Assembly (NCBI GenBank): GCA_943787425.1
Contig: CALSMJ010000003.1
Coordinates: 434,001 to 498,000 of the forward strand
DNA: 64,000 nucleotides
Direction: 5' to 3'
DNA from: an uncultured Pseudomonadales bacterium
GTDB taxonomy: Bacteria > Pseudomonadota > Gammaproteobacteria > Pseudomonadales > Azotimanducaceae
Shown piece after piece: positions 1 to 64,000 of the stretch (its first letter is position 1; the number at the start of each line of letters is the position of its first letter). Below the pieces are notes generated by a model. That model was given only the letters and a program-made list of their open reading frames with translations. It had not been told where the DNA came from and ran no database searches. The translations under genes were made by a program, and so were the position numbers.

Positions 1-36
1 TCTGACAACAAAATTTAAAGCATTTGACAATAAATT

Positions 37-79
37 TGGAACATGATCCAGTTTATATTAAAGTTTAGATCGTGTTCCA
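37..79. promoter_or_regulatory. Operator-like inverted repeat before the Rieske gene
   Basis: TGGAACATGATC (37-48) and GATCGTGTTCCA (68-79) are inverted copies with one mismatch, separated by 19 AT-rich bases and ending 18 bases before the likely ATG at 98. The region also holds TTGACA (24-29) and TATATT (54-59), but their spacing is too long for one standard promoter. The shape suits a dimeric transcriptional regulator binding over the promoter. No regulator gene for it lies in the window. Confidence 0.55.
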
Positions 80-97
80 TGTTTTGAGGAAAGCGTG

Positions 98-1090
98 ATG
101 GATGCAGAAACGACTGCCTACTTAAAGAAAGAGGTCAATCATGAATTTGCTCGTTTCGAAGAATGCAGTAAGCCTGAAAACTTTGATGCACTCCCTGATA
201 TCCCGACTGGCCGTTATATAAGTGATGATTTTTTCGCCCTGGAGCAAGAGCGAATCTGGTCCAAGACATGGTTGTTAGCTGGGCACGCCGATGAAGTAAC
301 CGACATCGGCAGCTACAAACTTTGGGAGAGTAGCGGTACCCCAATTTTGATCGTTAGGGGCAGAGACAATCAGATTCGTGCCTTCTACAACACCTGTACT
401 CACAGAGGTGGCCCGCTCGTCCGTCAGGAGTCTGGACAGGAAAAAGTCTTCGTCTGTAAGTATCACTGCTGGGCATTCAGTCTCGACGGGGCACTGAACC
501 ATGTCCCTGATGAGCATGAGTTCATTGCCATCGATAAGTCCAAGCGAGGATTGAAGCCAATTCGCTGTGAAATGTTTGGCAATTGGATTTACGTGAACCG
601 TGATCCCAACGCGATGCCTTTGGATGAATTCCTCGGCCCACTCACCCGGGAACTGGCTGATTTCGAACCTGACAATCTGCGTTTCGTCACACGCTATTAC
701 TTTGATCTGGAATGTAACTGGAAGATCACGATGGATGCCTTTCAAGAGGTGTATCACCTCAAGCATATTCATCCCAATACCGTAGATGCGGCTATTGATC
801 ATCGAAGTGCCAGTATGGCGTTGTTTCCGCAAGGCAGTTCGCGGATGTTTGTTGCAGCAAAAACGGGAGAGACAAAATTCACCTCGATACCAGCGCAGTC
901 TCCTCTTGAGGAAGGTGAGCAACACGAGATCGTTAGAAGCGGCTCTCTTTCCTACAACATGTTCCCAAATATCGTGACACCAATCGGTGCCTATGAGTTT
1001 CCTTACCTGCAGTTCTGGCCAACATCAAAACGAACCACTCGATTTGAAGTGACGTTCTTCAGTCGCGACGACAATGTCAATCCTGGGTGA
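98..1090 (+). pseudogene. Rieske aromatic ring-hydroxylating oxygenase alpha subunit, 3' end lost
   Basis: Large subunit of a non-haem iron oxygenase, normally adding oxygen to aromatic or related rings. The Rieske [2Fe-2S] ligands are visible as CTHRGG and CKYHCW around residues 100-125. The mononuclear iron site is visible as NWKITMDAFQEVYHLKHIHP near residues 205-225. GAGGAAAG before 95-98 is a ribosome binding site; ATG at 98 directly follows an in-frame GTG. Family members usually have over 400 residues; this one stops after about 330, where the sequence changes abruptly to a GC-richer carboxylesterase in another frame. The C-terminal part of the catalytic domain is therefore missing and activity is doubtful. 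No ferredoxin or reductase partner is nearby. Confidence 0.85.
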
Positions 1091-2436
1091 TGGTGTGGTT
1101 TCACGGCGGGGCGCTCCTGGAGGGTGCGGGGGAGCTCTATCCCGGCGATGCGCTCACACGCAAGGGCGTGATTCTGGTCACAGTCAACTATCGGCTCGGC
1201 CCCCTCGGGTTCTTTGCCCACCCCGAGCTCTCTGAAGAAGGTGGCGGCTATTCGGGGAACCAGGGGTACCGTGACCAAATTGCCAGCCTGGAATGGGTTC
1301 GGGACCACATCGAGGGCTTTGGGGGCGACCCGAGCAATGTCACGATCTTCGGCGAGTCGGCCGGGTCCTGGGCCGTCAACGTGCTCCAGGCCAGCCCGTT
1401 AGCCCGGAGTCTCTTTCACAAGGCGATCGGCCAGAGCGGTGCGAGGTTGCTGCCACTATCGGAACTCCGGCAGGATCGCCCATGGGCGAGGTCGGCTGAA
1501 GACCGTGGTCTCAATCTTGCCGACCAATGGGCGAGAAGCAGAGGGGCGTCCCTGGCGGAACTGCGGGGGATTTCAGGCCGGGAGATCATTGCGGGTTACG
1601 AGGCCAGCCCCGAACTCTTCTGGGACTTCGACGCCCTTACCATCGTCGACGGCGAGGTGCTGGAAGAACAGATCTACACGACCCTCGCAGCCGGCCGTCA
1701 GGCTGACATACCCTTGCTGCTGGGGTCCAATGAAGACGAGGGAATCGCATTCGATGTTGACATGCTGGAGCCTGAGACGGCCGCGCAGATCGACCACCGA
1801 AGCAAGCTGGAAGCGGCCATCAAAACCCAGCTTCCCGAACTCGAGTTTGTACAACGTGATGCACTGTACCCGAGCGATGATCGGTTGGCCGCGCGGGAGT
1901 CTTATATCCGGTTCCAGACCGACGTTGCATTTACGCAGCCGCTGCGGCAATGGGCCGAGTTGATGGTCAATGTTCCCAGTCCGGCTTACCTCTACTGGTG
2001 GGACTGGCACCCTGTGATCCGGTTTCCCGGTGTTGAGCGACAACCCACCGTGATCGCCGCGGAAGCCTCCCCCCACCCGTCCATTGCCGTAGCGGCGCGT
2101 CGTGTCACCAGCAGCCGAACTGATCTGGTGGCCTTTCATGCGGCTGAGATCCCCTATGTTTTTGAGACTCTGGGACCAGCGGGCTCTTTCGCCTTCGAGG
2201 TAGAGGATCTGCCCCGCGAGCGCCGCTTGTCGGATCTTATGATGACGCTCTGGTCGGAGTTCGCCAGGACCGGCGTGCCGTCCGCGCCCGGTGTGCCGGT
2301 CTGGCCGGAGTTCACGCCGGGGCGCCGTAACATCATGGTGCTTGGGCGGGACATCTACGTGGCGATGGGCATTCGTCAACGCGAAGTTGATGCCATCGCA
2401 GCGGCCTTCGAGCGACGCCGACTGGCAATCGAATGA
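1087..2436 (+). pseudogene. Type B carboxylesterase, N-terminal part missing
   Basis: Serine ester hydrolase of the carboxylesterase/lipase family. The reading frame begins at the oxyanion-hole motif VMVWFHGG, followed by NYRLGPLGFF, the nucleophile motif FGESAGS, SNEDEG (likely acidic residue) and FHAAEIPYVFE (likely catalytic histidine). In complete members, such as the one at 12612-14171, about 115 residues precede the HGG motif; here they are replaced by the Rieske gene in a different frame. The GTG at 1087 is simply the codon for the valine of the motif, so it is unlikely to be a real start. It is visibly GC-richer than the Rieske part. Most likely an inactive fragment made by a deletion or recombination join. 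Confidence 0.85.
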
Positions 2437-2463
2437 CAGTCGTTGTTGCTGAAAATGCTGTGG

Positions 2464-2738
2464 GACTTCCACATGCTGTGTCTGAATGGCATCTACGATG
2501 CGAATGGCTACTTCTGGCCAGTGAAGCCGCCGACGTCAGGAGATCTTGACGAGATCAAGTATAAGATCGCAAAGGCCACTTCTAGCCAGTCAAACCGCCT
2601 ACTGGTGAGGATCTGGATGTCATTGCCCACACGATTGCCAGGCGCGTCTCACGGTTCCTGGAGAAAGCAGGTTACTTGGTCCGCGATACTGAGTCCGCGT
2701 ATCTGGATCTGATCCAGGAGGTTCAAATACGGAGTTAG
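2464..2738 (+). mobile_element. IS91-family transposase remnants (two pieces in tandem)
   Basis: Frame 1 from about 2464 reads FHMLCLNGIYDANGYFWPV then KPPTSGDLDEI. At 2592-2738 another frame reads KPPTGEDLDVIAHTIARR, then SRFLEKAGYLVRD and ESAYLDLIQ before a TAG stop. Both pieces belong to the same central region of rolling-circle (Y2) transposases of the IS91/IS801/IS1294 type. The KPPT..DLD motif occurs twice, so these are two overlapping remnants joined together, not one frameshifted gene. A third remnant with the same motif lies at 22741-22935. No catalytic tyrosines or termini are recognisable; the element is dead. Confidence 0.7.
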
Positions 2739-2755
2739 ACCGCCATATTGGGATA

Positions 2756-3001
2756 TTGAGATTTTTGTTTTTGCCGTTGGAACTGCTGATGAATTCTGCC
2801 ATGGAAGGCGTCCTTCCCACGCTTCGTGCAGCGACTGATGCGTGTGCTGAGGGTGGAACTTATTATGGGCCAGCTGGATACGGTGAATTCAATCGTGGTG
2901 CTGAACTAGTGCATTTCGATTCGCGCGCGGAAGATTTCACAACGGCACAAAGGTTATGGAAGGCCTCCGAGGTGTTGACTGGAGTTGCTTATCTTTTGTA
3001 A
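2756..3001 (+). pseudogene. C-terminal fragment of a short-chain dehydrogenase
   Basis: The frame reads MNSAMEGVLPTLRAATD, GGTYYGPAGYGEFNRG and AQRLWKASEVLTGVAYLL, the typical tail of retinol-dehydrogenase-like or protochlorophyllide-reductase-like SDR enzymes. The NAD-binding Rossmann motif and the Ser-Tyr-Lys active site, which would take about 220 more residues upstream, are absent. It follows directly on the IS91 remnant, so the front was probably lost in the same rearrangement. Not expected to be functional. Confidence 0.6.
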
Positions 3002-3234
3002 CCACAGATTTTAGCGACTGCATTTTTCAGTTGCGTACGTCTAACCCTAATGTTTACTTAGCGAGTTAAGTAGCGATCGTCGCGATAATATCGCTGACGC
3101 GCTCCAGATTCGAACTAACTTTTAAACTAATAGAAAAGTCGAGTAAAGTAAAAGTACGTCACGTTGAGGTCTATCCGATGGGCAAATGTTTAAGAATCTC
3201 GACATCAATGGTTGGTTAACTGGAGGCGATAAGT

Positions 3235-4572
3235 ATGCGGAGGCAAAAAAAAGCCATAACTTTTTTTTCGATGATTGTCCTCGGACTAATGACATCACTG
3301 GCGAGTGCTTATGAATTTGACCTTGTTGAGCCTGAGGACGCAGGGTTTGATCGGACAAAGTTGGAGGGTCTAAAAGCTGTCGCAGACCAGCTCTATGATG
3401 ATGGCAGAATCCCCAATTACGTCATTGCTTTGTATAGGGGCAATAAAAATTTCTATCAGGTGGCTCGCGGCAAGACTGGATTAGAGGCTGGGCAAAATGT
3501 TGATGCCAACACGATTTTTCATATGGCTTCGATGTCGAAACCGCTAGTAAGCACTGCTGTTTTTCGGCTGATACAAGAGGGCAAGCTGAACTTAAATGAT
3601 CCCCTCAGTAAATTTTTTCCACAATTTTCCCAGATGATGGTAGCCCCTGGTGGTGACTTCGGAAATCAATTCGAGCCTGCCAATAAACCGATTGAGATTA
3701 TTGATCTGCTAACTCATACCTCTGGTTTTTCCTATCAGCAGGCAGTGGCTGGTTTCGGTGATGTTGGAGAGCTTTATGATGAGTTATCGATCTTCGGATT
3801 TGGCTCATCCAATGCAGAGATGAGTGACCATCTCGACAATTTAGCGGAAGTGCCGCTGGTTGCACAGCCGTCGACTCAGTTCAACTACTCAGTGAGTACT
3901 GATGTTTTAGGCGCCATTATCGAGAAAATTACTGGAATGGATCTTGCGTCCTACCTCGATAAGATCCTTTTTGAACCCCTTAAGATGACGCATTCGCAGT
4001 TTGTCTTGACTGAAGATCAAGTACCGCTGATGAGTAATGTCTTTGGTTCTGTGCCCTTCAATCCCGCTGCTCGTTTTGAAGTCATAGGAAAAGTTCGTGA
4101 TGCTGAAGACGCAATAGATTGGAAGATCGGTGGCGTCATACCCGCTGAGATTTTTGTTAATAAGCCCCGTTGGTATTCTGGTGGGGGCGGCATTCTCAGC
4201 TCGGCTAATGATTATGCGACGTACCTAACGATGGTTGCCAATCAGGGTTCAATTGGAGAAGTCGAGATTTTGAATCCAGAGTTTGCAGCACTCCATAGCA
4301 AAAGCCTGGTCCCTTCGATAACCAGCGATGGCTTTCGTCGTGTGTTCGGAGATGCTGCAGATTATATGACCTTTGGAGGAGGTTTTGGTATAAAGCGGGA
4401 ACCAGATGATCTCGAGGCGATTGACTATATATTTTGGGCCGGTGCGTTTAATACATTTTTTTGGTTAGACCCAAAGGATGGCAGTATTGGGTTGTTTCTC
4501 ACGTCACATTGGCCTGTGCAATACAATATTTCAGATCGGTTAGAACAGCTGGTTGATGATGCGAGGTTGTAG
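3235..4572 (+). CDS. Secreted serine hydrolase, beta-lactamase/PBP-like fold
   Basis: Class C beta-lactamase-related hydrolase (family that includes EstB esterases, D-aminopeptidases and PBP4*-like proteins). It has an N-terminal signal peptide (residues 1 to about 24, cleavage near ASAYEF), the nucleophile motif S99-M-S-K102 and the second catalytic motif Y218 in FNYSVS; a glycine-rich GGGGILS segment follows near residue 317. GGAGG lies just before the ATG. It is the first gene of a five-gene operon; its TAG shares one base with the GTG of the next, paralogous hydrolase. Substrate cannot be told from sequence; esterase, peptidase or cell-wall amidase are all possible. The operon implies a periplasmic or surface role linked to signalling. 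Confidence 0.85.
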   Translation: MRRQKKAITFFSMIVLGLMTSLASAYEFDLVEPEDAGFDRTKLEGLKAVADQLYDDGRIPNYVIALYRGNKNFYQVARGKTGLEAGQNVDANTIFHMASMSKPLVSTAVFRLIQEGKLNLNDPLSKFFPQFSQMMVAPGGDFGNQFEPANKPIEIIDLLTHTSGFSYQQAVAGFGDVGELYDELSIFGFGSSNAEMSDHLDNLAEVPLVAQPSTQFNYSVSTDVLGAIIEKITGMDLASYLDKILFEPLKMTHSQFVLTEDQVPLMSNVFGSVPFNPAARFEVIGKVRDAEDAIDWKIGGVIPAEIFVNKPRWYSGGGGILSSANDYATYLTMVANQGSIGEVEILNPEFAALHSKSLVPSITSDGFRRVFGDAADYMTFGGGFGIKREPDDLEAIDYIFWAGAFNTFFWLDPKDGSIGLFLTSHWPVQYNISDRLEQLVDDARL

Positions 4573-5894
4573 TGAATCCTTTGGTATATCTTTTTTCTTG
4601 TTTTATGTTCACTGGTTTAGGTCTTTGGATTGGTGACGCTCGAGCCGATGAGAGCTCGGATTTGGCGATACTTGAGGAAAAAATAGCGGCGATTGTTGAT
4701 CCGTTAGTGTCTGAGAAGTTGCTGCCTGGCTATTATCTTGCGATTTATGCTGAGGATAGATTGTTGGTTGAGCGTGCAATGGGCTTTGCCGATGAGAAGC
4801 GTCAATTAAGGCCAACTGGAGATACCTTGTACGCTATTGCGTCCATGACCAAACCTTTAACAGCGATCGCTATGCTGCATCTCATTGAAAGCTCTGAGTT
4901 AACGCTGGACTCAGAAATTAGTGATTTTCTTCCAGCCTTCGCTAGCCCGATGGTTGCTCCAGATGGCAGTTATGACAAGCAACTCGTCCTCGCCAAGACA
5001 CCCATCACGATTCGACAGTTAATGACTCATACCTCGGGACTAACCTATAGCTCGACGGTTACCGGTGTCGGTGATATTGCGGACGCGTATCGTGATTTGG
5101 AAATTCTAACGCTTGAAGCCAGTGCGGAAAGCCGGTTGGGTAATCTCGGCGATCATATCGATAGTCTTGCCGAGTTGCCGCTAGTCGCTCATCCAGGGAC
5201 TGAGTTCAATTATTCCGTGGGATACGATGTGCTCGCGCGGATCATTGAGGTTGTAAGCAAAAAAACTTTTGAGACCTATTTGAATGAATATGTCTTAGAT
5301 CCTCTAGGGATGATGGATACGAAATTTCTCCTAGAAGCAGAGGATACTGCGAGATTAGCGCAGCTATATGCACCACTGATTAGGACGATACAGGTCCCTG
5401 GTACACCCAAACGTTATCAAAAAAGCAATATGCTCCCTCGAGGCCAACGGAATTTCGGCGAACAGGTAGGAATGGTTGGTGGTGGCAGTGGTTTGATCTC
5501 CTCGGCCAATGACTACGCGCGTTTCTTGTCTTTTCTCATGAATAGGGGAGAAGGGTTCTCAAAGGTGTTATCGCAGGAACATTTTGACATGTTGCTGAAG
5601 GATCAAACTGGAAAAATCTTTGGGCCAGATTTAATGGTTGAGAGTTTGGGTGGTCAAACGCGAAACATGGTGTTTAGCCTGGCGCTAGGCATCAGGCTTG
5701 ATTCAAGTGAAGATCTGGTGGGCGAAGCAAAATACGACTTTTTAGGCTGGGCAGGAGCATTCGATACACAGTTTTGGCTCGATCCGAGCAATGGCACGTT
5801 CGGAGTGTTCATGGCGCAGCATACCCCGTCGAGATATCGGGTTACCGAAGGAATAGAAGAAGCGGTTGATATTTTCATGAGCTCAAGTAACTAG
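4572..5894 (+). CDS. Second secreted serine hydrolase, paralogue of the upstream gene
   Basis: Same family and same length class as 3235-4572: signal peptide (residues 1 to about 26, ending GDARAD), nucleophile motif S91-M-T-K94, and Y214 in FNYSVG. Shared blocks include the THTSG motif, LPLVAHPG and the C-terminal [16 protein letters not shown], so the pair probably arose by gene duplication. The GTG start overlaps the upstream TAG by one base, which indicates translational coupling. The two proteins differ enough to have different substrates or to form a heteromer; neither can be shown here. The next gene, a hybrid kinase, starts 10 bases after the stop. Confidence 0.83.
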
Positions 5895-5904
5895 GCGATT
5901 AGCT

Positions 5905-8900
5905 ATGCAGATCAGAACGCTCATACTACTCTTGTCTACAATTAGTGCCTTAGCCGTAGCGGGTGTCGTTGGGTACTTTTCGACGTTAAGAGAGGCTGCC
6001 CAGAGAGATGCTGATTCTGAAGTCAGATGGCAGATCTACTCTGACTCTTTAAATAGGTACATTGATTCCGCAGAAGAGGAATTGGAAGCTTTTGGGCTTG
6101 CCGGACCAGGTTTCCTGTTTTGGCGGCCTGAAAATGCTCAACCGCTTAATTTTTCTCGTAGTCAAAACCGTTCAAACTACTTCCAGGATTATAGTTCTGT
6201 AGCTAGCGGCAAAGTCGAGAATCCAATGATTAAGGCGCTTGTGATGGGACAAGACCTTAGCGATGCTGAACGTATTTTGAAAATCTATTTTGGGCCCTCG
6301 CTTCAAAAAGGCGAACTTTTGTTTTTTCGAGTTATCGACGCTGAGACGCTTGAGCAAAAAACCTGCAAAAAATCTCTTTTTGCTCGGAAGTACAATCCAT
6401 GCAACTCAATTTATGAGACCGATTATATTGGTGTTGGTTCTCGATTCGATTTGTATCAGACAATGATGCAGTCGGGTGAGGCCTGGAGTGGTCAGATGCT
6501 CCACTCTACAACGACTGATGATCAATATAATTTAGTTCATGTCTTTCCGATTATTGTTTCTGAGCAAGTTAGATTGATTGTTGAAGTCGGCTCGTCGATG
6601 ACTCCAGTGATAGAGACGGTTTCATCTGAAATGGGCATCAATGCAGCCATTGTAAATTTAAGTCGCGGCGCTGATTTTTATACTGAAGATAATCAGTCCT
6701 TGACAACATTGGTGGATTTTATTCGAGGGCGGGGAAGTTTTGATCGCTACGTTTTGTCGAGTGAACTTAACAAAGAACTAATGTTGTTCCCCATCGGGGT
6801 AGAGGAATTAGATCAATTTCAAGATGACGTCATCGTGTTGTATAGGGACGTCCAAGAACTCATACAAGAGCGCAACGCTTATCTACAAACTATGATTCTT
6901 CTCTCTGGATCCGCTATCGTTTTGCTATTGATGATGATGTTTTTCATACAGAGAAGTTTGCTGTCGGGGTTGGGGAGCGCGATATATGTGCTTAAGGAAC
7001 TCACTGAAGGTAAGACAGATGTTGATATAAAAAGAAGCAAAGGGTTGTTCCAAAGTCCCAACGATGAAGTGGGTCGGTTGGTTGCTGCGCTCTCAACTTA
7101 CAAAGCAAGTTTAGTAGAACTTGAGGATAATCGTAAACGCCAAGGCGAGCAAAGGCGTGAAAGAGATGCCTTAATAACTCAGAAAATGAAAACCTTGTCG
7201 TCTCAGCTTGAGGGCGAAGCTAAAGAGCTTTTAGTCTCTGACGTCGAGCGTATGGAGCAGATGGGCAGAGAGATTGAGAAAAGTATTGCTCAAGGTAATC
7301 AAGCTGAAAGAAGAAGGGCGGAGGAGGAGTCAAATCAGTTGATTGCAGTTGCCTTTGAACGCATGTCTGACCAGGTAACGGCACTGATTGAGGCGCGCAC
7401 CTCAGAGATGGAATCAGCTCGTGACGAGGCGAGAGAGGCTAATCTGGCTAAGAGTAAGTTTCTCGCCAACATGAGTCATGAACTACGAACGCCGCTGAAC
7501 GCAATCATAGGTTATAGCGAATTGTTGCTGGAGGAAGCTGAAGACGAAGGCATGGATTCGATGTCCGTTGATTTAAAGCGCATCACAGATTCTGGGGCGC
7601 ATCTCCTAAATTTGATCAACGATATATTGGATTTATCAAAAATTGAGGCGGGAAGATTGGAGCTCTACATTTCAGAGTTTTCCGTTGAGACCGTCCTCGA
7701 TGTGCTGCAGAGTGTCGCCAAACCGCTTGGGGAAAAGAATCGAAATCAAGTCAAGTTCGCCGTTGCCGACGCGTTAGGCGTAATGCGATCAGATGAAACG
7801 CGTTTGCGCCAGAGTCTGTTGAACTTAATCAGTAATGCTTGCAAGTTTACAGAGGAAGGCGAGGTGACACTATCTGCGGCCTGCTCAGAATCTGATGGCG
7901 TTGAATGGATTGAGTTTGCCGTTTCCGACACTGGGATTGGCATGACTGAAGCGCAGATGGATAAAATCTTTGATGATTTCACACAAGCCGAAGCCGAGAC
8001 GACGGCAAAATTTGGTGGTACAGGTTTAGGTCTATCAATTACAAAGCAGCTGGTCGAGATGATGGGAGGCGAGCTGTCGGTGGGCAGCGAAGAAGGGGTT
8101 GGCTCCACCTTTACGATTAAAGTACCCAGAGCGGTGCACCAAGTCGAGGAGGTTGAATCCACAGAGGCAGGTCTGCTCAGCGGCATCGATGAGGCTATGA
8201 ATCATGCCAATTTAACTTTGTTGGTCATTGATGACGATCCGTTAGCCCATGATTTGGTAAAACGAAAACTAGGCGCCGAGTCCTACAACATTATTTCTGC
8301 GCTCGATGGGGCAGATGGTTTGGTCAAGGCTAGATCGCAGCGGCCTGACCTTATATTGCTTGATATTTTGATGCCAGGGAAAGATGGGTGGGCCGTCCTA
8401 GCTGAGCTGCGAGCGGACGCCGATCTAAGTGATATCCCTATTATTGTGATCAGCATGCTCGATGATGATCAGTCAGCGACGGCTTTAGGGGCATCTGCGT
8501 ACATGACGAAACCAGTCGACCGAGATCGGCTGGTCGGCAATATACAAGCTATTTTTGGTGAGGCAACCGATGGAAAGAAGGCGCTGGTTGTTGATGACGA
8601 CGCTGAAGCGCGCGACATTGCATCAAGGTTGTTGACGGCTCAGGGTTTTGAAGTGGCGACCGCTGAGAATGGTGCCATTGCTTTTTCTAGAATGAGTGAA
8701 GGTTTCGATCTTGTGATTTTGGATCTATCCATGCCTGTTATGGACGGATTTGAATTCTTGTCTCGATTGGACGACTTAGAACTCGAATCGACGCCTCGCA
8801 TTATTGTTTATTCGGCGATGCACCTTGACGAAACTATGCGGGCAAGACTTTCAGGCGCATGTTTTGAGGTCATTAACAAAAACGAGGCCTCAGCCGAATC

Positions 8901-8949
8901 AGCGCTCTCAAGCACCGTAAAATCCGCTCTGATCAAAAAGCTCAACTAA
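5905..8949 (+). CDS. Membrane hybrid sensor histidine kinase with two receiver domains
   Basis: Order: membrane segment about 4-24, extracytoplasmic sensor region about 25-325 with no recognised domain, second membrane segment about 327-350, HAMP-like linker, long Glu/Arg-rich coiled coil (about 400-520), HisKA with phosphoacceptor H525 in [10 protein letters not shown], HATPase with DTGIGM and GGTGLGLSI, receiver 1 with D820 ([11 protein letters not shown]) and receiver 2 with D940 ([11 protein letters not shown]). No HPt domain is present. It autophosphorylates on H525 and can pass phosphate to its own receivers; the stand-alone receiver at 10920 is the obvious further partner. Its position between the secreted hydrolases and an ion channel suggests that it senses something outside the cytoplasm. 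All key residues are intact. Confidence 0.9.
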
Positions 8950-8950
8950 C

Positions 8951-10885
8951 GTGGTAAAGCAGCTTTATTACTATCTTTTTTTGTTTTCGACCACGAGCCG
9001 AGTGTTTCCTTATGTGCTGATTTTAGGTTTGGCTTCGATTGTAATCATCGTTGGTATGTCAGCCTATTTCTTTGGTTTGTTTTCGGGAGAAGCGCTGAGG
9101 GCAGAGGGCATTGATGATGCGCTCGGCGGAGGCATTATCGACACGCTCTGGTGGTCGATGAAGCATATTCTTGATCCGGGGGCGTTGTCCGAAAATTATG
9201 GTGCGCCGATCGGTGTCATTGTTTTCGCTTTGTTTAACTCAGTAATGGGCCTCATCATTACCGGAGCATTAATCGGTTTTATTGTGAGCGCAATCCAGAC
9301 CGCAATGGAAGATGCACGCAGAGGTTCGGCCACCATTCGAGAATCTGGCCATTATCTAATTTTGGGTTGGAATAGAAAAGGTACAGCGATACTAGAACTG
9401 CTGGCTAAGTATGGACAGTCACAACGCGTCGTAATTTTAACCGATACAGGAATAGAGCACGTTAGGACTGCAATCCGTCAAGGCTCTAGAGAACTACGGT
9501 CGCTTAAACTATTGCCGATGCAAGGTTCGATCTCGGTGAATAGCGAGCTTCGTAGGGTTGCGGCTCACCGAGCCTCACACATTGTTTTACTGTCTGAGGC
9601 GGATCTTGGATCGTCTGGTGACTTAACGACGATCAAAACACTGACCCTTCTTAACAGCGAACTCTACGCAAAAGAGAACATTCAACGGCCAAACATCGTC
9701 GCCGAAATCGTTAATAAAGAAAATGCGGTGATTGCGGGGATCGCTTCAAAAAACCATCATCCTCTGGTGTCGAGTAGCGATTTCATCAGTAAAACCATGG
9801 TCCAGTGTGCGCGATATCCAGGGTATTCTGAAATCTACAGCGAGCTGTTTGCCTCGGGACGATTTTTGATTGAGATCCGCTCAATCCCTAACCTGGAAGA
9901 TGTGCTTTTCGGCAATCTTGCCAGCGTTTTTAATAACGGTGCTGTTATGGGCGTGAGTTGGTTGGATGAGAGTCCCAATAAAGCCGCACGTCGGGTTTCG
10001 GTTTTGAATCCTGAACCGGACTACGATTTAACCGATGATGATCAGGTCATTGTCCTGCGGAACGTTGACGAAGAACTGAGGAGCGTAAGTTTAGACAGCT
10101 TTTCGTCTTGGGAGGAACCTCCAGAGCGCAACATTTCAAGGCCAAATGTCCGTAAAGTACTGATTCTTGCTTACAACGCGAATCTTGGTTTAATTATCGC
10201 TGAGCTTGCTAAACATGCAGCATCAGATATCGAGGTGGTGGTTGCTTGTTCGCATTCAGAGGTCGCGGAGGCGCAGGTACGTGCGCGTTATAGCGAGTTG
10301 TTCACCGAGCGCCTGGCGTTGTCTTTTGTCGAGTTTGATCTCGCTGAGGCATGGCGGCTGGAAACTTTGAATGTTGCTGCTTTTGATGTCATTTTTATTG
10401 TGGCGGATGAAACTGATAAAACCATTGATGCGGATAGTAAAACGATCATGCTGCTGCTCTTGCTTGGAGAGATAAAAAGCAAAGGGCGCGAAATAGCGTT
10501 TCCTCCGGTCGTAGCCGAGTTGCTTGACTCTGAATCAAAATTATTGTGTGAGGGGACACCACTGACGGATGCGATCGTGAGCACAGAAATTCTGAGCATT
10601 CAGTTGGCGCAATTGGTGCGAGACCCATTTTTAGAAACCCTCTATAAGGAACTGCTCAATGCGGGGGGAATTGAAATTGGCTTGCGGCGAATCGGTCATT
10701 ACGTGAATGTGTCTGCATCTGTCACAATGGCTGACGTCACGCGTTCAGCATTGCGTTTTAATGAGGTCGCCTTAGGCTATCGTAGTCAATCGGAAGGTGT
10801 TGTTATTAACCCTCAAAAGGATACAGCAAGGACCTTTTCGGAGGGGGATCTGTTGATTGTATTGGCCCAGCAGGTCTATGCGTAA
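8951..10885 (+). CDS. CASTOR/POLLUX-like ion channel with NAD-binding RCK domains
   Basis: Two N-terminal membrane segments (about 18-45 and 92-120) flank a pore-like stretch around DTLWWSMKHILDPG (residues 63-80), followed by a cytoplasmic region starting with GHYLILGWNRKG, a Rossmann-type NAD-binding loop, and a second RCK/TrkA-like half near KVLILAYNANLG. This is the layout of the CASTOR/POLLUX/SYM8 family, known in plants as nuclear-envelope cation channels for symbiotic calcium signalling and present in many bacteria without a settled role. The GTG start lies one base after the kinase stop. Coupling to a kinase and a receiver suggests that signalling gates ion flow, or the reverse. The family call is firm; ion selectivity is unknown. 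Confidence 0.85.
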   Translation: MVKQLYYYLFLFSTTSRVFPYVLILGLASIVIIVGMSAYFFGLFSGEALRAEGIDDALGGGIIDTLWWSMKHILDPGALSENYGAPIGVIVFALFNSVMGLIITGALIGFIVSAIQTAMEDARRGSATIRESGHYLILGWNRKGTAILELLAKYGQSQRVVILTDTGIEHVRTAIRQGSRELRSLKLLPMQGSISVNSELRRVAAHRASHIVLLSEADLGSSGDLTTIKTLTLLNSELYAKENIQRPNIVAEIVNKENAVIAGIASKNHHPLVSSSDFISKTMVQCARYPGYSEIYSELFASGRFLIEIRSIPNLEDVLFGNLASVFNNGAVMGVSWLDESPNKAARRVSVLNPEPDYDLTDDDQVIVLRNVDEELRSVSLDSFSSWEEPPERNISRPNVRKVLILAYNANLGLIIAELAKHAASDIEVVVACSHSEVAEAQVRARYSELFTERLALSFVEFDLAEAWRLETLNVAAFDVIFIVADETDKTIDADSKTIMLLLLLGEIKSKGREIAFPPVVAELLDSESKLLCEGTPLTDAIVSTEILSIQLAQLVRDPFLETLYKELLNAGGIEIGLRRIGHYVNVSASVTMADVTRSALRFNEVALGYRSQSEGVVINPQKDTARTFSEGDLLIVLAQQVYA

Positions 10886-10919
10886 TGAACAGTTTAATGT
10901 CTGGAGTTAGGAGTACACC

Positions 10920-11285
10920 ATGAGTAAAAAAATACTCATTGTAGAAGACAATGAAATGAATAGAGATATGTTGTCGCGTCGTTTGACGCGCAAAGGTTAT
11001 GAAATTGTCATGGCAGAGGATGGCGCAGCTGGATTGGAGATGATGTCCTCAGAGAGCCCAGATCTGGTTTTAATGGATATGGGCTTGCCAGTTATGGATG
11101 GCTGGACGGCAACAGCCAACGCAAAAGCGGACGAGAATCTGAAACAGATCCCCATCATTGCCTTGACGGCGCACGCGCTGGAAGCCGACCGTATTCGCGC
11201 ATTGGAAGCTGGCGCTGATGACTTTGATACCAAGCCCGTCAATCTGTCTGGCCTTCTTGAGAAGATGGAGGCGTTATTGGTCTGA
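10920..11285 (+). CDS. Stand-alone response regulator receiver protein (CheY/DivK-like)
   Basis: Single receiver domain of 121 residues without an output domain. Acidic pocket E9/D10, phosphoacceptor D53 in LVLMDMGLPVMDG, conserved Thr in ALTAHA and Lys in DTKPVN are all present. GGAGTTAGGAG precedes the ATG. It is the last gene of the operon that starts at 3235, 34 bases after the channel gene. As it has no DNA-binding or enzymatic part it must act by protein contact, for example as a phosphate shuttle from the hybrid kinase or by binding the channel or kinase; the partner is inference. Confidence 0.9.
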   Translation: MSKKILIVEDNEMNRDMLSRRLTRKGYEIVMAEDGAAGLEMMSSESPDLVLMDMGLPVMDGWTATANAKADENLKQIPIIALTAHALEADRIRALEAGADDFDTKPVNLSGLLEKMEALLV

Positions 11286-11435
11286 CAACGGAAAAATTCA
11301 TCTAGCTTCATTTAACCCAGGGGGTGACGCTCGCTTGGGTCTCGTCGATAAAGCTAAACAGGTGCGGCTCGTTATATGTTGTTTTAGTTATTCGTTCGTG
11401 ATCGAAGAGGAAGAGGAAGAGGAAGCGGAAAGGGT

Positions 11436-11855
11436 ATGGTTTTGGCCAAACGTTTCATTTTAGGCCTCATTTTTATCGCTGCAGCATATGTCTTGCTGAC
11501 CCTTGCAGCTTCTGAGCTGGGTAGCGAAGTGATGACGCTGCTCAGACCAAGTCAAGATGCCTCGATCAGAGAGACGCGCTTTTGGATTGTAGATGAGGAC
11601 ACTCATGCGATCATCGAGTATGGCGAAGCGGGGGACGGCTGGTTAGCGGTCTTGGAAGGTTCGCCTGAAATCGAAATCAGGTGGAGAGGGTAGGTCTTTT
11701 GCTACGCTGCAAGTCTCACCGCTCAACGGCATAACCGTTACCACTAGCTGAGGCGTGAAAAGTATGGTGTTGCAAACCAAATCATCAAATTGCTTTCGAT
11801 GACACCTGCGAGCGACTGTGCTGGTCTCCCAGTGGTACTAAAGTCATTGCTATAG
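11436..11855 (+). pseudogene. Nitroreductase/deazaflavin-type protein with two in-frame TAG stops
   Basis: One frame (about 140 codons) starts with a membrane helix, continues with RETRFWIVDEDTHAIIEYG and GWLAVLEGSPEIEI, and after TAG codons at 11691 and 11745 goes on in the same frame to REKYGVANQIIKLLS and a final TAG at 11853. These blocks match, in order, the small proteins annotated as nitroreductase/deazaflavin-dependent or PNPOx-like, where EKYG-x-A near the end is typical. Homology continuing past the stops shows nonsense decay and not a natural end. The family name is from memory of its motifs and is uncertain. Only the first 85 codons would be translated. Confidence 0.5.
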
Positions 11856-11995
11856 CAAGATGATCGCATTTTGGATTTGACTACTAGGCTGCTCGATTAA
11901 AAGACGCAAACTGAGCACTGCCTAAACCTGAGTGAGCGCTTGGGTCACCGCAAGGCTGATGTTTTTGGTCCTGCTTGCTAACGGATGGTAATCTT

Positions 11996-12366
11996 ATGAA
12001 GTTTTCAGAGGTTCATCACATCTCGTTGAATGTGCCTGATGTCCAGCGCGATACCGCTTTTATATCGATGCCCTTGGGTATAAAGCGATTCTAAGACCTG
12101 AATTGCCATTCAAAGGCGCTTGGCTTGAAATGGGGCAACAGCAGCTGCATCTGCTTGAGGTCGCTAACTTTAAAGCGCCGAAGGGCCAACATTTTGCTTT
12201 CTCAGTTGCAGATATTCTTAAAGCGAGCGATCTGCTGATCGCCCAGGCGGTCAAAGTGTCTGAGCCTCAACTGATCAAAGGGTTCTGCTTACAATGCTTT
12301 TTTAGCGACCCTTCGGGTAATTTACTGAAGTTAAACCAACCACTGCCTAGAAGGGGAGCGGTTTGA
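11996..12366 (+). pseudogene. VOC (glyoxalase/fosfomycin-resistance-like) protein with an early frameshift
   Basis: ATG at 11996 reads MKFSEVHHISLNVPDVQR, then the frame must change near 12050 to continue RFYIDALGYKAI, LEMGQQQLHLLEV, HFAFSVADI and FSDPSGNLLKLNQ to the stop at 12364. These are the usual VOC-fold landmarks: first metal-binding His, the Phe-Tyr helix, Gln/His in the middle strand and the late acidic or Asn region. The protein would have about 123 residues, the normal single-domain length. A single missing base repairs the gene, so this may be a recent mutation or an assembly indel. Confidence 0.65.
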
Positions 12367-12611
12367 TCGCGAAAGAGAATTGAAATGGGCTGGATGAAGT
12401 GGGCACTGTCTATCGAGAGAACAGCAATACCCAAAGTCTCATCTCAGAAACATGCTGACCCAAACAGACCGCTAACACCCAGCGCACGTTGTGCTTTGAT
12501 TCCAACTCAGCAGCACATTAAGAACTTAATTCAGCGACCTGACTTGGTGGATACGTTTAAAACCGGCGCAGTTTTGCCTCTGGTTACCGGGTGTTACCAA
12601 GTGAGGTTTGA

Positions 12612-14171
12612 TTACTGACTGGCGATCAACTGGCGATCAATCGCAGCCATGATGACGTTATATTTTGCAGTATTTTCAACGTTCGCCATCCCGACATAGC
12701 TTCCAAGTTCCATCCATTGATCTGCGTTGCTGTTGAAAGTCTCCCATTGTGCGAGGCCCTCCCCGTTTGGGTTGCCCGATGTCGCGAAGTTTACCCAGTA
12801 CTGCATCATCGTGTCTGACAACGCAAGGTCTTCCTCTCGCGAGAGAGGTGAAAGAAAATCAGCGCCAAAAACGTAACCGATTTCCATCGCATGGAACGCT
12901 CCTAACGTTCCTTTGCTGTCGCCTTCGGGCGTTTGCGTAAAGAAGTAGGGATAACAATCATCACCCTGGTCAGCGAGTGCTTGTGCGACGGCACGGGTGG
13001 GCGCGCAGAACAGTGAATCGCCACACATTTGTTTTGAGGAATGGATCATTTCATTAACATTAGTTGCGGGGTACAGTTTCAGTGCCGTGTCGAAGTCTTC
13101 TTCAAATACGCGCTCGAACTCAGCAACGTATGAATCGACGTCAGGGCAGAGTGCCATCTGCGCCATCGGCGAACCCCAATACAACGCTGAACCCTCAAAG
13201 GCATTGCTGCCAATCATAAGCGGCACATTATTGTGTTCGCCTTCCCTGATGATGGTCACTGGGTTCTTTAGTTGGCAGTAGCCATCGATGATGACACCAG
13301 GCAATGGGAAGGTTGCTGTTTTGTGAATAATATCTTCGGTGCTGACATTGCGCATGGCGGCGAGTTGGCCATTGCCTTTTTCACAACCCAGTACCTCGCC
13401 CAACATTTCTCCGGTTTCATGAGCGCTCAGGGGTACCGCACCGGCTCTGTCCAGTAGCTGGGTTGCCTGTGCCCCGATGCCGCTTTGTGCGATCGCTCGA
13501 TGCATGAGGCCTTTCGTTAGCGGTGACGTAAACATCGCGCAAGTCGAGTGGCCGCCTGCGCTTTCTCCGAATACGGTCACGTTACCTGGATCACCGCCGA
13601 ACTGGGCAATATTCCGGTTAACCCACTGCAAAGCGCACACCGTGTCGAGCAATCCCTGATTACCACGGCAGCCCTCGGCCGTAAGTTCGGGGTGCGACAT
13701 AAAGCCCAGCGGCCCAAGCCGATAGTTAATGCTAACTAGAACTACGCCGCGTGATGCCAGCTCCTCGCCAGGATAATGGGTGCTGGTGCCAAAACGGTGC
13801 GCTCCGCCGTGGACCCAAAACAAGACAGGAAGTTTGGCATTAGGTACTGTTGTTGGCGTAAATACGTTGAGGTACAGGCAGTCTTCATCATAAATGAGTT
13901 CTACTTCTTCCGGCGCTGACGTGCCAAGTGCATTTGCAATGGCTTCCCTGAAACCGCCCTCACCCACAACCAGCTGCGGGCAGCTTGCACCGAAGCCGGA
14001 GGCATCCCTTACGCCCTCCCAGGCTTCGGCCGGTTGCGGTGCTTGCCAGCGTAGATCTCCGACCGGAGGCGCGGCGTAAGGTATACCGCCATAGAACTGG
14101 ATGGACGCCCCGTTCTTTGCTGTGATGCCTGAGCCTGCCAGCGCGCCGGTGTCAATTGTTACTTCAGTCAT
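12612..14171 (-). CDS. Type B carboxylesterase, complete, probably cytoplasmic
   Basis: Full-length member (519 residues) of the carboxylesterase/lipase family. Landmarks in order: GIPYAAPPVGDLRW (residues 29-42), EDCLYLNVFTP (96-105), oxyanion hole HGG (121-123), NYRLGPLGF (149-157), nucleophile S204 in FGESAGGHS, GSNAFEG (likely acid) and FHAMEIGYVFG (likely catalytic His). No signal peptide is seen. It hydrolyses carboxylic esters; the natural substrate is unknown. It is divergent from the IS3 remnant and HSL-type esterase to its right. Together with the fragment at 1087-2436 it makes two genes of this family in 14 kb, but they are not close copies. Confidence 0.9.
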   Translation of the reverse strand: MTEVTIDTGALAGSGITAKNGASIQFYGGIPYAAPPVGDLRWQAPQPAEAWEGVRDASGFGASCPQLVVGEGGFREAIANALGTSAPEEVELIYDEDCLYLNVFTPTTVPNAKLPVLFWVHGGAHRFGTSTHYPGEELASRGVVLVSINYRLGPLGFMSHPELTAEGCRGNQGLLDTVCALQWVNRNIAQFGGDPGNVTVFGESAGGHSTCAMFTSPLTKGLMHRAIAQSGIGAQATQLLDRAGAVPLSAHETGEMLGEVLGCEKGNGQLAAMRNVSTEDIIHKTATFPLPGVIIDGYCQLKNPVTIIREGEHNNVPLMIGSNAFEGSALYWGSPMAQMALCPDVDSYVAEFERVFEEDFDTALKLYPATNVNEMIHSSKQMCGDSLFCAPTRAVAQALADQGDDCYPYFFTQTPEGDSKGTLGAFHAMEIGYVFGADFLSPLSREEDLALSDTMMQYWVNFATSGNPNGEGLAQWETFNSNADQWMELGSYVGMANVENTAKYNVIMAAIDRQLIASQ

Positions 14172-14255
14172 GGCTGTTTCCGGTCGTTCTGATTAGATTG
14201 CAACCCTTTGCGATCTATGGATGGATTAAGGATTATCTATTTCACCAGTGTAAAC

Positions 14256-14565
14256 AAGCCCGCGGCGAAGGCGCTCAGCTCACCAGCAAGGCTTCGCAGT
14301 CGTTTCTGGGCAAACACAATTTGCATGCGAGCATGAGCAGACGTGAGAATTGTCATGACAATGCGGTGGCAGAAAGCTTCTTTCACCTTTTGAAACGGGC
14401 ACGAATCCGGCGACACACCTATGCGACACGCGACGCTGCGAGGCAGGCGTGTTCGATTACATCGAGATGTTCTACGACCCGACCCGAAAGCACACCAGCA
14501 ACGGTATGCTGTCGCCGGTTGATTATGAAATCAAACAGGAAAAGATGAACGAAGCAGGTGTCTAA
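14256..14565 (+). mobile_element. IS3-family transposase (OrfB) 3' remnant, frameshifted
   Basis: The frame reads QLTSKASQSFLGKHN, SMSRRENCHDNAVAESFF (the region of the last catalytic Glu of the DDE integrase core) and LLKRARIRRHTY. It shifts near 14448 to read VFDYIEMFYDPTRKHTSNG, LSPVDYEIKQ and a TAA at 14563. This is the last third of an IS3-type OrfB (IS150/IS2-like groups). OrfA, the first two catalytic Asp residues and the left end are missing. The first residues run straight out of the carboxylesterase upstream region, so the element was cut there. Inactive. Confidence 0.75.
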
Positions 14566-14579
14566 GAAACCAGGGGCAT

Positions 14580-14630
14580 CTAAGAGCGACAGCGAATTCG
14601 CAACGCGAAATCGCGATAGCGTCCTCTTAG
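14580..14630. other. Long imperfect hairpin next to the IS3 remnant
   Basis: CTAAGAG (14580-14586) pairs with CTCTTAG (14624-14630), enclosing GCGAATTCGC and GCGAAATCGC, which can pair with themselves or with each other. It lies 15 bases after the transposase stop. It may be part of the IS terminal region, a terminator-like fold, or part of the composite element with the repeat at 14703. No T-run follows directly. Confidence 0.4.
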
Positions 14631-14702
14631 GATGTTGTGTCCAACTCGCGCCCAGGGATCACACCTTTTAGACAAACTCACCCGGCTCAATCTCAAAGTA
14701 GT

Positions 14703-14770
14703 CACACAACACAGGTTCAGATGGGCGAACGGGGATAGCAGCTAACCTGGCGGGAACCAGGATACTTTTT
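14703..14770 (+). repeat. Intergenic element, copy A
   Basis: Contains CACAACACAGGTTC (14705-14718), AGCAGCTAACC (14737-14747) and AGGAT (14759-14763) followed by a T-run. The same blocks occur in the same order and almost the same spacing at 20180-20246 (block starts 32 bases apart in both copies). CCTGG and CCAGG flank a six-base loop here and could form a hairpin before the T-run. It ends about 47 bases before the esterase at 14817. Function unknown; a small mobile or structured element is possible. Confidence 0.5.
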
Positions 14771-14816
14771 AGTTATGATAGTCTCAAACACTGATAGTTA
14801 AGCTAGGCCACTGACA

Positions 14817-15884
14817 ATGATCAATCAATCACTGCTCCCCGGAAGACTCGGCGATGATCATCGACGATTCGAAACAGACATGCGAGCCGATCCCAGAATC
14901 TCTGAGCAGGTTAAGCTTATGGGCGGTTTTGGCGCTGGACTCGAGCCATTGCCGGCCGATGCGACCTACGAACAATGTTTAGATTACTGCTTGGCTTTTG
15001 AGCAAACCCAGGCCGAAGGCCATCCTGCGCTACTCGCTACCATTCCAGAGTTTGATAACGTTGACGTCAACCGCCAAACCATTACCGGCTCCGAAGGCCA
15101 CGAGATCACACTTTATATTCACCGGCCCAAAAACGCTGCGGACGCGTTGCCAGGACTCGTTCACCTCCATGGCGGGGGCATGGTGATCATGACCGCAGCC
15201 GACCCAGGACCGACGTTTTGGCGCAATACGCTCGCCAATCAGGGTATGGTCGTCATCGGCGTTGAATACCGCAACGGTGGCGGAAAATTAGGCAATCACC
15301 CCTTCCCCGCTGGTTTAAATGACTGCGCAGCAGCAACTCAATGGGTTCATCAGAATCGAGCTAGGTTAAACATCAGTTCCCTCACTTTGAGCGGCGAATC
15401 CGGCGGTGGCAACCTTGCGATTGCGACCACGCTCAAAGCGAACGCAGAGCAGTGGGTTGCGAGCATCGATGGGGTCTATGCGATGTGCCCGTACATCTAC
15501 GGCGGCTATGCAAACCCGTCAGAAACGCTCCTCTCTTTGTTTGAAAACGACGATTACCTCTTGGGATGTTCGGTTATGCGCTCAATGGTAAAAGCCTATG
15601 ATCCGGAGGGATTGAATCAATTGAATCCATTGGCGTGGCCCTATCACGCCAAGGAAACGGACCTGAAGGGTTTGCCGCCCCATGTGATTTCCGTCAATGA
15701 GCTCGATCCGCTTAGAGATGAAGGCCTAGCCTATTATCGTAATTTACTGGCCGCTGGCGTTCCTGCCAGCGCTAGAACCGTTCACGGCACCCCGCACGCT
15801 GGCGACATGGGGTTTTTTCAGGTTGCGCCCGAGATCACGGCCGATACCGTCGCGTCGATCGCCGCCTTCGTTCGTGCCCGCTGA
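14817..15884 (+). CDS. HSL-family alpha/beta hydrolase (esterase)
   Basis: Alpha/beta hydrolase of the hormone-sensitive-lipase (bacterial family IV) type. The oxyanion-hole motif HGGG is at residues 118-121, the nucleophile S195 in SGESGGGN, the acid likely D in ELDPLRDE and the histidine in HGTPHAGD near the C-terminus. No signal peptide, so cytoplasmic. The segment VEYRNGGGKLGNHPFPAGLNDC is typical of the family. It stands alone, downstream of intergenic repeat copy A. It would cleave short-chain or bulky esters; the neighbouring carboxylesterase suggests overlapping use on esterified carbon sources, which is inference. Confidence 0.88.
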   Translation: MINQSLLPGRLGDDHRRFETDMRADPRISEQVKLMGGFGAGLEPLPADATYEQCLDYCLAFEQTQAEGHPALLATIPEFDNVDVNRQTITGSEGHEITLYIHRPKNAADALPGLVHLHGGGMVIMTAADPGPTFWRNTLANQGMVVIGVEYRNGGGKLGNHPFPAGLNDCAAATQWVHQNRARLNISSLTLSGESGGGNLAIATTLKANAEQWVASIDGVYAMCPYIYGGYANPSETLLSLFENDDYLLGCSVMRSMVKAYDPEGLNQLNPLAWPYHAKETDLKGLPPHVISVNELDPLRDEGLAYYRNLLAAGVPASARTVHGTPHAGDMGFFQVAPEITADTVASIAAFVRAR

Positions 15885-16125
15885 CTTCAGAGTCTGAAAA
15901 AGCGCCAAAGGCGAACGTTTCGAAACTTCAAAATTAGATCGTTGGCACACGCCGAGGGCACTTTGAAGGCTCTTGCTTGCCACAACAAGATTCTAGGCCG
16001 CAATTTTCATGGGCTTTGAGGTCGTCTAGACGCGCCTCTCGCCCTTGATTTGCTGGGATTTGCATCCTAGAGTCAATTGACGAGCACGACACGTAATCTT
16101 TTAATAACCATAAAGGAGATCGTTT

Positions 16126-16575
16126 ATGAGCAGAGTCAAGGATGTTCTAGATCAAAAAGGAAGAACCGTGTTTTCAATCGAGGCAGGGAAAACAGTGCTG
16201 GACGCCATCGAAATGATGGTCGCCAAAGATGTTGCAGCCCTCGTCGTCACTGATGGGGACACAGGCGTCGCGGGCATTATTACTGAACGAGATTATGCTC
16301 GAAAAGTTCTTTTGAACGAGAAATCCCCAAGGGAGATTGCTGTCAGAGACGTCATGACCAAAGACGTGATGTATGTCCGAGAAGAGACCCTCACCGACAC
16401 TTGTATGGACATCATGAGTCAGAAAAATTTTCACCACTTGCCGGTCGTGGATCGTAACAAAGCAGTTGCCGTTATTACCGCAGGGGATTTATTCAAGTAC
16501 GTCGTTCAAAAACAGTCTATGACGATCGAAGAGCTTGAAGACTATATTTTTGAAGAAACTGGCGGCGAAGGCTAA
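16126..16575 (+). CDS. Two-CBS-domain regulatory protein
   Basis: 149 residues made of two CBS motifs (about 8-62 and 75-130), with landmarks DAIEMMVAKDVAALVVTD, GIITERDYARKV, VRDVMTKDVMYVREE and HHLPVVD. Such stand-alone CBS pairs bind adenosine nucleotides and sense energy state by dimerising into a disc. AAAGGAGAT precedes the ATG. A perfect ten-base palindrome, GTCAATTGAC, sits at 16072-16081, about 45 bases upstream, and could be an operator. No enzyme domain is attached and no clear operon partner exists. Confidence 0.9.
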   Translation: MSRVKDVLDQKGRTVFSIEAGKTVLDAIEMMVAKDVAALVVTDGDTGVAGIITERDYARKVLLNEKSPREIAVRDVMTKDVMYVREETLTDTCMDIMSQKNFHHLPVVDRNKAVAVITAGDLFKYVVQKQSMTIEELEDYIFEETGGEG

Positions 16576-16725
16576 CCAAAATCGTTTATTGGGAGCCGAT
16601 CAAGCGGGCATTGAGCCATGCTCGCCGGGTAGATCGTTCGTATCGAGAAGTGATAGGATTTTTTCTGGAAACCACCACTGATGGCTAAGACATCGAATAT
16701 ATGTAGATAAATAGGGGGACTTATC

Positions 16726-17481
16726 GTGTTGAAATTGATCAAAAACCGCACCGTTACGGGTGTACTGAGTATGACAGCTATTGCCCTATTGATGGCTTGT
16801 AGTACGAGTGAGGTGCCCGCGCCCACTGAAAATCCCAACATTGCAACGGCAACTAAGTGGGTGACAGCGGTTGCCACAGGAAAGACCGAAGCGCTAGCGG
16901 CCGTCCAGGAGCTAATGGCTCAAGACGGGCAGCTATACCGCCGTCGGTATGTGGGTTTCGGATTTACTTGGGACCCAAATGACGAGCAAGGCAGGATGAT
17001 AGTAGGCACTGTCACCCCCGGTAGTCCTGTTGAAGGTATTCTTCAACCAGATGATCAATTTCTCTCGGTACGAGGGATGGCGGTCAATGAAGAAAATATG
17101 GGCAAGCTGGACTTTCGTGGGAAGCCAGGTGAAGTGGTCAATGCGGTGATTCAGCGTGGTGATGAGACGATGGATATTTCGGTCGCTCGTGGCATTATCG
17201 ATCCGTCCATTGGAAAAGAGCAGGTGCTCGAGTGGTTAGGAGGAGGAGATGCTGATACGTGGGCTCCAGACAAGTGGGAGTTAATCGAGGCGGTGGGGCA
17301 GGGTAATGTCGTTTACGTTTGGACCCAGACTTGGGACACCGATGACGAGAGTGGGTTGCCAGTAGATACCTATACGGTGACACGCTTTGAGTTTAATGCC
17401 GCGGGTCAGGTTGTTGCACTGGGCAACCTCGGTGAAGAGCGTTTTGCGCTTGAGCAAGCTGGGTGGACCATCAGTCGCTAA
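16726..17481 (+). CDS. Lipoprotein with a PDZ-like domain
   Basis: The N-terminus has a basic start, a hydrophobic core and the lipobox-like LLMACS, so the mature protein likely begins at a lipidated Cys near residue 25. Residues about 85-155 form a PDZ-like unit: RMIVGTVTPGSPVEGILQPD, DQFLSVRG and GKPGEVVNAVIQRGDE, as found in carboxyl-terminal proteases and DegP-like proteins, but no protease domain is attached. The C-terminal 80 residues (WDTDDESGLPVDTYTVTRFE) resemble a NTF2/SnoaL-like fold, uncertain. GTG at 16726 or TTG at 16729 are the possible starts after AGGGGG. The role is probably peptide or ligand binding in the envelope. Confidence 0.7.
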   Translation: MLKLIKNRTVTGVLSMTAIALLMACSTSEVPAPTENPNIATATKWVTAVATGKTEALAAVQELMAQDGQLYRRRYVGFGFTWDPNDEQGRMIVGTVTPGSPVEGILQPDDQFLSVRGMAVNEENMGKLDFRGKPGEVVNAVIQRGDETMDISVARGIIDPSIGKEQVLEWLGGGDADTWAPDKWELIEAVGQGNVVYVWTQTWDTDDESGLPVDTYTVTRFEFNAAGQVVALGNLGEERFALEQAGWTISR

Positions 17482-17584
17482 CACGTGGCCTTGTAGCGCC
17501 ATAAGGCATCGCTGTGATAAGTCAGCGTAGACAGCTTGCTTGTTAGCGGGGCGATGCCGCCCGTTATTGACTAGGCCTTATTAC

Positions 17585-17656
17585 AAAAAAAGCGCGTTAA
17601 CCGTTTAAGCATCTAGCCCTCATGCACTTCTGGTTGTTCGGGTGAGGGCGCGCTTT
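17585..17656. terminator. Bidirectional terminator-like structure between convergent genes
   Basis: GCCCTCA and TGAGGGC form a seven-base stem, nested in an outer pairing of AAAGCGCG with CGCGCTTT. The A7 run at 17585-17591 becomes a U-run on the minus strand, so the fold best terminates the PiT transcript coming from the right. On the plus strand the stem ends in GCGCTTT. It lies between the PDZ lipoprotein (ends 17481) and PiT (ends 17724), where a shared terminator is expected. Confidence 0.5.
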
Positions 17657-17723
17657 GTGTTGTGACCCCGAGGCACCAAATGCGCCGATCTGACCGAGCC
17701 GAGCCGTCGTCATCGATGCGCTA

Positions 17724-18992
17724 TCAGGTTAAAAAGATGCCCTTAAAAACGAAGAAAAATAAAATCGAGAGGCCTGCGCCCGCTGGCAATGTAACCACCC
17801 AAGAGGTAAAGATCGTCCCGACGACTCTGAGGTTAATTGCCACAATACCGCCAGCTAAACCAACCCCCAATACAGCGCCGACCAGCGTGTGGGTTGTTGA
17901 TACAGGTGCCCCAAGATACGTTGCTAGGACCACTGTGCCGGCCGCGGCAAGTTCTGCCGCGAAAGCCCTGGAGGGTGTTAAATCAGTGATTTTCTTGCCG
18001 ATGGTCGCAATGACTTTATAGCCTAGCGTTGCCAGACCAATCACGATGCCGGCCCCGCCAAGAAAGAGGATCCACACCGGCATCGATGATTTTTGGACGA
18101 TTGTGCCACCGTTCTCAACAATACTGTTGATCGCGGCCAGAGGGCCGACGGCGTTGGCAACATCGTTAGAGCCATGGGCAAAAGCCATCGCGCAAGCGGT
18201 GATAATGCAGAGCACGCCAAACACTTTTTCGACGTTATTGAAACGGTTTTTTGTGGTGGGTTCGGGGTCAGGCTGAATTTTGCTTAAGGCCAGCTTGCCG
18301 ATCAGAGCTATGACCGCGCCGGTGATAAAGGAATACATTATGGCTTCTGTCGTCGATAAGTCTAAACCGAGATGTTTAAGCCCTTTAACACAGGTGACCA
18401 TCGCGATTAAGAAACCCGTTAAGAACATATAAAAAGGGACGTAAGTCTTTGCTTTTTCCAGCGGGTTTTCTTGATCTAAGATCAATCGTTGGACGCTCTT
18501 AAACAAGAAAAATGCAAGCGTGCCAGCCATCAAGGGTGAGGTCACCCAGCTTGCAACGATGGTGCTGACCTTGCCCCAATTGACCGCATCGACGCTGATA
18601 CCGACGGCCGCAAAACCCACTATGGCACCAACGATGGAATGGGTGGTTGAAACAGGCCAACCAAAGAGCGAGGCAACCAGGAGCCAAATGCCCGCTGCAA
18701 GCAACGAAGACATCATGCCAAATACCAGTAAATCCGGTGAGTCTTCTAAAACCAAGGGATCAATGATGCCTTTTCGAATGGTCGATGTGACCTCGCCGCC
18801 GGCTAAATACGCGCCCGCGAACTCAAAAATCATGGCGATGATTATGGCTTGTTTGATGGTGATGGCGCCCGATCCTACTGAAGTTCCCATCGCATTGGCG
18901 ACGTCATTGGCACCAACACCCCAAGCCATGAAAAAAGCGAAGCAACAGGCGATGATCAAAAGGAGGGTGCCGTACTGTGAAATAATTTCCAT
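17724..18992 (-). CDS. pit: PiT-family inorganic phosphate permease
   Basis: Low-affinity phosphate transporter driven by protons or sodium, in the inner membrane. The two inverted PiT signature repeats are clear: GANDVANAMGTSVGSGAI near residue 27 and HGSNDVANAVGPLAA near residue 243, with FGWPVSTTHSIVGA and LGAPVSTTHTLVGA completing the two halves. About ten hydrophobic segments; 422 residues is normal. Upstream in the same direction lies the TIGR00153-type gene, the classic partner of Pit in Gammaproteobacteria, thought to regulate it. The partner appears frameshifted here, but the permease itself is intact. Confidence 0.95.
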   Translation of the reverse strand: MEIISQYGTLLLIIACCFAFFMAWGVGANDVANAMGTSVGSGAITIKQAIIIAMIFEFAGAYLAGGEVTSTIRKGIIDPLVLEDSPDLLVFGMMSSLLAAGIWLLVASLFGWPVSTTHSIVGAIVGFAAVGISVDAVNWGKVSTIVASWVTSPLMAGTLAFFLFKSVQRLILDQENPLEKAKTYVPFYMFLTGFLIAMVTCVKGLKHLGLDLSTTEAIMYSFITGAVIALIGKLALSKIQPDPEPTTKNRFNNVEKVFGVLCIITACAMAFAHGSNDVANAVGPLAAINSIVENGGTIVQKSSMPVWILFLGGAGIVIGLATLGYKVIATIGKKITDLTPSRAFAAELAAAGTVVLATYLGAPVSTTHTLVGAVLGVGLAGGIVAINLRVVGTIFTSWVVTLPAGAGLSILFFFVFKGIFLT

Positions 18993-19067
18993 AGTGAATC
19001 TCGCCTCAGTTAGAACTTTTAAAACAATGGATCAGGTGGGAGCTTGTTAGCGTCGTACTGAAAACGT

Positions 19068-19747
19068 CTAACGTGCAACGATGCTGTGAATCTGGTCGCC
19101 GACTTTCTGGGCGCGATCGGCGAGGTTACCGATCAATTCAAAAATTTTATACATGAACATTACATCCACAGGTGGAAGCTCATTTTCAATGGCATGCAAT
19201 TGTGATCGGATCGCGACCTGATGCTTGTCCGACTGCGTTTCTAATTCGTCGAGTCGAACGATCAGTTTTTCGATCCATTCCACTTCTCGACCGCCAAACC
19301 CGGTTTCAATAAGCTCGTCGAGTTCCTGAACAATGGTGCTGGCTTCCATCACAGCTTTGATCGAAGCGTCGACATATTCGGACAGCGCGTCCTGGATGCT
19401 ATCAGGGAAGCGCATTTTTCTTCCCAGAATAATGCCAGCAATATCTTTGGCACAGTTGGCGACTTTGTCCTGTTTTGAGATCAGTTCCAGCAAGTCGTTC
19501 CGGTTAATTGGCATGAACAAGCTTTTAGGAAGACTGAGCCGCATATTTTCTTATCGTCATCGGCGAGGCCCTCGATGTGACAAATCTGGTCGTAGACCGC
19601 TTCGACCCTTTTCCAATCATCGGCATAGACCGCACGAAAAAATTGGTTGAGCTCTTTCGTACATTCTTCGACTTTCTCCATGTGTTGCTGGAGCGGGCGG
19701 ATGGGCGCGTGGCTGAATAGTTTTGAAAAGGTATTGCTAGGAGGCAT
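19068..19747 (-). pseudogene. TIGR00153/DUF47 PhoU-like protein, broken by one frameshift
   Basis: Two overlapping frames make one protein of about 226 residues: 19747 to about 19550 (MPPSNTFSKLFSHAPIRPL up to IEGLADDDKK) and about 19550 to 19068 (MRLSLPKSLFMPINRNDLLE to DQIHSIVAR). The join lies at a run of four T on the plus strand (19550-19553); adding one base restores DDDKKNMRLSLPKSLF, exactly as the family reads. These all-alpha PhoU-like proteins are encoded just before pit and are thought to control phosphate uptake. Either a very recent inactivation or a homopolymer indel in the assembly. Confidence 0.8.
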
Positions 19748-20097
19748 CGGTTGTCTCTCTTATTGCCTTGGCGGGGTATAGCGCCAAGCTGAGTTTACGG
19801 AAGTATAATCATTTCTGGTTTCGCCTGTCATGATTTAAGTGTTTTATCTTCTTATGACGGCCTGCAGCGGTCCGCGCAGCAAAAAAAGAAAATCAGGCAG
19901 GGCCTCTTGATGCGCCAGCCCGGTCGAATGATTGCGTTCGCTGAAGAGCGAGGCGTCGCACCGTCCAGATGTCCTTCTGAAAATACTGAAGCGTCTGGGG
20001 CGGGATTGGGTTGGTGATGCTCCGAATCACCCATCGCCAACAGACCCGACTGATCAACAAACGACACTCTGTTAAATTCAAGTCCCTCGACCATGCA

Positions 20098-20149
20098 TGG
20101 GTGATGGTCGCGATCGACCAGCCTCTAGATTCGAGGGCCGAATCACCCA
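20098..20149. other. Three-way-junction-like RNA/DNA fold
   Basis: TGGGTGAT (20098-20105) pairs with ATCACCCA (20142-20149) in an uninterrupted eight-base outer stem. Inside are two hairpins: GGTCG-CGAT-CGACC (20106-20119) and CCTC-TAGATTC-GAGG (20122-20136). GTTTT follows the outer stem. This is a compact branched fold and more structured than chance sequence of its size. It could be a terminator, a small RNA core, or an end structure of the element whose repeat follows 31 bases later. It does not have tRNA features. Confidence 0.45.
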
Positions 20150-20179
20150 GTTTTCAACCGTTGAGCCAAAATTTTTGAT

Positions 20180-20246
20180 CTCACAACACAGGTTCGAAGG
20201 GGCTAATGAAGCCAGCAGCTAACCGGCTGACACTAGGATGCTTTTC
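20180..20246 (+). repeat. Intergenic element, copy B
   Basis: Carries CACAACACAGGTTC (20182-20195), AGCAGCTAACC (20214-20224) and AGGAT (20235-20239) followed by CTTTT. Order and spacing match copy A at 14703-14770. As in copy A, a strong hairpin lies shortly upstream. The sequence between the blocks has diverged, so only certain blocks are kept. Orientation is the same in both copies. Confidence 0.5.
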
Positions 20247-20337
20247 TCAACGTCGGAAAAGCGCGTTTATGCTTTAGAACCCACCATGATTGGCCGAGAT
20301 CGTGCAGGGCAAACATCGCGCTGGCCGAAAAGGTGTC

Positions 20338-20970
20338 CTACCCGGCAATGGGTCTGGGCAGATTCGGTTCGGCCTGTAACCAGCGGTCAAGATCGTCCGG
20401 TCGATCAACATCCCAGAGCGTTGGTAACTCCAACCAATCGACGCCGGCCTGCGTCATCAATCTCCGCGTTTGCGTAGTGACCGCCGCGCTGCTCCAGGGC
20501 ACACCCTCAAAGACGGGTGGCACAGACCCGCGGACGCCGATCCCCACATAACCGCCATCCTCAGCAGGAACCAAAACCATCGATGCCACTGAAAGCGCCT
20601 GCCCTGCAGCGGCCAAGGCCGCTGGGGTCCAGACCGGGCAATCAGCACCGATCAGCAAGACGCTTGGGCCAAATTCAAGACCCGCTTGTAAAGCAAATTG
20701 CATTCGCCTGCCAAGATCACCGGAGCACTGCTGATGAAAAGTCATCCCTAGGCCATCGACGATCTGCTCCAGCTCAAATGGATCATCCTCCAAGGGGCAC
20801 CAAACCTGCACTTGGGCTGGCACTGTCGATGCCGTCATGAGTGTGCGATGGACCAGTATGCGGTACCAATGCAGGGCTGCAGCCGCGCCTATCTCGCGTC
20901 CTAAACGCGTTTTAACGCAACCTAATTTGGGCGCTCTCGCGAAAATTTGCAGCACCAAATCAGCGGACAT
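20338..20970 (-). CDS. TIGR04282-type glycosyltransferase (DUF2064)
   Basis: Nucleotide-sugar or cofactor transferase-like protein of about 210 residues. It starts with VLQIFARAPKLGCVKTRLGR, typical of the GT-A/MobA-like family annotated as arsenosugar biosynthesis-associated glycosyltransferase, followed by LLIGADCPVWTPAAL (metal-binding Asp) and LVPAEDGGYVGIGVRG. ATG at 20970 lies inside the end of the upstream gene (11-base overlap), indicating coupled translation. The family name comes from gene neighbourhoods with ArsM/ArsS; neither is in this window, so an arsenic role is not shown. Partner of the TIGR04283-type gene at 20960-21649. Confidence 0.85.
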   Translation of the reverse strand: MSADLVLQIFARAPKLGCVKTRLGREIGAAAALHWYRILVHRTLMTASTVPAQVQVWCPLEDDPFELEQIVDGLGMTFHQQCSGDLGRRMQFALQAGLEFGPSVLLIGADCPVWTPAALAAAGQALSVASMVLVPAEDGGYVGIGVRGSVPPVFEGVPWSSAAVTTQTRRLMTQAGVDWLELPTLWDVDRPDDLDRWLQAEPNLPRPIAG

Positions 20971-21649
20971 TTTGATACCAGCGGTGCAAGGTCGAAGGCG
21001 ATACACCCAGCCAATAGGCCCATCGAAACCAGAACATTTTAAGCACCGTTGCCAACCATCCCTGTTGCCCCCACCGCCGGCCGGATGTCGTGAGCGTCAG
21101 CTGCAAAACCTCAGGCTGGGCTAGCCTTTTGAGTCGTCGGCACAGCGCAATATCTTCCATTAGCAACTGTTCGGGAAACCCGTCGCACGATCGAAACAAA
21201 CTGTTACGCACAAACAAACCCTGATCACCTGTTGCAATTGACGTCCATTTCGATCGGCGATTCATGAGCCACGCCGTCAAGGCGAGACCCGGGTGACGTC
21301 CGGCGATAGCGACGCGAAACCATCCCCACTGCGCTTGGCAACCCACTAAGCTGTGAATAAACGTTTGTGCTGAAACTGCGGGTAATGCTGAGTCGGCGTG
21401 CAGGAACAACAACCAATCGCCTCTCGCGACCTTCGCGCCCGCATTCATTTGGGCTGAACGGCCCATCGCGCCTTCTAAAATGACATCGGTCAAAGGATCA
21501 GCAATTGCACAGCTATCGTCAGAGCTCCCGCCATCACTGACAATGACCTCGACACCCGCGGCCCTGAGCGGTTGCAGTGACGCCAGCAGGCTCGGGAGCG
21601 CCTCCGCTTCATTCAATACGGGAATGATAATGGTTAAAGACGGGCTCAT
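20960..21649 (-). CDS. TIGR04283-type family 2 glycosyltransferase
   Basis: GT2-fold enzyme of 229 residues: LTIIIPVLNEAEALPSLLAS at the N-terminus, VIVSDGGSSDDS (nucleotide-binding), GRSAQMNAGAKVARGDWLLF and LHADSALP (metal-binding acid), and FPEQLLMEDIALCRRL (acceptor side). These match the TIGR04283 proteins that are nearly always encoded beside TIGR04282. The start overlaps the end of the DUF547 gene by four bases (ATGA), and its end overlaps the next gene by 11 bases, so the three form one operon. The sugar donor and acceptor are unknown. Confidence 0.87.
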   Translation of the reverse strand: MSPSLTIIIPVLNEAEALPSLLASLQPLRAAGVEVIVSDGGSSDDSCAIADPLTDVILEGAMGRSAQMNAGAKVARGDWLLFLHADSALPAVSAQTFIHSLVGCQAQWGWFRVAIAGRHPGLALTAWLMNRRSKWTSIATGDQGLFVRNSLFRSCDGFPEQLLMEDIALCRRLKRLAQPEVLQLTLTTSGRRWGQQGWLATVLKMFWFRWAYWLGVSPSTLHRWYQNVR

Positions 21650-22518
21650 TCGCTTTCGCTTAAGGTGCGGTCAGCCGCAACGGCATTCAATCGCCAATCG
21701 TAATTTGAATAATCGATCGTCACCTCGCCCTCTGCCAGCCGCTTTTGTTGGTCTGCGCTGAGTTCCAGCGCGGCTGCGTAATGAAGCAAAAAGCCAATCA
21801 CACCCCCCGGAGATTGATTGTTCGGCGGTTGAAAGTCGCCGGCATACCAGTCGAAAAGTGGGGACACAAACAGCCGCTCTGATTCGCCCTCATAATAGTT
21901 GCGATTCCGATCTTTCAGAAAACGGATTGTTTGATCTTCAAGTTGTGCGTCCAATCGCTGCGCCAAGAAAGGTTCTTCGCGTAGCGCGGGACAACCCACC
22001 GAGGCGCAATTCACCGCAAAATGAATCCGGGGGTCCATGAGCGCCGGGTCGCCTCGAATTAAACGATGTTCAATATCATCGAGACTGCTTCGGCTACCCA
22101 GGAGATCAAAAAATCGGTGCTTGAACGGCGCATTGAGCACCCGGCCAAAATCCCAGACCGAGGCAATCCCTGGATAGCGCTTCATGATCTTTGCAACCAT
22201 AAAGCTGTTGTAGGCGTTCAGCAAAAAAGCCAGCTTCGCAGGTTGAGAAAATCCGTTGAATTGCTCGACACTGACTGCGCTCAAGGCGCTCAAATAGCGG
22301 TTGAAGGTCCGTTTATCGTCTAGAAAAACTTGGTAATCCAGTTTTGATACGCGCCCGCCTTGATCTGTGTACACAGCTCGGTCGAGCAATTTAGCCCAAT
22401 CTGCATGGGTATGATCAAATGGCGTGGGTTCGGGTGGGTAGGCACTGCCGGCATGGCTCGGGACGGCCCACAGAATCACCCCCAACAATAAGCACTGTAA
22501 ACCCGATCTTTGAAACAT
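21646..22518 (-). CDS. Secreted DUF547 protein
   Basis: Signal peptide near the N-terminus (CLLLGVILWAVPSHA) followed by a DUF547 domain: AKLAFLLNAYNSFMVAKIM, HRFFDLLGSRSSLDDIEH, DPRIHFAVNCASVGCPALR and LFVSPLFDWYAGDF. DUF547 proteins have a conserved Cys-His-rich core related to transglutaminase/papain-like folds, but the activity is unproven. The likely start is ATG at 22518 after AGGATG; ATGs at 22527 and 22554 are upstream alternatives. It is the first gene of an operon with the two TIGR0428x glycosyltransferases, an arrangement common in marine Proteobacteria. Confidence 0.87.
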   Translation of the reverse strand: MFQRSGLQCLLLGVILWAVPSHAGSAYPPEPTPFDHTHADWAKLLDRAVYTDQGGRVSKLDYQVFLDDKRTFNRYLSALSAVSVEQFNGFSQPAKLAFLLNAYNSFMVAKIMKRYPGIASVWDFGRVLNAPFKHRFFDLLGSRSSLDDIEHRLIRGDPALMDPRIHFAVNCASVGCPALREEPFLAQRLDAQLEDQTIRFLKDRNRNYYEGESERLFVSPLFDWYAGDFQPPNNQSPGGVIGFLLHYAAALELSADQQKRLAEGEVTIDYSNYDWRLNAVAADRTLSESE

Positions 22519-22740
22519 GGTTAACATCCTATTGGCCCCGCTTACCAGCAGCACGACGAATTAAATAGCTTGACGGTCTTACGCCATGCCGTCAGCGTTT
22601 CTGATGACTTGTAGCCTTGACGACAGCAACCTCTGAGATGCTTCCGATAGGGTATCGATCAACACCCGCCGCGGTGGTGCTCATCCCGGGCAGTTTACAA
22701 AAAATGGCTGGATAGCGCTCGATCTCGTCGCATTTCTCTG

Positions 22741-22935
22741 CGCTACGATGCCAAGGGTTACTTCCGGCCCGGTAAACCCCCTACTTGAGAAGATCTGGAT
22801 GCTATTGTCCATGCCGTTGCCTGGCGCGTCTTGGGGTTTCGAGAGAAAACAGATTACCCCATCGGCGATCGCAAGGCCGCCCCACGAGTCCGAGTATTTG
22901 GATCTGATGCAGCAGGCGAAAGCAGCCTGGTAGCG
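22741..22935 (+). mobile_element. IS91-family transposase remnant
   Basis: Reads RYDAKGYFRPGKPPT, a TGA stop at 22786, then EDLDAIVHAVAWRVLGF and EKTDYP, and after a shift ESEYLDLMQQAKAAW with a TAG at 22933. The same positions of the transposase are kept as in the remnants at 2464-2738 (YDANGYF.PVKPPT and ESAYLDLIQ), so all derive from related IS91-type elements. It carries a stop and a frameshift. It lies in a 770-base gap between the DUF547 gene and the 2-oxoglutarate oxygenase; the rest of this gap (22519-22740 and 22936-23323) shows nothing that I recognise. Confidence 0.7.
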
Positions 22936-23323
22936 CTTGCCGGTGCATCGACCGACGCGAAGGACTCTACGTGTCGCCTGGCGTGGTGTCCCAATGTGAG
23001 CCGGCAGGCGTGCCGGGCGGCACCCATCGGAACCAAGCAGCGCATGGTTTAGCGGCGAAGGTTGACTGTTTTCCCAATAAAATTCTGGTTTAATCCAGTG
23101 GTCGATATTGTACCGTCGCAAAGCGTCTCGTCAGTATTGGTCAAATTGCGTCCGCGGTATCAACGGCGCTGAAGTCAGTTCAGCGCGTACAGCCCTGTGA
23201 TGATTTGGCGGAAAATGCCAAGCGAATTTTGAAAAAAGACCGAGATCAAGTGGGAATAAAGGCTAAGTCATGCAACATAGTCGTTATCGTTGTATTACTG
23301 GGTGAGAAGGGCTAGATGTTTGC

Positions 23324-24370
23324 GTGGATCCTGTGATTGAGCCATCGAAAAAAGCGTTTCCTGAATGGCGAGAAGGCGCCGTATTCGACGCCCGATTGTT
23401 GCGCGGCAGGGGAGACGTGCGCGATCGTGAGATTCGACGACTGGGGCAGGCCGTAGAGCGCTGGGGTTTTTTTGAGCTTCAAAACCACGGCATCGACCCT
23501 CAATGCCGTCAAGAATTGTTCGCCGCTCAGCGCGCATTTTTTGCCTTGCCCGACGCGCAAAAACGCCGTTTGCAGCGAACAGCCCTTAACGCCCGTGGCT
23601 ATAATCCGGGGGAGTTGACGAAAAATCGGTTAGATGCCAAGGAGATTTTCGACGTTGGACACAAGCCGGATCCCTTGGCAGCCGATGATGCCTTGTCCAA
23701 TCGGGTCGTGGACGGTTGGAATCAAATGCCCGAGGAGGGCGCCATAAGGGATCCCATATGGCGCTGGTTCAACGTCTGTGAACCCTTGGCGATTGAGGTC
23801 TACGGCTGGTTGTTGCAGGCGTTGGGCGCAAGCGACGCGCTTGGCGCGCACACTGATCAGCACACGAGTTTTTTGCGGCTCAATGCCTATTCAGACGCGC
23901 AGCAGAAAAACAGTCGAAAACAAAGTGTCGAAGACGAAGATCCCGACTTAATGGATCCGCTGGGCATCCATCGGCATACCGATGCAGGGTTGCTGACCTT
24001 GCTCGTTGAAGATGGTCACCACGCACTTCAGGTTTTGCATGCCGGACAGTGGCGGATGATCGAGCCCTCTGCCAATGCTTTCATCGTGAACACGGGAGAC
24101 ATGCTTCAGGTATTGTCTAATGATCGGTTTATCGCGCCCGAACATCGCGTGCTGGCCTCTGTCGAAGGCCAATACCGGCTCAGTGCGGCGTACTTTTTCA
24201 ACCCGCCCTATGATCAAATCATTCAGGCGTTGCCCGTCAACGATAAAGACGCAACCCTTGATGCGCCGCGGTATCAGAGCTTCACTTGGGAGACATTTCG
24301 TCGACGGCGGGGTGCCGGCGATTACGAGGATTTGGGTGAAGAAATACAGATTAGCCACTATCGCGTTTAG
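23324..24370 (+). CDS. 2-Oxoglutarate/Fe(II) dioxygenase, isopenicillin N synthase-like
   Basis: Jelly-roll dioxygenase with the N-terminal DIOX_N region (GFFELQNHGID and RRLQRTALNARGYNPGE) and the 2OG-Fe(II) core: iron ligands in HRHTDAGLLT and PEHRVLA, and the 2-oxoglutarate-binding Arg in YRLSAAYFF. All three iron ligands and the Arg are present, so it should be active. The start is GTG at 23324 without a strong ribosome binding site. Plant- and fungus-like homologues hydroxylate or desaturate small metabolites; the substrate here is unknown. It stands alone between an IS91 remnant and a gene-free stretch. Confidence 0.85.
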   Translation: MDPVIEPSKKAFPEWREGAVFDARLLRGRGDVRDREIRRLGQAVERWGFFELQNHGIDPQCRQELFAAQRAFFALPDAQKRRLQRTALNARGYNPGELTKNRLDAKEIFDVGHKPDPLAADDALSNRVVDGWNQMPEEGAIRDPIWRWFNVCEPLAIEVYGWLLQALGASDALGAHTDQHTSFLRLNAYSDAQQKNSRKQSVEDEDPDLMDPLGIHRHTDAGLLTLLVEDGHHALQVLHAGQWRMIEPSANAFIVNTGDMLQVLSNDRFIAPEHRVLASVEGQYRLSAAYFFNPPYDQIIQALPVNDKDATLDAPRYQSFTWETFRRRRGAGDYEDLGEEIQISHYRV

Positions 24371-24900
24371 GACTGCGTTCGTAGTAAGGGAAATGTGGGT
24401 CATCTTGCCTGGAGATAGGATCAGGGTGTTGAAAAAGTTTTTGGCGCGGCAGCGCAGTTAAACTTGAGCAGTGCCTGTGAATTTCCGGTCAGAGCCCGCT
24501 TGATAAGCCGCTAAGGCGTGGTCATCTTCTGTGACACAAAAAAAAGCCGCCGCCGCTTGTAATTAGACGAGCGCGGTCGGGGGCATTCAATCTAGAAACG
24601 TTCCTTACGCCATTGGTCTGAAATAGCGGGATCCAAATATCTTGGGGGTCGGGGCCTTCGGGCCGGGCGCGAGCGCTATTCCAAATCGAAGTGCTCAGCA
24701 AAGCAGAGCGAAGGATGTGTGAGGTTTGCCCCGGTCTGACAACCTGGTGGAGAAGGCAACTTGGAAGAATTGCCTTCGCCTGGAAACCGGTTGAGTTGAC
24801 CATCGCGACGGCGTATGGTTGTATCTTGTTGATAATTTGAACCGAAACTAAATATAGGTGCCAATCGGTTTACCGAGGTTTTTGAAAAGGAGAGGTTATT
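24371..24900. other. Gene-free stretch upstream of the beta-helix locus, with one hairpin
   Basis: No recognisable gene. GAAGGCAA (24752-24759) and TTGCCTTC (24770-24777) form a perfect eight-base stem with a ten-base loop, about 125 bases before the start of the secreted beta-helix gene. There is no T-run after it. It might lie in the 5' leader of that transcript. AAAAGGAGAGG at the right end is the ribosome binding site of the next gene. Confidence 0.4.
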
Positions 24901-25875
24901 ATGACCGTTGAGTTTAGATCTTTGTTGGTATTTGCTTCGTTGATTCTATCATCGCAAGCCATCGCTGTAGATTTCAACGTGTCCAGCTCGACCGAACTCC
25001 AGTCGGCGCTGACAACCGCTGCCAGTAACGGGGGTGATGACGTGATTACGTTGGCGCCTGGGGTTTATGCTGGCAACTTCAAATATCTCGCGGGCGAAGC
25101 CTATTCGGTGACCCTTCAAGGGGATCCGTCGGCAAGCCGAGAAGAGATTATCCTTGATGGCGAGCGCCGAGCCTTTGTTCTACGAGTGGACCCAAGAGAC
25201 TACGCAATGTCGCTGACGATTCAGCATCTCACTGTGGCGAACGGAAAAAGCGATGAGCCGGGTGGCGGCCTGACGCTATTGGGGCCGGTAGATGATTGTC
25301 GTGAGATTGGCAATGATTTGACTACAGACCCCACCAACCCCAATCCCGACGCGGCTTCGGAGGCTGTCGAGCAATGTTATAAAGAAAGGAATGCAGACCT
25401 TCTGTTATCTGATCTGGTGATCCGGGATAACTTTGCCTGCCATGGCGCGGGCGTTTTTGTTGGGGGCCCTCGCACCTTGGATGGTACCACCGTATCTGCC
25501 GGTTTCTCTCGCGCGACGATTGAAAATAGTTTGTTTCTGGGTAACGGCGCTTACTTCCCGCCAGGCTCAGGAGACAACGGGGGAAGTTTAAGTTCGACAT
25601 GCCCGTATGAAACTGCTGGTCATTTAGCAGTGGCCGTCACTGAGTCCATTTTGTTGCAAGGCAACCGGTTCAATAATCTCGCGCTGCCGCTGAATACCAC
25701 AGATGGACCTTCTCTTTCGTCTTTTGCTTCTGCGATATCATTGGCAGCAGAGTTAGCTTTTTCAACGAGTACAACGAGCGATGACCCTAAATTAACAGTA
25801 AAAGACAATGTTTTTGAAGCGCTCGGCGAAGTCACAGTAAGTAGAGACCACAAACTCAGAGGATACTTACATTGA
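24901..25875 (+). CDS. Secreted right-handed beta-helix protein, N-terminal part (frameshifted)
   Basis: Signal peptide (residues 1 to about 22, ending QAIAVDF), then NVSSSTELQSALTTA and ITLAPGVYAGNF, the usual opening of parallel beta-helix proteins of the choice-of-anchor Q or polysaccharide-lyase-like type, with repeated short strands and Asn turns. Strong ribosome binding site GGAGAGG. The frame ends at 25873-25875 where homology-like beta-helix sequence continues in the next frame at 25883-27034, so the two are one gene of about 710 codons broken near 25850. No catalytic residues can be assigned; binding or degrading polysaccharide at the cell surface is the family's usual role. Confidence 0.75.
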   Translation: MTVEFRSLLVFASLILSSQAIAVDFNVSSSTELQSALTTAASNGGDDVITLAPGVYAGNFKYLAGEAYSVTLQGDPSASREEIILDGERRAFVLRVDPRDYAMSLTIQHLTVANGKSDEPGGGLTLLGPVDDCREIGNDLTTDPTNPNPDAASEAVEQCYKERNADLLLSDLVIRDNFACHGAGVFVGGPRTLDGTTVSAGFSRATIENSLFLGNGAYFPPGSGDNGGSLSSTCPYETAGHLAVAVTESILLQGNRFNNLALPLNTTDGPSLSSFASAISLAAELAFSTSTTSDDPKLTVKDNVFEALGEVTVSRDHKLRGYLH

Positions 25876-25882
25876 AACAGAA

Positions 25883-27034
25883 GTGGTCCAGACTGTTCGT
25901 GAGTTATATAAACTTAATGGCCCGACAACGTTTGAAAACAATGAGATAAGAGGGTTTGCTGGGTCAAGTTTTGGCAACATTAATGGGCGCATTGCAGAGA
26001 ACCTCTTCACAGGCAACGCCACACGCCAAGTAACCGCTCTCGCAGGTGTTATAGAGGACAATATTTTTGAATTGGGAGAAGGCTCTAGTTCGATGAACTT
26101 TGGGACCGGCACTGGCGTCGATTTTTCGCTTTCTGGCACTGTACGGCGGAACATTTTTAGGGAGCTATTAGGATCGATCAGGGTGGTGGGCTCGGTTTCG
26201 CTGGACAGTTTTCCAGGCGACCCAGGGTATGGTGAGCCTCAAACCACGATTTTCACGGAAAATTTAATTTCGGGCATCGGAAAATCGGCTAGACCCCAGG
26301 AGGACAACCAGGGCACTGGCGATCCTAACGTTTACGATCCTGGCGCAGCACTTGGAGGCGGCAGTGAGACCGTCTTTGGAGACGACTATTGCACCGTGTT
26401 TTTTCAAAGCGGCGCCTTCTCTATCTTAAACAATACCGTTGCCAGAACGGTGGGTTCTGGCCTCTGTGTCGACAGCAATTCCTTCACCATTGCCAATAAC
26501 ATTGTCTGGGCTGCTCCCGGAGTTGAAGGCGGCTACGATATTCAACAGATCGGATACGCTGACGCAAGTGTCTTGGTGAACAATATCTTTCAAACAGCAA
26601 CGGAATTCTGGGACATCAACGAAGGTAATATTAACCTTGATCCACAATATTTTGACGTAGGCGCGGGTGATCTCCATGTTCGCACAGGCTCTCCTGCTAT
26701 CAACGCCGGTGCAGATAATCGCCTCAGTGCAGAGCAAGTGTACGACCTTGATGGTAATGCCCGAGTGCTCAACGGAGCAGTTGACATTGGTGCCTATGAG
26801 CGCTCGACCACGGCGCTGCACCCAGCCGACACCAATGGCGATAACGAAATCTCAAAGGATGAGTTTGATGCCTACAACACGGCCTGGCGTAGCAATGCAG
26901 TTTGGGAGAGCGCGCCGTCAATTATCCCCATCGATTTTGTCTCACGTGCGGGGTATCTCCTGCAGAGCGGTGGCGAATACGAAAACATAGGCGTGGGTAA
27001 GCCTGCGACGTGGGTTCCGGTATCGTCGAACTGA
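25883..27034 (+). CDS. Beta-helix protein, C-terminal part with a dockerin-like calcium motif
   Basis: Continuation of the gene at 24901 in frame 2; upstream of 25883 the frame stays open back to about 25847 (TNSEDTYIETE), so the GTG at 25883 is not a true start. It has more beta-helix turns (NNTVARTVGSGLCVDSN, NNIFQTATEFWDINEGN), then DLHVRTGSPAINAGAD and DIGAYER, a closing signature of choice-of-anchor Q proteins. A single EF-hand/dockerin-like loop, DTNGDNEISKDEFDAY, lies near the end. The frameshift needs one base to be removed or two added. The caspase-like gene follows 30 bases later, so the two probably form a transcription unit. Confidence 0.75.
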   Translation: MVQTVRELYKLNGPTTFENNEIRGFAGSSFGNINGRIAENLFTGNATRQVTALAGVIEDNIFELGEGSSSMNFGTGTGVDFSLSGTVRRNIFRELLGSIRVVGSVSLDSFPGDPGYGEPQTTIFTENLISGIGKSARPQEDNQGTGDPNVYDPGAALGGGSETVFGDDYCTVFFQSGAFSILNNTVARTVGSGLCVDSNSFTIANNIVWAAPGVEGGYDIQQIGYADASVLVNNIFQTATEFWDINEGNINLDPQYFDVGAGDLHVRTGSPAINAGADNRLSAEQVYDLDGNARVLNGAVDIGAYERSTTALHPADTNGDNEISKDEFDAYNTAWRSNAVWESAPSIIPIDFVSRAGYLLQSGGEYENIGVGKPATWVPVSSN

Positions 27035-27064
27035 TCGCCCCGATTGTTCAATAGAGAATTTCGA

Positions 27065-29077
27065 ATGTTGAAACGAATTCAGACAGCGGCGATCGGTCTC
27101 CTCCTTAGCTTCGGGTCAATGGCCGGTTTTGCAGCCGAGAGAACGGTAGACACATCAGCCTGTGCGCCTGTTGTTACCTTAGCGGCGGGTCAAGGTACCG
27201 CGGCAGCGTCTTGGGCTTACGAAGAAAACATCGGTCCGCTCACACCGAGCGAGATCAGTAATGATGGTGTTTGGATCGAGTCCAAACAGGTGATTCGGTG
27301 GGGTGGTACCTTGAGCGCCACACCGGCCGAGTTCCGTTATTCACTCTCGGGTCGAGACGGATATTATACGGTGAGCGGCCGAGAGGCTTCAGACGGTAAC
27401 TTAACGCAGACCGGTAAAGAATCCGTGCGATTGACCTGTGATACGGCAGCTTTGCCCGAGCAGGTGGCAAAGCCAATACTGTCCAGCGTCTCGGGCACCA
27501 GAACGCCCGTGTCGATTACAGTGTCGACCAATACGCTTGACGCCACGATTCACTACACCCTAGATGCCTCCACGCCGACAACGTCATCGCCAGTTTATTC
27601 GGGCGCGGTATCTTTAGATCAGGCGACCTATTTCAAAGCCATTGCGGTTAAAGAGGGCTATCGCACCAGCGATGTCGTGGAAGCCTACTATGCCGCGCCA
27701 GTTCGAACACTATTTGACACGCTGACTCAAACGGCCACAACAGCTACCTGTAATCCAACGATCACTGTCGCGGTTGCGCCAACGGCTCAAGCCAAAAGTT
27801 ATGGTGTTGCGCTGCGTTTGCCGTTTGGGACAGTGCCTCAGGCGATATCCGACAACGGGACTTGGGATCCGGAGACTGAGCAGATCAAGTGGGGTATTTA
27901 TGCGGATACTTCGGCGCGAGACTTGAGCTTTAAATTAACCGGACCCGATGCAACCTACTCTCTTTCTGCGGAGGCGAGTTTCGGAGGATTTTCAGAGCGG
28001 CCCAGCAAGACACTCGCTGTCGTCCAAGACTGCATTCCGCCTCAAGCATTAAAACCGATATTAAGCCCCGCCAAGGGGAGAGTTCCGGTATCCGTTTCAA
28101 TCAAGAGTGAAACCGAGGACGCAATCATTCGCTACACCCTTGATGGTGCAGCGCCCACGATCAGCTCGGCGCTCTATGAGGGACCGATCACGCTCTCGGA
28201 ACCAGCAACCCTCCAGGCGGTGGCTTTTAAAGAGGGCCTTGAGGAATCTGAGGTTGCACAGGGGGAATACTTAACGGGAACTAGACCGAAAGCGATCATC
28301 GTCGCGGGTGGCGGCCCTTATGAGGGCAACGCACTTTGGCCGGCCACGGTCAAGGTGAGTCAATATGCCTATAACGCCCTGCTGTATCAGGGCTATGACA
28401 AGGAAGATATTTTTCTCATTAGTCCGGTCGATGATATCGATTTTGACGGCAACGGCGACCTTGATGATGTTGATGCGCTCGCCACGGTCGATAACCTCAA
28501 GGCCGCGATTACGGATTGGGCGCTCAACGCCAGCGAGGTAATGGTCTATCTCACGGATCACGGTGGTTACGGCGAGTTTGTTTTGAATAAAACAAGCGAA
28601 ACCGCGCAGTTTGTGAGCGTTGGCGAGCTCGATGTCTGGTTTGATGAGCTTCAAAGTGTGATGACTGGGCCTTTGACCTTTATTTATGATGCGTGTCAAT
28701 CGGGCACTTTTGTTGAGGGGCTTTTGCCTCCCGAGGGTGCCTCGCGAATCGTATTGACCTCCGCGAGCAATGAGCCGGCCCTATTCTTAGAAGGCGGCGC
28801 CTTGTCTTTTAGTTATCAGTTTTGGGCCGCTGTCTTCTATAAAGGCAAGTTTTACGATGCCTATCTGAGCGCGACTAAACAGATGGAGGGCGATCAGCGC
28901 CCGCTTTTAGATGCCAATGGCAATGGCATCGCGAATGAAAAAGAAGATCAATTTCTTGGTTCGCGATATCGTGATTGGACGAGGGGCAGTGGCCGCATCT
29001 GTGCCGCCCGAACTCAAGGGTGTCAGTTCACCCATAAGCCTGAATGGCGAAACAAGCGCCTTGATCGAAGTCGGTGA
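27065..29077 (+). CDS. Giant caspase-like protein, segment 1: signal peptide, chitobiase-type repeats, C13 peptidase
   Basis: Signal peptide ending SMAGFAAE, then a Cys-starting domain with ISNDGVWIESKQVIRWGG, a chitobiase/beta-hexosaminidase C-terminal-like repeat (HYTLDASTPTTSSPVYSG), a second copy of both (ISDNGTWDPETEQIKWG; RYTLDGAAPTISSALYEG), and a legumain/caspase-like peptidase domain starting KAIIVAGGGPYEGNALW. The catalytic dyad is H499 in TDHGG and C544 in YDACQSG. Asp-rich DFDGNGDLDDVDALA may bind calcium. After about residue 630 the frame runs into non-homologous sequence (RDWTRGSGRICAARTQG) because of a frameshift near 28940-28960; the true continuation is in 28911-29780. Confidence 0.75.
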   Translation: MLKRIQTAAIGLLLSFGSMAGFAAERTVDTSACAPVVTLAAGQGTAAASWAYEENIGPLTPSEISNDGVWIESKQVIRWGGTLSATPAEFRYSLSGRDGYYTVSGREASDGNLTQTGKESVRLTCDTAALPEQVAKPILSSVSGTRTPVSITVSTNTLDATIHYTLDASTPTTSSPVYSGAVSLDQATYFKAIAVKEGYRTSDVVEAYYAAPVRTLFDTLTQTATTATCNPTITVAVAPTAQAKSYGVALRLPFGTVPQAISDNGTWDPETEQIKWGIYADTSARDLSFKLTGPDATYSLSAEASFGGFSERPSKTLAVVQDCIPPQALKPILSPAKGRVPVSVSIKSETEDAIIRYTLDGAAPTISSALYEGPITLSEPATLQAVAFKEGLEESEVAQGEYLTGTRPKAIIVAGGGPYEGNALWPATVKVSQYAYNALLYQGYDKEDIFLISPVDDIDFDGNGDLDDVDALATVDNLKAAITDWALNASEVMVYLTDHGGYGEFVLNKTSETAQFVSVGELDVWFDELQSVMTGPLTFIYDACQSGTFVEGLLPPEGASRIVLTSASNEPALFLEGGALSFSYQFWAAVFYKGKFYDAYLSATKQMEGDQRPLLDANGNGIANEKEDQFLGSRYRDWTRGSGRICAARTQGCQFTHKPEWRNKRLDRSR

Positions 29078-29780
29078 GGTGGTTTCTTTAAATCCGATTG
29101 ATCGTGTCTGGGCCGTCATGGTGCCACCGAATTTCCGGGCACGGCGCGCTGACGCGCCTGTGACCGAGCTACCTTCCTTTGAATTATCTGACGTTGATGG
29201 TGATGGTCGCTACGGCGCCACTTATACGCGTTTCACAAAGAACGGTAGGTACAAGATCCAGCTTTACGCAAGAGATAACCAGGGCGTTATTTCGATCCCT
29301 GCTTCAACCGAAGTCAATCAGCTTCTGGGCGAGACCGTGCCCAATGCGGCGCCATTCGCACAAGATGCGGCTTATACAATACAAGAGGACAGTCTCTTAG
29401 AGGGCCTGCTGGCAGCGGATGATGACGATGGCGATAGTCTAACCTATGCGATTGTTTCAGATGGGGAATTTGGAACGGTCTCCTTAACCGATCTCAGCCA
29501 AGGCACCTTTAAGTACCGTGCACACGCCAACACCAACGGGTTGGATTCCTTTACGTTTGTCGCCAACGATGGCGTCTCGGACTCGAATATTGCAACCGTC
29601 AGCATTACTTTGGTTGAAAAAGAGGATCGCCCGATCGCCAATGATCAACGGTATGTGGTGGAACCGGGCGAAATTGTGCAGAGCATGCTGCCGGGCGAAG
29701 ATGGCGATGGAGATTCATTGTTCTTCGAGATCACCGCTGAACCGCTCTTTTGGAAGCCTGAACCCTCGATGATGCGGTGA
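28911..29780 (+). CDS. Giant caspase-like protein, segment 2: linker and tandem-95 repeats
   Basis: Continuation of segment 1; homology-like reading begins near 28955 with RDIVIGRGAVAASVPPELKG, so the first dozen codons and their ATG are an artefact of the overlapping frame. It carries NPIDRVWAVMVPP (also in module 2) and a tandem-95 type repeat (AAYTIQEDSLLEGLLAADDD; FKYRAHANTNGLDSFTFVAN), then part of a second. It ends falsely at 29780: removing one T at 29747-29750 and one A at 29761-29762 gives LFGSLTLDDAVTGAFTFN, the expected motif, and joins it to segment 3. Such cadherin-like repeats build long rigid stalks of secreted adhesins. Confidence 0.65.
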   Translation: MPMAMASRMKKKINFLVRDIVIGRGAVAASVPPELKGVSSPISLNGETSALIEVGEVVSLNPIDRVWAVMVPPNFRARRADAPVTELPSFELSDVDGDGRYGATYTRFTKNGRYKIQLYARDNQGVISIPASTEVNQLLGETVPNAAPFAQDAAYTIQEDSLLEGLLAADDDDGDSLTYAIVSDGEFGTVSLTDLSQGTFKYRAHANTNGLDSFTFVANDGVSDSNIATVSITLVEKEDRPIANDQRYVVEPGEIVQSMLPGEDGDGDSLFFEITAEPLFWKPEPSMMR

Positions 29781-32023
29781 CGGGCGCGTTTACGTTCAAT
29801 TCTGAGGGCGCCAGCGGCACGATTGCTTTTGAATATACCGCATCAGACGGCAAGGCGGTCAGCGCGCCGGGCGTCATTGAGATCTTCATCAGAAGAGGGT
29901 TTAACACACCACCAAGTCTCAATGCGTGCAATCTGGTGGTCCAAGAAGACTCGGAGCTTACTGGTCAGTTAACTGGGACGGACGAAGACGGAGATCCTTT
30001 AACGTTCAAGTTGATCGGGGGGCCTGCTGAAGGAACCGCTGAGCTCTCGGAAGAGGGCAAGCTCAACTACGCACCGAACGCGAACTATTTTGGTACTGAT
30101 GTGATTCGGATCATCATTAATGATGGTTATGAAAATAGTGCGCCTGCCGACTGCGAAATTATTGTAAATCCAGTCAATGATGCGCCTGTTGCACTAAGCA
30201 ATTCGATTACAGTATTCGATGCCGCTGGATATACCGGCACTTTACGAGCTGATGATGTGGACCAAGATGCTGTCACGTTCGAATGGGTTGAGCTGCCGAC
30301 TCGAGGTCTGGTTGAGTGGGTCGATAACACCACGGGCGCCTTTAAATACATCCCTGGATCTGCCGAAAATGGAGCCGATGCGTTTCGTTTCAGGGTGAGC
30401 GATGGCCTTCTGAATTCTGAGCCGGCAAGTGTGACGGTGTCAACGCGAGTGCCACAGGCAACGATAACGCGCTCAGTAATTGACGGCGCCTGCATCGCCG
30501 AAGTGTCGATCGAAGTTGACCCTGTGGCGAGTGTCAAATCGCAGTTCATTTCTGAGCAGTTACCGTCAGGCGCAGTGCCAGAGGACATTAGTGACGATGG
30601 TATTTGGGAGAAAGAAAGCCAGACCATTCGCTGGGGCGGGTTCAATGACAATATCGCGCGCACCCTGAAGTATCGTTTTACGACGGACGATGGTGATCAG
30701 GCGCTCCTTGGAACGGGCAGTTTTGATGGTTGGAATCAGACCGTTCAGGGCGCTGAGAGCGTGCGCATCAATTGCGATGGCGCCCGTGTAGGCGAAACCG
30801 GTGATCACGCCGGCGAGTGGCTCGCGCGCGCCACTCGACATGGGCTATTCAATTCCGAGACCGAGGGCGCGCGGCTTTACTACACCTTGGATGGATCCGA
30901 GCCTACCGAGGATGGGATTCTGTATTCGGGTCCGGTTGGCTTAGATGGGCCAGCCAAGGTCCGTGCTCGAGGCTATAAAGAGGCGCTGTATCGAAGCCAG
31001 GAGACTCGAGCTAAGTTTCGACCGGCCAATCCAAAGAAAGCCGTGTTGGTGATTGGTGGCCCGATTAACAATGGTAATGCGCTGTGGTCATCAACGCTGA
31101 AAGTCGCTCGACATGCCTACAGTGCTTTGCTCTACCAAGGTTATGAAAAAGATGAAATTCAGGTGCTCGCGCCGTCCCTTGAATTGGATTTGGATGGTAA
31201 CGAAGATTTTGATGATATTGATGCGGTGGCAACCAATGAGGCCATTGAAAATAGCATTCGAACCTGGGCGAGCGATGCAAGCGAATTGCTGTTTTATATG
31301 GTCGGTCACGGCGGCGATAACAGATTTCAGATTACGCTTGGGGGAGAATTTTTAGAGGTTGGAAGCTTGGATGCTTGGCTGGACGCCTACCAAAGCAAGA
31401 CGGGTGCGAGGACGATTGTGATCTACGATGCCTGTCGTTCAGGGAGTTTTCTGGCAGATCTCACAGGCTTACCCGAAGTTGAACGGCTCATCCTCACATC
31501 AAGTTCTGAGAGCGAGCCCGCTTGGTTCATTGACCAAGGCGTTTTGTCGTTTTCTTTTCAGTTTTGGTCGGCTGTGTTCGGCAAAGCAAATTTGGGCGAC
31601 GCCTATCGTCAAGCACAAAGTTTGATGAAGAAATACCAAACCGGACTAATCGATGTGAACGGCGACGGCCTGGCTGACGATTTGGCTATCGACGGAGCCA
31701 ATATTCTATTGGGTCGAGGCGCTGTCACGGCCGCGTTCGAGCCGGAGATCAAGGGTGTGGCTGATCCGCAGGATATTGGTAGCGACTCGGTTGCATTCTT
31801 GACCGTGACGGGTGTTACCTCGGTGAACCCGGTTGATCGCGTTTGGGCCGTTGTGCTGCCACCAGGATACGGGGGCAGTGACCCGGATGTCCCAGTTCTA
31901 TCTGTCGCAGAAGTCGAGCTTGCGCCAAACGATGAAGGCGGCTTCAGCGCGGTACATACGGTGATTTCGAGCAAGCCGGGCGCTATGAAATTGTCTTTTA
32001 CGTTCAGGATGACCAAGGCCTGA
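29777..32023 (+). CDS. Giant caspase-like protein, segment 3: tandem-95 repeats and second C13 peptidase
   Basis: Begins mid-repeat (TGAFTFNSEGASGTIAFEYT), passes through two more tandem-95 repeats (NTPPSLNACNLVVQEDSELT; NDAPVALSNSITVFDAAGYT), then repeats the module order of segment 1: Cys-starting domain with ISDDGIWEKESQTIRWGG, chitobiase-type repeat (YYTLDGSEPTEDGILYSG) and peptidase domain (KKAVLVIGGPINNGNALW). The second catalytic pair is His in MVGHGG and Cys in IYDACRSG. After NPVDRVWAVVLPPGYGG the frame is lost near 31960; frame 1 continues DFEQAGRYEIVFYVQDDQG. The strong internal similarity shows that the peptidase module was duplicated within the gene. Confidence 0.72.
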   Translation: MTGAFTFNSEGASGTIAFEYTASDGKAVSAPGVIEIFIRRGFNTPPSLNACNLVVQEDSELTGQLTGTDEDGDPLTFKLIGGPAEGTAELSEEGKLNYAPNANYFGTDVIRIIINDGYENSAPADCEIIVNPVNDAPVALSNSITVFDAAGYTGTLRADDVDQDAVTFEWVELPTRGLVEWVDNTTGAFKYIPGSAENGADAFRFRVSDGLLNSEPASVTVSTRVPQATITRSVIDGACIAEVSIEVDPVASVKSQFISEQLPSGAVPEDISDDGIWEKESQTIRWGGFNDNIARTLKYRFTTDDGDQALLGTGSFDGWNQTVQGAESVRINCDGARVGETGDHAGEWLARATRHGLFNSETEGARLYYTLDGSEPTEDGILYSGPVGLDGPAKVRARGYKEALYRSQETRAKFRPANPKKAVLVIGGPINNGNALWSSTLKVARHAYSALLYQGYEKDEIQVLAPSLELDLDGNEDFDDIDAVATNEAIENSIRTWASDASELLFYMVGHGGDNRFQITLGGEFLEVGSLDAWLDAYQSKTGARTIVIYDACRSGSFLADLTGLPEVERLILTSSSESEPAWFIDQGVLSFSFQFWSAVFGKANLGDAYRQAQSLMKKYQTGLIDVNGDGLADDLAIDGANILLGRGAVTAAFEPEIKGVADPQDIGSDSVAFLTVTGVTSVNPVDRVWAVVLPPGYGGSDPDVPVLSVAEVELAPNDEGGFSAVHTVISSKPGAMKLSFTFRMTKA

Positions 32024-32313
32024 TCAGTCGGCCAGCATACTCTCAAGTGCTCAAGGGCGCGGGCAGCTTCTCGGCCGACACAGATGGTGATGGGGTCGCT
32101 CGATGCCAATGACCTTTGTCCAGCCATTGCCGATGATCAGCAAGACGAGGACCAAGATGGCCGCGGTAATGCGTGTGATAACGACGATGACAATGATGGA
32201 ACGGCCGATGAAGACGATGCATTCCCGCTAGACTCCGAAAGAACAGCTAGACACGGATGGTGATGGTATTGGCAACGTGGCCGATGATGACGACGATGGT
32301 GATTCGGTTCTAG

Positions 32314-33159
32314 ATGCCGATGACGCAGCGCCGCTTGACCCAACCATTTTATGAAGTCGAGGCGGATCAAGATGGCGATGGTATTGCCGATAACGTCGAT
32401 AACTGCGTTTACGTGGCCAATTCTGATCAAAAAAATAACGATGATGACGGTGTTGGCGACCTATGTGATAACGATGATGATAATGATGGGATTGTGGATC
32501 AGTTAGACAGCAATCCCTTTGCGCCGGATGGTACGAATCTCCTAATTGGGGCCGATACAGATGATGATGGCGTGAAAGATAATGCCGATAATTGCGAGTC
32601 CCTTGCCAACGCCGACCAAACTGATACGGATTCAGATGGCGACGGCGATGCGTGTGACTCGGATGATGATAATGATGGCGTTAATGATGAAGATGATGAT
32701 TTCCCAACCAACCCAAGCGAATCAAATGATTCAGATGGTGATGGTTTTGGTGATAACTCAGATGCTTTTCCTGATGATTCGACTGAATCTGCAGATTCCG
32801 ACGGCGATAGTGTCGGTGATAATGCAGATAATTGTCCTAGTTTAAGTAACCTGGACCAAACGAATACAGACGGGGACGCTGAAGGTGATGCTTGTGATTC
32901 AGACGATGATAATGACGGCTTTAGTGACGATCAAGAAGAGTTAGATGGTACGAATCCTCTTAATCGTTTTTCCTGTAAAACAGGCTGTTTCAGCTTTGAC
33001 GTAGATGGCAACTCGGAAGCTAAACCGCTAACCGATGGGCTTTTGGTTATCCGTCACCTATTTGGTTTCAGCGGAGAATCATTAACGTCTGGTGCTGTAT
33101 CTGGAGAAGCAAGCAGAGGCTCCTCAGAGGCTATCGCAGGCTATCTGCTCGAGTGCTGA
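32314..33159 (+). CDS. Giant caspase-like protein, segment 4: thrombospondin type 3 and dockerin-like repeats
   Basis: From about residue 14 (YEVEADQDGDGIADNVDNC) it is a run of thrombospondin type 3 calcium repeats (DTDDDGVKDNADNCESLANA; DSDGDGDACDSDDDNDG; DGDSVGDNADNCPSLSN). It then has a Cys-containing EF-hand-like unit: FDVDGNSEAKPLTDGLLVIR followed by HLFGFSGESLTSGAVSG. One extra T at about 33160 hides the second copy, LDIDGDGESKPLTDGLLLIR with YLFGFSGASLISGAIGD, which runs to TAG at 33342. The LTDGLL-IR-LFGF-G unit is a common C-terminal cell-surface repeat in marine bacteria. Very high Asp content points to a calcium-stiffened extracellular stalk or anchor. Confidence 0.72.
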   Translation: MPMTQRRLTQPFYEVEADQDGDGIADNVDNCVYVANSDQKNNDDDGVGDLCDNDDDNDGIVDQLDSNPFAPDGTNLLIGADTDDDGVKDNADNCESLANADQTDTDSDGDGDACDSDDDNDGVNDEDDDFPTNPSESNDSDGDGFGDNSDAFPDDSTESADSDGDSVGDNADNCPSLSNLDQTNTDGDAEGDACDSDDDNDGFSDDQEELDGTNPLNRFSCKTGCFSFDVDGNSEAKPLTDGLLVIRHLFGFSGESLTSGAVSGEASRGSSEAIAGYLLEC

Positions 33160-33685
33160 TTCGGAGTTAGACATCGATGGCGATGGTGAATCTAAGCCGC
33201 TTACAGACGGGCTTCTGCTCATACGGTACCTGTTTGGGTTCTCTGGTGCGTCTTTGATCTCTGGTGCGATAGGAGATGGTGCTGAGACGAGATACGGCTG
33301 AAGAAGTTGAGGCTTATATTCAAGCGCGTGTGCCTGTCCAGTAGGGTTGCCTGAAGACGCTAGATTCAGGCTTTGATGTCGCAGGTAGCCTTTTACACGC
33401 GCCCAGAGGCGTTTTTGGATAATGTATTTCTGCACTGCTTTTCGACAGCAACACCCCACGCTGGTCTTAAATGAAATTTTTTGCGCAGCTTCCTGGTTAT
33501 AAAGTTACCAAGCAAAGCGTCAACAAATCCAAGGGCTACGCAATGCGTGCTTCATTTATAAGGGGAAAGCGTCTCTTGCAAAAGCCAGTTAGCCTAGTGA
33601 TGATAAAAGCGCTGGCGCTTGGGATGCTTCGAGCGCTGCACGATTGCACGACCCATTATTACAATACAGAGATAAGGAGGTAACG

Positions 33686-34645
33686 ATGCAACACCGAACC
33701 CACAAAGCCTGGCTGCTGGCCCTAGTGTTTTTTGGATTGTCTTTTCAGGTCGCAGCTGATGATCATTGCAAACCTTCAAAATGGGGCGTGAATGACGAGA
33801 TTGGCGCGGCCAACTATGTCGATTCCCAACAGATCTTGGCGGCGACGCGCTTGGTCAAGCTCGGTGAAAGCCACGGCCTCGGTATCGTGATAGAGCCGGG
33901 TATGCCGGCTTTTCCGCCCAGGTTCACGCAATTACAAGTTGTCCAGCCCGGTCAACAGCTCGGCGTCGACACCACGCAAACCTATGGCTGGCCAATGTCC
34001 TACAACGATGACCTCGTACAAATGTGGCTTGGAACAGGGCCCCAACTTGACGGCCTGGGTCATCTCGGCGAGGACAATCTGTTTTATAACTGCAATCAGG
34101 GCAAAGATTTTGCGCAAATTACAGGTCTAACCAAACTGAGCATCCATCAAGTGCCGCCCCTGATAGGACGGGGAGTTCTCCTGGATATGACGCGGCACTT
34201 CAATGTCAGTGCTATGGCGGCAGGCCAGGTCATCTCGTCCGAGGATATTAAAACTGCAGCCAAGGCTCAATCCGTTGTTTTCAAAACCGGCGACGTCATC
34301 CTGCTACACACGGGCTGGACCGATGCAAAGCTCAAAAGTGATCCAGAGACGTGGGGTTCTACCATTCCCGGGATCAGCAATGAAGCGGCACAGTACCTAG
34401 CGGATCTCAATCCAATGGCTGTCGGTGCTGACACATGGGGTCTCGAAGCAGTGCCTGCTGGGCCTGGCGACAAACTGTTTTTTGGACACAGCATCCTACT
34501 CAAGGACAATGGCATCTATATTCTTGAGACCATGGACACCGGCCGCCTGGCCAGTGAAAAAGTCTACGAATTTATGTTTGTGTTGGGGCAAGCGAAGCTC
34601 AAAGGCGCTGTTCAGATGATCATTAATCCCGTCGCGATGTGGTAA
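33686..34645 (+). CDS. Secreted cyclase-family (kynurenine formamidase-like) hydrolase
   Basis: Metal-dependent hydrolase of the cyclase family (PF04199). ATG at 33686, preceded by AAGGAGGTAACG, starts a signal peptide (LLALVFFGLSFQVAADDH). The family's metal-binding motif appears in the variant form QLDGLGHLGED (residues about 129-139), like the QWDSLAHV forms and unlike the classic HTGTHVD. Other landmarks: WGVNDEIGAANY at the mature N-terminus, GRGVLLDM, GDVILLHTGWTD and GADTWGLEAVP. Related proteins open cyclic amides or lactones or hydrolyse formyl-kynurenine; the substrate is unknown. It stands alone; 33345-33685 upstream has no other gene. Confidence 0.83.
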   Translation: MQHRTHKAWLLALVFFGLSFQVAADDHCKPSKWGVNDEIGAANYVDSQQILAATRLVKLGESHGLGIVIEPGMPAFPPRFTQLQVVQPGQQLGVDTTQTYGWPMSYNDDLVQMWLGTGPQLDGLGHLGEDNLFYNCNQGKDFAQITGLTKLSIHQVPPLIGRGVLLDMTRHFNVSAMAAGQVISSEDIKTAAKAQSVVFKTGDVILLHTGWTDAKLKSDPETWGSTIPGISNEAAQYLADLNPMAVGADTWGLEAVPAGPGDKLFFGHSILLKDNGIYILETMDTGRLASEKVYEFMFVLGQAKLKGAVQMIINPVAMW

Positions 34646-35007
34646 CGGTGCACGCAATCGCCGCGATAGGTGTTGCGAGCGTTGATCATTATCAGGCAGG
34701 CGGGCAATCCTGATGTAGGACTTTCTGCCGGGTCGCTGTGATAGCTGCTGTCTGGAAAAGTTTGTTGCCGTCAGCTACTAGCGATGGGGTTGCCGTCCGT
34801 GCTGAACCACAGTGGATGGTTGCTTGATTGATTGGGTAGATGCTTAAGGGTTATAAAATTTGTCTCAACAACCATCAGAGTTTCTCGAGAGCAGTGCCCT
34901 GCGCGGCATCTCTTGTTGAGGCGGGATGATCTGGATAGTCGGCAGGTGATGGGCCTTCAGTTGGACCCATGGTTAAATAGGGTGTTGTTTCTTCGGAGCA
35001 CAAAATA
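34646..35007. other. Gene-free stretch
   Basis: No reading frame with a recognisable family, no repeat and no clear terminator was seen between the cyclase-family gene and the PhyH gene. CGGAGCAC shortly before 35008 may serve as ribosome binding site of the next gene. Confidence 0.4.
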
Positions 35008-35919
35008 ATGGAATGTCCTTCTCCTATCGATGGGATGGTCTGGCCGGCGCGACCGCTTGATGATTATTTGGGCGAACTCAGGGCGCATGGCTATACGGTG
35101 GTCGATGGTTTAATCGACGAGGCCGCGCTTGAGCGCATTAAAACGGTAACGGCGCAGCAAATTGCCCAACTTGAACCCGCACCGCCAGCGTTCGATGACC
35201 GGTTTGGCGTGCCCCACGGCATTGCTTGGAGCCAGGATGTTTGCAACGCGGTGACGCATCCTGCGGCACTTTGGGTCTTGCGCGCTTATCTCGGCGCATC
35301 AAACATTCGATTTTGTCATCAGCCGGCGATGACGGTGCTGCGACCAGCGAAAGATTTAATCGGGCAATTCCCTGAGCAAGGTTGGCACGCGGATTATCCT
35401 TACCACCCAGATGTCTATCCAGATGATCGCTGGCAGGATGACGCGGTTTATGGGGTGCAATTTAATCTTTGCATTGATGCTTTCCGCGCCGAAAATGGGG
35501 CAACCCAATATGTTCCTGACTCACATTTGCGCCGCCGGTGGCCGCCGCGCGCTTTCAATGAAGGCGGCACCCGAATGGGAACTGCCCCGCATAATAAGGT
35601 GATGCAGATGGTTGCGCCGGCCGGTTCAGCCTTAATCTATGATTCCAGGACTTGGCACCGCGCCTGCCCAGAGCTGAATGTGAGCGGTGAGGATCGCCTT
35701 GCGATTTTGAACGCGGTGTGTCCTGCGTGGGTTCGCTCAATGGTCGATAAGCGAGCGGGCACCGAGCGTTACAGGGCATCGAATATGGCGACACAATTAG
35801 ACCCGCAAGTGCGGGATGAAATTGAGGCGCTCTGTCACGCGGATCGGCTCCCACCGCCTGCGGGCGCTCCCGTTATCCTTGAGAAGCAATTCGTTGGTCC
35901 ACGAAAGATTCAAATATAG
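35008..35919 (+). CDS. Phytanoyl-CoA dioxygenase (PhyH) family protein
   Basis: Fe(II)/2-oxoglutarate dioxygenase of the PhyH family, 303 residues. The iron-binding H-x-D is in GWHADYPYHPD near residue 127, the distal His in SRTWHRACPE, and the 2-oxoglutarate Arg is probably R231 or a neighbour (GEDRLAILNAV). LRAHGYTVVDGLIDEAALE is the typical opening. PhyH enzymes hydroxylate alpha carbons of branched acyl-CoAs or many other small molecules; bacterial members also act on halogenation or ectoine-type substrates. No partner gene is near, so the substrate remains open. The ATG lies after a weak Shine-Dalgarno sequence. Confidence 0.85.
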   Translation: MECPSPIDGMVWPARPLDDYLGELRAHGYTVVDGLIDEAALERIKTVTAQQIAQLEPAPPAFDDRFGVPHGIAWSQDVCNAVTHPAALWVLRAYLGASNIRFCHQPAMTVLRPAKDLIGQFPEQGWHADYPYHPDVYPDDRWQDDAVYGVQFNLCIDAFRAENGATQYVPDSHLRRRWPPRAFNEGGTRMGTAPHNKVMQMVAPAGSALIYDSRTWHRACPELNVSGEDRLAILNAVCPAWVRSMVDKRAGTERYRASNMATQLDPQVRDEIEALCHADRLPPPAGAPVILEKQFVGPRKIQI

Positions 35920-36162
35920 CGAGTGACCAGAAGCTGCTGCATCGCTCCAGTTAACGGCGCTCGATAGCGCACGTCTGCTTTGGGCCGGTTGGGCTTCGCG
36001 TCGAACCTGACAACGCATCAGGCTTTAGCGCCTGAACGCGTCGCGCAGAAACCCTCCCAGAGACGGGTGGCCAGGCGCTAACCGCGTATTACGCGCCCTC
36101 AGCTTTTCTTTTTTATCCTGAGCCCTTAATGTGATGGCGAATGCATGACGGAATGAGCCGAG

Positions 36163-36600
36163 ATGAGCGCGCAAAAAGAGATTACGGATCTGATGAATCT
36201 TTATTGTACGGCAATTGATTCGGGTGATCTGAAAACCTTTGGCAGGCTTTTCGCAAACGCCACGTGGATTGCGGAAGGGCGAGTGCCAGGCCCCGAATCA
36301 ATGAACAATATGATTTTGTATGAGGATGGAACCCCGCGGACAAAACACGTCATTACGAATCTCACGCTGGATATTGATGAAGCAGCAGGCAGGGCCAGTG
36401 GCCATTGCTATGTAACGGTTTACCAACAAACGCCAGAGTTTCCGCTGCAAGCAATTTTTGTTGGGGAATACTTCGATACGTTCTTGCACGCCGCACAAGG
36501 CTGGGCCTTTTCCCAGCGCGAAATTCGTAACTCACTGATTGGTGACATGCGCGCGCATCTTAAGATCCCATCACTCACCATCCCGGGGGCTGTGCCCTGA
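36163..36600 (+). CDS. SnoaL/NTF2-like family protein
   Basis: 145-residue protein of the SnoaL-like NTF2 fold: ITDLMNLYCTAIDSGDLKTFG and RLFANATWIAEGRVPG form the helical opening and first strand, then TKHVITNLTLDID, GHCYVTVYQQ and WAFSQREIRNSLIGDM. Members bind or isomerise steroid- or polyketide-like small molecules or serve as ring-hydroxylating dioxygenase small-subunit relatives; active-site Asp/His cannot be assigned safely. No signal peptide. It lies 240 bases after the PhyH gene in the same direction, so a loose functional link is possible. Confidence 0.75.
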   Translation: MSAQKEITDLMNLYCTAIDSGDLKTFGRLFANATWIAEGRVPGPESMNNMILYEDGTPRTKHVITNLTLDIDEAAGRASGHCYVTVYQQTPEFPLQAIFVGEYFDTFLHAAQGWAFSQREIRNSLIGDMRAHLKIPSLTIPGAVP

Positions 36601-36994
36601 TGGATCAAAAGGCCATTGCTTAAAAACTCGTGAGCTTGCTGCGTTAAAAGACCTGAGCGCTGACGCTAATTTCCAAGGCCTTAGCCATAATCGTTTCAGT
36701 TAAGAAAGCGGGAACGTGTACTTTGTTTTAAGGACAGATCCTGGGTGTTGTAGCGAGCGGAACGATCCCCTAAAGCTGGAGACCATGATTGGCGGATCGA
36801 CCGTGGGGCAACCGAAAAGTGGAACGCTTGTAAGGTATTCTTTGCGAACTGATCGCGATGAACGCCCGAATCAAGCGCTGGAGTGCGTCTTTGCGCCGCT
36901 GAGCCTAAACGTCATACCATTTTGGGTTAGGGGAAGGCGCGGCTAGTTGGCCAGCAGCGTCGGCAGACAGGTGAGAGGCCTGCCGACGCGAGGC
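36601..36994. other. Gene-free stretch with a strong hairpin (36957-36989)
   Basis: No gene recognised. GCGTCGGCAG (36957-36966) pairs perfectly with CTGCCGACGC (36980-36989), a ten-base stem with a 13-base loop. It lies between two convergent genes, six bases past the end of the lipoprotein gene at 36995. It has no U-run on either strand but may act as an mRNA 3' end stabiliser or attenuated terminator. Confidence 0.45.
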
Positions 36995-37783
36995 TTATCC
37001 TCTTATTGTTTGGCCTGTAAAATCATAATTTTGACAAGTCGAGATCGCCGCGACTTGTGCTGCAAGCGGCGATTGACCAAAGTCCGTCACGCCGGTCGTT
37101 TGTTCATCAAGATCAGCCCAAAGGTGTAACCAAACGAAGTCGGAGGACGCCTCGGATTCGAACTGAGGGTCTAGATCAACATACCAGTAGCCTGTAGGCC
37201 CCTTGTCGCGCTCATAGGCATCGATCCAGGCATGGTAAGCCGTTTGAAACTGCGCCAAGTCATCCTGTGAATAACCATCATTGAAGTTACAGAACGCGTA
37301 CTGCGCCCTGAAGGATTGACTGTCTGATTCGGCGCTGGCCGGACGTTGAACGGTGGGCGCAAAGGCGTAGGCATGCTCTTCTGAATAGGTTAGCAACTCA
37401 CTGGTCATGGCTTGCCATTGCGATTCTTGATTTTGCTGCCAATATTGCCAGCCAGCGTTTCGAGCTTCCATCGAGTCCCATAAAATCGACCACATAAAGT
37501 CCAGGTCCTCGTTGGGTTGGTCTGCCATTAGGATATTGGCAAACTGGATTTGGTACTCACCTTGATCGATCAAGGCGTTCCACTGGTCAATCGCCGCGTT
37601 CAAAGCATCTTCGGAAAAATTGGGGCCTTTCTTGTGCCAGACATATTCGATGACGGGCTGTGTTTGGGCATTAGATTCGGAAACGTCATTGGCAACGGTT
37701 GTCATGGGTTCTTGGTTGGTTTGATTTTCGCTGCAACTGCTCAATAGTGAGATCAGCGACAGTAGAACAAAAAGATGCTTCAT
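36995..37783 (-). CDS. Lipoprotein with a duplicated domain, function unknown
   Basis: ATG at 37783 follows AGGAGCG and starts a short lipoprotein signal, MKHLFVLLSLISLLSSCSEN, with the lipidated Cys at about residue 17. The mature part holds two related units of about 100 residues: WHKKGPNFSEDALNAAIDQW ... DFMWSILWDS and FCNFNDGYSQDDLAQFQTAY ... DFVWLHLWAD. Each has an aromatic-rich opening, a helix and a W-x-x-L-W-x-D motif. Similar duplicated envelope proteins occur in marine bacteria, but I know of no function. A conserved ferredoxin-like (dabb/ABM) fold is possible. It stands alone. Confidence 0.7.
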   Translation of the reverse strand: MKHLFVLLSLISLLSSCSENQTNQEPMTTVANDVSESNAQTQPVIEYVWHKKGPNFSEDALNAAIDQWNALIDQGEYQIQFANILMADQPNEDLDFMWSILWDSMEARNAGWQYWQQNQESQWQAMTSELLTYSEEHAYAFAPTVQRPASAESDSQSFRAQYAFCNFNDGYSQDDLAQFQTAYHAWIDAYERDKGPTGYWYVDLDPQFESEASSDFVWLHLWADLDEQTTGVTDFGQSPLAAQVAAISTCQNYDFTGQTIRG

Positions 37784-38078
37784 AATGGAACGCTCCTGCA
37801 GTGGATAGGGATGGCGAGCGAAGTTTTCGACTCGCCTACTAAACGTACAAAAGGGAATGTCTTGCAGCAAGGATCGTTCGATTTTGGTCTTTAATCGAGC
37901 AATGCTGATCGCTGGCTCATTTTCAAGGCGTTCAGCGCTTGGGCCAGAACCGAAAATTATCCATCTGGCGCGTCTCAGCCGGTGAGCTGGTCATGGCAGC
38001 AGTCTCGGGGTCGATCGGAGATTTGTTTTTCGCGCGCCACGATAATGCCGAGCACCACAAAGGCGCTGCCTAGTCCAA

Positions 38079-38113
38079 GCTGTTCTAACCTAGGCTGTTC
38101 TAACCTAGGCTGT
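38079..38113. repeat. 15-base tandem repeat over a stop codon
   Basis: GCTGTTCTAACCTAG occurs twice in direct tandem (38079-38093 and 38094-38108), followed by a partial GCTGT. The second unit contains the TAG (minus strand, 38107-38105) that ends the FAD-subunit gene. The duplication therefore made a second copy of the gene's last codons downstream of the stop, probably by slippage. The rest of the 320-base gap 37784-38104 shows nothing. Confidence 0.6.
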
Positions 38114-38902
38114 TAATGCCTCAACGCCACGTTGAATGAGGACTTTACAGAGATGCGCCCGATATTCCGCACTGGCGTGCATATCCGTGTTCAGCGTCTC
38201 GGCAGACAAGGTCACCGCCTCGATTGCGGACACGCTGAAATCAGCGGTTAAGGCTGTCTCAAAGGTGGCGGCCCTGAAGACACTGGCAGCAGCACCGGTG
38301 ATTGCAATGCGCGTCTCGCCGGCTGTCCGCGTGAGCATGACCCCAACCATGGCATACCGCGAGGCCGGGTTCGGAAATTTAAGATAGACGGCCTGATCGA
38401 CCTGGGGAAAGTGAATCGCCTGGATGATTTCATCCGGTTCTAACGCGGTTTCAAACATGGCTTTAAAGAATGTATCGGACGGAATCGTTCGGCGATCCGT
38501 TACGATCTGGGCCCCTAAGCCGAGTGCGGCGGCAGGATAGTCCGCTGCGGGATCGTTATTTGCCAAAGACCCCCCGATGGTGCCGCGATATCGAACTTGG
38601 CGGTCACCGATGCCGCCGGCCAAGTTTGCGAGCGCCGCGCAATGTTCTTGCACAAGGCTCGACGCTGCGACCTTGGCGTGGGTTGCCATGGCGCCAATTT
38701 GCAAAGTGTCGCCGACCAGGGTGATGGCGTCTAAACCCGGGATTGTTGCCAAGTCGATGACATCTGATGGCGCACTTAAACGCTGTTTCATCGTGGGAAT
38801 CAGGGTGTGCCCGCCCGCGATGTAGGCGGGTTCATCCGATGCGTTGAAGAGATCTAAGGCTGTGGATAATTTGTCAGCTTTATGAACTTTAAACTGATAC
38901 AT
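38105..38902 (-). CDS. coxM: FAD-binding medium subunit of a xanthine dehydrogenase/CO dehydrogenase-like hydroxylase
   Basis: Medium subunit (CoxM/CutM type) of a molybdenum hydroxylase, passing electrons through FAD. Landmarks: YIAGGHTLIPTMKQRL (first FAD loop, residues 30-45), LQIGAMATHAKVA, GGIGDRQVRYRGTIGGSLAN (second FAD loop, about 93-112) and ADYPAAALGLGA. Length 265 is normal. It is the last gene of the operon coxG-S-L-M on the minus strand, ten bases after the large-subunit gene. The symbol marks family position only, since the complex is of the form II type whose substrate is often not CO. Confidence 0.85.
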   Translation of the reverse strand: MYQFKVHKADKLSTALDLFNASDEPAYIAGGHTLIPTMKQRLSAPSDVIDLATIPGLDAITLVGDTLQIGAMATHAKVAASSLVQEHCAALANLAGGIGDRQVRYRGTIGGSLANNDPAADYPAAALGLGAQIVTDRRTIPSDTFFKAMFETALEPDEIIQAIHFPQVDQAVYLKFPNPASRYAMVGVMLTRTAGETRIAITGAAASVFRAATFETALTADFSVSAIEAVTLSAETLNTDMHASAEYRAHLCKVLIQRGVEALTA

Positions 38903-38912
38903 GGCAGTCCCC

Positions 38913-41276
38913 TTAAGCAGTTTTTAGTGTTCGCATGGTTTGGACGGCGCGCCAAACTTTTTCGGACGTTGCGGGCATATCGACCTCAATGCCGCCAAGG
39001 GCATGCGTGATTGCATTCATGACCGCAGGGGGTGATCCAATCGCGCCAGCCTCACCGCAACCTTTAGCGCCAACCGGATTGTGGGTACAGGGTGTGCAGG
39101 TCATGCCCACCTTAAAATCTGGGAAATTGTCGGCGCGCGGCATACAGTAATCCATGTAGGAACCTGTAATGAGCTGGCCGGTGTCGTCATAGACTGCTTG
39201 TTCAAGCAGCGCTTGGCCAATGCCTTGGGCTAAGCCGCCATGAACCTGACCCTCAACGATCATAGGATTAATGATCGTGCCAAAGTCATCAACCGCCACA
39301 AACTGAACAACTTCGACAACGCCGGTATCCGGATCAATTTCCACCTCGCAAATATGGGTGCCTGCGGGGTAGGTGAAATTCAGCGGGTCATAAAATGCTT
39401 TCTCAGCAAGGCCAGGCTCAAGTTCATCCGACGGGTAGTCATGATTCACGTAGGCGGCAAAGGCAATTTCTTGAAAGGTCTTGGATTCATTGCTGTCCAG
39501 CATCTTAAATACCGGGGCATCAAAATCGATATTATCAACGTCTGTGCGCAAGAGATGGGCTGCAATTTTTCGGCCTTTCTCAACGACTTTATCGGCCGCA
39601 ACCGATAAGGCCGAACCGCCGACAGCAAGAGATCTCGACCCGTAGGTTCCCAGGCCAAAATCAAGCTTGCCGGTATCGCCGTGGACGACCTCGACATCTT
39701 CAATGGGTAGTCCTAAGCGATCTGCAACCAATTGAGCAAAGGTCGTCTCATGACCCTGGCCGTGACTGTGGCTGCCGGTGAGTACCGTCACGGATCCGGT
39801 TGGATTGACTCGAACCTCGCCAGACTCCCAAAGACCGACGCCGGCGCCCAGTGCGCCGGCAACTTGACTGGGGGCCAAGCCACAGGCTTCGATATAACAT
39901 GAAAGACCAATCCCCCGCAGTTTGCCGCGCGAAGCTGCTTCTGCTTGACGCGTTGCAAACGTGTCATAGTCCGCCATTTCTAGGGCTTTGCTCAGGCTGG
40001 CCTCATAATCACCCGTGTCGTATTCGAGCGCGACGGGTGTCTGATAGGGAAACTGGTCTCGGCCGATGAAGTTCCGGCGCCGCAGTTCTGCTGGATCAAG
40101 CCCCATCTCTGCGGCTGCCTTCTCAACAATACGCTCAACCAAATAAGTGGCTTCCGGTCGCCCGGCGCCGCGATAGGCGTCAACCGGTGCGGTGTTGGTA
40201 AAGACCGAGTCGACCTCAACGTAAATTGCGGGCGTGCGGTACTGACCGGCGAGTAATGTGCCATATAAGTAGGTCGGTACGGCGGACGCAAACGTTGAAA
40301 GGTAGGCGCCCATATTCGCGATGGTTTTAACTTTGAGTGCGAGAAACTCCCCCTCTGCTGATAGGGCCAATTGTGCTTCACTGACGTGGTCGCGACCATG
40401 AGCATCGGTCAAGAAGGACTCGCTTCGCTCTGCCGTCCATTTAATCGTCAAACCCAATTTTTTCGCGGCCCAAGCCAGCGCTGTTTCCTCGGAATAGATA
40501 AAGATTTTTGAGCCAAAGCCGCCGCCAACATCCGGGGCAATCACGCGGAGCTTGTGCTCTGGCGCGATTTGGACGAAGGCCGTCATGATGAGCCGAACCA
40601 GGTGCGGGTTTTGACTGGTTGTATGCAGAATGATTTCATCGGTACCACTGTTATACTCCGCCAAAGCGGCTCTGGGTTCGATGGCGTTCGGGATCAGTCG
40701 ATTATTCGTTAGCTGCAGGGTTGTAATATGTGCTGCCGCCGCAAGCCCAGCATCGGTTGCCGCTTCATCGCCGAGTTCCCATTCGTAACACACGTTATTG
40801 GGCACGGCTTCATATAACGTTTCGGCTTGACTGGCGGTCGCCGGATTGACGACGGCGGTTAAGGGCTCAAAATCGACCATCACCATTTCAGCGGCATTTT
40901 TTGCCTCAAGTTGCGTTTCAGCGATGACGAGCGCGACGGGTTCACCGAGATAATTAACACGGTCTGCCGCCAGTACCGGATGATGGGGTTGCCGCATTTC
41001 TGAGCCATCTTTCGAGTGAATCATCCAACCGCAAGGCAACCCGCCCAAGCCGTCTTTGACGACCTCCTCGCCCGTGAGCACGGCGATCACGCCGGGCGCC
41101 GCTAGGGCTTCGCTGACATCAAAGCTTTTGATATCGGCTCGCGCGTAAGGGGACCGAACAAAGGCAGCATAGGTTACGCCAACAAGCTGTATATCATCGG
41201 TGTAGCGTCCTTTGCCCGACACGAACCGATGATCTTCTTTTCGTAAAACACGTTTTCCGATTAAGGATCCGCTCAT
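38913..41276 (-). CDS. coxL: Molybdopterin-binding large subunit, form II CoxL-like
   Basis: Large catalytic subunit of a xanthine dehydrogenase/CO dehydrogenase-type hydroxylase, about 787 residues. ATG at 41276 overlaps the TGA of the small-subunit gene (ATGA). Landmarks: GKRVLRKEDHRFVSGKGRYT at the N-terminus, APDVGGGFGSKIF (molybdopterin), and AYRGAGRPEA, the active-site loop of form II enzymes; the AYXCSFR loop of genuine form I CO dehydrogenase is absent. GQGHETTFAQLVADRLG and GAKGCGEAGAIGSPPA (with the catalytic Glu) complete the cofactor site. So it hydroxylates an unknown substrate, such as a purine, aldehyde or aromatic; CO oxidation is not supported. Confidence 0.9.
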   Translation of the reverse strand: MSGSLIGKRVLRKEDHRFVSGKGRYTDDIQLVGVTYAAFVRSPYARADIKSFDVSEALAAPGVIAVLTGEEVVKDGLGGLPCGWMIHSKDGSEMRQPHHPVLAADRVNYLGEPVALVIAETQLEAKNAAEMVMVDFEPLTAVVNPATASQAETLYEAVPNNVCYEWELGDEAATDAGLAAAAHITTLQLTNNRLIPNAIEPRAALAEYNSGTDEIILHTTSQNPHLVRLIMTAFVQIAPEHKLRVIAPDVGGGFGSKIFIYSEETALAWAAKKLGLTIKWTAERSESFLTDAHGRDHVSEAQLALSAEGEFLALKVKTIANMGAYLSTFASAVPTYLYGTLLAGQYRTPAIYVEVDSVFTNTAPVDAYRGAGRPEATYLVERIVEKAAAEMGLDPAELRRRNFIGRDQFPYQTPVALEYDTGDYEASLSKALEMADYDTFATRQAEAASRGKLRGIGLSCYIEACGLAPSQVAGALGAGVGLWESGEVRVNPTGSVTVLTGSHSHGQGHETTFAQLVADRLGLPIEDVEVVHGDTGKLDFGLGTYGSRSLAVGGSALSVAADKVVEKGRKIAAHLLRTDVDNIDFDAPVFKMLDSNESKTFQEIAFAAYVNHDYPSDELEPGLAEKAFYDPLNFTYPAGTHICEVEIDPDTGVVEVVQFVAVDDFGTIINPMIVEGQVHGGLAQGIGQALLEQAVYDDTGQLITGSYMDYCMPRADNFPDFKVGMTCTPCTHNPVGAKGCGEAGAIGSPPAVMNAITHALGGIEVDMPATSEKVWRAVQTMRTLKTA

Positions 41277-41749
41277 GATGATTGCTCCTGCATTTCGGAT
41301 GCGCCTTGCATGACGGCCGCGACAATATTTTGATAGCCCGTACAGCGGCAAATGTTCCCAGACAGAGCCTCTCGAATTGCAGAGGGCTCTAATGCACAAC
41401 CTTTGTTGACCAAATCGACAGCTGACATGATCATGCCTGGGGTGCAAAACCCGCACTGTAAACCATGGCAGGCCTTGAAGGCCTCTTGCATTGGATGGCT
41501 GGCTTCGTTCTCGGCCAAGCCTTCTATGGTCATGACGTCTGATCCATCAGAACGCACGGCGAGCACGGTACAGGCCTTAACGGCGCAACCGTCGACGTGG
41601 ATCGTGCAAGCACCACACTGCGTGGTATCACAACCAACGTGGGTGCCGGTTAAGTGGAGTTGATCACGCAGGACCTCAACCAAGGTTGCGTTCGGTAAGC
41701 AATGCAATGTGCGTTTTCGTCCGTTAATCTTAAGTTCGATGGTTTCCAA
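41273..41749 (-). CDS. coxS: [2Fe-2S] small subunit of the molybdenum hydroxylase
   Basis: Small iron-sulfur subunit, 158 residues. The plant-type ferredoxin cluster is in CDTTQCGACTIHVDGCAVKAC and the second cluster in LQCGFCTPGMIMS with NICRCTGYQNI; all eight cysteine ligands are present. TTG at 41749, placed after AAGGAGAAGCGGA, is the best start, giving METIELKINGRKRTL. Its TGA overlaps the start of the large-subunit gene by four bases. It transfers electrons from the molybdenum centre towards FAD in the medium subunit. Confidence 0.9.
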   Translation of the reverse strand: METIELKINGRKRTLHCLPNATLVEVLRDQLHLTGTHVGCDTTQCGACTIHVDGCAVKACTVLAVRSDGSDVMTIEGLAENEASHPMQEAFKACHGLQCGFCTPGMIMSAVDLVNKGCALEPSAIREALSGNICRCTGYQNIVAAVMQGASEMQEQSS

Positions 41750-41897
41750 TCCGCTTCTCCTTGATTCTCGATCAGTGCCAGCCCAGGACGTATCTAAAGT
41801 GTGGACGCCGCCTAAAACGGCACTCGATGACTTCTTTTAGCACCGTGATCAACGCGCCGCAACCTCGGCAATGAACCCGCGTGACCGATCGATTGGG

Positions 41898-42392
41898 TTA
41901 GGGTTCTTTGATTGTTTCGATAACGAGGTCTAAGGTTTCATCATCGCAGAGGCGTCGGACAAACTGAGTAAAAAAATCTTGCGCCATTTTGCGAGCGGCG
42001 CCCTGGATCAAGCGGCCACCCAGTTGTGCAATTTTTCCGCCGACCGTGGCAGTAACGCTGTAAGTCAGTAGGGTAGCAGGCAGGCCCGCCTCGGTTATCG
42101 CGTTGAGCGAAACCTTTGCACCGCCTTTCGCAAAGCCGGCGACGCCGCCTTTTCCTTCCCCGGCGATTTCGTAGGAGAAGGGTGGGTTTAGATTTTGAAG
42201 CGCAATGGATCCATTAAAAGTTGCTCTAACGGGACCAATTTTTGCTGAAACCGTCATATCAAAGGCGTTGTCGCCCACTTGCTCGAAGCGCTGGCAGCCA
42301 GGGAGGCTACCCTGCAGCATGTTAGGGTCGTTTAATGCGAGCCAGACCGCGTCGACGGCGCGGGGTATCACCAATTGTTGCTCTAGTTCCAT
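41898..42392 (-). CDS. coxG: CoxG-like SRPBCC protein
   Basis: Carbon monoxide dehydrogenase subunit G family (SRPBCC/START-like fold), 164 residues: VIPRAVDAVWLALNDPNMLQ, GSLPGCQRFE, MTVSAKIGPVRATFNG and LTYSVTATVGGKIAQLGGRL are the family signature. CoxG proteins are thought to recruit or mature the enzyme at the membrane. It is the promoter-proximal gene of the minus-strand operon, about 150 bases before the small-subunit gene. The maturation genes coxD, coxE and coxF are not in the window. Confidence 0.88.
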   Translation of the reverse strand: MELEQQLVIPRAVDAVWLALNDPNMLQGSLPGCQRFEQVGDNAFDMTVSAKIGPVRATFNGSIALQNLNPPFSYEIAGEGKGGVAGFAKGGAKVSLNAITEAGLPATLLTYSVTATVGGKIAQLGGRLIQGAARKMAQDFFTQFVRRLCDDETLDLVIETIKEP

Positions 42393-42629
42393 AAAAACTC
42401 GCTTAATTTCTGATAAAAAATTCTAACTTGTGCTCGAGGCAGGTATCAACTGATGTACTTTCGCGCGGATGAACGTCAATGATGTGTTTTCAAGCGCAGA
42501 CATCTTGAATGTCGGTTACCCAGCGACGCTCTCAAGCCGTGCAGCGCGCTTCAATGCCGCTCGGTTGCGCGTCGTAGGATGAGTCGGCAGAGAAAGGGTG
42601 TTAGGAAATGAGCGTGAACGCACCCCCCC

Positions 42630-42935
42630 CTAGGCTAGGTTCAAATAACCGATTGCCAATATCAATGCTAATACGACAAAGACAAGAAACTCGCGGCCGG
42701 CGCGACGATGATGCTGAGCGCGCCGCTGGATGGTTTCGTTTGCAATACCCTTTAACAATTTTTCGTTTTTAGGCGATACGAAAACAATCGGTATTATTAA
42801 CCATTTGGGCGATCCGAGTTGTTGCCAAATTTGGGGCTCAAGGATTTTGACGGATTGGTAATATTGGTACTCTGCAAGCCCCGAGCGGAGCATGAGAGCA
42901 AACCAGATTAGCAGCATTAGGGCGGTGATTAACAT
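42630..42935 (-). CDS. Small two-helix membrane protein, UspB-like layout
   Basis: 101 residues with hydrophobic segments at both ends (ITALMLLIWFALML at about 3-16 and FLVFVVLALILAIGYL at about 83-98) and a basic middle (NETIQRRAQHHRRAGREF). This layout, length and basic final third resemble universal stress protein B (UspB) of Enterobacteria, but I see no decisive signature. It stands alone between coxG and the glutathione synthetase gene. The family assignment is a guess; it is at least a plausible small inner-membrane protein. Confidence 0.5.
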   Translation of the reverse strand: MLITALMLLIWFALMLRSGLAEYQYYQSVKILEPQIWQQLGSPKWLIIPIVFVSPKNEKLLKGIANETIQRRAQHHRRAGREFLVFVVLALILAIGYLNLA

Positions 42936-43036
42936 AGGCGGACAGGGTTATTGCGAAGCGCGGTTCGACAATAGCGATGTTGGCCTCTGAGGGTCAATGG
43001 TTATCAACACTTAGGTTATCAACGCTCAAAAATCCG

Positions 43037-44482
43037 CTAAACGACGTACAGAGAATCGAGTGCGCCAAAACCACTGTGAATGCCCGATTCGGTTGCCGAT
43101 GGGGGTTTGGATCGGACCAGATAACCCAGACGGTCACTGCGTCGATCGACGCCTGGAAGCGCTGTTTGGCCAAGATGCGCTGTAAAAACGCCGATTTCGC
43201 TGACGAGATTGTCAAATTGTTGTGCTTTCCCAGCCCTAATGATGAGCGTCGGCTGCGCCCGCCCAGCTGGCCTCAAGCGCTGCATCAGCGTCCAAGCATT
43301 GTACTGCGCCGGCTTGAGCTGCTTTAGATGATCGACAATGGCCTCATCGAACAAACAATGTCCACCGCCCTCTCCTTGATTCTTAAGCACCCAATCGGAA
43401 CTGCTTGCAGTGTCTTGGAGCCATTCGAGACTGGTCGCCTCAACCGTCTGCATTGGCGTCATGATATCCGCGAGCGCCATACTTTCTGACGGTGTAAAGC
43501 CCAGGTCCGAGAAACGCGTCAGGCTATCCTGAGTGAGGTAGAGCTGCATTTTCTTACTGGTTGCGAGCTGCTGGGCAACCGTTGCATTCAAGGCAACTCG
43601 GTGACCCTCTATGAAGACTCGAGTTTTGCACAGGGCGTCGCAGCATCGTCGCTCGTCTAAATCGGCGGCAATATAGTCTTGATAACGATAACCGGCTCGG
43701 AGGTAGACGGCGTGAATGGTGCCGCAGCCGTTTAGAGTCAGGCGATGATTTGGGCCGCTTGATAATTGTTGATTGAGTTGTCGGAAAGTCCGGCGATAGG
43801 TTTTTAAGCCAAGCGTGGTTAACTGATGCTCGAGAAGGCGTTGATCGAACACATTGTCTTCGTGTTCTTGAACAATCATCAGAAATCCTGGGTCGCTGGT
43901 ATCGTCCAGTTCTTTAGCGACTGCCCTTGCTGCCGTTGCGATCGTGTTGGCCAGATTCTCGGTGGCGGGGTTGGTGATCAGCGTGCCGGTCTCTTGGCTT
44001 AGGAATTGATTAAATTCGGCTGGCCAGCGACCTTTGAGATAATCATGAAGCTTGCCCACCTGCTCACCAAATGGCGCCATCCCGGCCGCAATGCTGTTGC
44101 ACTCTACTAATTTGGGTCCGAATTCGGCATCGACCATAAAATCACTGCGCTGCAGCAGCAGCGGCACGCAGATAGGATCATTGCCCGCGCCGTATAATTG
44201 ACGATGCATGGCAAGGAGTTCTGAAAAAAACGGATCTGAGTCCTGAAGGGATTGATGCACCGCTTGGATTAAGTCGCTGCGACTCGCCACGGTTTGCGTG
44301 AGGCGGCCCAACAGCGGACTGATGGTGTCCAGTTGAGATAATGTCGATGCGGGTATTTCGCTTGGCGTGAAGGTGAACGGCACCTGCGTGCGTTGCTCTG
44401 AGTCGGCTTGAAAGCAAAGGTCAAGCTGGTTTGCCTTCGCAATCGCATCCTCTACGACCTTGCCTGCCATTTCTTTCAGCAT
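43037..44482 (-). CDS. Eukaryotic-type glutathione synthetase
   Basis: ATP-dependent ligase of the eukaryotic glutathione synthase family (PF03917), 481 residues, close to the human enzyme in length and unlike the about 315-residue bacterial GshB. Blocks match in order: LLLQRSDFMVD with KLVECNSIAAG (human RSDYM and IEINTIS), QEHEDNVFDQRLLEHQL (human NIFDQRAIENEL), AVYLRAGYRYQDY, ATSKKMQLYL (human GTKKVQQEL), the glycine-rich ATP loop WVLKNQGEGGGHCLF (human VLKPQREGGGNN), SEIGVFTAH and GALDSLYVV. It would join gamma-glutamylcysteine and glycine. No gshA is in the window. A GST is encoded at 55499. Horizontal origin from a eukaryote or ancient paralogue is inference. Confidence 0.88.
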   Translation of the reverse strand: MLKEMAGKVVEDAIAKANQLDLCFQADSEQRTQVPFTFTPSEIPASTLSQLDTISPLLGRLTQTVASRSDLIQAVHQSLQDSDPFFSELLAMHRQLYGAGNDPICVPLLLQRSDFMVDAEFGPKLVECNSIAAGMAPFGEQVGKLHDYLKGRWPAEFNQFLSQETGTLITNPATENLANTIATAARAVAKELDDTSDPGFLMIVQEHEDNVFDQRLLEHQLTTLGLKTYRRTFRQLNQQLSSGPNHRLTLNGCGTIHAVYLRAGYRYQDYIAADLDERRCCDALCKTRVFIEGHRVALNATVAQQLATSKKMQLYLTQDSLTRFSDLGFTPSESMALADIMTPMQTVEATSLEWLQDTASSSDWVLKNQGEGGGHCLFDEAIVDHLKQLKPAQYNAWTLMQRLRPAGRAQPTLIIRAGKAQQFDNLVSEIGVFTAHLGQTALPGVDRRSDRLGYLVRSKPPSATESGIHSGFGALDSLYVV

Positions 44483-44781
44483 TGAACGCGCCTCTTTGAC
44501 GTCTGATTAGGGAGTTTAGAATGTTTAGCGAAAAGCACCAACGAAGTCGCATCCATTGTTAGGCAAAGCTGGCTTCATGAGCCGTTGTGCGGCACCTTTG
44601 GTGCCGATAAAAATACGGCGTCCTGGTGGTATGGTTTAAACCCTGCCTCATCGTCGTTGGCGTATAAAACCGATTGATGCCACAGAGTTTTAACTTTGGA
44701 TAACGTGGTCTTGAAAAAAACGACCCAGGTGGTTCTTGAAAACACCCAAGCGCTGAAAGGCTCTCGCGGCCAACGCGGCGC

Positions 44782-46224
44782 TTAATTCAAGTCATGATAA
44801 CCATTTGGGATGGCTGGAAAGCGTGGGTCAGCCTGCCAAGGCAGGGTGTCTGCGGTCTCGAGCAACCAAGCTAGGATGTCGGCTTTCAGGCTTTCAGCAA
44901 TTGCTTCGTGTCCCGTCGCGACGAGTAGGTTATGCGCTTCACCGGGGTCGGCTGTGCGATCATACAGCTCATCGCTTTCATACAAACGGTAGACGTAGGT
45001 ATGGGTTGATGTCCGCAGTGAAATCGCGCGGCCAACCAGCTCGGGTCGCGTTCTCTGAAGCGCCCCTTTTTGCTGGTATTCCCCTTTTGGTTGCTCAAGC
45101 AACGCGGTTTCGTGCAGCGCAAAGCCGCCTTCTGAGAAAGCCCGGTCACGGTGGGCCACCCTCGGATCAGCAAGCGTTGTCATTAAGCTGCGGCCAAAAT
45201 GGGTATGCTTGACCTTAATCTCGGCTGCGGTCAGCAGGGTTGGCAAGATGTCGACCATTTCGGCAAACGTGTCGGTCACTGCGGCTTCGGCGACCCCCGG
45301 GCCTGCGAAGATGACCGGGTTTTGAAGTAGACAGTGGTCGAGACCCGATGGCCACTTTTCAACCAGGCCAAAATCACCTAGGTATTCACCATGGTCGGTT
45401 AAGAACAAGATCAGCGTGTTTTCAAGCTGACCACTGCGCTCTAAGGCTTGCAGGACTCTGCCCAATTGCTCATCGACGCGACTCACCATCGCGTAGTAAA
45501 CCCGAGTTATTTCTTGCCATAGCGCAAGGGGCACATCGCGGCCGTAAGCCGCTCGAAGGGCTTGATGAAACTGGGGCTTGCCGGCTCTGGGTGGTTGTGG
45601 CGCTGGAAACTGCTTTGGGTCGAATCGGTTGTACCATTTGGACTCTGCCTCAAACGGTAGGTGCGGAAAAATTAAGGGCATCCAGAGGCACCAAGGCCCC
45701 TTTGGATCCTGGGCCAGCCAGTCGATCGCGGTTTGCGTGCAGGCTTCATCGAAATCAAGCCAGTTCTCAGCGCCGGCACGACGGCCATGATAGAACAGGT
45801 TGTACTCAAGGGATCCCCGGGGGTATTGCGGCCCCATGCTCATCTCTTGCTTCTTGGGCTTCACCGTCCAGCCGCAAAAGTGGGTTGACGCCTCGGTAAC
45901 ACCGGGTGCAAAGACGTCACCGCGCGCGCCTGCCCAGGCCACCTGATACCCTCCGGTTTTTAAATAGTGCAGCAAGTTGGGTTCCCCGGGTTGGATCAGG
46001 TGGGTAAGGGAACGATGACCGTGTGTGTGCGGATACCAACCCGTCATTAAATTAACCCGGGAGGGGCTGCAAACAGGATGGTTGGAATAGAAGTTCTGAA
46101 ATCGAGTGCCGCGCTGAGCCAGGGCATCGATGTTAGGCGTTTGGGCCAGTGGATTGCCAAAGCAACCGATTGCATCTGCTCGAAGTTGATCCGGCATAAA
46201 TATCAAAATATTAGGTCGCGACAT
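44782..46224 (-). CDS. Type I sulfatase (arylsulfatase/choline sulfatase-like)
   Basis: Alkaline phosphatase-fold sulfatase of about 480 residues. RPNILIFMPDQLRADAIG contributes metal ligands; C54 in HPVCSPSRVNLMTGW is the Cys converted to formylglycine. THGEYLGDFGLVEKWPSG has the typical metal-site Asp-His. No signal peptide is seen, so it is probably cytoplasmic, as for choline sulfatase-like enzymes. ATG at 46224 is preferred to the TTG at 46230. No formylglycine-generating enzyme is in the window. The substrate is a sulfate ester of unknown kind. The 299 bases between it and the glutathione synthetase gene hold no recognised gene. Confidence 0.88.
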   Translation of the reverse strand: MSRPNILIFMPDQLRADAIGCFGNPLAQTPNIDALAQRGTRFQNFYSNHPVCSPSRVNLMTGWYPHTHGHRSLTHLIQPGEPNLLHYLKTGGYQVAWAGARGDVFAPGVTEASTHFCGWTVKPKKQEMSMGPQYPRGSLEYNLFYHGRRAGAENWLDFDEACTQTAIDWLAQDPKGPWCLWMPLIFPHLPFEAESKWYNRFDPKQFPAPQPPRAGKPQFHQALRAAYGRDVPLALWQEITRVYYAMVSRVDEQLGRVLQALERSGQLENTLILFLTDHGEYLGDFGLVEKWPSGLDHCLLQNPVIFAGPGVAEAAVTDTFAEMVDILPTLLTAAEIKVKHTHFGRSLMTTLADPRVAHRDRAFSEGGFALHETALLEQPKGEYQQKGALQRTRPELVGRAISLRTSTHTYVYRLYESDELYDRTADPGEAHNLLVATGHEAIAESLKADILAWLLETADTLPWQADPRFPAIPNGYHDLN

Positions 46225-46378
46225 GGACAATGACCAAATCGTAAACGGATAAAACTACCATGCTTCGGACTTAAACAAACGGGTTTTAGGATGGATGGTG
46301 CAATGACAGCTGCGCTTGGACAGGACGCTTTGGGAATCTGCTACAACCTTTGTTGATAATTTTTCGGCGAAGGTTAGG

Positions 46379-46963
46379 ATGCAGACTATGACCGCAGAAT
46401 TTTGTTTCGCATTCAGCCATAAACGGATAGCAAGGCAAGCCGCCGAAGCCTTTGGCGGCTGTTTGTTTGAGGACGTTAAGGACCGGCCGCAACATGAGCC
46501 CTTTGCAGCGCTGTTGTGTACAAATCATCCGGATTTAACGGCGCTCTTATCGGTTGCGGATGTTGGCGCCTACCGGGTGGATCGACGTGTGATGAAGGCG
46601 AGAGATACGTTAAATCCTGTCGGGCAGCAGCCGGGCGCGATCGGTATTTTTACCTTGGTGGCGAATTCGAAGTTGGGTCATGATGCAGCGGACCAACACT
46701 GGCGCGACCGGCATACGCCATTGGCTTTGTCGATCCATCTGGCGATGACCCATTACACGCAATTGAGTGTGCAGCATCGGTATAAAGGACCGGTTTGGGA
46801 TGGTTTTGCACTCTGCGGTTTTGAGTCGATTGAAGACCTTGAAACCCGGTTTTTTGCAACCGAGGCAGGCGCTCGATTGATCGCTCAGGACGTGAGTCGT
46901 TTTGCGGACACGCAGGCCAGTCCGCGGCGCGTCGTCGTCCAGGAAACCCGCTTCAAGGTATAA
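46379..46963 (+). CDS. EthD-like dimeric alpha/beta barrel protein
   Basis: Contains HWRDRHTPLALSIHLAMTHY, the core motif of EthD-family proteins, followed by GFALCGFESIEDLETRFF. EthD proteins have a ferredoxin-like fold and are often found with P450s or ring-modifying enzymes in degradation pathways; EthD itself is required in ETBE breakdown by CYP249. The start could be ATG at 46379, at 46388 or further upstream at 46316. It may be the second half of a two-unit protein, since the first 100 residues resemble another ferredoxin-like unit. A P450 gene lies about 570 bases downstream on the other strand. Confidence 0.7.
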   Translation: MQTMTAEFCFAFSHKRIARQAAEAFGGCLFEDVKDRPQHEPFAALLCTNHPDLTALLSVADVGAYRVDRRVMKARDTLNPVGQQPGAIGIFTLVANSKLGHDAADQHWRDRHTPLALSIHLAMTHYTQLSVQHRYKGPVWDGFALCGFESIEDLETRFFATEAGARLIAQDVSRFADTQASPRRVVVQETRFKV

Positions 46964-47207
46964 CCGGCGTTTGAGGCCTGCACTGCAAAGCCAATCCAGT
47001 TTTATCGGCGTTGGGGTAGCTCGGCTTTAATGCAGGGTTGCGTCCTGCGGTGTCCCTTTACCCACCCCCTGCTTCTGGCGAGTTAGAAGTATCCTGTGAT
47101 CGGGTGCTTCAGCGTCGTAAGCGCGGTTGCGGTGCTTCTTTGCGGACCTAGCAATTGAGCGGCGCGTCGAAGGTCTCGCCAGCGCGGCCAGCTTGCCGCA
47201 TTAAACG

Positions 47208-47435
47208 ATGACCAACGGCCGGATTAATCAGGATAATTTTGATTAGTATCGAGTCATGCGCATCGGCGCGACGCCGGAGATTGCGGTTCATTTTATTCAA
47301 AGTGATTATCAGTCGACCGGATTCGGCGAGCCGGCGCTACCACCGGCGGTTACCAATGCGATATTTGCCGCCACAGGTCAACGCATTCGGTCAATGCCGC
47401 TCAGTCAAGAAGGGTTTACCCTAGTGGAGGGCTGA
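47208..47435 (+). pseudogene. C-terminal remnant of an IorB-type molybdopterin dehydrogenase
   Basis: Frame 3 reads TNGRINQDNFD, a TAG at 47244, then [40 protein letters not shown] and [14 protein letters not shown] to the stop at 47433. This is the end of isoquinoline 1-oxidoreductase beta subunit-type xanthine dehydrogenases, which read [30 protein letters not shown]. The remaining 650 or more residues are missing and one stop interrupts the frame, so it is a dead relic. It is a different subfamily from the CoxL-like gene at 38913. The preceding 245 bases (46964-47207) show nothing else. Confidence 0.65.
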
Positions 47436-47531
47436 GGGCGCTCGAAAAAACCGCGGCGTCCCACGACCTCTTTTAAGGCCTTGGGTTGTACAGCGTTTAT
47501 TGAGTCGCCGCGCTCTAGATCGGGCCTCGCG

Positions 47532-48836
47532 CTATTTGCGAACCACTCGAACGGGCAGATGGGTATACCCTTTCACAAAGGATGATAAGGTGCGGCTCGG
47601 TTCGGCAAGAACCTCGATTTCCTCAAATCGGACTAAGATTTCTTCCCAGAGAATACGGAGCTGCAGTTCTGCTAGCCGATTGCCCATGCAGCGATGGATG
47701 CCAAAGCCGAAGGAAAGGTGTTGCCGCGCGTTGCTGCGCTCGATGTCGAGTTGCTCCGGCGCTGAAAAAACGCTGGTGTCTCGATTGCCTGATGCATACC
47801 ACATTAACAGTTGATCGCCTGCCAAAATGGATTTGTCGCCGATGGTGCAATCTTTTTTGGCGGTTCGGCGCATGTAGGCTAGCGGTGTTTGCCAACGAAT
47901 GACTTCGGCCACCATATTGGGAATGAGGGCAGGGTTTTGTTTGAGTTTCTGGAGTTGATCTGGAAACTTGTTGAGGGCGTAGACGCTGCCGGACATCGTG
48001 TTTCGTGTGGTGTCATTACCGCCCACAATCAACAAGAGTAAATTCCCGAGATATTCCAACGGCGGCATGTCCCGAGTCTCGGCCCCATGTGCCAGCATCG
48101 AGACGAGATCGTCTCCTGGGTTTTGGGTACGCTCGTCTTTTAGGCGATTGAAATAGGCCAGACACTCTAATAGTTCTTCGCGCCGTTGCTCCATAGATTC
48201 GATAATGCCGCCCGGTTGGGGGATGGCGAACGTAATGTCAGACCAGCGCGTTAATTTCCGGCGGTCCTCGAACGGAAAATCGAATAAAGTCGCCAGCATC
48301 ATCGTGGTCAGTTCAATCGACACCGTATCCACCCAATCAAAGGGCTCGTTTTCTGGCAGGCTGTCTAAGATGCTCTGGGTACGCGATCGAATCAGAGGTT
48401 CTAAATTGACTAAATTTCGCGGGGCAACGGATCCCGTCACGGTTTTGCGTTGAACATCGTGGATAGGGGGGTCCATGGCAATAAAGGTCGAAATATTGAG
48501 CGCGCCTTCAGGTAACTCGGTGCCAACCGGAAAACCAAGCGTAATACCGTTAGCCGATGAAAACGTTTCCCAGTCCGAATCAACCTGTTTGATGTCTTCA
48601 TAACGGGTGAGAGACCAGAAGCGCCCGGCGAGTTCGGTTTCATTGAAATGGACGGGATCCTCAGCACGTAAACGATCGAAGTATTCTTCCCAACGGTTCT
48701 CGCTAAACAGTCTAGGGTTAACGGGCAGGATATCGGCTATCGGCACCTCAGAAGCTGGGGGAATGGGATTGACTTGCTCAACGCCCGCGGCGCTGGGCAT
48801 GGCGCCAATAGTGGACGGGTTTTGCGGCTGCGCCAT
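47532..48836 (-). CDS. Cytochrome P450
   Basis: Bacterial soluble P450 of 434 residues. The haem-binding loop is FGFGIHRCMGN with C383; the I-helix oxygen-activating motif is LIVGGNDTTRNT; the ExxR region is EQLDIERSNARQ in part and EVIRWQTPLAYMRRTA lies in the K-helix area. AAGGAGCC precedes the ATG. The PLAYMRRTA and GNDTTRN motifs resemble P450s acting on sterol side chains, terpenes or alkyl chains (CYP125/CYP142/CYP153-like neighbourhoods); this is inference. It is divergent from an SDR of the beta-oxidation type. No ferredoxin is in the window. Confidence 0.9.
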   Translation of the reverse strand: MAQPQNPSTIGAMPSAAGVEQVNPIPPASEVPIADILPVNPRLFSENRWEEYFDRLRAEDPVHFNETELAGRFWSLTRYEDIKQVDSDWETFSSANGITLGFPVGTELPEGALNISTFIAMDPPIHDVQRKTVTGSVAPRNLVNLEPLIRSRTQSILDSLPENEPFDWVDTVSIELTTMMLATLFDFPFEDRRKLTRWSDITFAIPQPGGIIESMEQRREELLECLAYFNRLKDERTQNPGDDLVSMLAHGAETRDMPPLEYLGNLLLLIVGGNDTTRNTMSGSVYALNKFPDQLQKLKQNPALIPNMVAEVIRWQTPLAYMRRTAKKDCTIGDKSILAGDQLLMWYASGNRDTSVFSAPEQLDIERSNARQHLSFGFGIHRCMGNRLAELQLRILWEEILVRFEEIEVLAEPSRTLSSFVKGYTHLPVRVVRK

Positions 48837-48859
48837 GATAGGCTCCTTGATCAGGTTTG

Positions 48860-48893
48860 GCCTTGAGATGGGTCATAACCGTGCCCTCAAGGC
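48860..48893. promoter_or_regulatory. Inverted repeat upstream of the P450 gene
   Basis: GCCTTGAG (48860-48867) and CTCAAGGC (48886-48893) are perfect inverted copies with an 18-base spacer, 24 bases upstream of the P450 start, in the 428-base divergent region shared with the SDR gene. It could be an operator or a leader hairpin. The rest of the divergent region holds TTGACA (49164-49169) oriented towards the SDR gene, but no convincing -10. Confidence 0.35.
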
Positions 48894-49264
48894 GTTTCGT
48901 TGGCAAATCCTACAGGAAATTCCAGGGCTTGCGAATGTGTCGCTTGCTCATAATCAGTAAGAGCTGGTTTTTTAAGCGCACTTTTCAAGGTCAGCGGTAA
49001 AGTTCTGCGCTGAATCAAGTCAGCCAGCTTATATTGCTCGGTCAAGACACACCAGAGGTCAGTTCTCCCGTTACCGCACTGACCGGGTTGACTCGGCGCC
49101 AAGCGGCGAATCAACGACGGCATGATCGAGCCGAAACCGGAAAAGGATCAGCTTTAAAATCTGTTGACAGAGGATACAGGGAAAAATCGTAGCAAATCTG
49201 TTCAGATCACAACGGTGGGCCCGGTTCGTGATAATCTTCTGGGGTCAAATTGAGGAGACGTAGG

Positions 49265-50149
49265 ATGCCAATTATTGAAAACAGTGAGTTTGAAAATAAA
49301 GTTGTTGTGATCACAGGCGCGGGCAACGGTCTGGGTCGGTCGCATGCGATTGAATACGCCAAGCGCGGCGCAAAGGTCGTTGTGAATGATCTTGGCGGTA
49401 GTGTTGATGGGAGTGGTGCCGGTGACGCCGCCGATCAAGTCGTCGCAGAACTTCAGGCGATGGGCGCTGAGGCGGTTGCGAATAAGGCGTCTGTCTCGGA
49501 TCCCGACGGCGCTGAGAGTATCATTCAATCGGCGCTTGATGCCTTTGGCCGCATCGATATCTTGGTGAATAACGCGGGCATTTTAAGGGATCGGTCCTTC
49601 AAAAAAATGACACTTTCTGATTGGGATCTGGTCCTTCAGGTTCATTTGTCTGGCACGGCCTATGTTACCCGGGCGGCGTGGCCGCATATGAATGAACAGG
49701 GTTATGGCCGGATTGTGTTGACCAGTTCAAGCTCTGGAATTTACGGTAATTTTGGTCAAGCCAACTATGGTGCCGCCAAAATGGGCATGCTCGGGTTAAT
49801 GAATGTTTTAGCGCTTGAAGGCGCTAAAAATAATGTGCGGGTCAATACGTTAGCGCCGGCTGCTGCAACGCGAATGATTTCGACCATCCCGGGCCGAAAT
49901 ATCGATCCAGATAGTCCGCCCCCAGAGTCAGCGCCAAAGCTTGTTAGCCCCGCCGTTTTGTTTATGACCAGCGATGAGGCGCCCACGGGTGCGGTGATTA
50001 ATGCCGGTGGTGGCCGATATTATCGGGCTCAGATTTTCGTGAATGATCCGATTGATCTGGGGGTTGAGGCGACCTTCGAAGACCTGATGGCCAATACTGA
50101 GTCTCTGATGGATATGAGTCAGGCCAAGCCAAAAACGGGTGGCGTTTAA
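49265..50149 (+). CDS. SDR-family oxidoreductase, MFE-2/17-beta-HSD4-like dehydrogenase
   Basis: Classical-type short-chain dehydrogenase, about 294 residues. NAD-binding motif VVITGAGNGLGRSHAIEYAK, NAG motif ILVNNAGILRDRSF, and catalytic Ser, Tyr and Lys in TSSSSGIYGNFGQANYGAAK. The NDLGGSVDGSG segment and the RDRSFKKM motif are typical of the (3R)-hydroxyacyl-CoA dehydrogenase unit of peroxisomal multifunctional enzyme type 2. GGAGACGTAGG before ATG 49265 fixes the start. Divergence from the P450 suggests a shared role in side-chain or fatty-acid-like degradation, which is inference. Confidence 0.88.
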   Translation: MPIIENSEFENKVVVITGAGNGLGRSHAIEYAKRGAKVVVNDLGGSVDGSGAGDAADQVVAELQAMGAEAVANKASVSDPDGAESIIQSALDAFGRIDILVNNAGILRDRSFKKMTLSDWDLVLQVHLSGTAYVTRAAWPHMNEQGYGRIVLTSSSSGIYGNFGQANYGAAKMGMLGLMNVLALEGAKNNVRVNTLAPAAATRMISTIPGRNIDPDSPPPESAPKLVSPAVLFMTSDEAPTGAVINAGGGRYYRAQIFVNDPIDLGVEATFEDLMANTESLMDMSQAKPKTGGV

Positions 50150-50401
50150 TCTTTGAGGGTTACCTGCTCGGTGATGACGGCCCTCGGGCTTAAAAGCGCG
50201 TTGTGGTCCCGCCGTCACCGAGGGCTTACTCAAAGTGGGTTTTGTGTAGGCGGTCAAGTCGCGCCTGGGTTCAGTAAAGCCCATTAGCTTGGATAAGGCT
50301 TGGCATTTGGGGTCCCGGTCGAGTTGCCGGAGAAAGCGCGTGGGGACGGGTGTGTCGTTTTGGCACTTTGTGCGCATCGCAGCAGAAATGGTGATGATGA
50401 A

Positions 50402-51280
50402 ATGACTTGGAATCAACGAGGTTTGGCTTTTTTGTGCTTCGCTGTAATGGCCCTAGGCTTTTACGCCAACGGCGGGGTTTATGTCACGCCGCATAACATT
50501 ATTGTCTTGCTCGCTTTTTTATTGCCGTTTGCAATGTTAGGGACGTATTGTCGCTTGGGGCTCAAAATGCCTTTAGCGCTTTTCTTCAGATTTGTACCGT
50601 TACCTTTCGGATTGCTGCTTTCCGCTTTCTTTATATCCGTTGGATTACGTTATGAGCATCCTTTTGTGCTCGGTGGTTTAATTGCCGCGCTCGCAGGAGG
50701 GTGCTTGGCGATGGCGGGCATTAATCTCAAGCCTGAGGCGGTTCGGATGTTTGCAAGGCCAAGGCTGTTGTCATTGGTTGCGGTGCTAGGGCTTGCACTG
50801 CTGATGCCACTCGGTATTGTTTTGTGGTCTTTGGAGCGCGCGGCGTTGAGCCATTTTTGGGCGCCCATTAACCTTGGCATTGCTGTTGCGGCCTTTGGGA
50901 CCATTTATTTTGCGATAGAATCTAAACAGTCGCCCCTTGATCGGGCGCAGTCGGCTAGCCTGAATGCGGTCTTGTTAATCACGGGTTTTTTAGTCTATGA
51001 GTATTTTGTCGGCCTCGCGCGCGTTGAATTTTCAGAATGGACCGCCATATTGACCGCCCAAAACGTATTAACCTTAGTGGCGTCGTTTGCCATCTACTTT
51101 GTGGTGGTGTTTGTATCGATCTGCCATAACCAAATTCATCAGCTGCCGACGCGGCATTGGCATTTGGTTGAAACCTTTTTGTTTTTTGTTTTTATGGTCA
51201 TTGCCCCGGAGAGCATTCTCGAGCTTGAGGTGGATCAGATGCGTCAAGATGATCTTGATCAAATCAGTGGGAGCCAATAA
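50402..51280 (+). CDS. Polytopic membrane protein of unknown function
   Basis: From ATG 50402, about 292 residues with eight or so hydrophobic segments (for example LAFLCFAVMALGFYANGGVY, IIVLLAFLLPFAMLGTY, LLSLVAVLGLALLMPLG, FAIYFVVVFVSICHN and HLVETFLFFVFMVI), ending in a short acidic cytoplasmic tail. No transporter or enzyme signature is recognised; a partly repeated layout suggests a DoxX- or heme-copper-assembly-like bundle, but this is not supported by motifs. The frame is open upstream to 50300 without hydrophobic sequence. It sits after the SDR gene with a 250-base gap. Confidence 0.65.
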   Translation: MTWNQRGLAFLCFAVMALGFYANGGVYVTPHNIIVLLAFLLPFAMLGTYCRLGLKMPLALFFRFVPLPFGLLLSAFFISVGLRYEHPFVLGGLIAALAGGCLAMAGINLKPEAVRMFARPRLLSLVAVLGLALLMPLGIVLWSLERAALSHFWAPINLGIAVAAFGTIYFAIESKQSPLDRAQSASLNAVLLITGFLVYEYFVGLARVEFSEWTAILTAQNVLTLVASFAIYFVVVFVSICHNQIHQLPTRHWHLVETFLFFVFMVIAPESILELEVDQMRQDDLDQISGSQ

Positions 51281-51492
51281 CCCGGGGAGGACCTGTTTTC
51301 TCGCGTTGGAGGATTGGGTCTTTGAGGCGCCCCTTATCATCGCTCCCTAGGGCGTGGTTCTGATTTGCGTTAGTATCGTGACAAACCGAGCGGCGCGGGC
51401 CATGGCAGAGCGACGCAACCTGTACACGAAACGCTCAAACGTTATCTCATTCATCAAGGTTCAACTTAATTTAGTGTAAGGAAAAATCCGCA

Positions 51493-51699
51493 ATGTCGAA
51501 AAAGACCTATATTCATCTAGAGGATAGTGAAGCTGCCGTGCTCCAGGTCGCCTCGCGAATTTACGCCGCTTACTTAACCAGTATGGAATTGACCGATCGA
51601 ACAAACCACACTGCATTGATGCGCCAAGCCATGGAGGCAGCCATTGAGATGGCGGAAATGGCGGATGAGATGGTGATTTCTGATCTAGAGCGGCGTTAA
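51493..51699 (+). CDS. Small helical protein, unknown function
   Basis: 68 residues, MSKKTYIHLEDSEAAVLQVA at the start and a Met/Glu-rich amphipathic second half (AMEAAIEMAEMADEM). TAAGGAAAA precedes the ATG by a proper distance and the composition is coding-like. No family is recognised. It is preceded by a 210-base gap and followed by a decayed YbjQ-type gene on the other strand. Confidence 0.6.
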   Translation: MSKKTYIHLEDSEAAVLQVASRIYAAYLTSMELTDRTNHTALMRQAMEAAIEMAEMADEMVISDLERR

Positions 51700-51800
51700 T
51701 CTGGTTGATTTAGCGCTCTGATGCGCCGCGCGCTGTGCTGGCGCGATGAGTCCGATGCCAGTTGAACAGCGGGCCCTACGCGAGCAGTTTGGCGGCGCCA

Positions 51801-52010
51801 TTAATGACCAACTGTTTTCGAAAAACGAACGTTCACTACCGCGTCTGCTCCCAAGCCTTCGGCGTCTACAATCATTCGATTTAAAGCGTGTTCACCCACT
51901 TCTGCGATGCGCTTGGTGTATTCCAATATTTCGCCGCCCATCAGCATTCGGATGATCGCAATGACCGCTCTGCCCAAATGCCGGGCTTGAATCGTGTTGT
52001 GGCTCACCAA
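51801..52010 (-). pseudogene. YbjQ/DUF74 heavy-metal-binding-like protein, decayed at both ends
   Basis: Reads SHNTIQARHLGRAVIAIIRM, LMGGEILEYTKRIAEVGEHA and NRMIVDAEGLGADAVVNVRF, the core of the YbjQ (DUF74) family, which forms pentamers of unknown function. The usual first 25 residues are absent (an in-frame TGA lies a few codons upstream). At the end, the expected NGGAKLLA segment follows in another frame, so the stop at 51801 is caused by a frameshift. Possible starts are TTG 52010 and GTG 52007. Probably non-functional, or affected by indels. Confidence 0.6.
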
Positions 52011-52168
52011 TCCTAAGGTTGCTTGGGCCGGGCGGTTTTTAAGGTCGCTTCAAGCGCTGACGAGGCGGCGGGTCGTAGAGACGCAGTGCTCGGTTACCGT
52101 TGCCTTGCGGTGGATCACCACGCGGCGCTTGGGGGCTGATCGGTGTTGCTGCGGCGAACAAGGCTGCT

Positions 52169-52624
52169 TTAGGGTGCAAGGCTCGACCGCGCTTGAATTC
52201 CCCAACGACCATTCTGCTCCGTTACGATGTAAAGCGATCGATAGCGCCCAATGGTTTGACCCTCGGCATTTCGGCGTTCAAATTCGGTATCAATGTGAAC
52301 TTTGGTGTCGGATGAAAGGGTAATGGTGCGTTGCGTCCAAAGCGAGTGGTCCCAACCTGTGGCCTGCAATGCAGAAAAGACCGAACGATTTTGAAAGGCC
52401 GTTGGCGTGTCATAAATGTTCACCTGGCTGCTGGCAAATCGAACATGAGGGTAGTGCAAGGTTTCTGACCAGGACTTGAGGTCTTGACGATTAAACGCGG
52501 CCATAAAACGATCTAGGGTTGCCAGCGCCTGGGCCTCAGGGGTCGCGGCATCGGTTTGGCTGACCGCTGGAATGGTGATGATTAGGGTCAAAAACAGCAT
52601 CGAGAGCCGCCGAAGTTGATTCAT
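52169..52624 (-). CDS. Secreted SnoaL/NTF2-like protein
   Basis: ATG at 52624 after GGAGG starts a signal peptide (LSMLFLTLIITIPAVSQTDA). The mature part is NTF2-like: ALATLDRFMAAFNRQDLKSW, SETLHYPHVRFA, GWDHSLWTQRTITL and VHIDTEFERRN. Such secreted SnoaL-like proteins in marine Proteobacteria have no assigned role. It stands alone, convergent with nothing obvious. The His-Pro-His of LHYPHVRF is a conserved patch in this group. Confidence 0.7.
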   Translation of the reverse strand: MNQLRRLSMLFLTLIITIPAVSQTDAATPEAQALATLDRFMAAFNRQDLKSWSETLHYPHVRFASSQVNIYDTPTAFQNRSVFSALQATGWDHSLWTQRTITLSSDTKVHIDTEFERRNAEGQTIGRYRSLYIVTEQNGRWGIQARSSLAP

Positions 52625-52786
52625 GACCATGACCTCCAGTTTGATTGCTGAGCCGTAATTGTAGCGCAGGAGGGTGAGGGCTTGTGATCAATCGAGCCAT
52701 TTGTCGGGTACCCCTAAAAACAGTTGATAAAGCGCGTCAATGTGGCACATTAACACCGGGATGAGACAAGGTTTGGAGGCAGCGGC

Positions 52787-52963
52787 GTGTCTGAAAAGGT
52801 CATTTCGTTCGAAGGCTCAAAAGGCGCGCATATCGAGGCCAAAAAGCGCGAAAAATTTGCAGCGATGAAAAAGGCGTTCCAAGCCGCTCGAGAACAGGGA
52901 AAACCCAAAGCAGCGACCGGTAGCAAGAACACAAAAGGTAGGAAGCCAAAAAAGAAACGTTAG
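52787..52963 (+). CDS. Small lysine-rich protein (58 residues)
   Basis: GTG at 52787 with GGAGG seven bases upstream opens a frame of 58 codons to TAG at 52961: EKVISFEGSKGAHIEAKKRE, FAAMKKAFQAAREQGK, then a Lys/Arg-rich tail ending KPKKKR. The regular ribosome binding site, the amphipathic helix and the extreme basic tail support a real gene, perhaps a nucleic-acid-binding or ribosome-associated protein. No family is recognised. The next gene starts 59 bases later in the same direction. Confidence 0.55.
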   Translation: MSEKVISFEGSKGAHIEAKKREKFAAMKKAFQAAREQGKPKAATGSKNTKGRKPKKKR

Positions 52964-53021
52964 GTTTTCAAGGATTAAACCGTGAGTAAAAACAGACTCG
53001 CATCGTTCGTGTTTAAACGGC

Positions 53022-53636
53022 GTGGCATCATTGCACAAGCAATCTAAGGTTCGCACCCTCCTGGATCGTCTGATTTCGGAGCTGGAGATGACGATCATCG
53101 TAGCGCTTGGTTACGTCGCTGCGATGGCCACGGTGTTTTATGTGTTCCGGGTCGTACAAAATAATCTGAATGATCACCCCATGTTAGCCTTTACGAGTCT
53201 CATTTTTCTGCCTCATGGCATTAGAATTCTTGCAGCGTATTTGGTTGGGGTGCGATCGATCATCCCGTTGGCGATCGGCGCGCTGTTGAGCAAATCTTTG
53301 GGTTTAGATGCGGGCGGGTATCCGCTGGCGATGATGATTCCAGGCGTCGTTTGCGGTTATCTTTCGTTTAAAATATTTGAGTTTTCTGGTGCTGATTTTA
53401 AGCCCGGGTTTGGCTCAGTACGACAATGGCGAGGCCTTGTCTTGGTGAGTTTCCTGGCGGCACTGATCAATGGTTTAGGCATTGTTATCATTTCGGTGAT
53501 GAGCGGCCTGGATGAAAATGAGGTGTTGCCACGCTTATTTGGCTATGTGGTGGGTGACACGGTTGGCGCTTTTGTCTTGCTGTGGGGCATGATGCGGCTC
53601 GGCCGACTTTACCGGTACAAAGTAAATGCGAAATGA
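53022..53636 (+). CDS. Integral membrane protein, MASE1-like layout
   Basis: About six hydrophobic segments: IVALGYVAAMATVFYVFRVV, LAFTSLIFLPHGIRILAAYL, SIIPLAIGALLSKSLGL, YPLAMMIPGVVCGYLSF, LVLVSFLAALINGLGIVII and LFGYVVGDTVGAFVLLWGMM. The FLPHGIRILAAYLVGVRS segment and the order of helices recall MASE1 sensor membrane domains, but no signalling domain is attached. The start could be GTG 53022 or ATG 53088, which has GGAG just before it. Function unknown. Confidence 0.65.
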   Translation: MASLHKQSKVRTLLDRLISELEMTIIVALGYVAAMATVFYVFRVVQNNLNDHPMLAFTSLIFLPHGIRILAAYLVGVRSIIPLAIGALLSKSLGLDAGGYPLAMMIPGVVCGYLSFKIFEFSGADFKPGFGSVRQWRGLVLVSFLAALINGLGIVIISVMSGLDENEVLPRLFGYVVGDTVGAFVLLWGMMRLGRLYRYKVNAK

Positions 53637-53679
53637 TGACGTCTGTTATGGCGGCATTGTCTAAAGCACTGGTGGCCTA

Positions 53680-54142
53680 ATGGCGTACTGGCTTGTTAAA
53701 ACGGAACCTGCCGACGGCGGGCTGCCAGCCTTTCATGCAGCAGGGGCCGCGAGCCTGGTTTGGGACGGCGTGCGCAATTATCAGGCGCGTAATTTTTTGC
53801 GCGCCATGAGCTTGATGGATAAGGTGCTGCTTTATCACGCCAGTTGCGCTGAGATCGGCGTGGTGGGTCAGCTAAAAGTCGCGCGCGAGCCCTATCCAGA
53901 TCCGTCGCAATTTGATCCGAATTCACCGTATTTTGACTCGGGGTCACACCAAACCCAGCCGCGCTGGACGGCCGTTGACCTAACCTTGGTGCGCGCATTC
54001 CCTGAGGTCATTCGGTTGTCGACAGCTAAAAATGCTGCCCGCGTTCACGGGTTCAGCGCTCACCCGAAAAGGCAGCAGATTGTCAGTGTTGCCGATGACC
54101 GAAGACCAGTGGCGCGCCGTTATGGCCCTGGCGACGATTTAA
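53680..54142 (+). pseudogene. EVE-domain protein with a late frameshift
   Basis: EVE (PUA-like) domain protein related to thymocyte nuclear protein 1, thought to bind modified DNA or RNA bases. MAYWLVKTEPAD, SLVWDGVRNYQARNFLRAM, KVLLYHASCAEIGVVGQ and PRWTAVDLTLVRAFPEV are the family blocks. After residue about 118 the frame is wrong; dropping one C of the CCC near 54034 restores SALTRKGSRLSVLPMTEDQW and a TAA at 54140-54142, where the gene meets the convergent alkylsulfatase-like gene (stop at 54139). Uncorrected, the frame runs on to 54276 inside that gene, which is unlikely. Confidence 0.8.
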
Positions 54143-55437
54143 GACGGATCATCATTGAGAACGGTTTTGGATTCGTTTGCAGCGGCACCATAAATACCCT
54201 TTGCCATGAGCGAGGTTTCTTGGTCTCGGCGGTGCTGATAGATTGCCGCTCTGATTTCGTGCGCGGCTCGATCTAAGGGATCGGCTTGCACTGCCAGTTC
54301 AACCAGATGACAGGCCAGCCGGATGTCTTGGGCCATGAGCGTTGATGCGCGTTCCGCCAAGGCCAAGGCGCCGCCTGCGAGGCTTGCGAGCTCCGCTGCC
54401 AATATCTGGTCCGGCGCAGGCTTGAGCCGAGCGGGGTTGCCGTCATACCAGCCGCCATACAGTCGCCAAATATTGCGGATGATAAATTCTGGTTCGTCGT
54501 AAGTGGGCCTAAGATAGGGTTTTTCAAGAATCGATGAGTCCACTCGGACCTCCTGAAGGATATCGTCCAATTTAGCGCCTTCGTTCATCCTTTGCAGGGT
54601 TTCTTGAACCAAGTACTCAAGCGCTGAGGCGACATCGTTCAGTACAAGTTGTATTCGGTCTGCGCCCGCGATCGGCAGGCCGTGCGCGGGTAACAACAGC
54701 TCGGCTCCCTTGCTGGCCATATCGCGTAGGGCTCGTGCCCACTCCATTGGGTATCGTTGCACTTTCTGAGGATTGCCGGCATTCGGAAAGCACCAAATAA
54801 AAAAGTCACCGGAACAGATCGCCTTGTGGGTTGGAATCCAGGCCCAGGTATGATCATCCGTTTCACCCTTCTCGTGATTCAGTTCCACAGAAAGTCCGCC
54901 GACATCCAGCGTCATCTTGTCTCGATAGGTAATATCCGGCGCCTCTGACGTTTTAGGTAAGAACGCGTTGTCGCTGCTGATATCGTAGCCTCGGCGAGAA
55001 AACTGACCGAATTGCCGCCGGTTGATGGTGGCATTGTAACCATCGGTTAGGTGGTAGCGGTCCATACGCCGTTTAATATTCTCATGGCCGACCAATGTCG
55101 GTCTGGCATGACCGTAAGCGCTCGCGCTATCCATAAATGCCCCACAGCCGCCAACGTGATCCAAATGCCCGTGGGTATAGACCAAGGTGTGAAACGGCGC
55201 GTTGCGCCAATTGCGAATCGCGGAGACAACGCGCGCTCCGCCTTGAACACTCGAGGTATCAAATCCGAGCAAGCCATCATCGGTTTCAAATAAAATGCAG
55301 TGGGAGAAGGCCTCAACGAGTGCGACGCGATCGGTAATCGAGGACAGTTGAAAATTGATCCGATTGATAGGGCCCGTACCGTCGGGGTCGGTGGTGCCGT
55401 CAAGGATGCCGGCGGATAGTTCAAGTAATTGGGACAT
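54139..55437 (-). CDS. Alkylsulfatase-type metallo-beta-lactamase-fold hydrolase
   Basis: MBL-fold hydrolase with the zinc motif THGHLDHVGG (residues about 90-99), further His in GHENIKRRMDRYHLTDGYNA, and a C-terminal alkylsulfatase dimerisation-like region (RLYGGWYDGNPARLKPAP, LACHLVELAVQADPLDRAAH). The order matches SdsA1/BDS1 alkyl sulfatases, but at 432 residues it lacks their SCP2-like C-terminal domain and the N-terminal secretion signal. Likely cleaves alkyl sulfate esters or a related substrate in the cytoplasm. Last gene of an MFS-GST-hydrolase operon on the minus strand. Confidence 0.83.
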   Translation of the reverse strand: MSQLLELSAGILDGTTDPDGTGPINRINFQLSSITDRVALVEAFSHCILFETDDGLLGFDTSSVQGGARVVSAIRNWRNAPFHTLVYTHGHLDHVGGCGAFMDSASAYGHARPTLVGHENIKRRMDRYHLTDGYNATINRRQFGQFSRRGYDISSDNAFLPKTSEAPDITYRDKMTLDVGGLSVELNHEKGETDDHTWAWIPTHKAICSGDFFIWCFPNAGNPQKVQRYPMEWARALRDMASKGAELLLPAHGLPIAGADRIQLVLNDVASALEYLVQETLQRMNEGAKLDDILQEVRVDSSILEKPYLRPTYDEPEFIIRNIWRLYGGWYDGNPARLKPAPDQILAAELASLAGGALALAERASTLMAQDIRLACHLVELAVQADPLDRAAHEIRAAIYQHRRDQETSLMAKGIYGAAANESKTVLNDDPS

Positions 55438-55498
55438 GCGTATTTCCTGAAGTCATGAAGGATTTGGTTTTTGCGAGGGTCTGCGGGTGGCTTGGGAG

Positions 55499-56134
55499 TT
55501 ACGCTTTGTTATTGGTTTTGCCCAATCGATACGCTGGGCGCTGGTGCATTCGATGACGGTAGACCTGGTAATGCTCAGGTAAGACAATCTCTGCGGCGTC
55601 TGCCCAGTCTAGGATTGAGGTGAGCAGGATATCGAGTTCTGAAAAGCAGCGTCCCCAAACAAACTCGGTCAGTGCAGATTTCGGGAGGCCCTCGCCCAGC
55701 ATTTTAAGGAAGTAGGTCTTGGCGCTGCTGACGGCATTGGGCGCCTCGCCATAGATCTGGGAGAGATCAAGATGCCGCCGGATAATGTAAAGGCTGGTTG
55801 CATCGAGCTCCATTAGCATAAACGACGCGAGTTCATCGAAGCGCGCAACGCCCTCTGGACTTAATTGGGTGTCATCGGTTGAGAGCCCGCCGAACGTTCG
55901 ACGAAGGTATCGAGCAATGGCAAAACTCTCTGAAATAATGAGCCCGTCGTGACTCAGAACGGGGACCTTTGCTTTTGGATTAATCGCTTTATAGGCCTCG
56001 GTTTGGGTTTCGCCGGTTCGCGGCCCAATTCTTCTATTGTCATAGTCGAGGTTGAGCTCGGCCAAAATCCAGTGAACGCGCAGCGTCCGGCTGGTGCCAG
56101 CACCCCAAACGATCAGTTCAGGTTGCTGAGACAT
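55499..56134 (-). CDS. Glutathione S-transferase family protein
   Basis: 211 residues: thioredoxin-like N-terminal half (LIVWGAGTSRTLRVHWILAE; KAKVPVLSHDGLIISESFAI, with the Ser-containing ESxAI glutathione-binding motif and cis-Pro) and helical C-terminal half. S/T near residue 15 could be the catalytic hydroxyl. Its start overlaps the end of the MFS gene by 17 bases, and the alkylsulfatase-like gene begins 60 bases later. Together with the eukaryotic-type glutathione synthetase at 43037 it implies glutathione-dependent detoxification, as inference. Confidence 0.87.
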   Translation of the reverse strand: MSQQPELIVWGAGTSRTLRVHWILAELNLDYDNRRIGPRTGETQTEAYKAINPKAKVPVLSHDGLIISESFAIARYLRRTFGGLSTDDTQLSPEGVARFDELASFMLMELDATSLYIIRRHLDLSQIYGEAPNAVSSAKTYFLKMLGEGLPKSALTEFVWGRCFSELDILLTSILDWADAAEIVLPEHYQVYRHRMHQRPAYRLGKTNNKA

Positions 56135-57395
56135 AACCCGTCGCTTTCGATCGAATGAGCTGTCCGCACCGGTAATAGTGACAGAGTCCCCAAGCGATCA
56201 CGACCAGAGTCGTCATCAGACCGTAACGCAAGCCGTCCTGGCCATAGTCGGCTGTAAAGTAGTCGCTAAAAAAACCGACACTAAAGGGACCTAAACCGAG
56301 ACCAATGATGTTGGTGATAAAAAGATTGATCGCTGCTGCAACCGATCGCATCTCAACCGGGGTTTGATTCTGGATTAGGGCAAAGCCCGGCGCAACATAG
56401 ACCGTGCCGAGCATTGCCGGGATGGCGTAGGCCGCAATCGCGCCCATGGGTGTTTCGGCGGTAAATGCAAGATATAAAAGAGGTGCTGCGATTAAGTTGG
56501 CAAGTGCAATGACCCAGGGTAGCCAATGCTCACCGTGACGTGCTGATAAAAAATCGGCGAGTCGGCCTCCGAGATAAATCCCGAGCGCGCCGCCTAAACC
56601 AATCATGAGCGCAAGGTAGCTGCCGACTTCCCCAGTCCCCATTTCATGGATGCGAACCAGGTAAATCGGAATCCAGATGATGGAGGCATAACCGGTAAAA
56701 GAAATCAGGGCGCCGGCGGCAACCACATGGCGCAGGACAGGGTTTCCCCACATAAATCGTACAACTTCCCAGAATCCGGGCGGGATCACTGGGCTTGCCT
56801 TGGCCTCAGAATAACCTCGGGGTGGCTCGATCACGGTAAATCGAACCAAAATGGCCAGCAGAATGCCCGGCAGACCGACAACCACAAATGCGGTTCGCCA
56901 GCCAAACCATTCATTGATCCAGCCTCCGAGTAGAAATCCAAGCAAGATTCCCCAGTTGATGCCGGTGCCAAAAATGGCCATAGCGGTCGCTCGTTGCGCC
57001 GGCGGGTACAGGTCGGCAATCATAGAATGCGACGGTGGGTTCGAGCCGGCCTCGCCAACGCCCACCCCGATTCTAAACAACAGTAATTGCATAAAGTTCG
57101 CGGCGGCGCCGCAAAGAGCCGTCATGAGGCTCCACAGAAAAACGGAAAAAGAAATGAGGTTTCGGCGATTGTGCCGGTCTGCCCACATCGCCATTGGCAT
57201 GCCGAGCGTCGCATAGAAGACAGCAAACATGATGCCGGTTAACAGACCCAGTTGGGTATCGGTGATGAGCAAGGACTCTTTGATAGGCTGCCCTAAAATC
57301 CCCATGATTTGACGATCGATATGACTAGAGGTGAAGACCAATACCAAGACGAACAAGGTATATCGCCTCTGGCGGTCTGGAATGGGTGGGTGCAT
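56118..57395 (-). CDS. MFS transporter
   Basis: Twelve-helix major facilitator of about 425 residues. Conserved MFS loop motifs: GMPMAMWADRHNRRNLISFS between helices 2 and 3 and GGRLADFLSARHG in the second half. GVGEAGSNPPSHSMIADLYP is typical of the sub-branch annotated as spinster-like or aromatic/organic acid transporters in marine Proteobacteria. ATG at 57395, preceded by AAAGGTGAT, is preferred over the GTG at 57407. First gene of the operon with GST and the alkylsulfatase-like hydrolase, so it may import or export the substrate of that pathway. Confidence 0.88.
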   Translation of the reverse strand: MHPPIPDRQRRYTLFVLVLVFTSSHIDRQIMGILGQPIKESLLITDTQLGLLTGIMFAVFYATLGMPMAMWADRHNRRNLISFSVFLWSLMTALCGAAANFMQLLLFRIGVGVGEAGSNPPSHSMIADLYPPAQRATAMAIFGTGINWGILLGFLLGGWINEWFGWRTAFVVVGLPGILLAILVRFTVIEPPRGYSEAKASPVIPPGFWEVVRFMWGNPVLRHVVAAGALISFTGYASIIWIPIYLVRIHEMGTGEVGSYLALMIGLGGALGIYLGGRLADFLSARHGEHWLPWVIALANLIAAPLLYLAFTAETPMGAIAAYAIPAMLGTVYVAPGFALIQNQTPVEMRSVAAAINLFITNIIGLGLGPFSVGFFSDYFTADYGQDGLRYGLMTTLVVIAWGLCHYYRCGQLIRSKATGYVSAT

Positions 57396-57733
57396 AGTGG
57401 GTATCACCTTTTGGACAGCTCGCTTTTAAAAATTGACGCTTTTTGACGGTACCGTTATTGCACTTTAAAGGGAAGCTTTTGAGGAGAACAAGCTTTTGAG
57501 GAACGCAAACTTTGAGGAAAAGAAGTCCTTGCGCCGTCGAGCTTAAAATCGGTTTTTTGATGGGCGACCTTATGGTTGCAGACGGCCCGGCTTGGATTGC
57601 TATGGTGAACAAGCAAGCGCCTTAAAATGAGTTGAGCAAGCGGCCGAGCGCTCGGTGGGTCGATCAAAGTAACCCCAGCTTTCGGGGAAACCGAAGCGGT
57701 CGTATTGGTAACAAAACAAGCAGGAGGCAGGGC

Positions 57734-58675
57734 ATGACAGCTAAACAATCAACCGGGCAATCGGTTAACGGCGATCGAGACCAACATTTGATCTCGGCGC
57801 AGCGACTCAGTGAGCGCTTGGATGAATCAAGTCTGAGGGTCATCGACGTTACGACGCACTTAAAAGTGTTGCCCTCCGGTGACTTTAGCGGCGTCTCGGG
57901 GCGCAGAGACTATGAAGCAGGTCACATTCCGGGCGCTGTGTATCTTGATTTGCAACAGGACTTGTCGGATAACGCCTCAGCATTTCGGTTTACGGTGCCC
58001 AGCGTTGCGCAATTTGACGCGGCAATGCAGCGTGCGGGGATTGCCGAATCCGACACGGTGGTCGTGTACGCGGCGAATCATCCGATGTGGGCTTGCCGGG
58101 TTTGGTGGTTGTTCAAGGTTTTTGGCCATCATCGCGTGATGGTGTTAGATGGCGGGTTGCCTGCTTGGCAAGCCCTGGGACTTGCGGTGTCAACGGCCAT
58201 CGCGCCCGTTCCAACAACCTCCTATGCTGCGCGTTATCATTCAGAGCAGGTGATCGATGGCGCAACGCTTGCGGCCCAATTGCCTAATTCGCAATTGTGC
58301 TTGCTGAATGCCTTGTCCAAACAGCAGTTCGACGGCATCGGCCCGCATTACGGTCGACCAGGTCACATTCAGGGCTCGGTCAGCACGCCTTACAGTCGAT
58401 TTCTAAATGATCAATTTTGTTTTGAAGATGCCACCGCCCTGCACGGAATTTTTGAAGCGGCAGGGGTCACCCCAGACAAAACGGTTGCTACCTATTGCGG
58501 TGGCGGGATTGCGGCGTCAATCCCAATTTTTGCGCTGGCACTGCTAGGGCGAACCGAAGACATTATGCTTTATGATCATTCCTTGTCTGAATGGGCCGCG
58601 CGCGATGAATGGCCAATGACCCTCACGACAGAGCCAAGCATTGGAGCGGAACCGCGTTCGAAAAATCCTGATTAG
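57734..58675 (+). CDS. Tandem rhodanese-domain sulfurtransferase
   Basis: Two rhodanese domains (about residues 15-150 and 175-300): RRDYEAGHIPGAVYLDLQQD and VLDGGLPAWQALGL in the first, HYGRPGHIQGSVSTPYSRFL and YCGGGIAAS in the second. The catalytic Cys is in TYCGGGIAAS of the second domain; the first domain has YAANHPMWA at that position and so is inactive, as usual for 3-mercaptopyruvate/thiosulfate sulfurtransferases. ATG at 57734 follows AGGAGG. It transfers sulfur to cyanide or thiols. The gap 57396-57733 on its left is the divergent promoter region shared with the MFS gene. Confidence 0.88.
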   Translation: MTAKQSTGQSVNGDRDQHLISAQRLSERLDESSLRVIDVTTHLKVLPSGDFSGVSGRRDYEAGHIPGAVYLDLQQDLSDNASAFRFTVPSVAQFDAAMQRAGIAESDTVVVYAANHPMWACRVWWLFKVFGHHRVMVLDGGLPAWQALGLAVSTAIAPVPTTSYAARYHSEQVIDGATLAAQLPNSQLCLLNALSKQQFDGIGPHYGRPGHIQGSVSTPYSRFLNDQFCFEDATALHGIFEAAGVTPDKTVATYCGGGIAASIPIFALALLGRTEDIMLYDHSLSEWAARDEWPMTLTTEPSIGAEPRSKNPD

Positions 58676-59059
58676 AACCATTTGTCGTCGCGCTTTGATC
58701 CAATCGACCTGTGTGCAGAGCGGTTAATTTCTTGGCCATCATAGCGGTGCCGCAAGTCCGGCGAGTCGGCGTCGGCAGACCGCTGTTTCAAGGCCTAGGT
58801 GCTGGCCGAACGTGGGGCCGCACGCGGGGCAAGACATTCCTGGCGCGTGTCATGGCGCGTGTCACGGTGCTGGGCTTTTCGTTGCCGGGATCTTTCAAGC
58901 GGGCCTTCTTGCGGGTGCAGGTACCCGCTGCAAGCTGTTTTTTTGATCCAGCGCGCCCAGGGTACGGTCGTGCCAACCCTGTTTAAGTGGGAGGTTCTAT
59001 CGCAGCTTTGGCAGGATCCCTGCACTAAAAATGCGGTTGAGCGAAGGGCTGGGCGGTAT
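58676..59059. other. Gene-free stretch
   Basis: No recognised gene. CTTGCGGGT (58909-58917) and ACCCGCTGCAAG (58923-58934) form an imperfect hairpin, and GGCGCGTGTCA is repeated in tandem near 58841-58863. Neither has a clear meaning. The stretch lies between two convergent genes. Confidence 0.35.
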
Positions 59060-59746
59060 TCAGTCGAAGTCCGTAGCCAAGGTTATGCCAAAAACCGGCT
59101 GAGAATTGTCAACTAAACTCAGATAATCGGTGACAACCTCGTTGGCATGCTTTCGATCCTCCGGGCGTAAATAGGGGCTATCGATCCCGATGACCGGCAT
59201 GCCGGCGGCTTTTGCTGCTAGAAACCCCGTCAAGGCATCTTCAAATACCAGACAGCCTTCGGGCTCAACACCGAGCTTTTTGGCGGTTTTTAAAAAAATT
59301 TCGGGGTCAGGTTTGCTGGCGGCGACCTCGTCGCCGCAAACCGTGATGGCAACCGCTTGCAACCAAGGTTTTGTTGAGCGTTTGAGCTCAAAAAGCGCTC
59401 GACTCGAACTCGTTGCGATGCCAAAGGCAATGCCCTGCTCGGCTAAGGCGGTCACAAAGGCCTCCGCGCCCGCGATGGCCGCCGCCTTTGGGAATAAGGC
59501 ATTTAAATATTGCGCTCGCTGATCTAAAAAGGCCTGGGGCGTGAGCGCAAGGTCATAGTGCTCAACGGTCATCGCAGCTGACTCCAAGGCTTTGCGACCA
59601 ACAATGGTGCGTTTGAATTCAAGCGTGAACGTTAAGCCAAAAGGATCCAGTACCTTCTGTGTTGCAAGGGTGTAAAGTGGCTCGGTGTCGAGCAGGGTGC
59701 CATCTAAGTCAAAGAGAATCGCGCTGGGCTCAAAATAAACGGGCAT
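59060..59746 (-). CDS. HAD-superfamily phosphatase (subfamily IA)
   Basis: 228 residues. Motif I LFDLDGTLLDTE with both catalytic Asp residues, motif II FGIATSSS, Lys in DEVAASKPDPEIFLK and motif IV in CLVFEDALTGFLAAKAAG are all present. The C1 cap (residues about 20-85) places it in the beta-phosphoglucomutase/phosphoglycolate phosphatase/GPP group; the exact sugar phosphate cannot be told. AAGGAGTCACAGC precedes ATG 59746. It stands alone. Confidence 0.88.
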   Translation of the reverse strand: MPVYFEPSAILFDLDGTLLDTEPLYTLATQKVLDPFGLTFTLEFKRTIVGRKALESAAMTVEHYDLALTPQAFLDQRAQYLNALFPKAAAIAGAEAFVTALAEQGIAFGIATSSSRALFELKRSTKPWLQAVAITVCGDEVAASKPDPEIFLKTAKKLGVEPEGCLVFEDALTGFLAAKAAGMPVIGIDSPYLRPEDRKHANEVVTDYLSLVDNSQPVFGITLATDFD

Positions 59747-60149
59747 GCTGTGACTCCTTAGGCGAACAACCCTGCGCGTGGTGTGAAGGCGCCCGCGGAA
59801 GCCGGGGGCGCCGTGGTCGTTGGCGGGTGGCCTATTGTACCTGTGAGGGTGGGTGCGGGGAACGTTTTTAACCTGACGCGTCCTTGAGCAGACCGTGAGG
59901 GTTGATGCGCCGGGTCGTTAAGCGCGCTTGGGCTGGCAAACGCAATAATTTCTGACAGGCGTCAACCGTAAAAAAATCCCAAGGCACTGGATCATTTTTT
60001 AATTTGCGTTGTCTGTAAGGTCGGGCAATTAAATCCTGTTTGGTCCCTGAGGGGATTGATAATACAGCCGATCGCCTCAATAGTGATCGAACAAGGCAGG
60101 CAAGCATGCGGCCAAGAGAGATCGTGTTTAAGGAAGCAGGGAGTGTGTT
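59747..60149. other. Gene-free divergent region
   Basis: Region between the HAD gene (minus) and the ABC operon (plus). GGCGCCC (59788-59794) and GGGCGCC (59806-59812) form a seven-base hairpin near the HAD start. A minus-strand open frame here (VPWDFFTVDACQKLL) resembles no family that I can name, so I do not call it a gene. Promoters for both sides should lie here but no clear -35/-10 pair is seen. Confidence 0.4.
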
Positions 60150-61082
60150 TTGATTGAGGTTCAAAATCTGACGAAACAGTTTGGATCGATGACGGTGGTC
60201 AAAGATTTAAGCTTTGAAGTGGTCCCCGGTTCGGTTCTGGGCTTTCTAGGTCCGAATGGCGCCGGTAAATCAACCACTATGAAAATGATTACGGGGTTTT
60301 TAACGCCATCTTCAGGCTCGGTCCGCATTCAGGGGCATTGCATTGCAAGCCACCGTCAAGCGGCCCAGGCTGAAATGGGTTATCTGCCAGAGGGCGCACC
60401 CTGCTACGAGGACATGACGGTGGCTGCCTTTTTGAAGTTCATCGCAGAAATCAGAGGTGCTCGGGGGGCTTTGGTGCGGCAGTGGGTGGATCGTGCAACC
60501 GATACGGTATCGCTTAGAGCGGTTCTGCATCAACGGATTGAAACCTTATCGAAGGGTTACAAACGTCGAGTGGGGCTTGCCCAAGCCCTGATTCATGATC
60601 CCAGCATCTTGATTCTAGATGAGCCAACCGACGGGCTTGACCCCAATCAAAAACATCAGGTTCGGCAAATGATCTTGGACCTCTCAGACCAAAAAATTGT
60701 CATCATCTCAACCCATATTTTAGAAGAAGTTTCGGCGGTCTGTTCCAGGGCGATGATTATTAACGCAGGCGAGATCGTCCTAGATGATACGCCCGAAGGG
60801 CTTTGCCAGCGTGCCGAGGGACATCTTTCGGTCAGCTTGCGGATCAATGGGGTGGACGATGAGGTCCTCAGTCAGACGTGTTCAGAGCTGCCGCAATGCC
60901 GACGCGTGGCAATGATTGACGGCGGTGGCGTTCTGGTTTTTCCCGCCGAGGCATTGGGTGATCCGTTGACGGCCCTGCAAGAAATGATGAAAGCCAACAA
61001 CTGGCAGCCTGAATGGATCCAGCAGCATCAAGGACAACTCGATGAGGTTTTCCGAAGCGCAACGGGGGGGCGGTTGCAATGA
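60150..61082 (+). CDS. ABC transporter ATP-binding protein, GldA-like
   Basis: ATPase subunit of 310 residues: Walker A GPNGAGKST (residues 34-42), Q-loop region GYLPEGAPCYEDM, signature LSKGYKRRVGLAQAL, Walker B ILILDEPTDGLDP and switch His in IISTHILEEV. The C-terminal 90 residues are typical of the ABC-2 (NatA/GldA) type. Translation starts at TTG 60150 (IEVQNLTKQFG). It overlaps the permease gene by four bases. Forms an operon with the GldF-like permease, a GldG-like protein and a DUF4340 protein. In Bacteroidetes GldAFG supports gliding; in Proteobacteria the role is unknown. Confidence 0.9.
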   Translation: MIEVQNLTKQFGSMTVVKDLSFEVVPGSVLGFLGPNGAGKSTTMKMITGFLTPSSGSVRIQGHCIASHRQAAQAEMGYLPEGAPCYEDMTVAAFLKFIAEIRGARGALVRQWVDRATDTVSLRAVLHQRIETLSKGYKRRVGLAQALIHDPSILILDEPTDGLDPNQKHQVRQMILDLSDQKIVIISTHILEEVSAVCSRAMIINAGEIVLDDTPEGLCQRAEGHLSVSLRINGVDDEVLSQTCSELPQCRRVAMIDGGGVLVFPAEALGDPLTALQEMMKANNWQPEWIQQHQGQLDEVFRSATGGRLQ

Positions 61083-61813
61083 AAAACATCACCATTATTT
61101 TAAACCGTGAATTTGCGAGTTACTTTGCGACGCCGGTGGCCTATGTCTTTATCTTGGTGTTCTTGGTGTTATCGAGCGCCTTTACGTTCTACCTCGGCCA
61201 GTTTTATGAACGCGGCCAAGCGGACTTGCTGCCTTTTTTTAACTTTCATCCTTGGCTGTACTTGTTTTTGGTCCCCGCGGTATCGATGCGGTTGTGGTCA
61301 GAGGAGCGTGCCTCAGGCTCAATAGAATTGTTGCTAACGCTGCCGATCACGTTGTGGGATGCAATCCTCGGTAAATTTTTGGCGGCCTGGCTGTTTACCG
61401 GACTTGCTCTGTTGGGCACCTTCCCGCTTTGGGTGTCGGTGAACTATTTAGGAGAGCCTGATAATGGTGCAATCGCTGCCAGCTATGTCGGCAGTTGGTT
61501 TATGGCGGGCGCCTTTTTGGCGGTGGGGTGCTGTTTGTCCGCGCTCACAAAAAGCCAGATCGTTGCCTTCATTCTGACCGGTACTGTCTGTTTACTGCTG
61601 GTGCTTGCGGGGTTTCCGTTGGTCCTGAACTTTTTTCAAGGTTGGGTACCGGCTTTGATCTTAGATCTGATTGCAGGTCTGAGTATCATTGCGCATTTTA
61701 TGGCGATCTCAAAAGGCGTCCTAGCGCTGACGGATGTGATTTATTTTGTCGCGATGATTGGGCTTTGGCTTTACTTAACGCGGCTGGTGCTGCAAGCCAA
61801 GTCAGCAGACTAA
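61079..61813 (+). CDS. ABC-2 type permease, GldF-like
   Basis: 244 residues with six hydrophobic segments: TPVAYVFILVFLVLSSAFTF, WLYLFLVPAVSMRLW, FLAAWLFTGLALLGTFPLW, GSWFMAGAFLAVGCCLSA, IVAFILTGTVCLLLVLAGFP and DVIYFVAMIGLWLYLTRLVL. RLWSEERASGSIELLLTLPI is the diagnostic ABC-2/GldF motif. The ATG lies inside the end of the ATPase gene (overlap of four). It forms the membrane channel with that ATPase; substrate unknown. Confidence 0.9.
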   Translation: MKNITIILNREFASYFATPVAYVFILVFLVLSSAFTFYLGQFYERGQADLLPFFNFHPWLYLFLVPAVSMRLWSEERASGSIELLLTLPITLWDAILGKFLAAWLFTGLALLGTFPLWVSVNYLGEPDNGAIAASYVGSWFMAGAFLAVGCCLSALTKSQIVAFILTGTVCLLLVLAGFPLVLNFFQGWVPALILDLIAGLSIIAHFMAISKGVLALTDVIYFVAMIGLWLYLTRLVLQAKSAD

Positions 61814-61822
61814 GGAGGGCTC

Positions 61823-63667
61823 ATGGACTCAAATTTAAAACAAGTCGCAATTGCGGTCGCTGCAGTTTTAGTCTTTGCGGTGGTGCTCTTATTTAGCAGC
61901 ACCTTCTTTAAAGGGCTTCGCTTGGATATGACGGAACACAAGTTGTTTACCTTATCTGCTGGCAGCCAGCGCATCATAGAAGCAATTGAAGAACCAATCC
62001 ATTTGTACTACTTCTTTTCTGAGGAAAGTAGTCGAGAATTAACCCAACTGAGGACCTACGCTGATCGCGTTGAGGCGCTACTCGATGAGTATGTGTCGTT
62101 AAGCAAGGGTAATTTGATCTTGACCCAGATCGACCCGATGCCCTTTTCTGAAGCGGAGGATCAAGCAGACGGGTTTGGTTTGCAAAAGGTCCCGGTCGGC
62201 AGTGCTGGTGAGACGTTATATTTTGGGTTGGTGGGAAGCAATGCGCTGGACAACACGGAAGTGATCGGTTTTTTTCAGCCAGATCGGGAAACCTTTTTAG
62301 AGTATGAAATAAGCCAACTGCTGTTCAGGCTGATTCAAATAGAAAAGCCAAAAATCGGCTTGATTTCATCTTTACCCGTTCGAGATCGAGTCAACCCTGA
62401 AACCTTTCGGTCAGAGCCGGGCTGGCAAGCGCTGAATGAGCTGGAGCGCAACTTTGAGATTGTCGATATTGCGCCGGATGCTGAAACCATTGCATCGGAT
62501 GTGACCCTACTGGTGATGATTCATCCTAAATCCTTGCCCGACCCGCTCCAGCGATCAATTCGGGCGTTCTTGGCGCGCCAGGGGGCGGTCATTGCCTTTG
62601 TTGACCCTTTGGCAGAGATGGATCAGGTTGCACCTTCGCCGATGATGCCCACCCTGCCACAAGGCCAAGCCTCTGACTTGAATTGGTTAACCGAGGATTG
62701 GGGTATCACCCTTCGCGCCGAGCAAGTCCTTGCAGACGCGCAATTGGCGCTCAGTGTGACAGGGCAAAACGGCGCCCCTACCCGACACCTGGGTATATTG
62801 GGCTTGGGTCGATCCGAATTAAATCCTTTAGAGGTCCCAACGGCCAGTTTGGAAAGTATTAATGTTGCGAGCGCTGGGCTGATTGACGTGTTTGAACCCA
62901 AGCTTACGGTGACGCCGCTGTTATCCTCGTCCAATTATGCTGGCGGCATGGATGCCGCGCAGTTCCAGTTTTTACGGGATCCAAGCGACCTGAATAAAAC
63001 GTTTGTGCCCGGGAATGAGGCGGTATCGATCGCGGTTTTGCTCAGCGGTCTCTTGCCGGCCTCAGCGGTCTTAGCGGATCCCACTGCGGGCGATGACCCG
63101 ATCGGCATCAACCTTGTTTTGGTGAGTGATACGGATATATTGTCCGACCGACTCTGGGTGCAGGTTCAGAACTTTTTTGGAGAGCCCATCGCGACCGCGT
63201 GGGCAGACAATGGCAGTTTTTTGGTGAACTCGGTGGAACACCTCGCAGGCGGAGCTGATTTAATCAGCATTCGAAGTCGGGGTCGCTATACCCGTCCCTT
63301 TGGCGTGGTTCAGGATTTAAAGCGCGAGGCGGAGGCGCGATACTCGCAAAGTGCCGCGCTACTGCAGGTTGAGCTCGCAGAAACAGAACAACGGTTACTC
63401 GAGCTCGAGGCGCAGAAAACAACTGATGGATTGCTGACCTTGAGTCCGGAGCAGGCCTTGGCGCTCGAGGAATTCCAAGAACAAAAATTGAGCATTCGAA
63501 AACAGTTAAGAGAAGTTCGTCATGGGTTGGATCGCGATATCCAAGGTTTGGGGGCCAATCTAAAGCTGATGAATATCGGCATCATGCCGGTTTTGCTGAC
63601 AGTGTTGCTTGGGCTCTACGTTGGACTCCGAAGCAGACAGATTAGGAAGCTTGTCGATGAGGAATAA
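61823..63667 (+). CDS. GldG-like membrane-anchored ABC auxiliary protein
   Basis: 614 residues. One N-terminal membrane segment (about 8-28), a GldG-family region (LDMTEHKLFTLSAGSQRIIE, IHLYYFFSEESS, LRTYADRVEALLDEYVSL, DRETFLEYEISQLLFRL, KIGLISSLPV), a Glu/Gln-rich coiled coil (about 500-570) and a C-terminal membrane segment (MNIGIMPVLLTVLLGLYVGL). Starts after GGAGG. GldG proteins are thought to form a periplasmic scaffold with the GldF permease. Next gene overlaps its end by 11 bases. Confidence 0.88.
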   Translation: MDSNLKQVAIAVAAVLVFAVVLLFSSTFFKGLRLDMTEHKLFTLSAGSQRIIEAIEEPIHLYYFFSEESSRELTQLRTYADRVEALLDEYVSLSKGNLILTQIDPMPFSEAEDQADGFGLQKVPVGSAGETLYFGLVGSNALDNTEVIGFFQPDRETFLEYEISQLLFRLIQIEKPKIGLISSLPVRDRVNPETFRSEPGWQALNELERNFEIVDIAPDAETIASDVTLLVMIHPKSLPDPLQRSIRAFLARQGAVIAFVDPLAEMDQVAPSPMMPTLPQGQASDLNWLTEDWGITLRAEQVLADAQLALSVTGQNGAPTRHLGILGLGRSELNPLEVPTASLESINVASAGLIDVFEPKLTVTPLLSSSNYAGGMDAAQFQFLRDPSDLNKTFVPGNEAVSIAVLLSGLLPASAVLADPTAGDDPIGINLVLVSDTDILSDRLWVQVQNFFGEPIATAWADNGSFLVNSVEHLAGGADLISIRSRGRYTRPFGVVQDLKREAEARYSQSAALLQVELAETEQRLLELEAQKTTDGLLTLSPEQALALEEFQEQKLSIRKQLREVRHGLDRDIQGLGANLKLMNIGIMPVLLTVLLGLYVGLRSRQIRKLVDEE

Positions 63668-64000
63668 GATCTTAATATTGGGTTTGATATTGGGAATGGG
63701 GGTTGCGGTGGTCGTGGACCAACAGCAACGGTTTGAAGCGCCGGCCACGCCTTGGTTGTTCCCTGACCTTTTGGAACACCTGCCATCGGTGACCGGGATT
63801 CGTCTTTCTGGGGCGGGTGATGGCGTTGACCTGGTCTTTGACGAGGGGGCGTGGGTCGTTGCCCAACGATTTAATTACCCGGTCAATGACAAGCAGTTGT
63901 TCGAGTTGCTGAATAAGCTGAGCAAGGCGCGCCTGATTGAAAAAAAAACCGCGCTTTCGAAACACCATGCCACGTTAGGGCTGCTTGAGGATTCAAAGGA
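63657..64000 (+). CDS. DUF4340-domain protein, cut by the window end
   Basis: ATG at 63657, inside the end of the GldG-like gene, opens RNKILILGLILGMGVAVVVD (membrane anchor), LPSVTGIRLSGAGDGVDLVF, AQRFNYPVNDKQLFELLNKL and ARLIEKKTALSKHHATLGLL, the start of DUF4340 proteins. The family regularly follows GldG-like genes in Proteobacteria and completes the operon. At least 115 codons are visible; the rest lies beyond 64000. Confidence 0.75.
   Translation, partial: MRNKILILGLILGMGVAVVVDQQQRFEAPATPWLFPDLLEHLPSVTGIRLSGAGDGVDLVFDEGAWVVAQRFNYPVNDKQLFELLNKLSKARLIEKKTALSKHHATLGLLEDSK

Follow-up and report, generated by a model that had tools for sequence, protein, structure and literature searches.

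The window, a stretch of 64,000 nucleotides from the genome of an uncultured Pseudomonadales bacterium (8 contigs, 3.26 Mb), carries an operon of five genes with the following features:

3235-4572, plus strand: hyd1, an SxxK serine hydrolase, family VIII esterase-like and probably secreted; input module (PF00144, 172.8 bits)
4572-5894, plus strand: hyd2, a paralogous SxxK serine hydrolase, probably secreted; input module (PF00144, 184.7 bits)
5905-8949, plus strand: hybrid histidine kinase with HisKA, HATPase_c and two Response_reg stretches (Pfam)
5983-6870, plus strand: extracytoplasmic sensor A of the kinase, residues 27-322 (alignment, AF2 model, Foldseek)
7117-7209, plus strand: similarity-switch zone of the kinase, residues 405-435 (segment identities, conflicting trees, AU tests)
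7447-8919, plus strand: kinase core with receivers 1 and 2 (His525, Asp820, Asp940); output module (Pfam, alignment, tree of residues 471-1014)
8951-10885, plus strand: CASTOR/POLLUX-type channel with two long membrane helices, a pore helix and tandem RCK domains (PF06241, profile matches, AF2 model)
9173-9175, plus strand: Asp75 of the predicted channel filter LDPG (alignment of the window's channel clade)
10920-11285, plus strand: stand-alone receiver (Asp53); output module (PF00072)

A first-pass annotation had described five intact, tightly packed genes on one strand that are AT-richer than their flanks, and this description holds. The open reading frames lie at the coordinates above, with a 1-base overlap followed by gaps of 10, 1, and 34 bases, and the operon has a GC content of 0.466 compared to 0.528 in the remaining window. 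Only 2 of 112 sliding stretches of 8,050 bases reach this GC level or lower, counting the stretches that overlap the operon itself. Promoter and terminator scans returned sites no more numerous than in shuffled sequences, and the five genes are a putative transcription unit.

Also in agreement with the initial description, the two hydrolases are paralogues with intact SxxK and Tyr motifs, as the Ser, Lys, and Tyr residues are invariant in all nine aligned hyd1 and all 12 aligned hyd2 sequences (Ser91, Lys94, and Tyr214 in hyd2). Hyd1 is probably secreted, judging by eye from its signal-peptide-like N terminus, and the same is probable for hyd2. The closest solved structure is a carboxylesterase for hyd1 and esterase 7pp3 for hyd2, and the closest solved relatives of both are mainly esterases. 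At the position of the class C beta-lactamase motif YxN, all 21 aligned hydrolases have Y-S-V/I/Y, and the alignment shows W-x-G/S as the later motif. The NCBIfam model bla_class_C yields 40.8 and 34.8 bits for the two proteins against a cut-off of 415. Peptidoglycan- or beta-lactam-active enzymes were set aside as less probable on the basis of closest structures and motifs, and by their SxxK and catalytic Tyr the hydrolases fit the family VIII carboxylesterases, with a predicted esterase-like activity. The window's genome contains 18 places matching PF00144, fragments among them. When the hyd1 profile was run against 206 genomes of the family, with up to eight candidates scored per genome, nine places reached at least 579 bits and all of them adjoin kinases with sensor A; the search is partly circular, as eight of these nine are rows of the profile and score high by construction. 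The runners-up, at 315-334 bits, were the hyd2 genes found alongside them, and genes elsewhere reached at most 275 bits. Among the candidates scored in these 206 genomes, there are no close hyd1 relatives outside these operons.

The kinase has the residues expected of a hybrid histidine kinase. The phospho-accepting His525, the N and G boxes of the ATPase domain, and Asp820 and Asp940 of the two receivers together with their Lys residues are intact in all six aligned kinases. No HPt domain was reported by Pfam at an E-value of 0.01, as the first-pass annotation had stated, and the NCBIfam matches listed for the kinase are under their cut-offs. Sensor A has no Pfam Cache match, and a comparison of its sequence with solved structures gave no convincing match. 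Its AF2 model (pLDDT 84.4) retrieves dCache receptors in Foldseek from an E-value of 2e-6, with TMt values mostly of 0.3-0.5 and a maximum of 0.60 among the 50 matches listed. Cache/PAS sensors are thus the closest, if tentative, likeness of the modelled extracytoplasmic region, as the TM-scores are weak. A second sensor type found in related loci, sensor B, is similar to sensor A, and Cys154 and Pro165-Cys166 are invariant in all 24 aligned sensors of the two types. In the stand-alone receiver, Asp10, Thr83, and Lys105 are present in 14 of 14 aligned sequences and Asp53 in 13, with an unread residue (X) in the remaining one.

The channel scores over the cut-offs of Castor_Poll_mid (60.1 bits, cut-off 26.7) and Slo-like_RCK (24.5 bits, cut-off 24). 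Its profile matches LjCASTOR (6o6j) with an E-value of 5.4e-117, covers the gating rings of LjCASTOR and MtDMI1 over both RCK domains, and aligns with MthK and BK over the pore. In the AF2 model (pLDDT 83.6; best match the LjCASTOR gating ring 6o7a, TMt 0.88), long helices at residues 19-40 and 87-124 flank a pore helix and are followed by tandem RCK domains. A TVGYG motif is absent; instead, the predicted filter LDPG with Asp75, which was matched to the filter of CASTOR by eye, is present in every one of the 11 channels aligned from the window's clade, while the DPG filter motif is absent in all six channels of the sister group (including those of loci L055 and L056). The domain score over the cut-off, the tandem RCK fold, and the acidic filter residue place the channel in the CASTOR/POLLUX superfamily. 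According to Kim et al. 2019 (PMC6697748), CASTOR is a Ca2+ channel in which filter residue Asp265 is essential for conduction, RCK rings are ligand-gated, and the plant CASTOR/POLLUX proteins have four predicted transmembrane segments. This last trait is not seen in the window model, and we do not claim membership of the plant subgroup. By our own counting of residue positions, the equivalent of the CASTOR Ca2+ residue E493 is non-acidic in the window channel and the equivalents of D442/D444 are N/E. Ca2+ gating through the sites of CASTOR is therefore unsupported for this channel, with a mixed picture among its relatives.

To place the operon in a wider context, the channel was used as bait in overlapping sets of 58 relatives and of 369 class, 206 family, 390 order, and 349 phylum genomes, complemented by one pattern scan of named genomes, and the retrieved stretches were annotated with profiles derived from the window and related sequences. 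The scan of named genomes contributed 10 related loci, mostly from uncultured Pseudomonadales or Gammaproteobacteria plus one cyanobacterium. The window's channel clade comprises 20 genomes or records; 11 channels were placed by tree, and the remaining loci, several of them partial, have their best match inside the clade, well above any outside it. Within this clade, a hybrid kinase directly adjoins the channel in 18 of 18 cases and a single receiver lies on the channel's other side in 19 of 19, counting the loci whose contig reaches far enough. The grouping of the five gene families is thus not confined to this contig, and the shared neighbourhood of kinase and channel that the first-pass annotation had called for is found across the clade genomes. 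The receiver is inverted yet still adjacent to the channel in L068 and L069, and lies in two reading frames in L020. Among the 17 loci with compared flanks, close kin have their surroundings in common and some further pairs have one to three genes in common, but the operon is also found in clearly different surroundings. As the arrangement recurs amid differing flanking genes, it reflects more than chance despite the many PF00144 places in the window's genome, and a chance neighbourhood is rejected.

This association does not extend to CASTOR/POLLUX-type channels in general, as 25 of the 28 loci outside the clade, some of them on stretches of only 3-6 kb, have no kinase or receiver profile match at the labelling thresholds. 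The more distant relatives of the channel mostly occur alone, and channels of any kind (E 1e-15) are patchily distributed, being present in 21 of the 206 family genomes. Outside the clade, a kinase and a receiver are found in L055 and L056. In these two loci, a large hybrid kinase whose sensor domains are of other kinds (SBP_bac_3/PAS, or CHASE/PAS) is encoded no more than ~2 kb from the channel, and a similar receiver adjoins the kinase. L215 encodes a divergent kinase-like ORF of 628 aa. Of the other sister-group loci, L072 and L073 have no kinase on the available stretch, and the contigs of L050 and L071 are only 3-4 kb long. One of the 25 loci, L060, shows weak similarity to a kinase (27.9 bits) together with a receiver-like ORF left unlabelled by the profiles, ~4-7 kb away.

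Each sensor type has its own upstream partner. Of the 16 loci with contig sequence at this position, 15 encode a hydrolase directly upstream of the sensor A kinase; the exception, L156, lacks hydrolases, L018 has a single one, and L085 is cut at the contig edge. For sensor B, a TonB_C protein is encoded directly upstream in 16 of 17 cases (exception L070), a count that leaves out three contig-edge loci and seven further sensor B places (G497, G505:C19, G518, G526, G527, G556:C9, and G567). The two pairs are never mixed in one locus, and a single genus has cassettes of both types, close to the same chromosomal hotspot. The output side varies as well. Of the places with sensor B on proteins other than kinases, 14 were examined (the same seven places being left out). 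Eleven such proteins with TonB_C upstream were scanned, and these end in a SpoIIE phosphatase in eight cases and in a cyclase domain in three. Five sensor A operons (L151, L152, L153, L155, and L156) keep the receiver and have no channel between it and the kinase, nor did the family-set search find a channel elsewhere in these genomes, indicating that the channel is not essential to the cassette. In L151, L153, and L156, which are all the channel-less operons with enough upstream sequence, a protein of 534 aa with Response_reg and Guanylate_cyc domains is encoded upstream of the hydrolases or kinase, not at the exact place of the channel. In six channel-bearing genomes, ~1.8 kb or more is visible upstream of the hydrolases, and no such receiver-cyclase was found there (window, L014, L016, L018, L068, and L157, the channel of the latter being on another contig). 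Mapped on the kinase tree, channel presence requires two changes (two to three in bootstraps), of which the well-supported branches alone force one.

The window operon itself is a chimera, in which the hydrolases and sensor group with the channel-less operons and the kinase core, channel, and receiver with the window's own genus. Hyd1 shares 65% identity with L151 and 63% with L153 but 45% with the congener L014, hyd2 shares 50%-53% with L151, L152, and L153 and 41% with L014, and most segments of the sensor agree with this picture. The kinase core, in contrast, is 79%-94% identical to that of L014 (segments 471-745 and 771-1014; the linker 746-770 is not conserved), as are the channel (80%) and the receiver (90%). 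The switch between the two patterns lies at about kinase residues 405-435. In AU tests on six loci, a grouping of the window with L014 and L019 is rejected by the concatenated input (hyd1, hyd2, and sensor; p-AU 1.1e-5), and a grouping with L151 and L153 by the kinase core of the same loci (p-AU 6.1e-8), p-values that are flattered as the groups were named after the trees had been seen; the sensor by itself gives a modest result (p 0.032) that becomes strong once hyd1 and hyd2 are added. Together with the identities, this conflict between input and output trees indicates that the hydrolases and sensor move as one set, and that the kinase core, channel, and receiver remain linked as another. 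The same conflict could arise from old paralogy rather than recombination, but the modules would then have separate histories just as well. It is thus well supported that the operon is a modular unit of a swappable sensory input and a response part, a division already drawn in the first-pass annotation and now backed by both partner specificity and differing histories.

These observations suggest a signalling route in which the two esterase-like hydrolases would generate, remove, or pass on a small ligand outside the cytoplasmic membrane, to be detected by the Cache-like sensor domain. Given its intact residues, the linked two-receiver hybrid kinase may then autophosphorylate and relay the phosphoryl group to the stand-alone receiver. 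This receiver, or those of the kinase itself, would alter the state of the 2TM tandem-RCK channel, and the output would be a flow of ions, perhaps Ca2+ or another cation in view of the filter Asp. The kinase goes with the channel in this set and with a cyclase in related ones, which suggests ion flow as the output. We give the whole chain, from exchangeable sensory input through a phosphorelay to a CASTOR/POLLUX-type channel as output, an even chance of being correct, mainly because the receiver-channel step, and with it phosphorylation-dependent gating, is one that we infer. Several observations weigh against it: the five sensor A operons without the channel, the missing hydrolases of L156 and missing TonB_C of L070, the mostly solitary distant channels, the absent DPG filter even in the kinase-linked L055 and L056, the differing position of the cyclase gene, the non-acidic equivalent of E493, and the single change in channel presence that well-supported branches force on the kinase tree. 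More tentatively, and with the balance slightly against it, the operon may represent a new class of bacterial signalling in which an exchangeable input of a ligand-processing enzyme and a sensor is joined in frame to a phosphorelay with a gated cation channel as effector.

Alternatively, the channel might be a parallel or upstream part that sets local ion levels or the membrane potential read by the kinase, with the receiver having its target elsewhere, such as motility or a different kinase. Action at a distance is common for stand-alone receivers, and the receiver is kept in the channel-less operons L151, L152, L153, L155, and L156. RCK rings are, moreover, described as ligand-gated in PMC6697748. 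Against this arrangement, the channel, kinase core, and receiver have one history as opposed to that of the sensor, a receiver-bearing cyclase, which is typical as an output, is found in the channel-less operons that reach far enough upstream, and L055 and L056 keep both channel and receiver even though their sensors differ. We regard a parallel or upstream role of the channel as rather unlikely, if the most serious competitor of the proposed chain.

Clearly less probable is an envelope or beta-lactam-type stress system, in which the hydrolases would serve as effectors, altering or detoxifying compounds of the envelope, and the kinase would sense the damage. PF00144 does include class C beta-lactamases and DD-peptidases, and the hydrolases are co-encoded with the sensor, but their best solved relatives are mainly esterases, Y-S-V/I/Y replaces YxN throughout and is followed by W-x-G/S, and the listed NCBIfam matches fall far under their cut-offs. 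That the genes merely co-travel in a moving block without a functional link is very improbable. The patchy presence of the channel, the AT-rich composition, and the location of type A and B cassettes near one hotspot would fit such a block, but not the sensor-specific partners, the absence of close hyd1 relatives elsewhere among the candidates scored, the exchange of modules inside the kinase gene, or the retention of the receiver after its inversion. Our best reading is the one in which the phosphorelay acts on the channel.

The usual outputs of two-component systems are motility, second-messenger enzymes, or the regulation of genes. An ion channel bound to a phosphorelay through operon structure and common history would add a new kind to these. 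If the operon does represent a new class of signalling as described above, extracellular chemistry would be turned directly into an ion signal and the family of the plant symbiosis channels would have bacterial members working under kinase control. The bacterial CASTOR/POLLUX relatives thereby gain a testable physiological setting, and the exchange of input and output within one kinase gene provides natural chimeras for probing what the sensor reads and how the channel responds. Our literature search, based on titles and the beginnings of abstracts and with thin coverage of subscription journals, found no paper on a kinase-CASTOR/POLLUX operon, which is weak evidence of novelty.

Several known systems share parts of this arrangement. 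The hydrolases have SxxK, Tyr, W-x-G, and a length of ~400 aa in common with the family VIII carboxylesterases EstB (1ci8), Est-Y29, 4ivi, and 7pp3, but differ from these in that they come as a tandem pair and go with a single type of sensor. The plant nuclear channels CASTOR, POLLUX, and DMI1 resemble the window channel in their tandem RCK ring, the lack of TVGYG, and the acidic filter residue. The window channel, in contrast, is bacterial, has two long membrane helices in its model, lies in a phosphorelay operon, and lacks the acidic residue at the Ca2+ site E493 of CASTOR. A resemblance to SiaABCD of Pseudomonas aeruginosa is seen in the eight loci where the related sensor B is fused to a SpoIIE phosphatase. 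In L162, the one locus examined further, SiaC- and SiaB-like genes adjoin the sensor B-SpoIIE gene, with the equivalog models of SiaA, SiaB, and SiaC under their cut-offs and only the SiaB family model over it; the window differs by its histidine kinase, sensor A, and channel. Finally, the hybrid systems TorS, LuxQ, and BarA share the architecture of HisKA, HATPase_c, and receiver as well as the intact catalytic residues with the window kinase, which, unlike these, has two receivers and no reported HPt domain and is accompanied by both a stand-alone receiver and a channel.

Both cassette types are found within one genus, at loci L067, L068, L069, L080, and L158: type A, with PF00144 hydrolases and a sensor-A kinase as in the window, and type B, with a TonB_C protein and sensor B. 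At these loci, the same anchor gene (81-95% identical) lies near type A and type B cassettes, which are inserted at slightly different positions relative to it, suggesting that the shared anchor region is a hotspot for exchange. Sensor-B proteins are also found with other outputs. In L159, L161, L162, L164-L170, and L174, they terminate in a C-terminal SpoIIE or cyclase domain, with a TonB_C-domain protein encoded directly upstream, and the sensor-B gene of L162 is adjoined by SiaC-like and SiaB-like genes.

Several genes in and around the operons appear damaged. In the related locus L016, the second hydrolase gene is broken into two ORFs (5605-6941); hyd1, the kinase, the channel, and the receiver are all intact. 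Just 3' of the window operon, the genes at 11436-11693 and 12000-12366 are apparently shortened or split and have longer counterparts in L012 and L014, which looks like local decay or an assembly error. At window 95-2436, two ORFs overlap: one for a Rieske oxygenase, which matches just a portion of the catalytic domain, and one for a carboxylesterase, which starts at profile position 106 of PF00135; this looks like a deletion junction or a mis-assembly. By resemblance, we take the short ORF at 14156-14548 to be a candidate end of an IS3-type transposase.

Some other channels also have kinase- or hydrolase-like neighbours. In L215 (7998-11869), a distant CASTOR/POLLUX relative is overlapped by a divergently read 628-aa kinase-like ORF (219 bits against the kinase profile), possibly representing another kinase-channel pair. 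In L075, an orphan channel has a divergent PF00144-like neighbour (1-875; weak match, 42.8 bits, hydrolase profile). In the channel alignment, the acidic DPG filter is absent from the subclade sister to the window's channel clade (L050, L055, L056, L071, L072, and L073), which carries R/L/P-rich residues instead. The subclade channels may have an altered selectivity or else a non-conducting pore.
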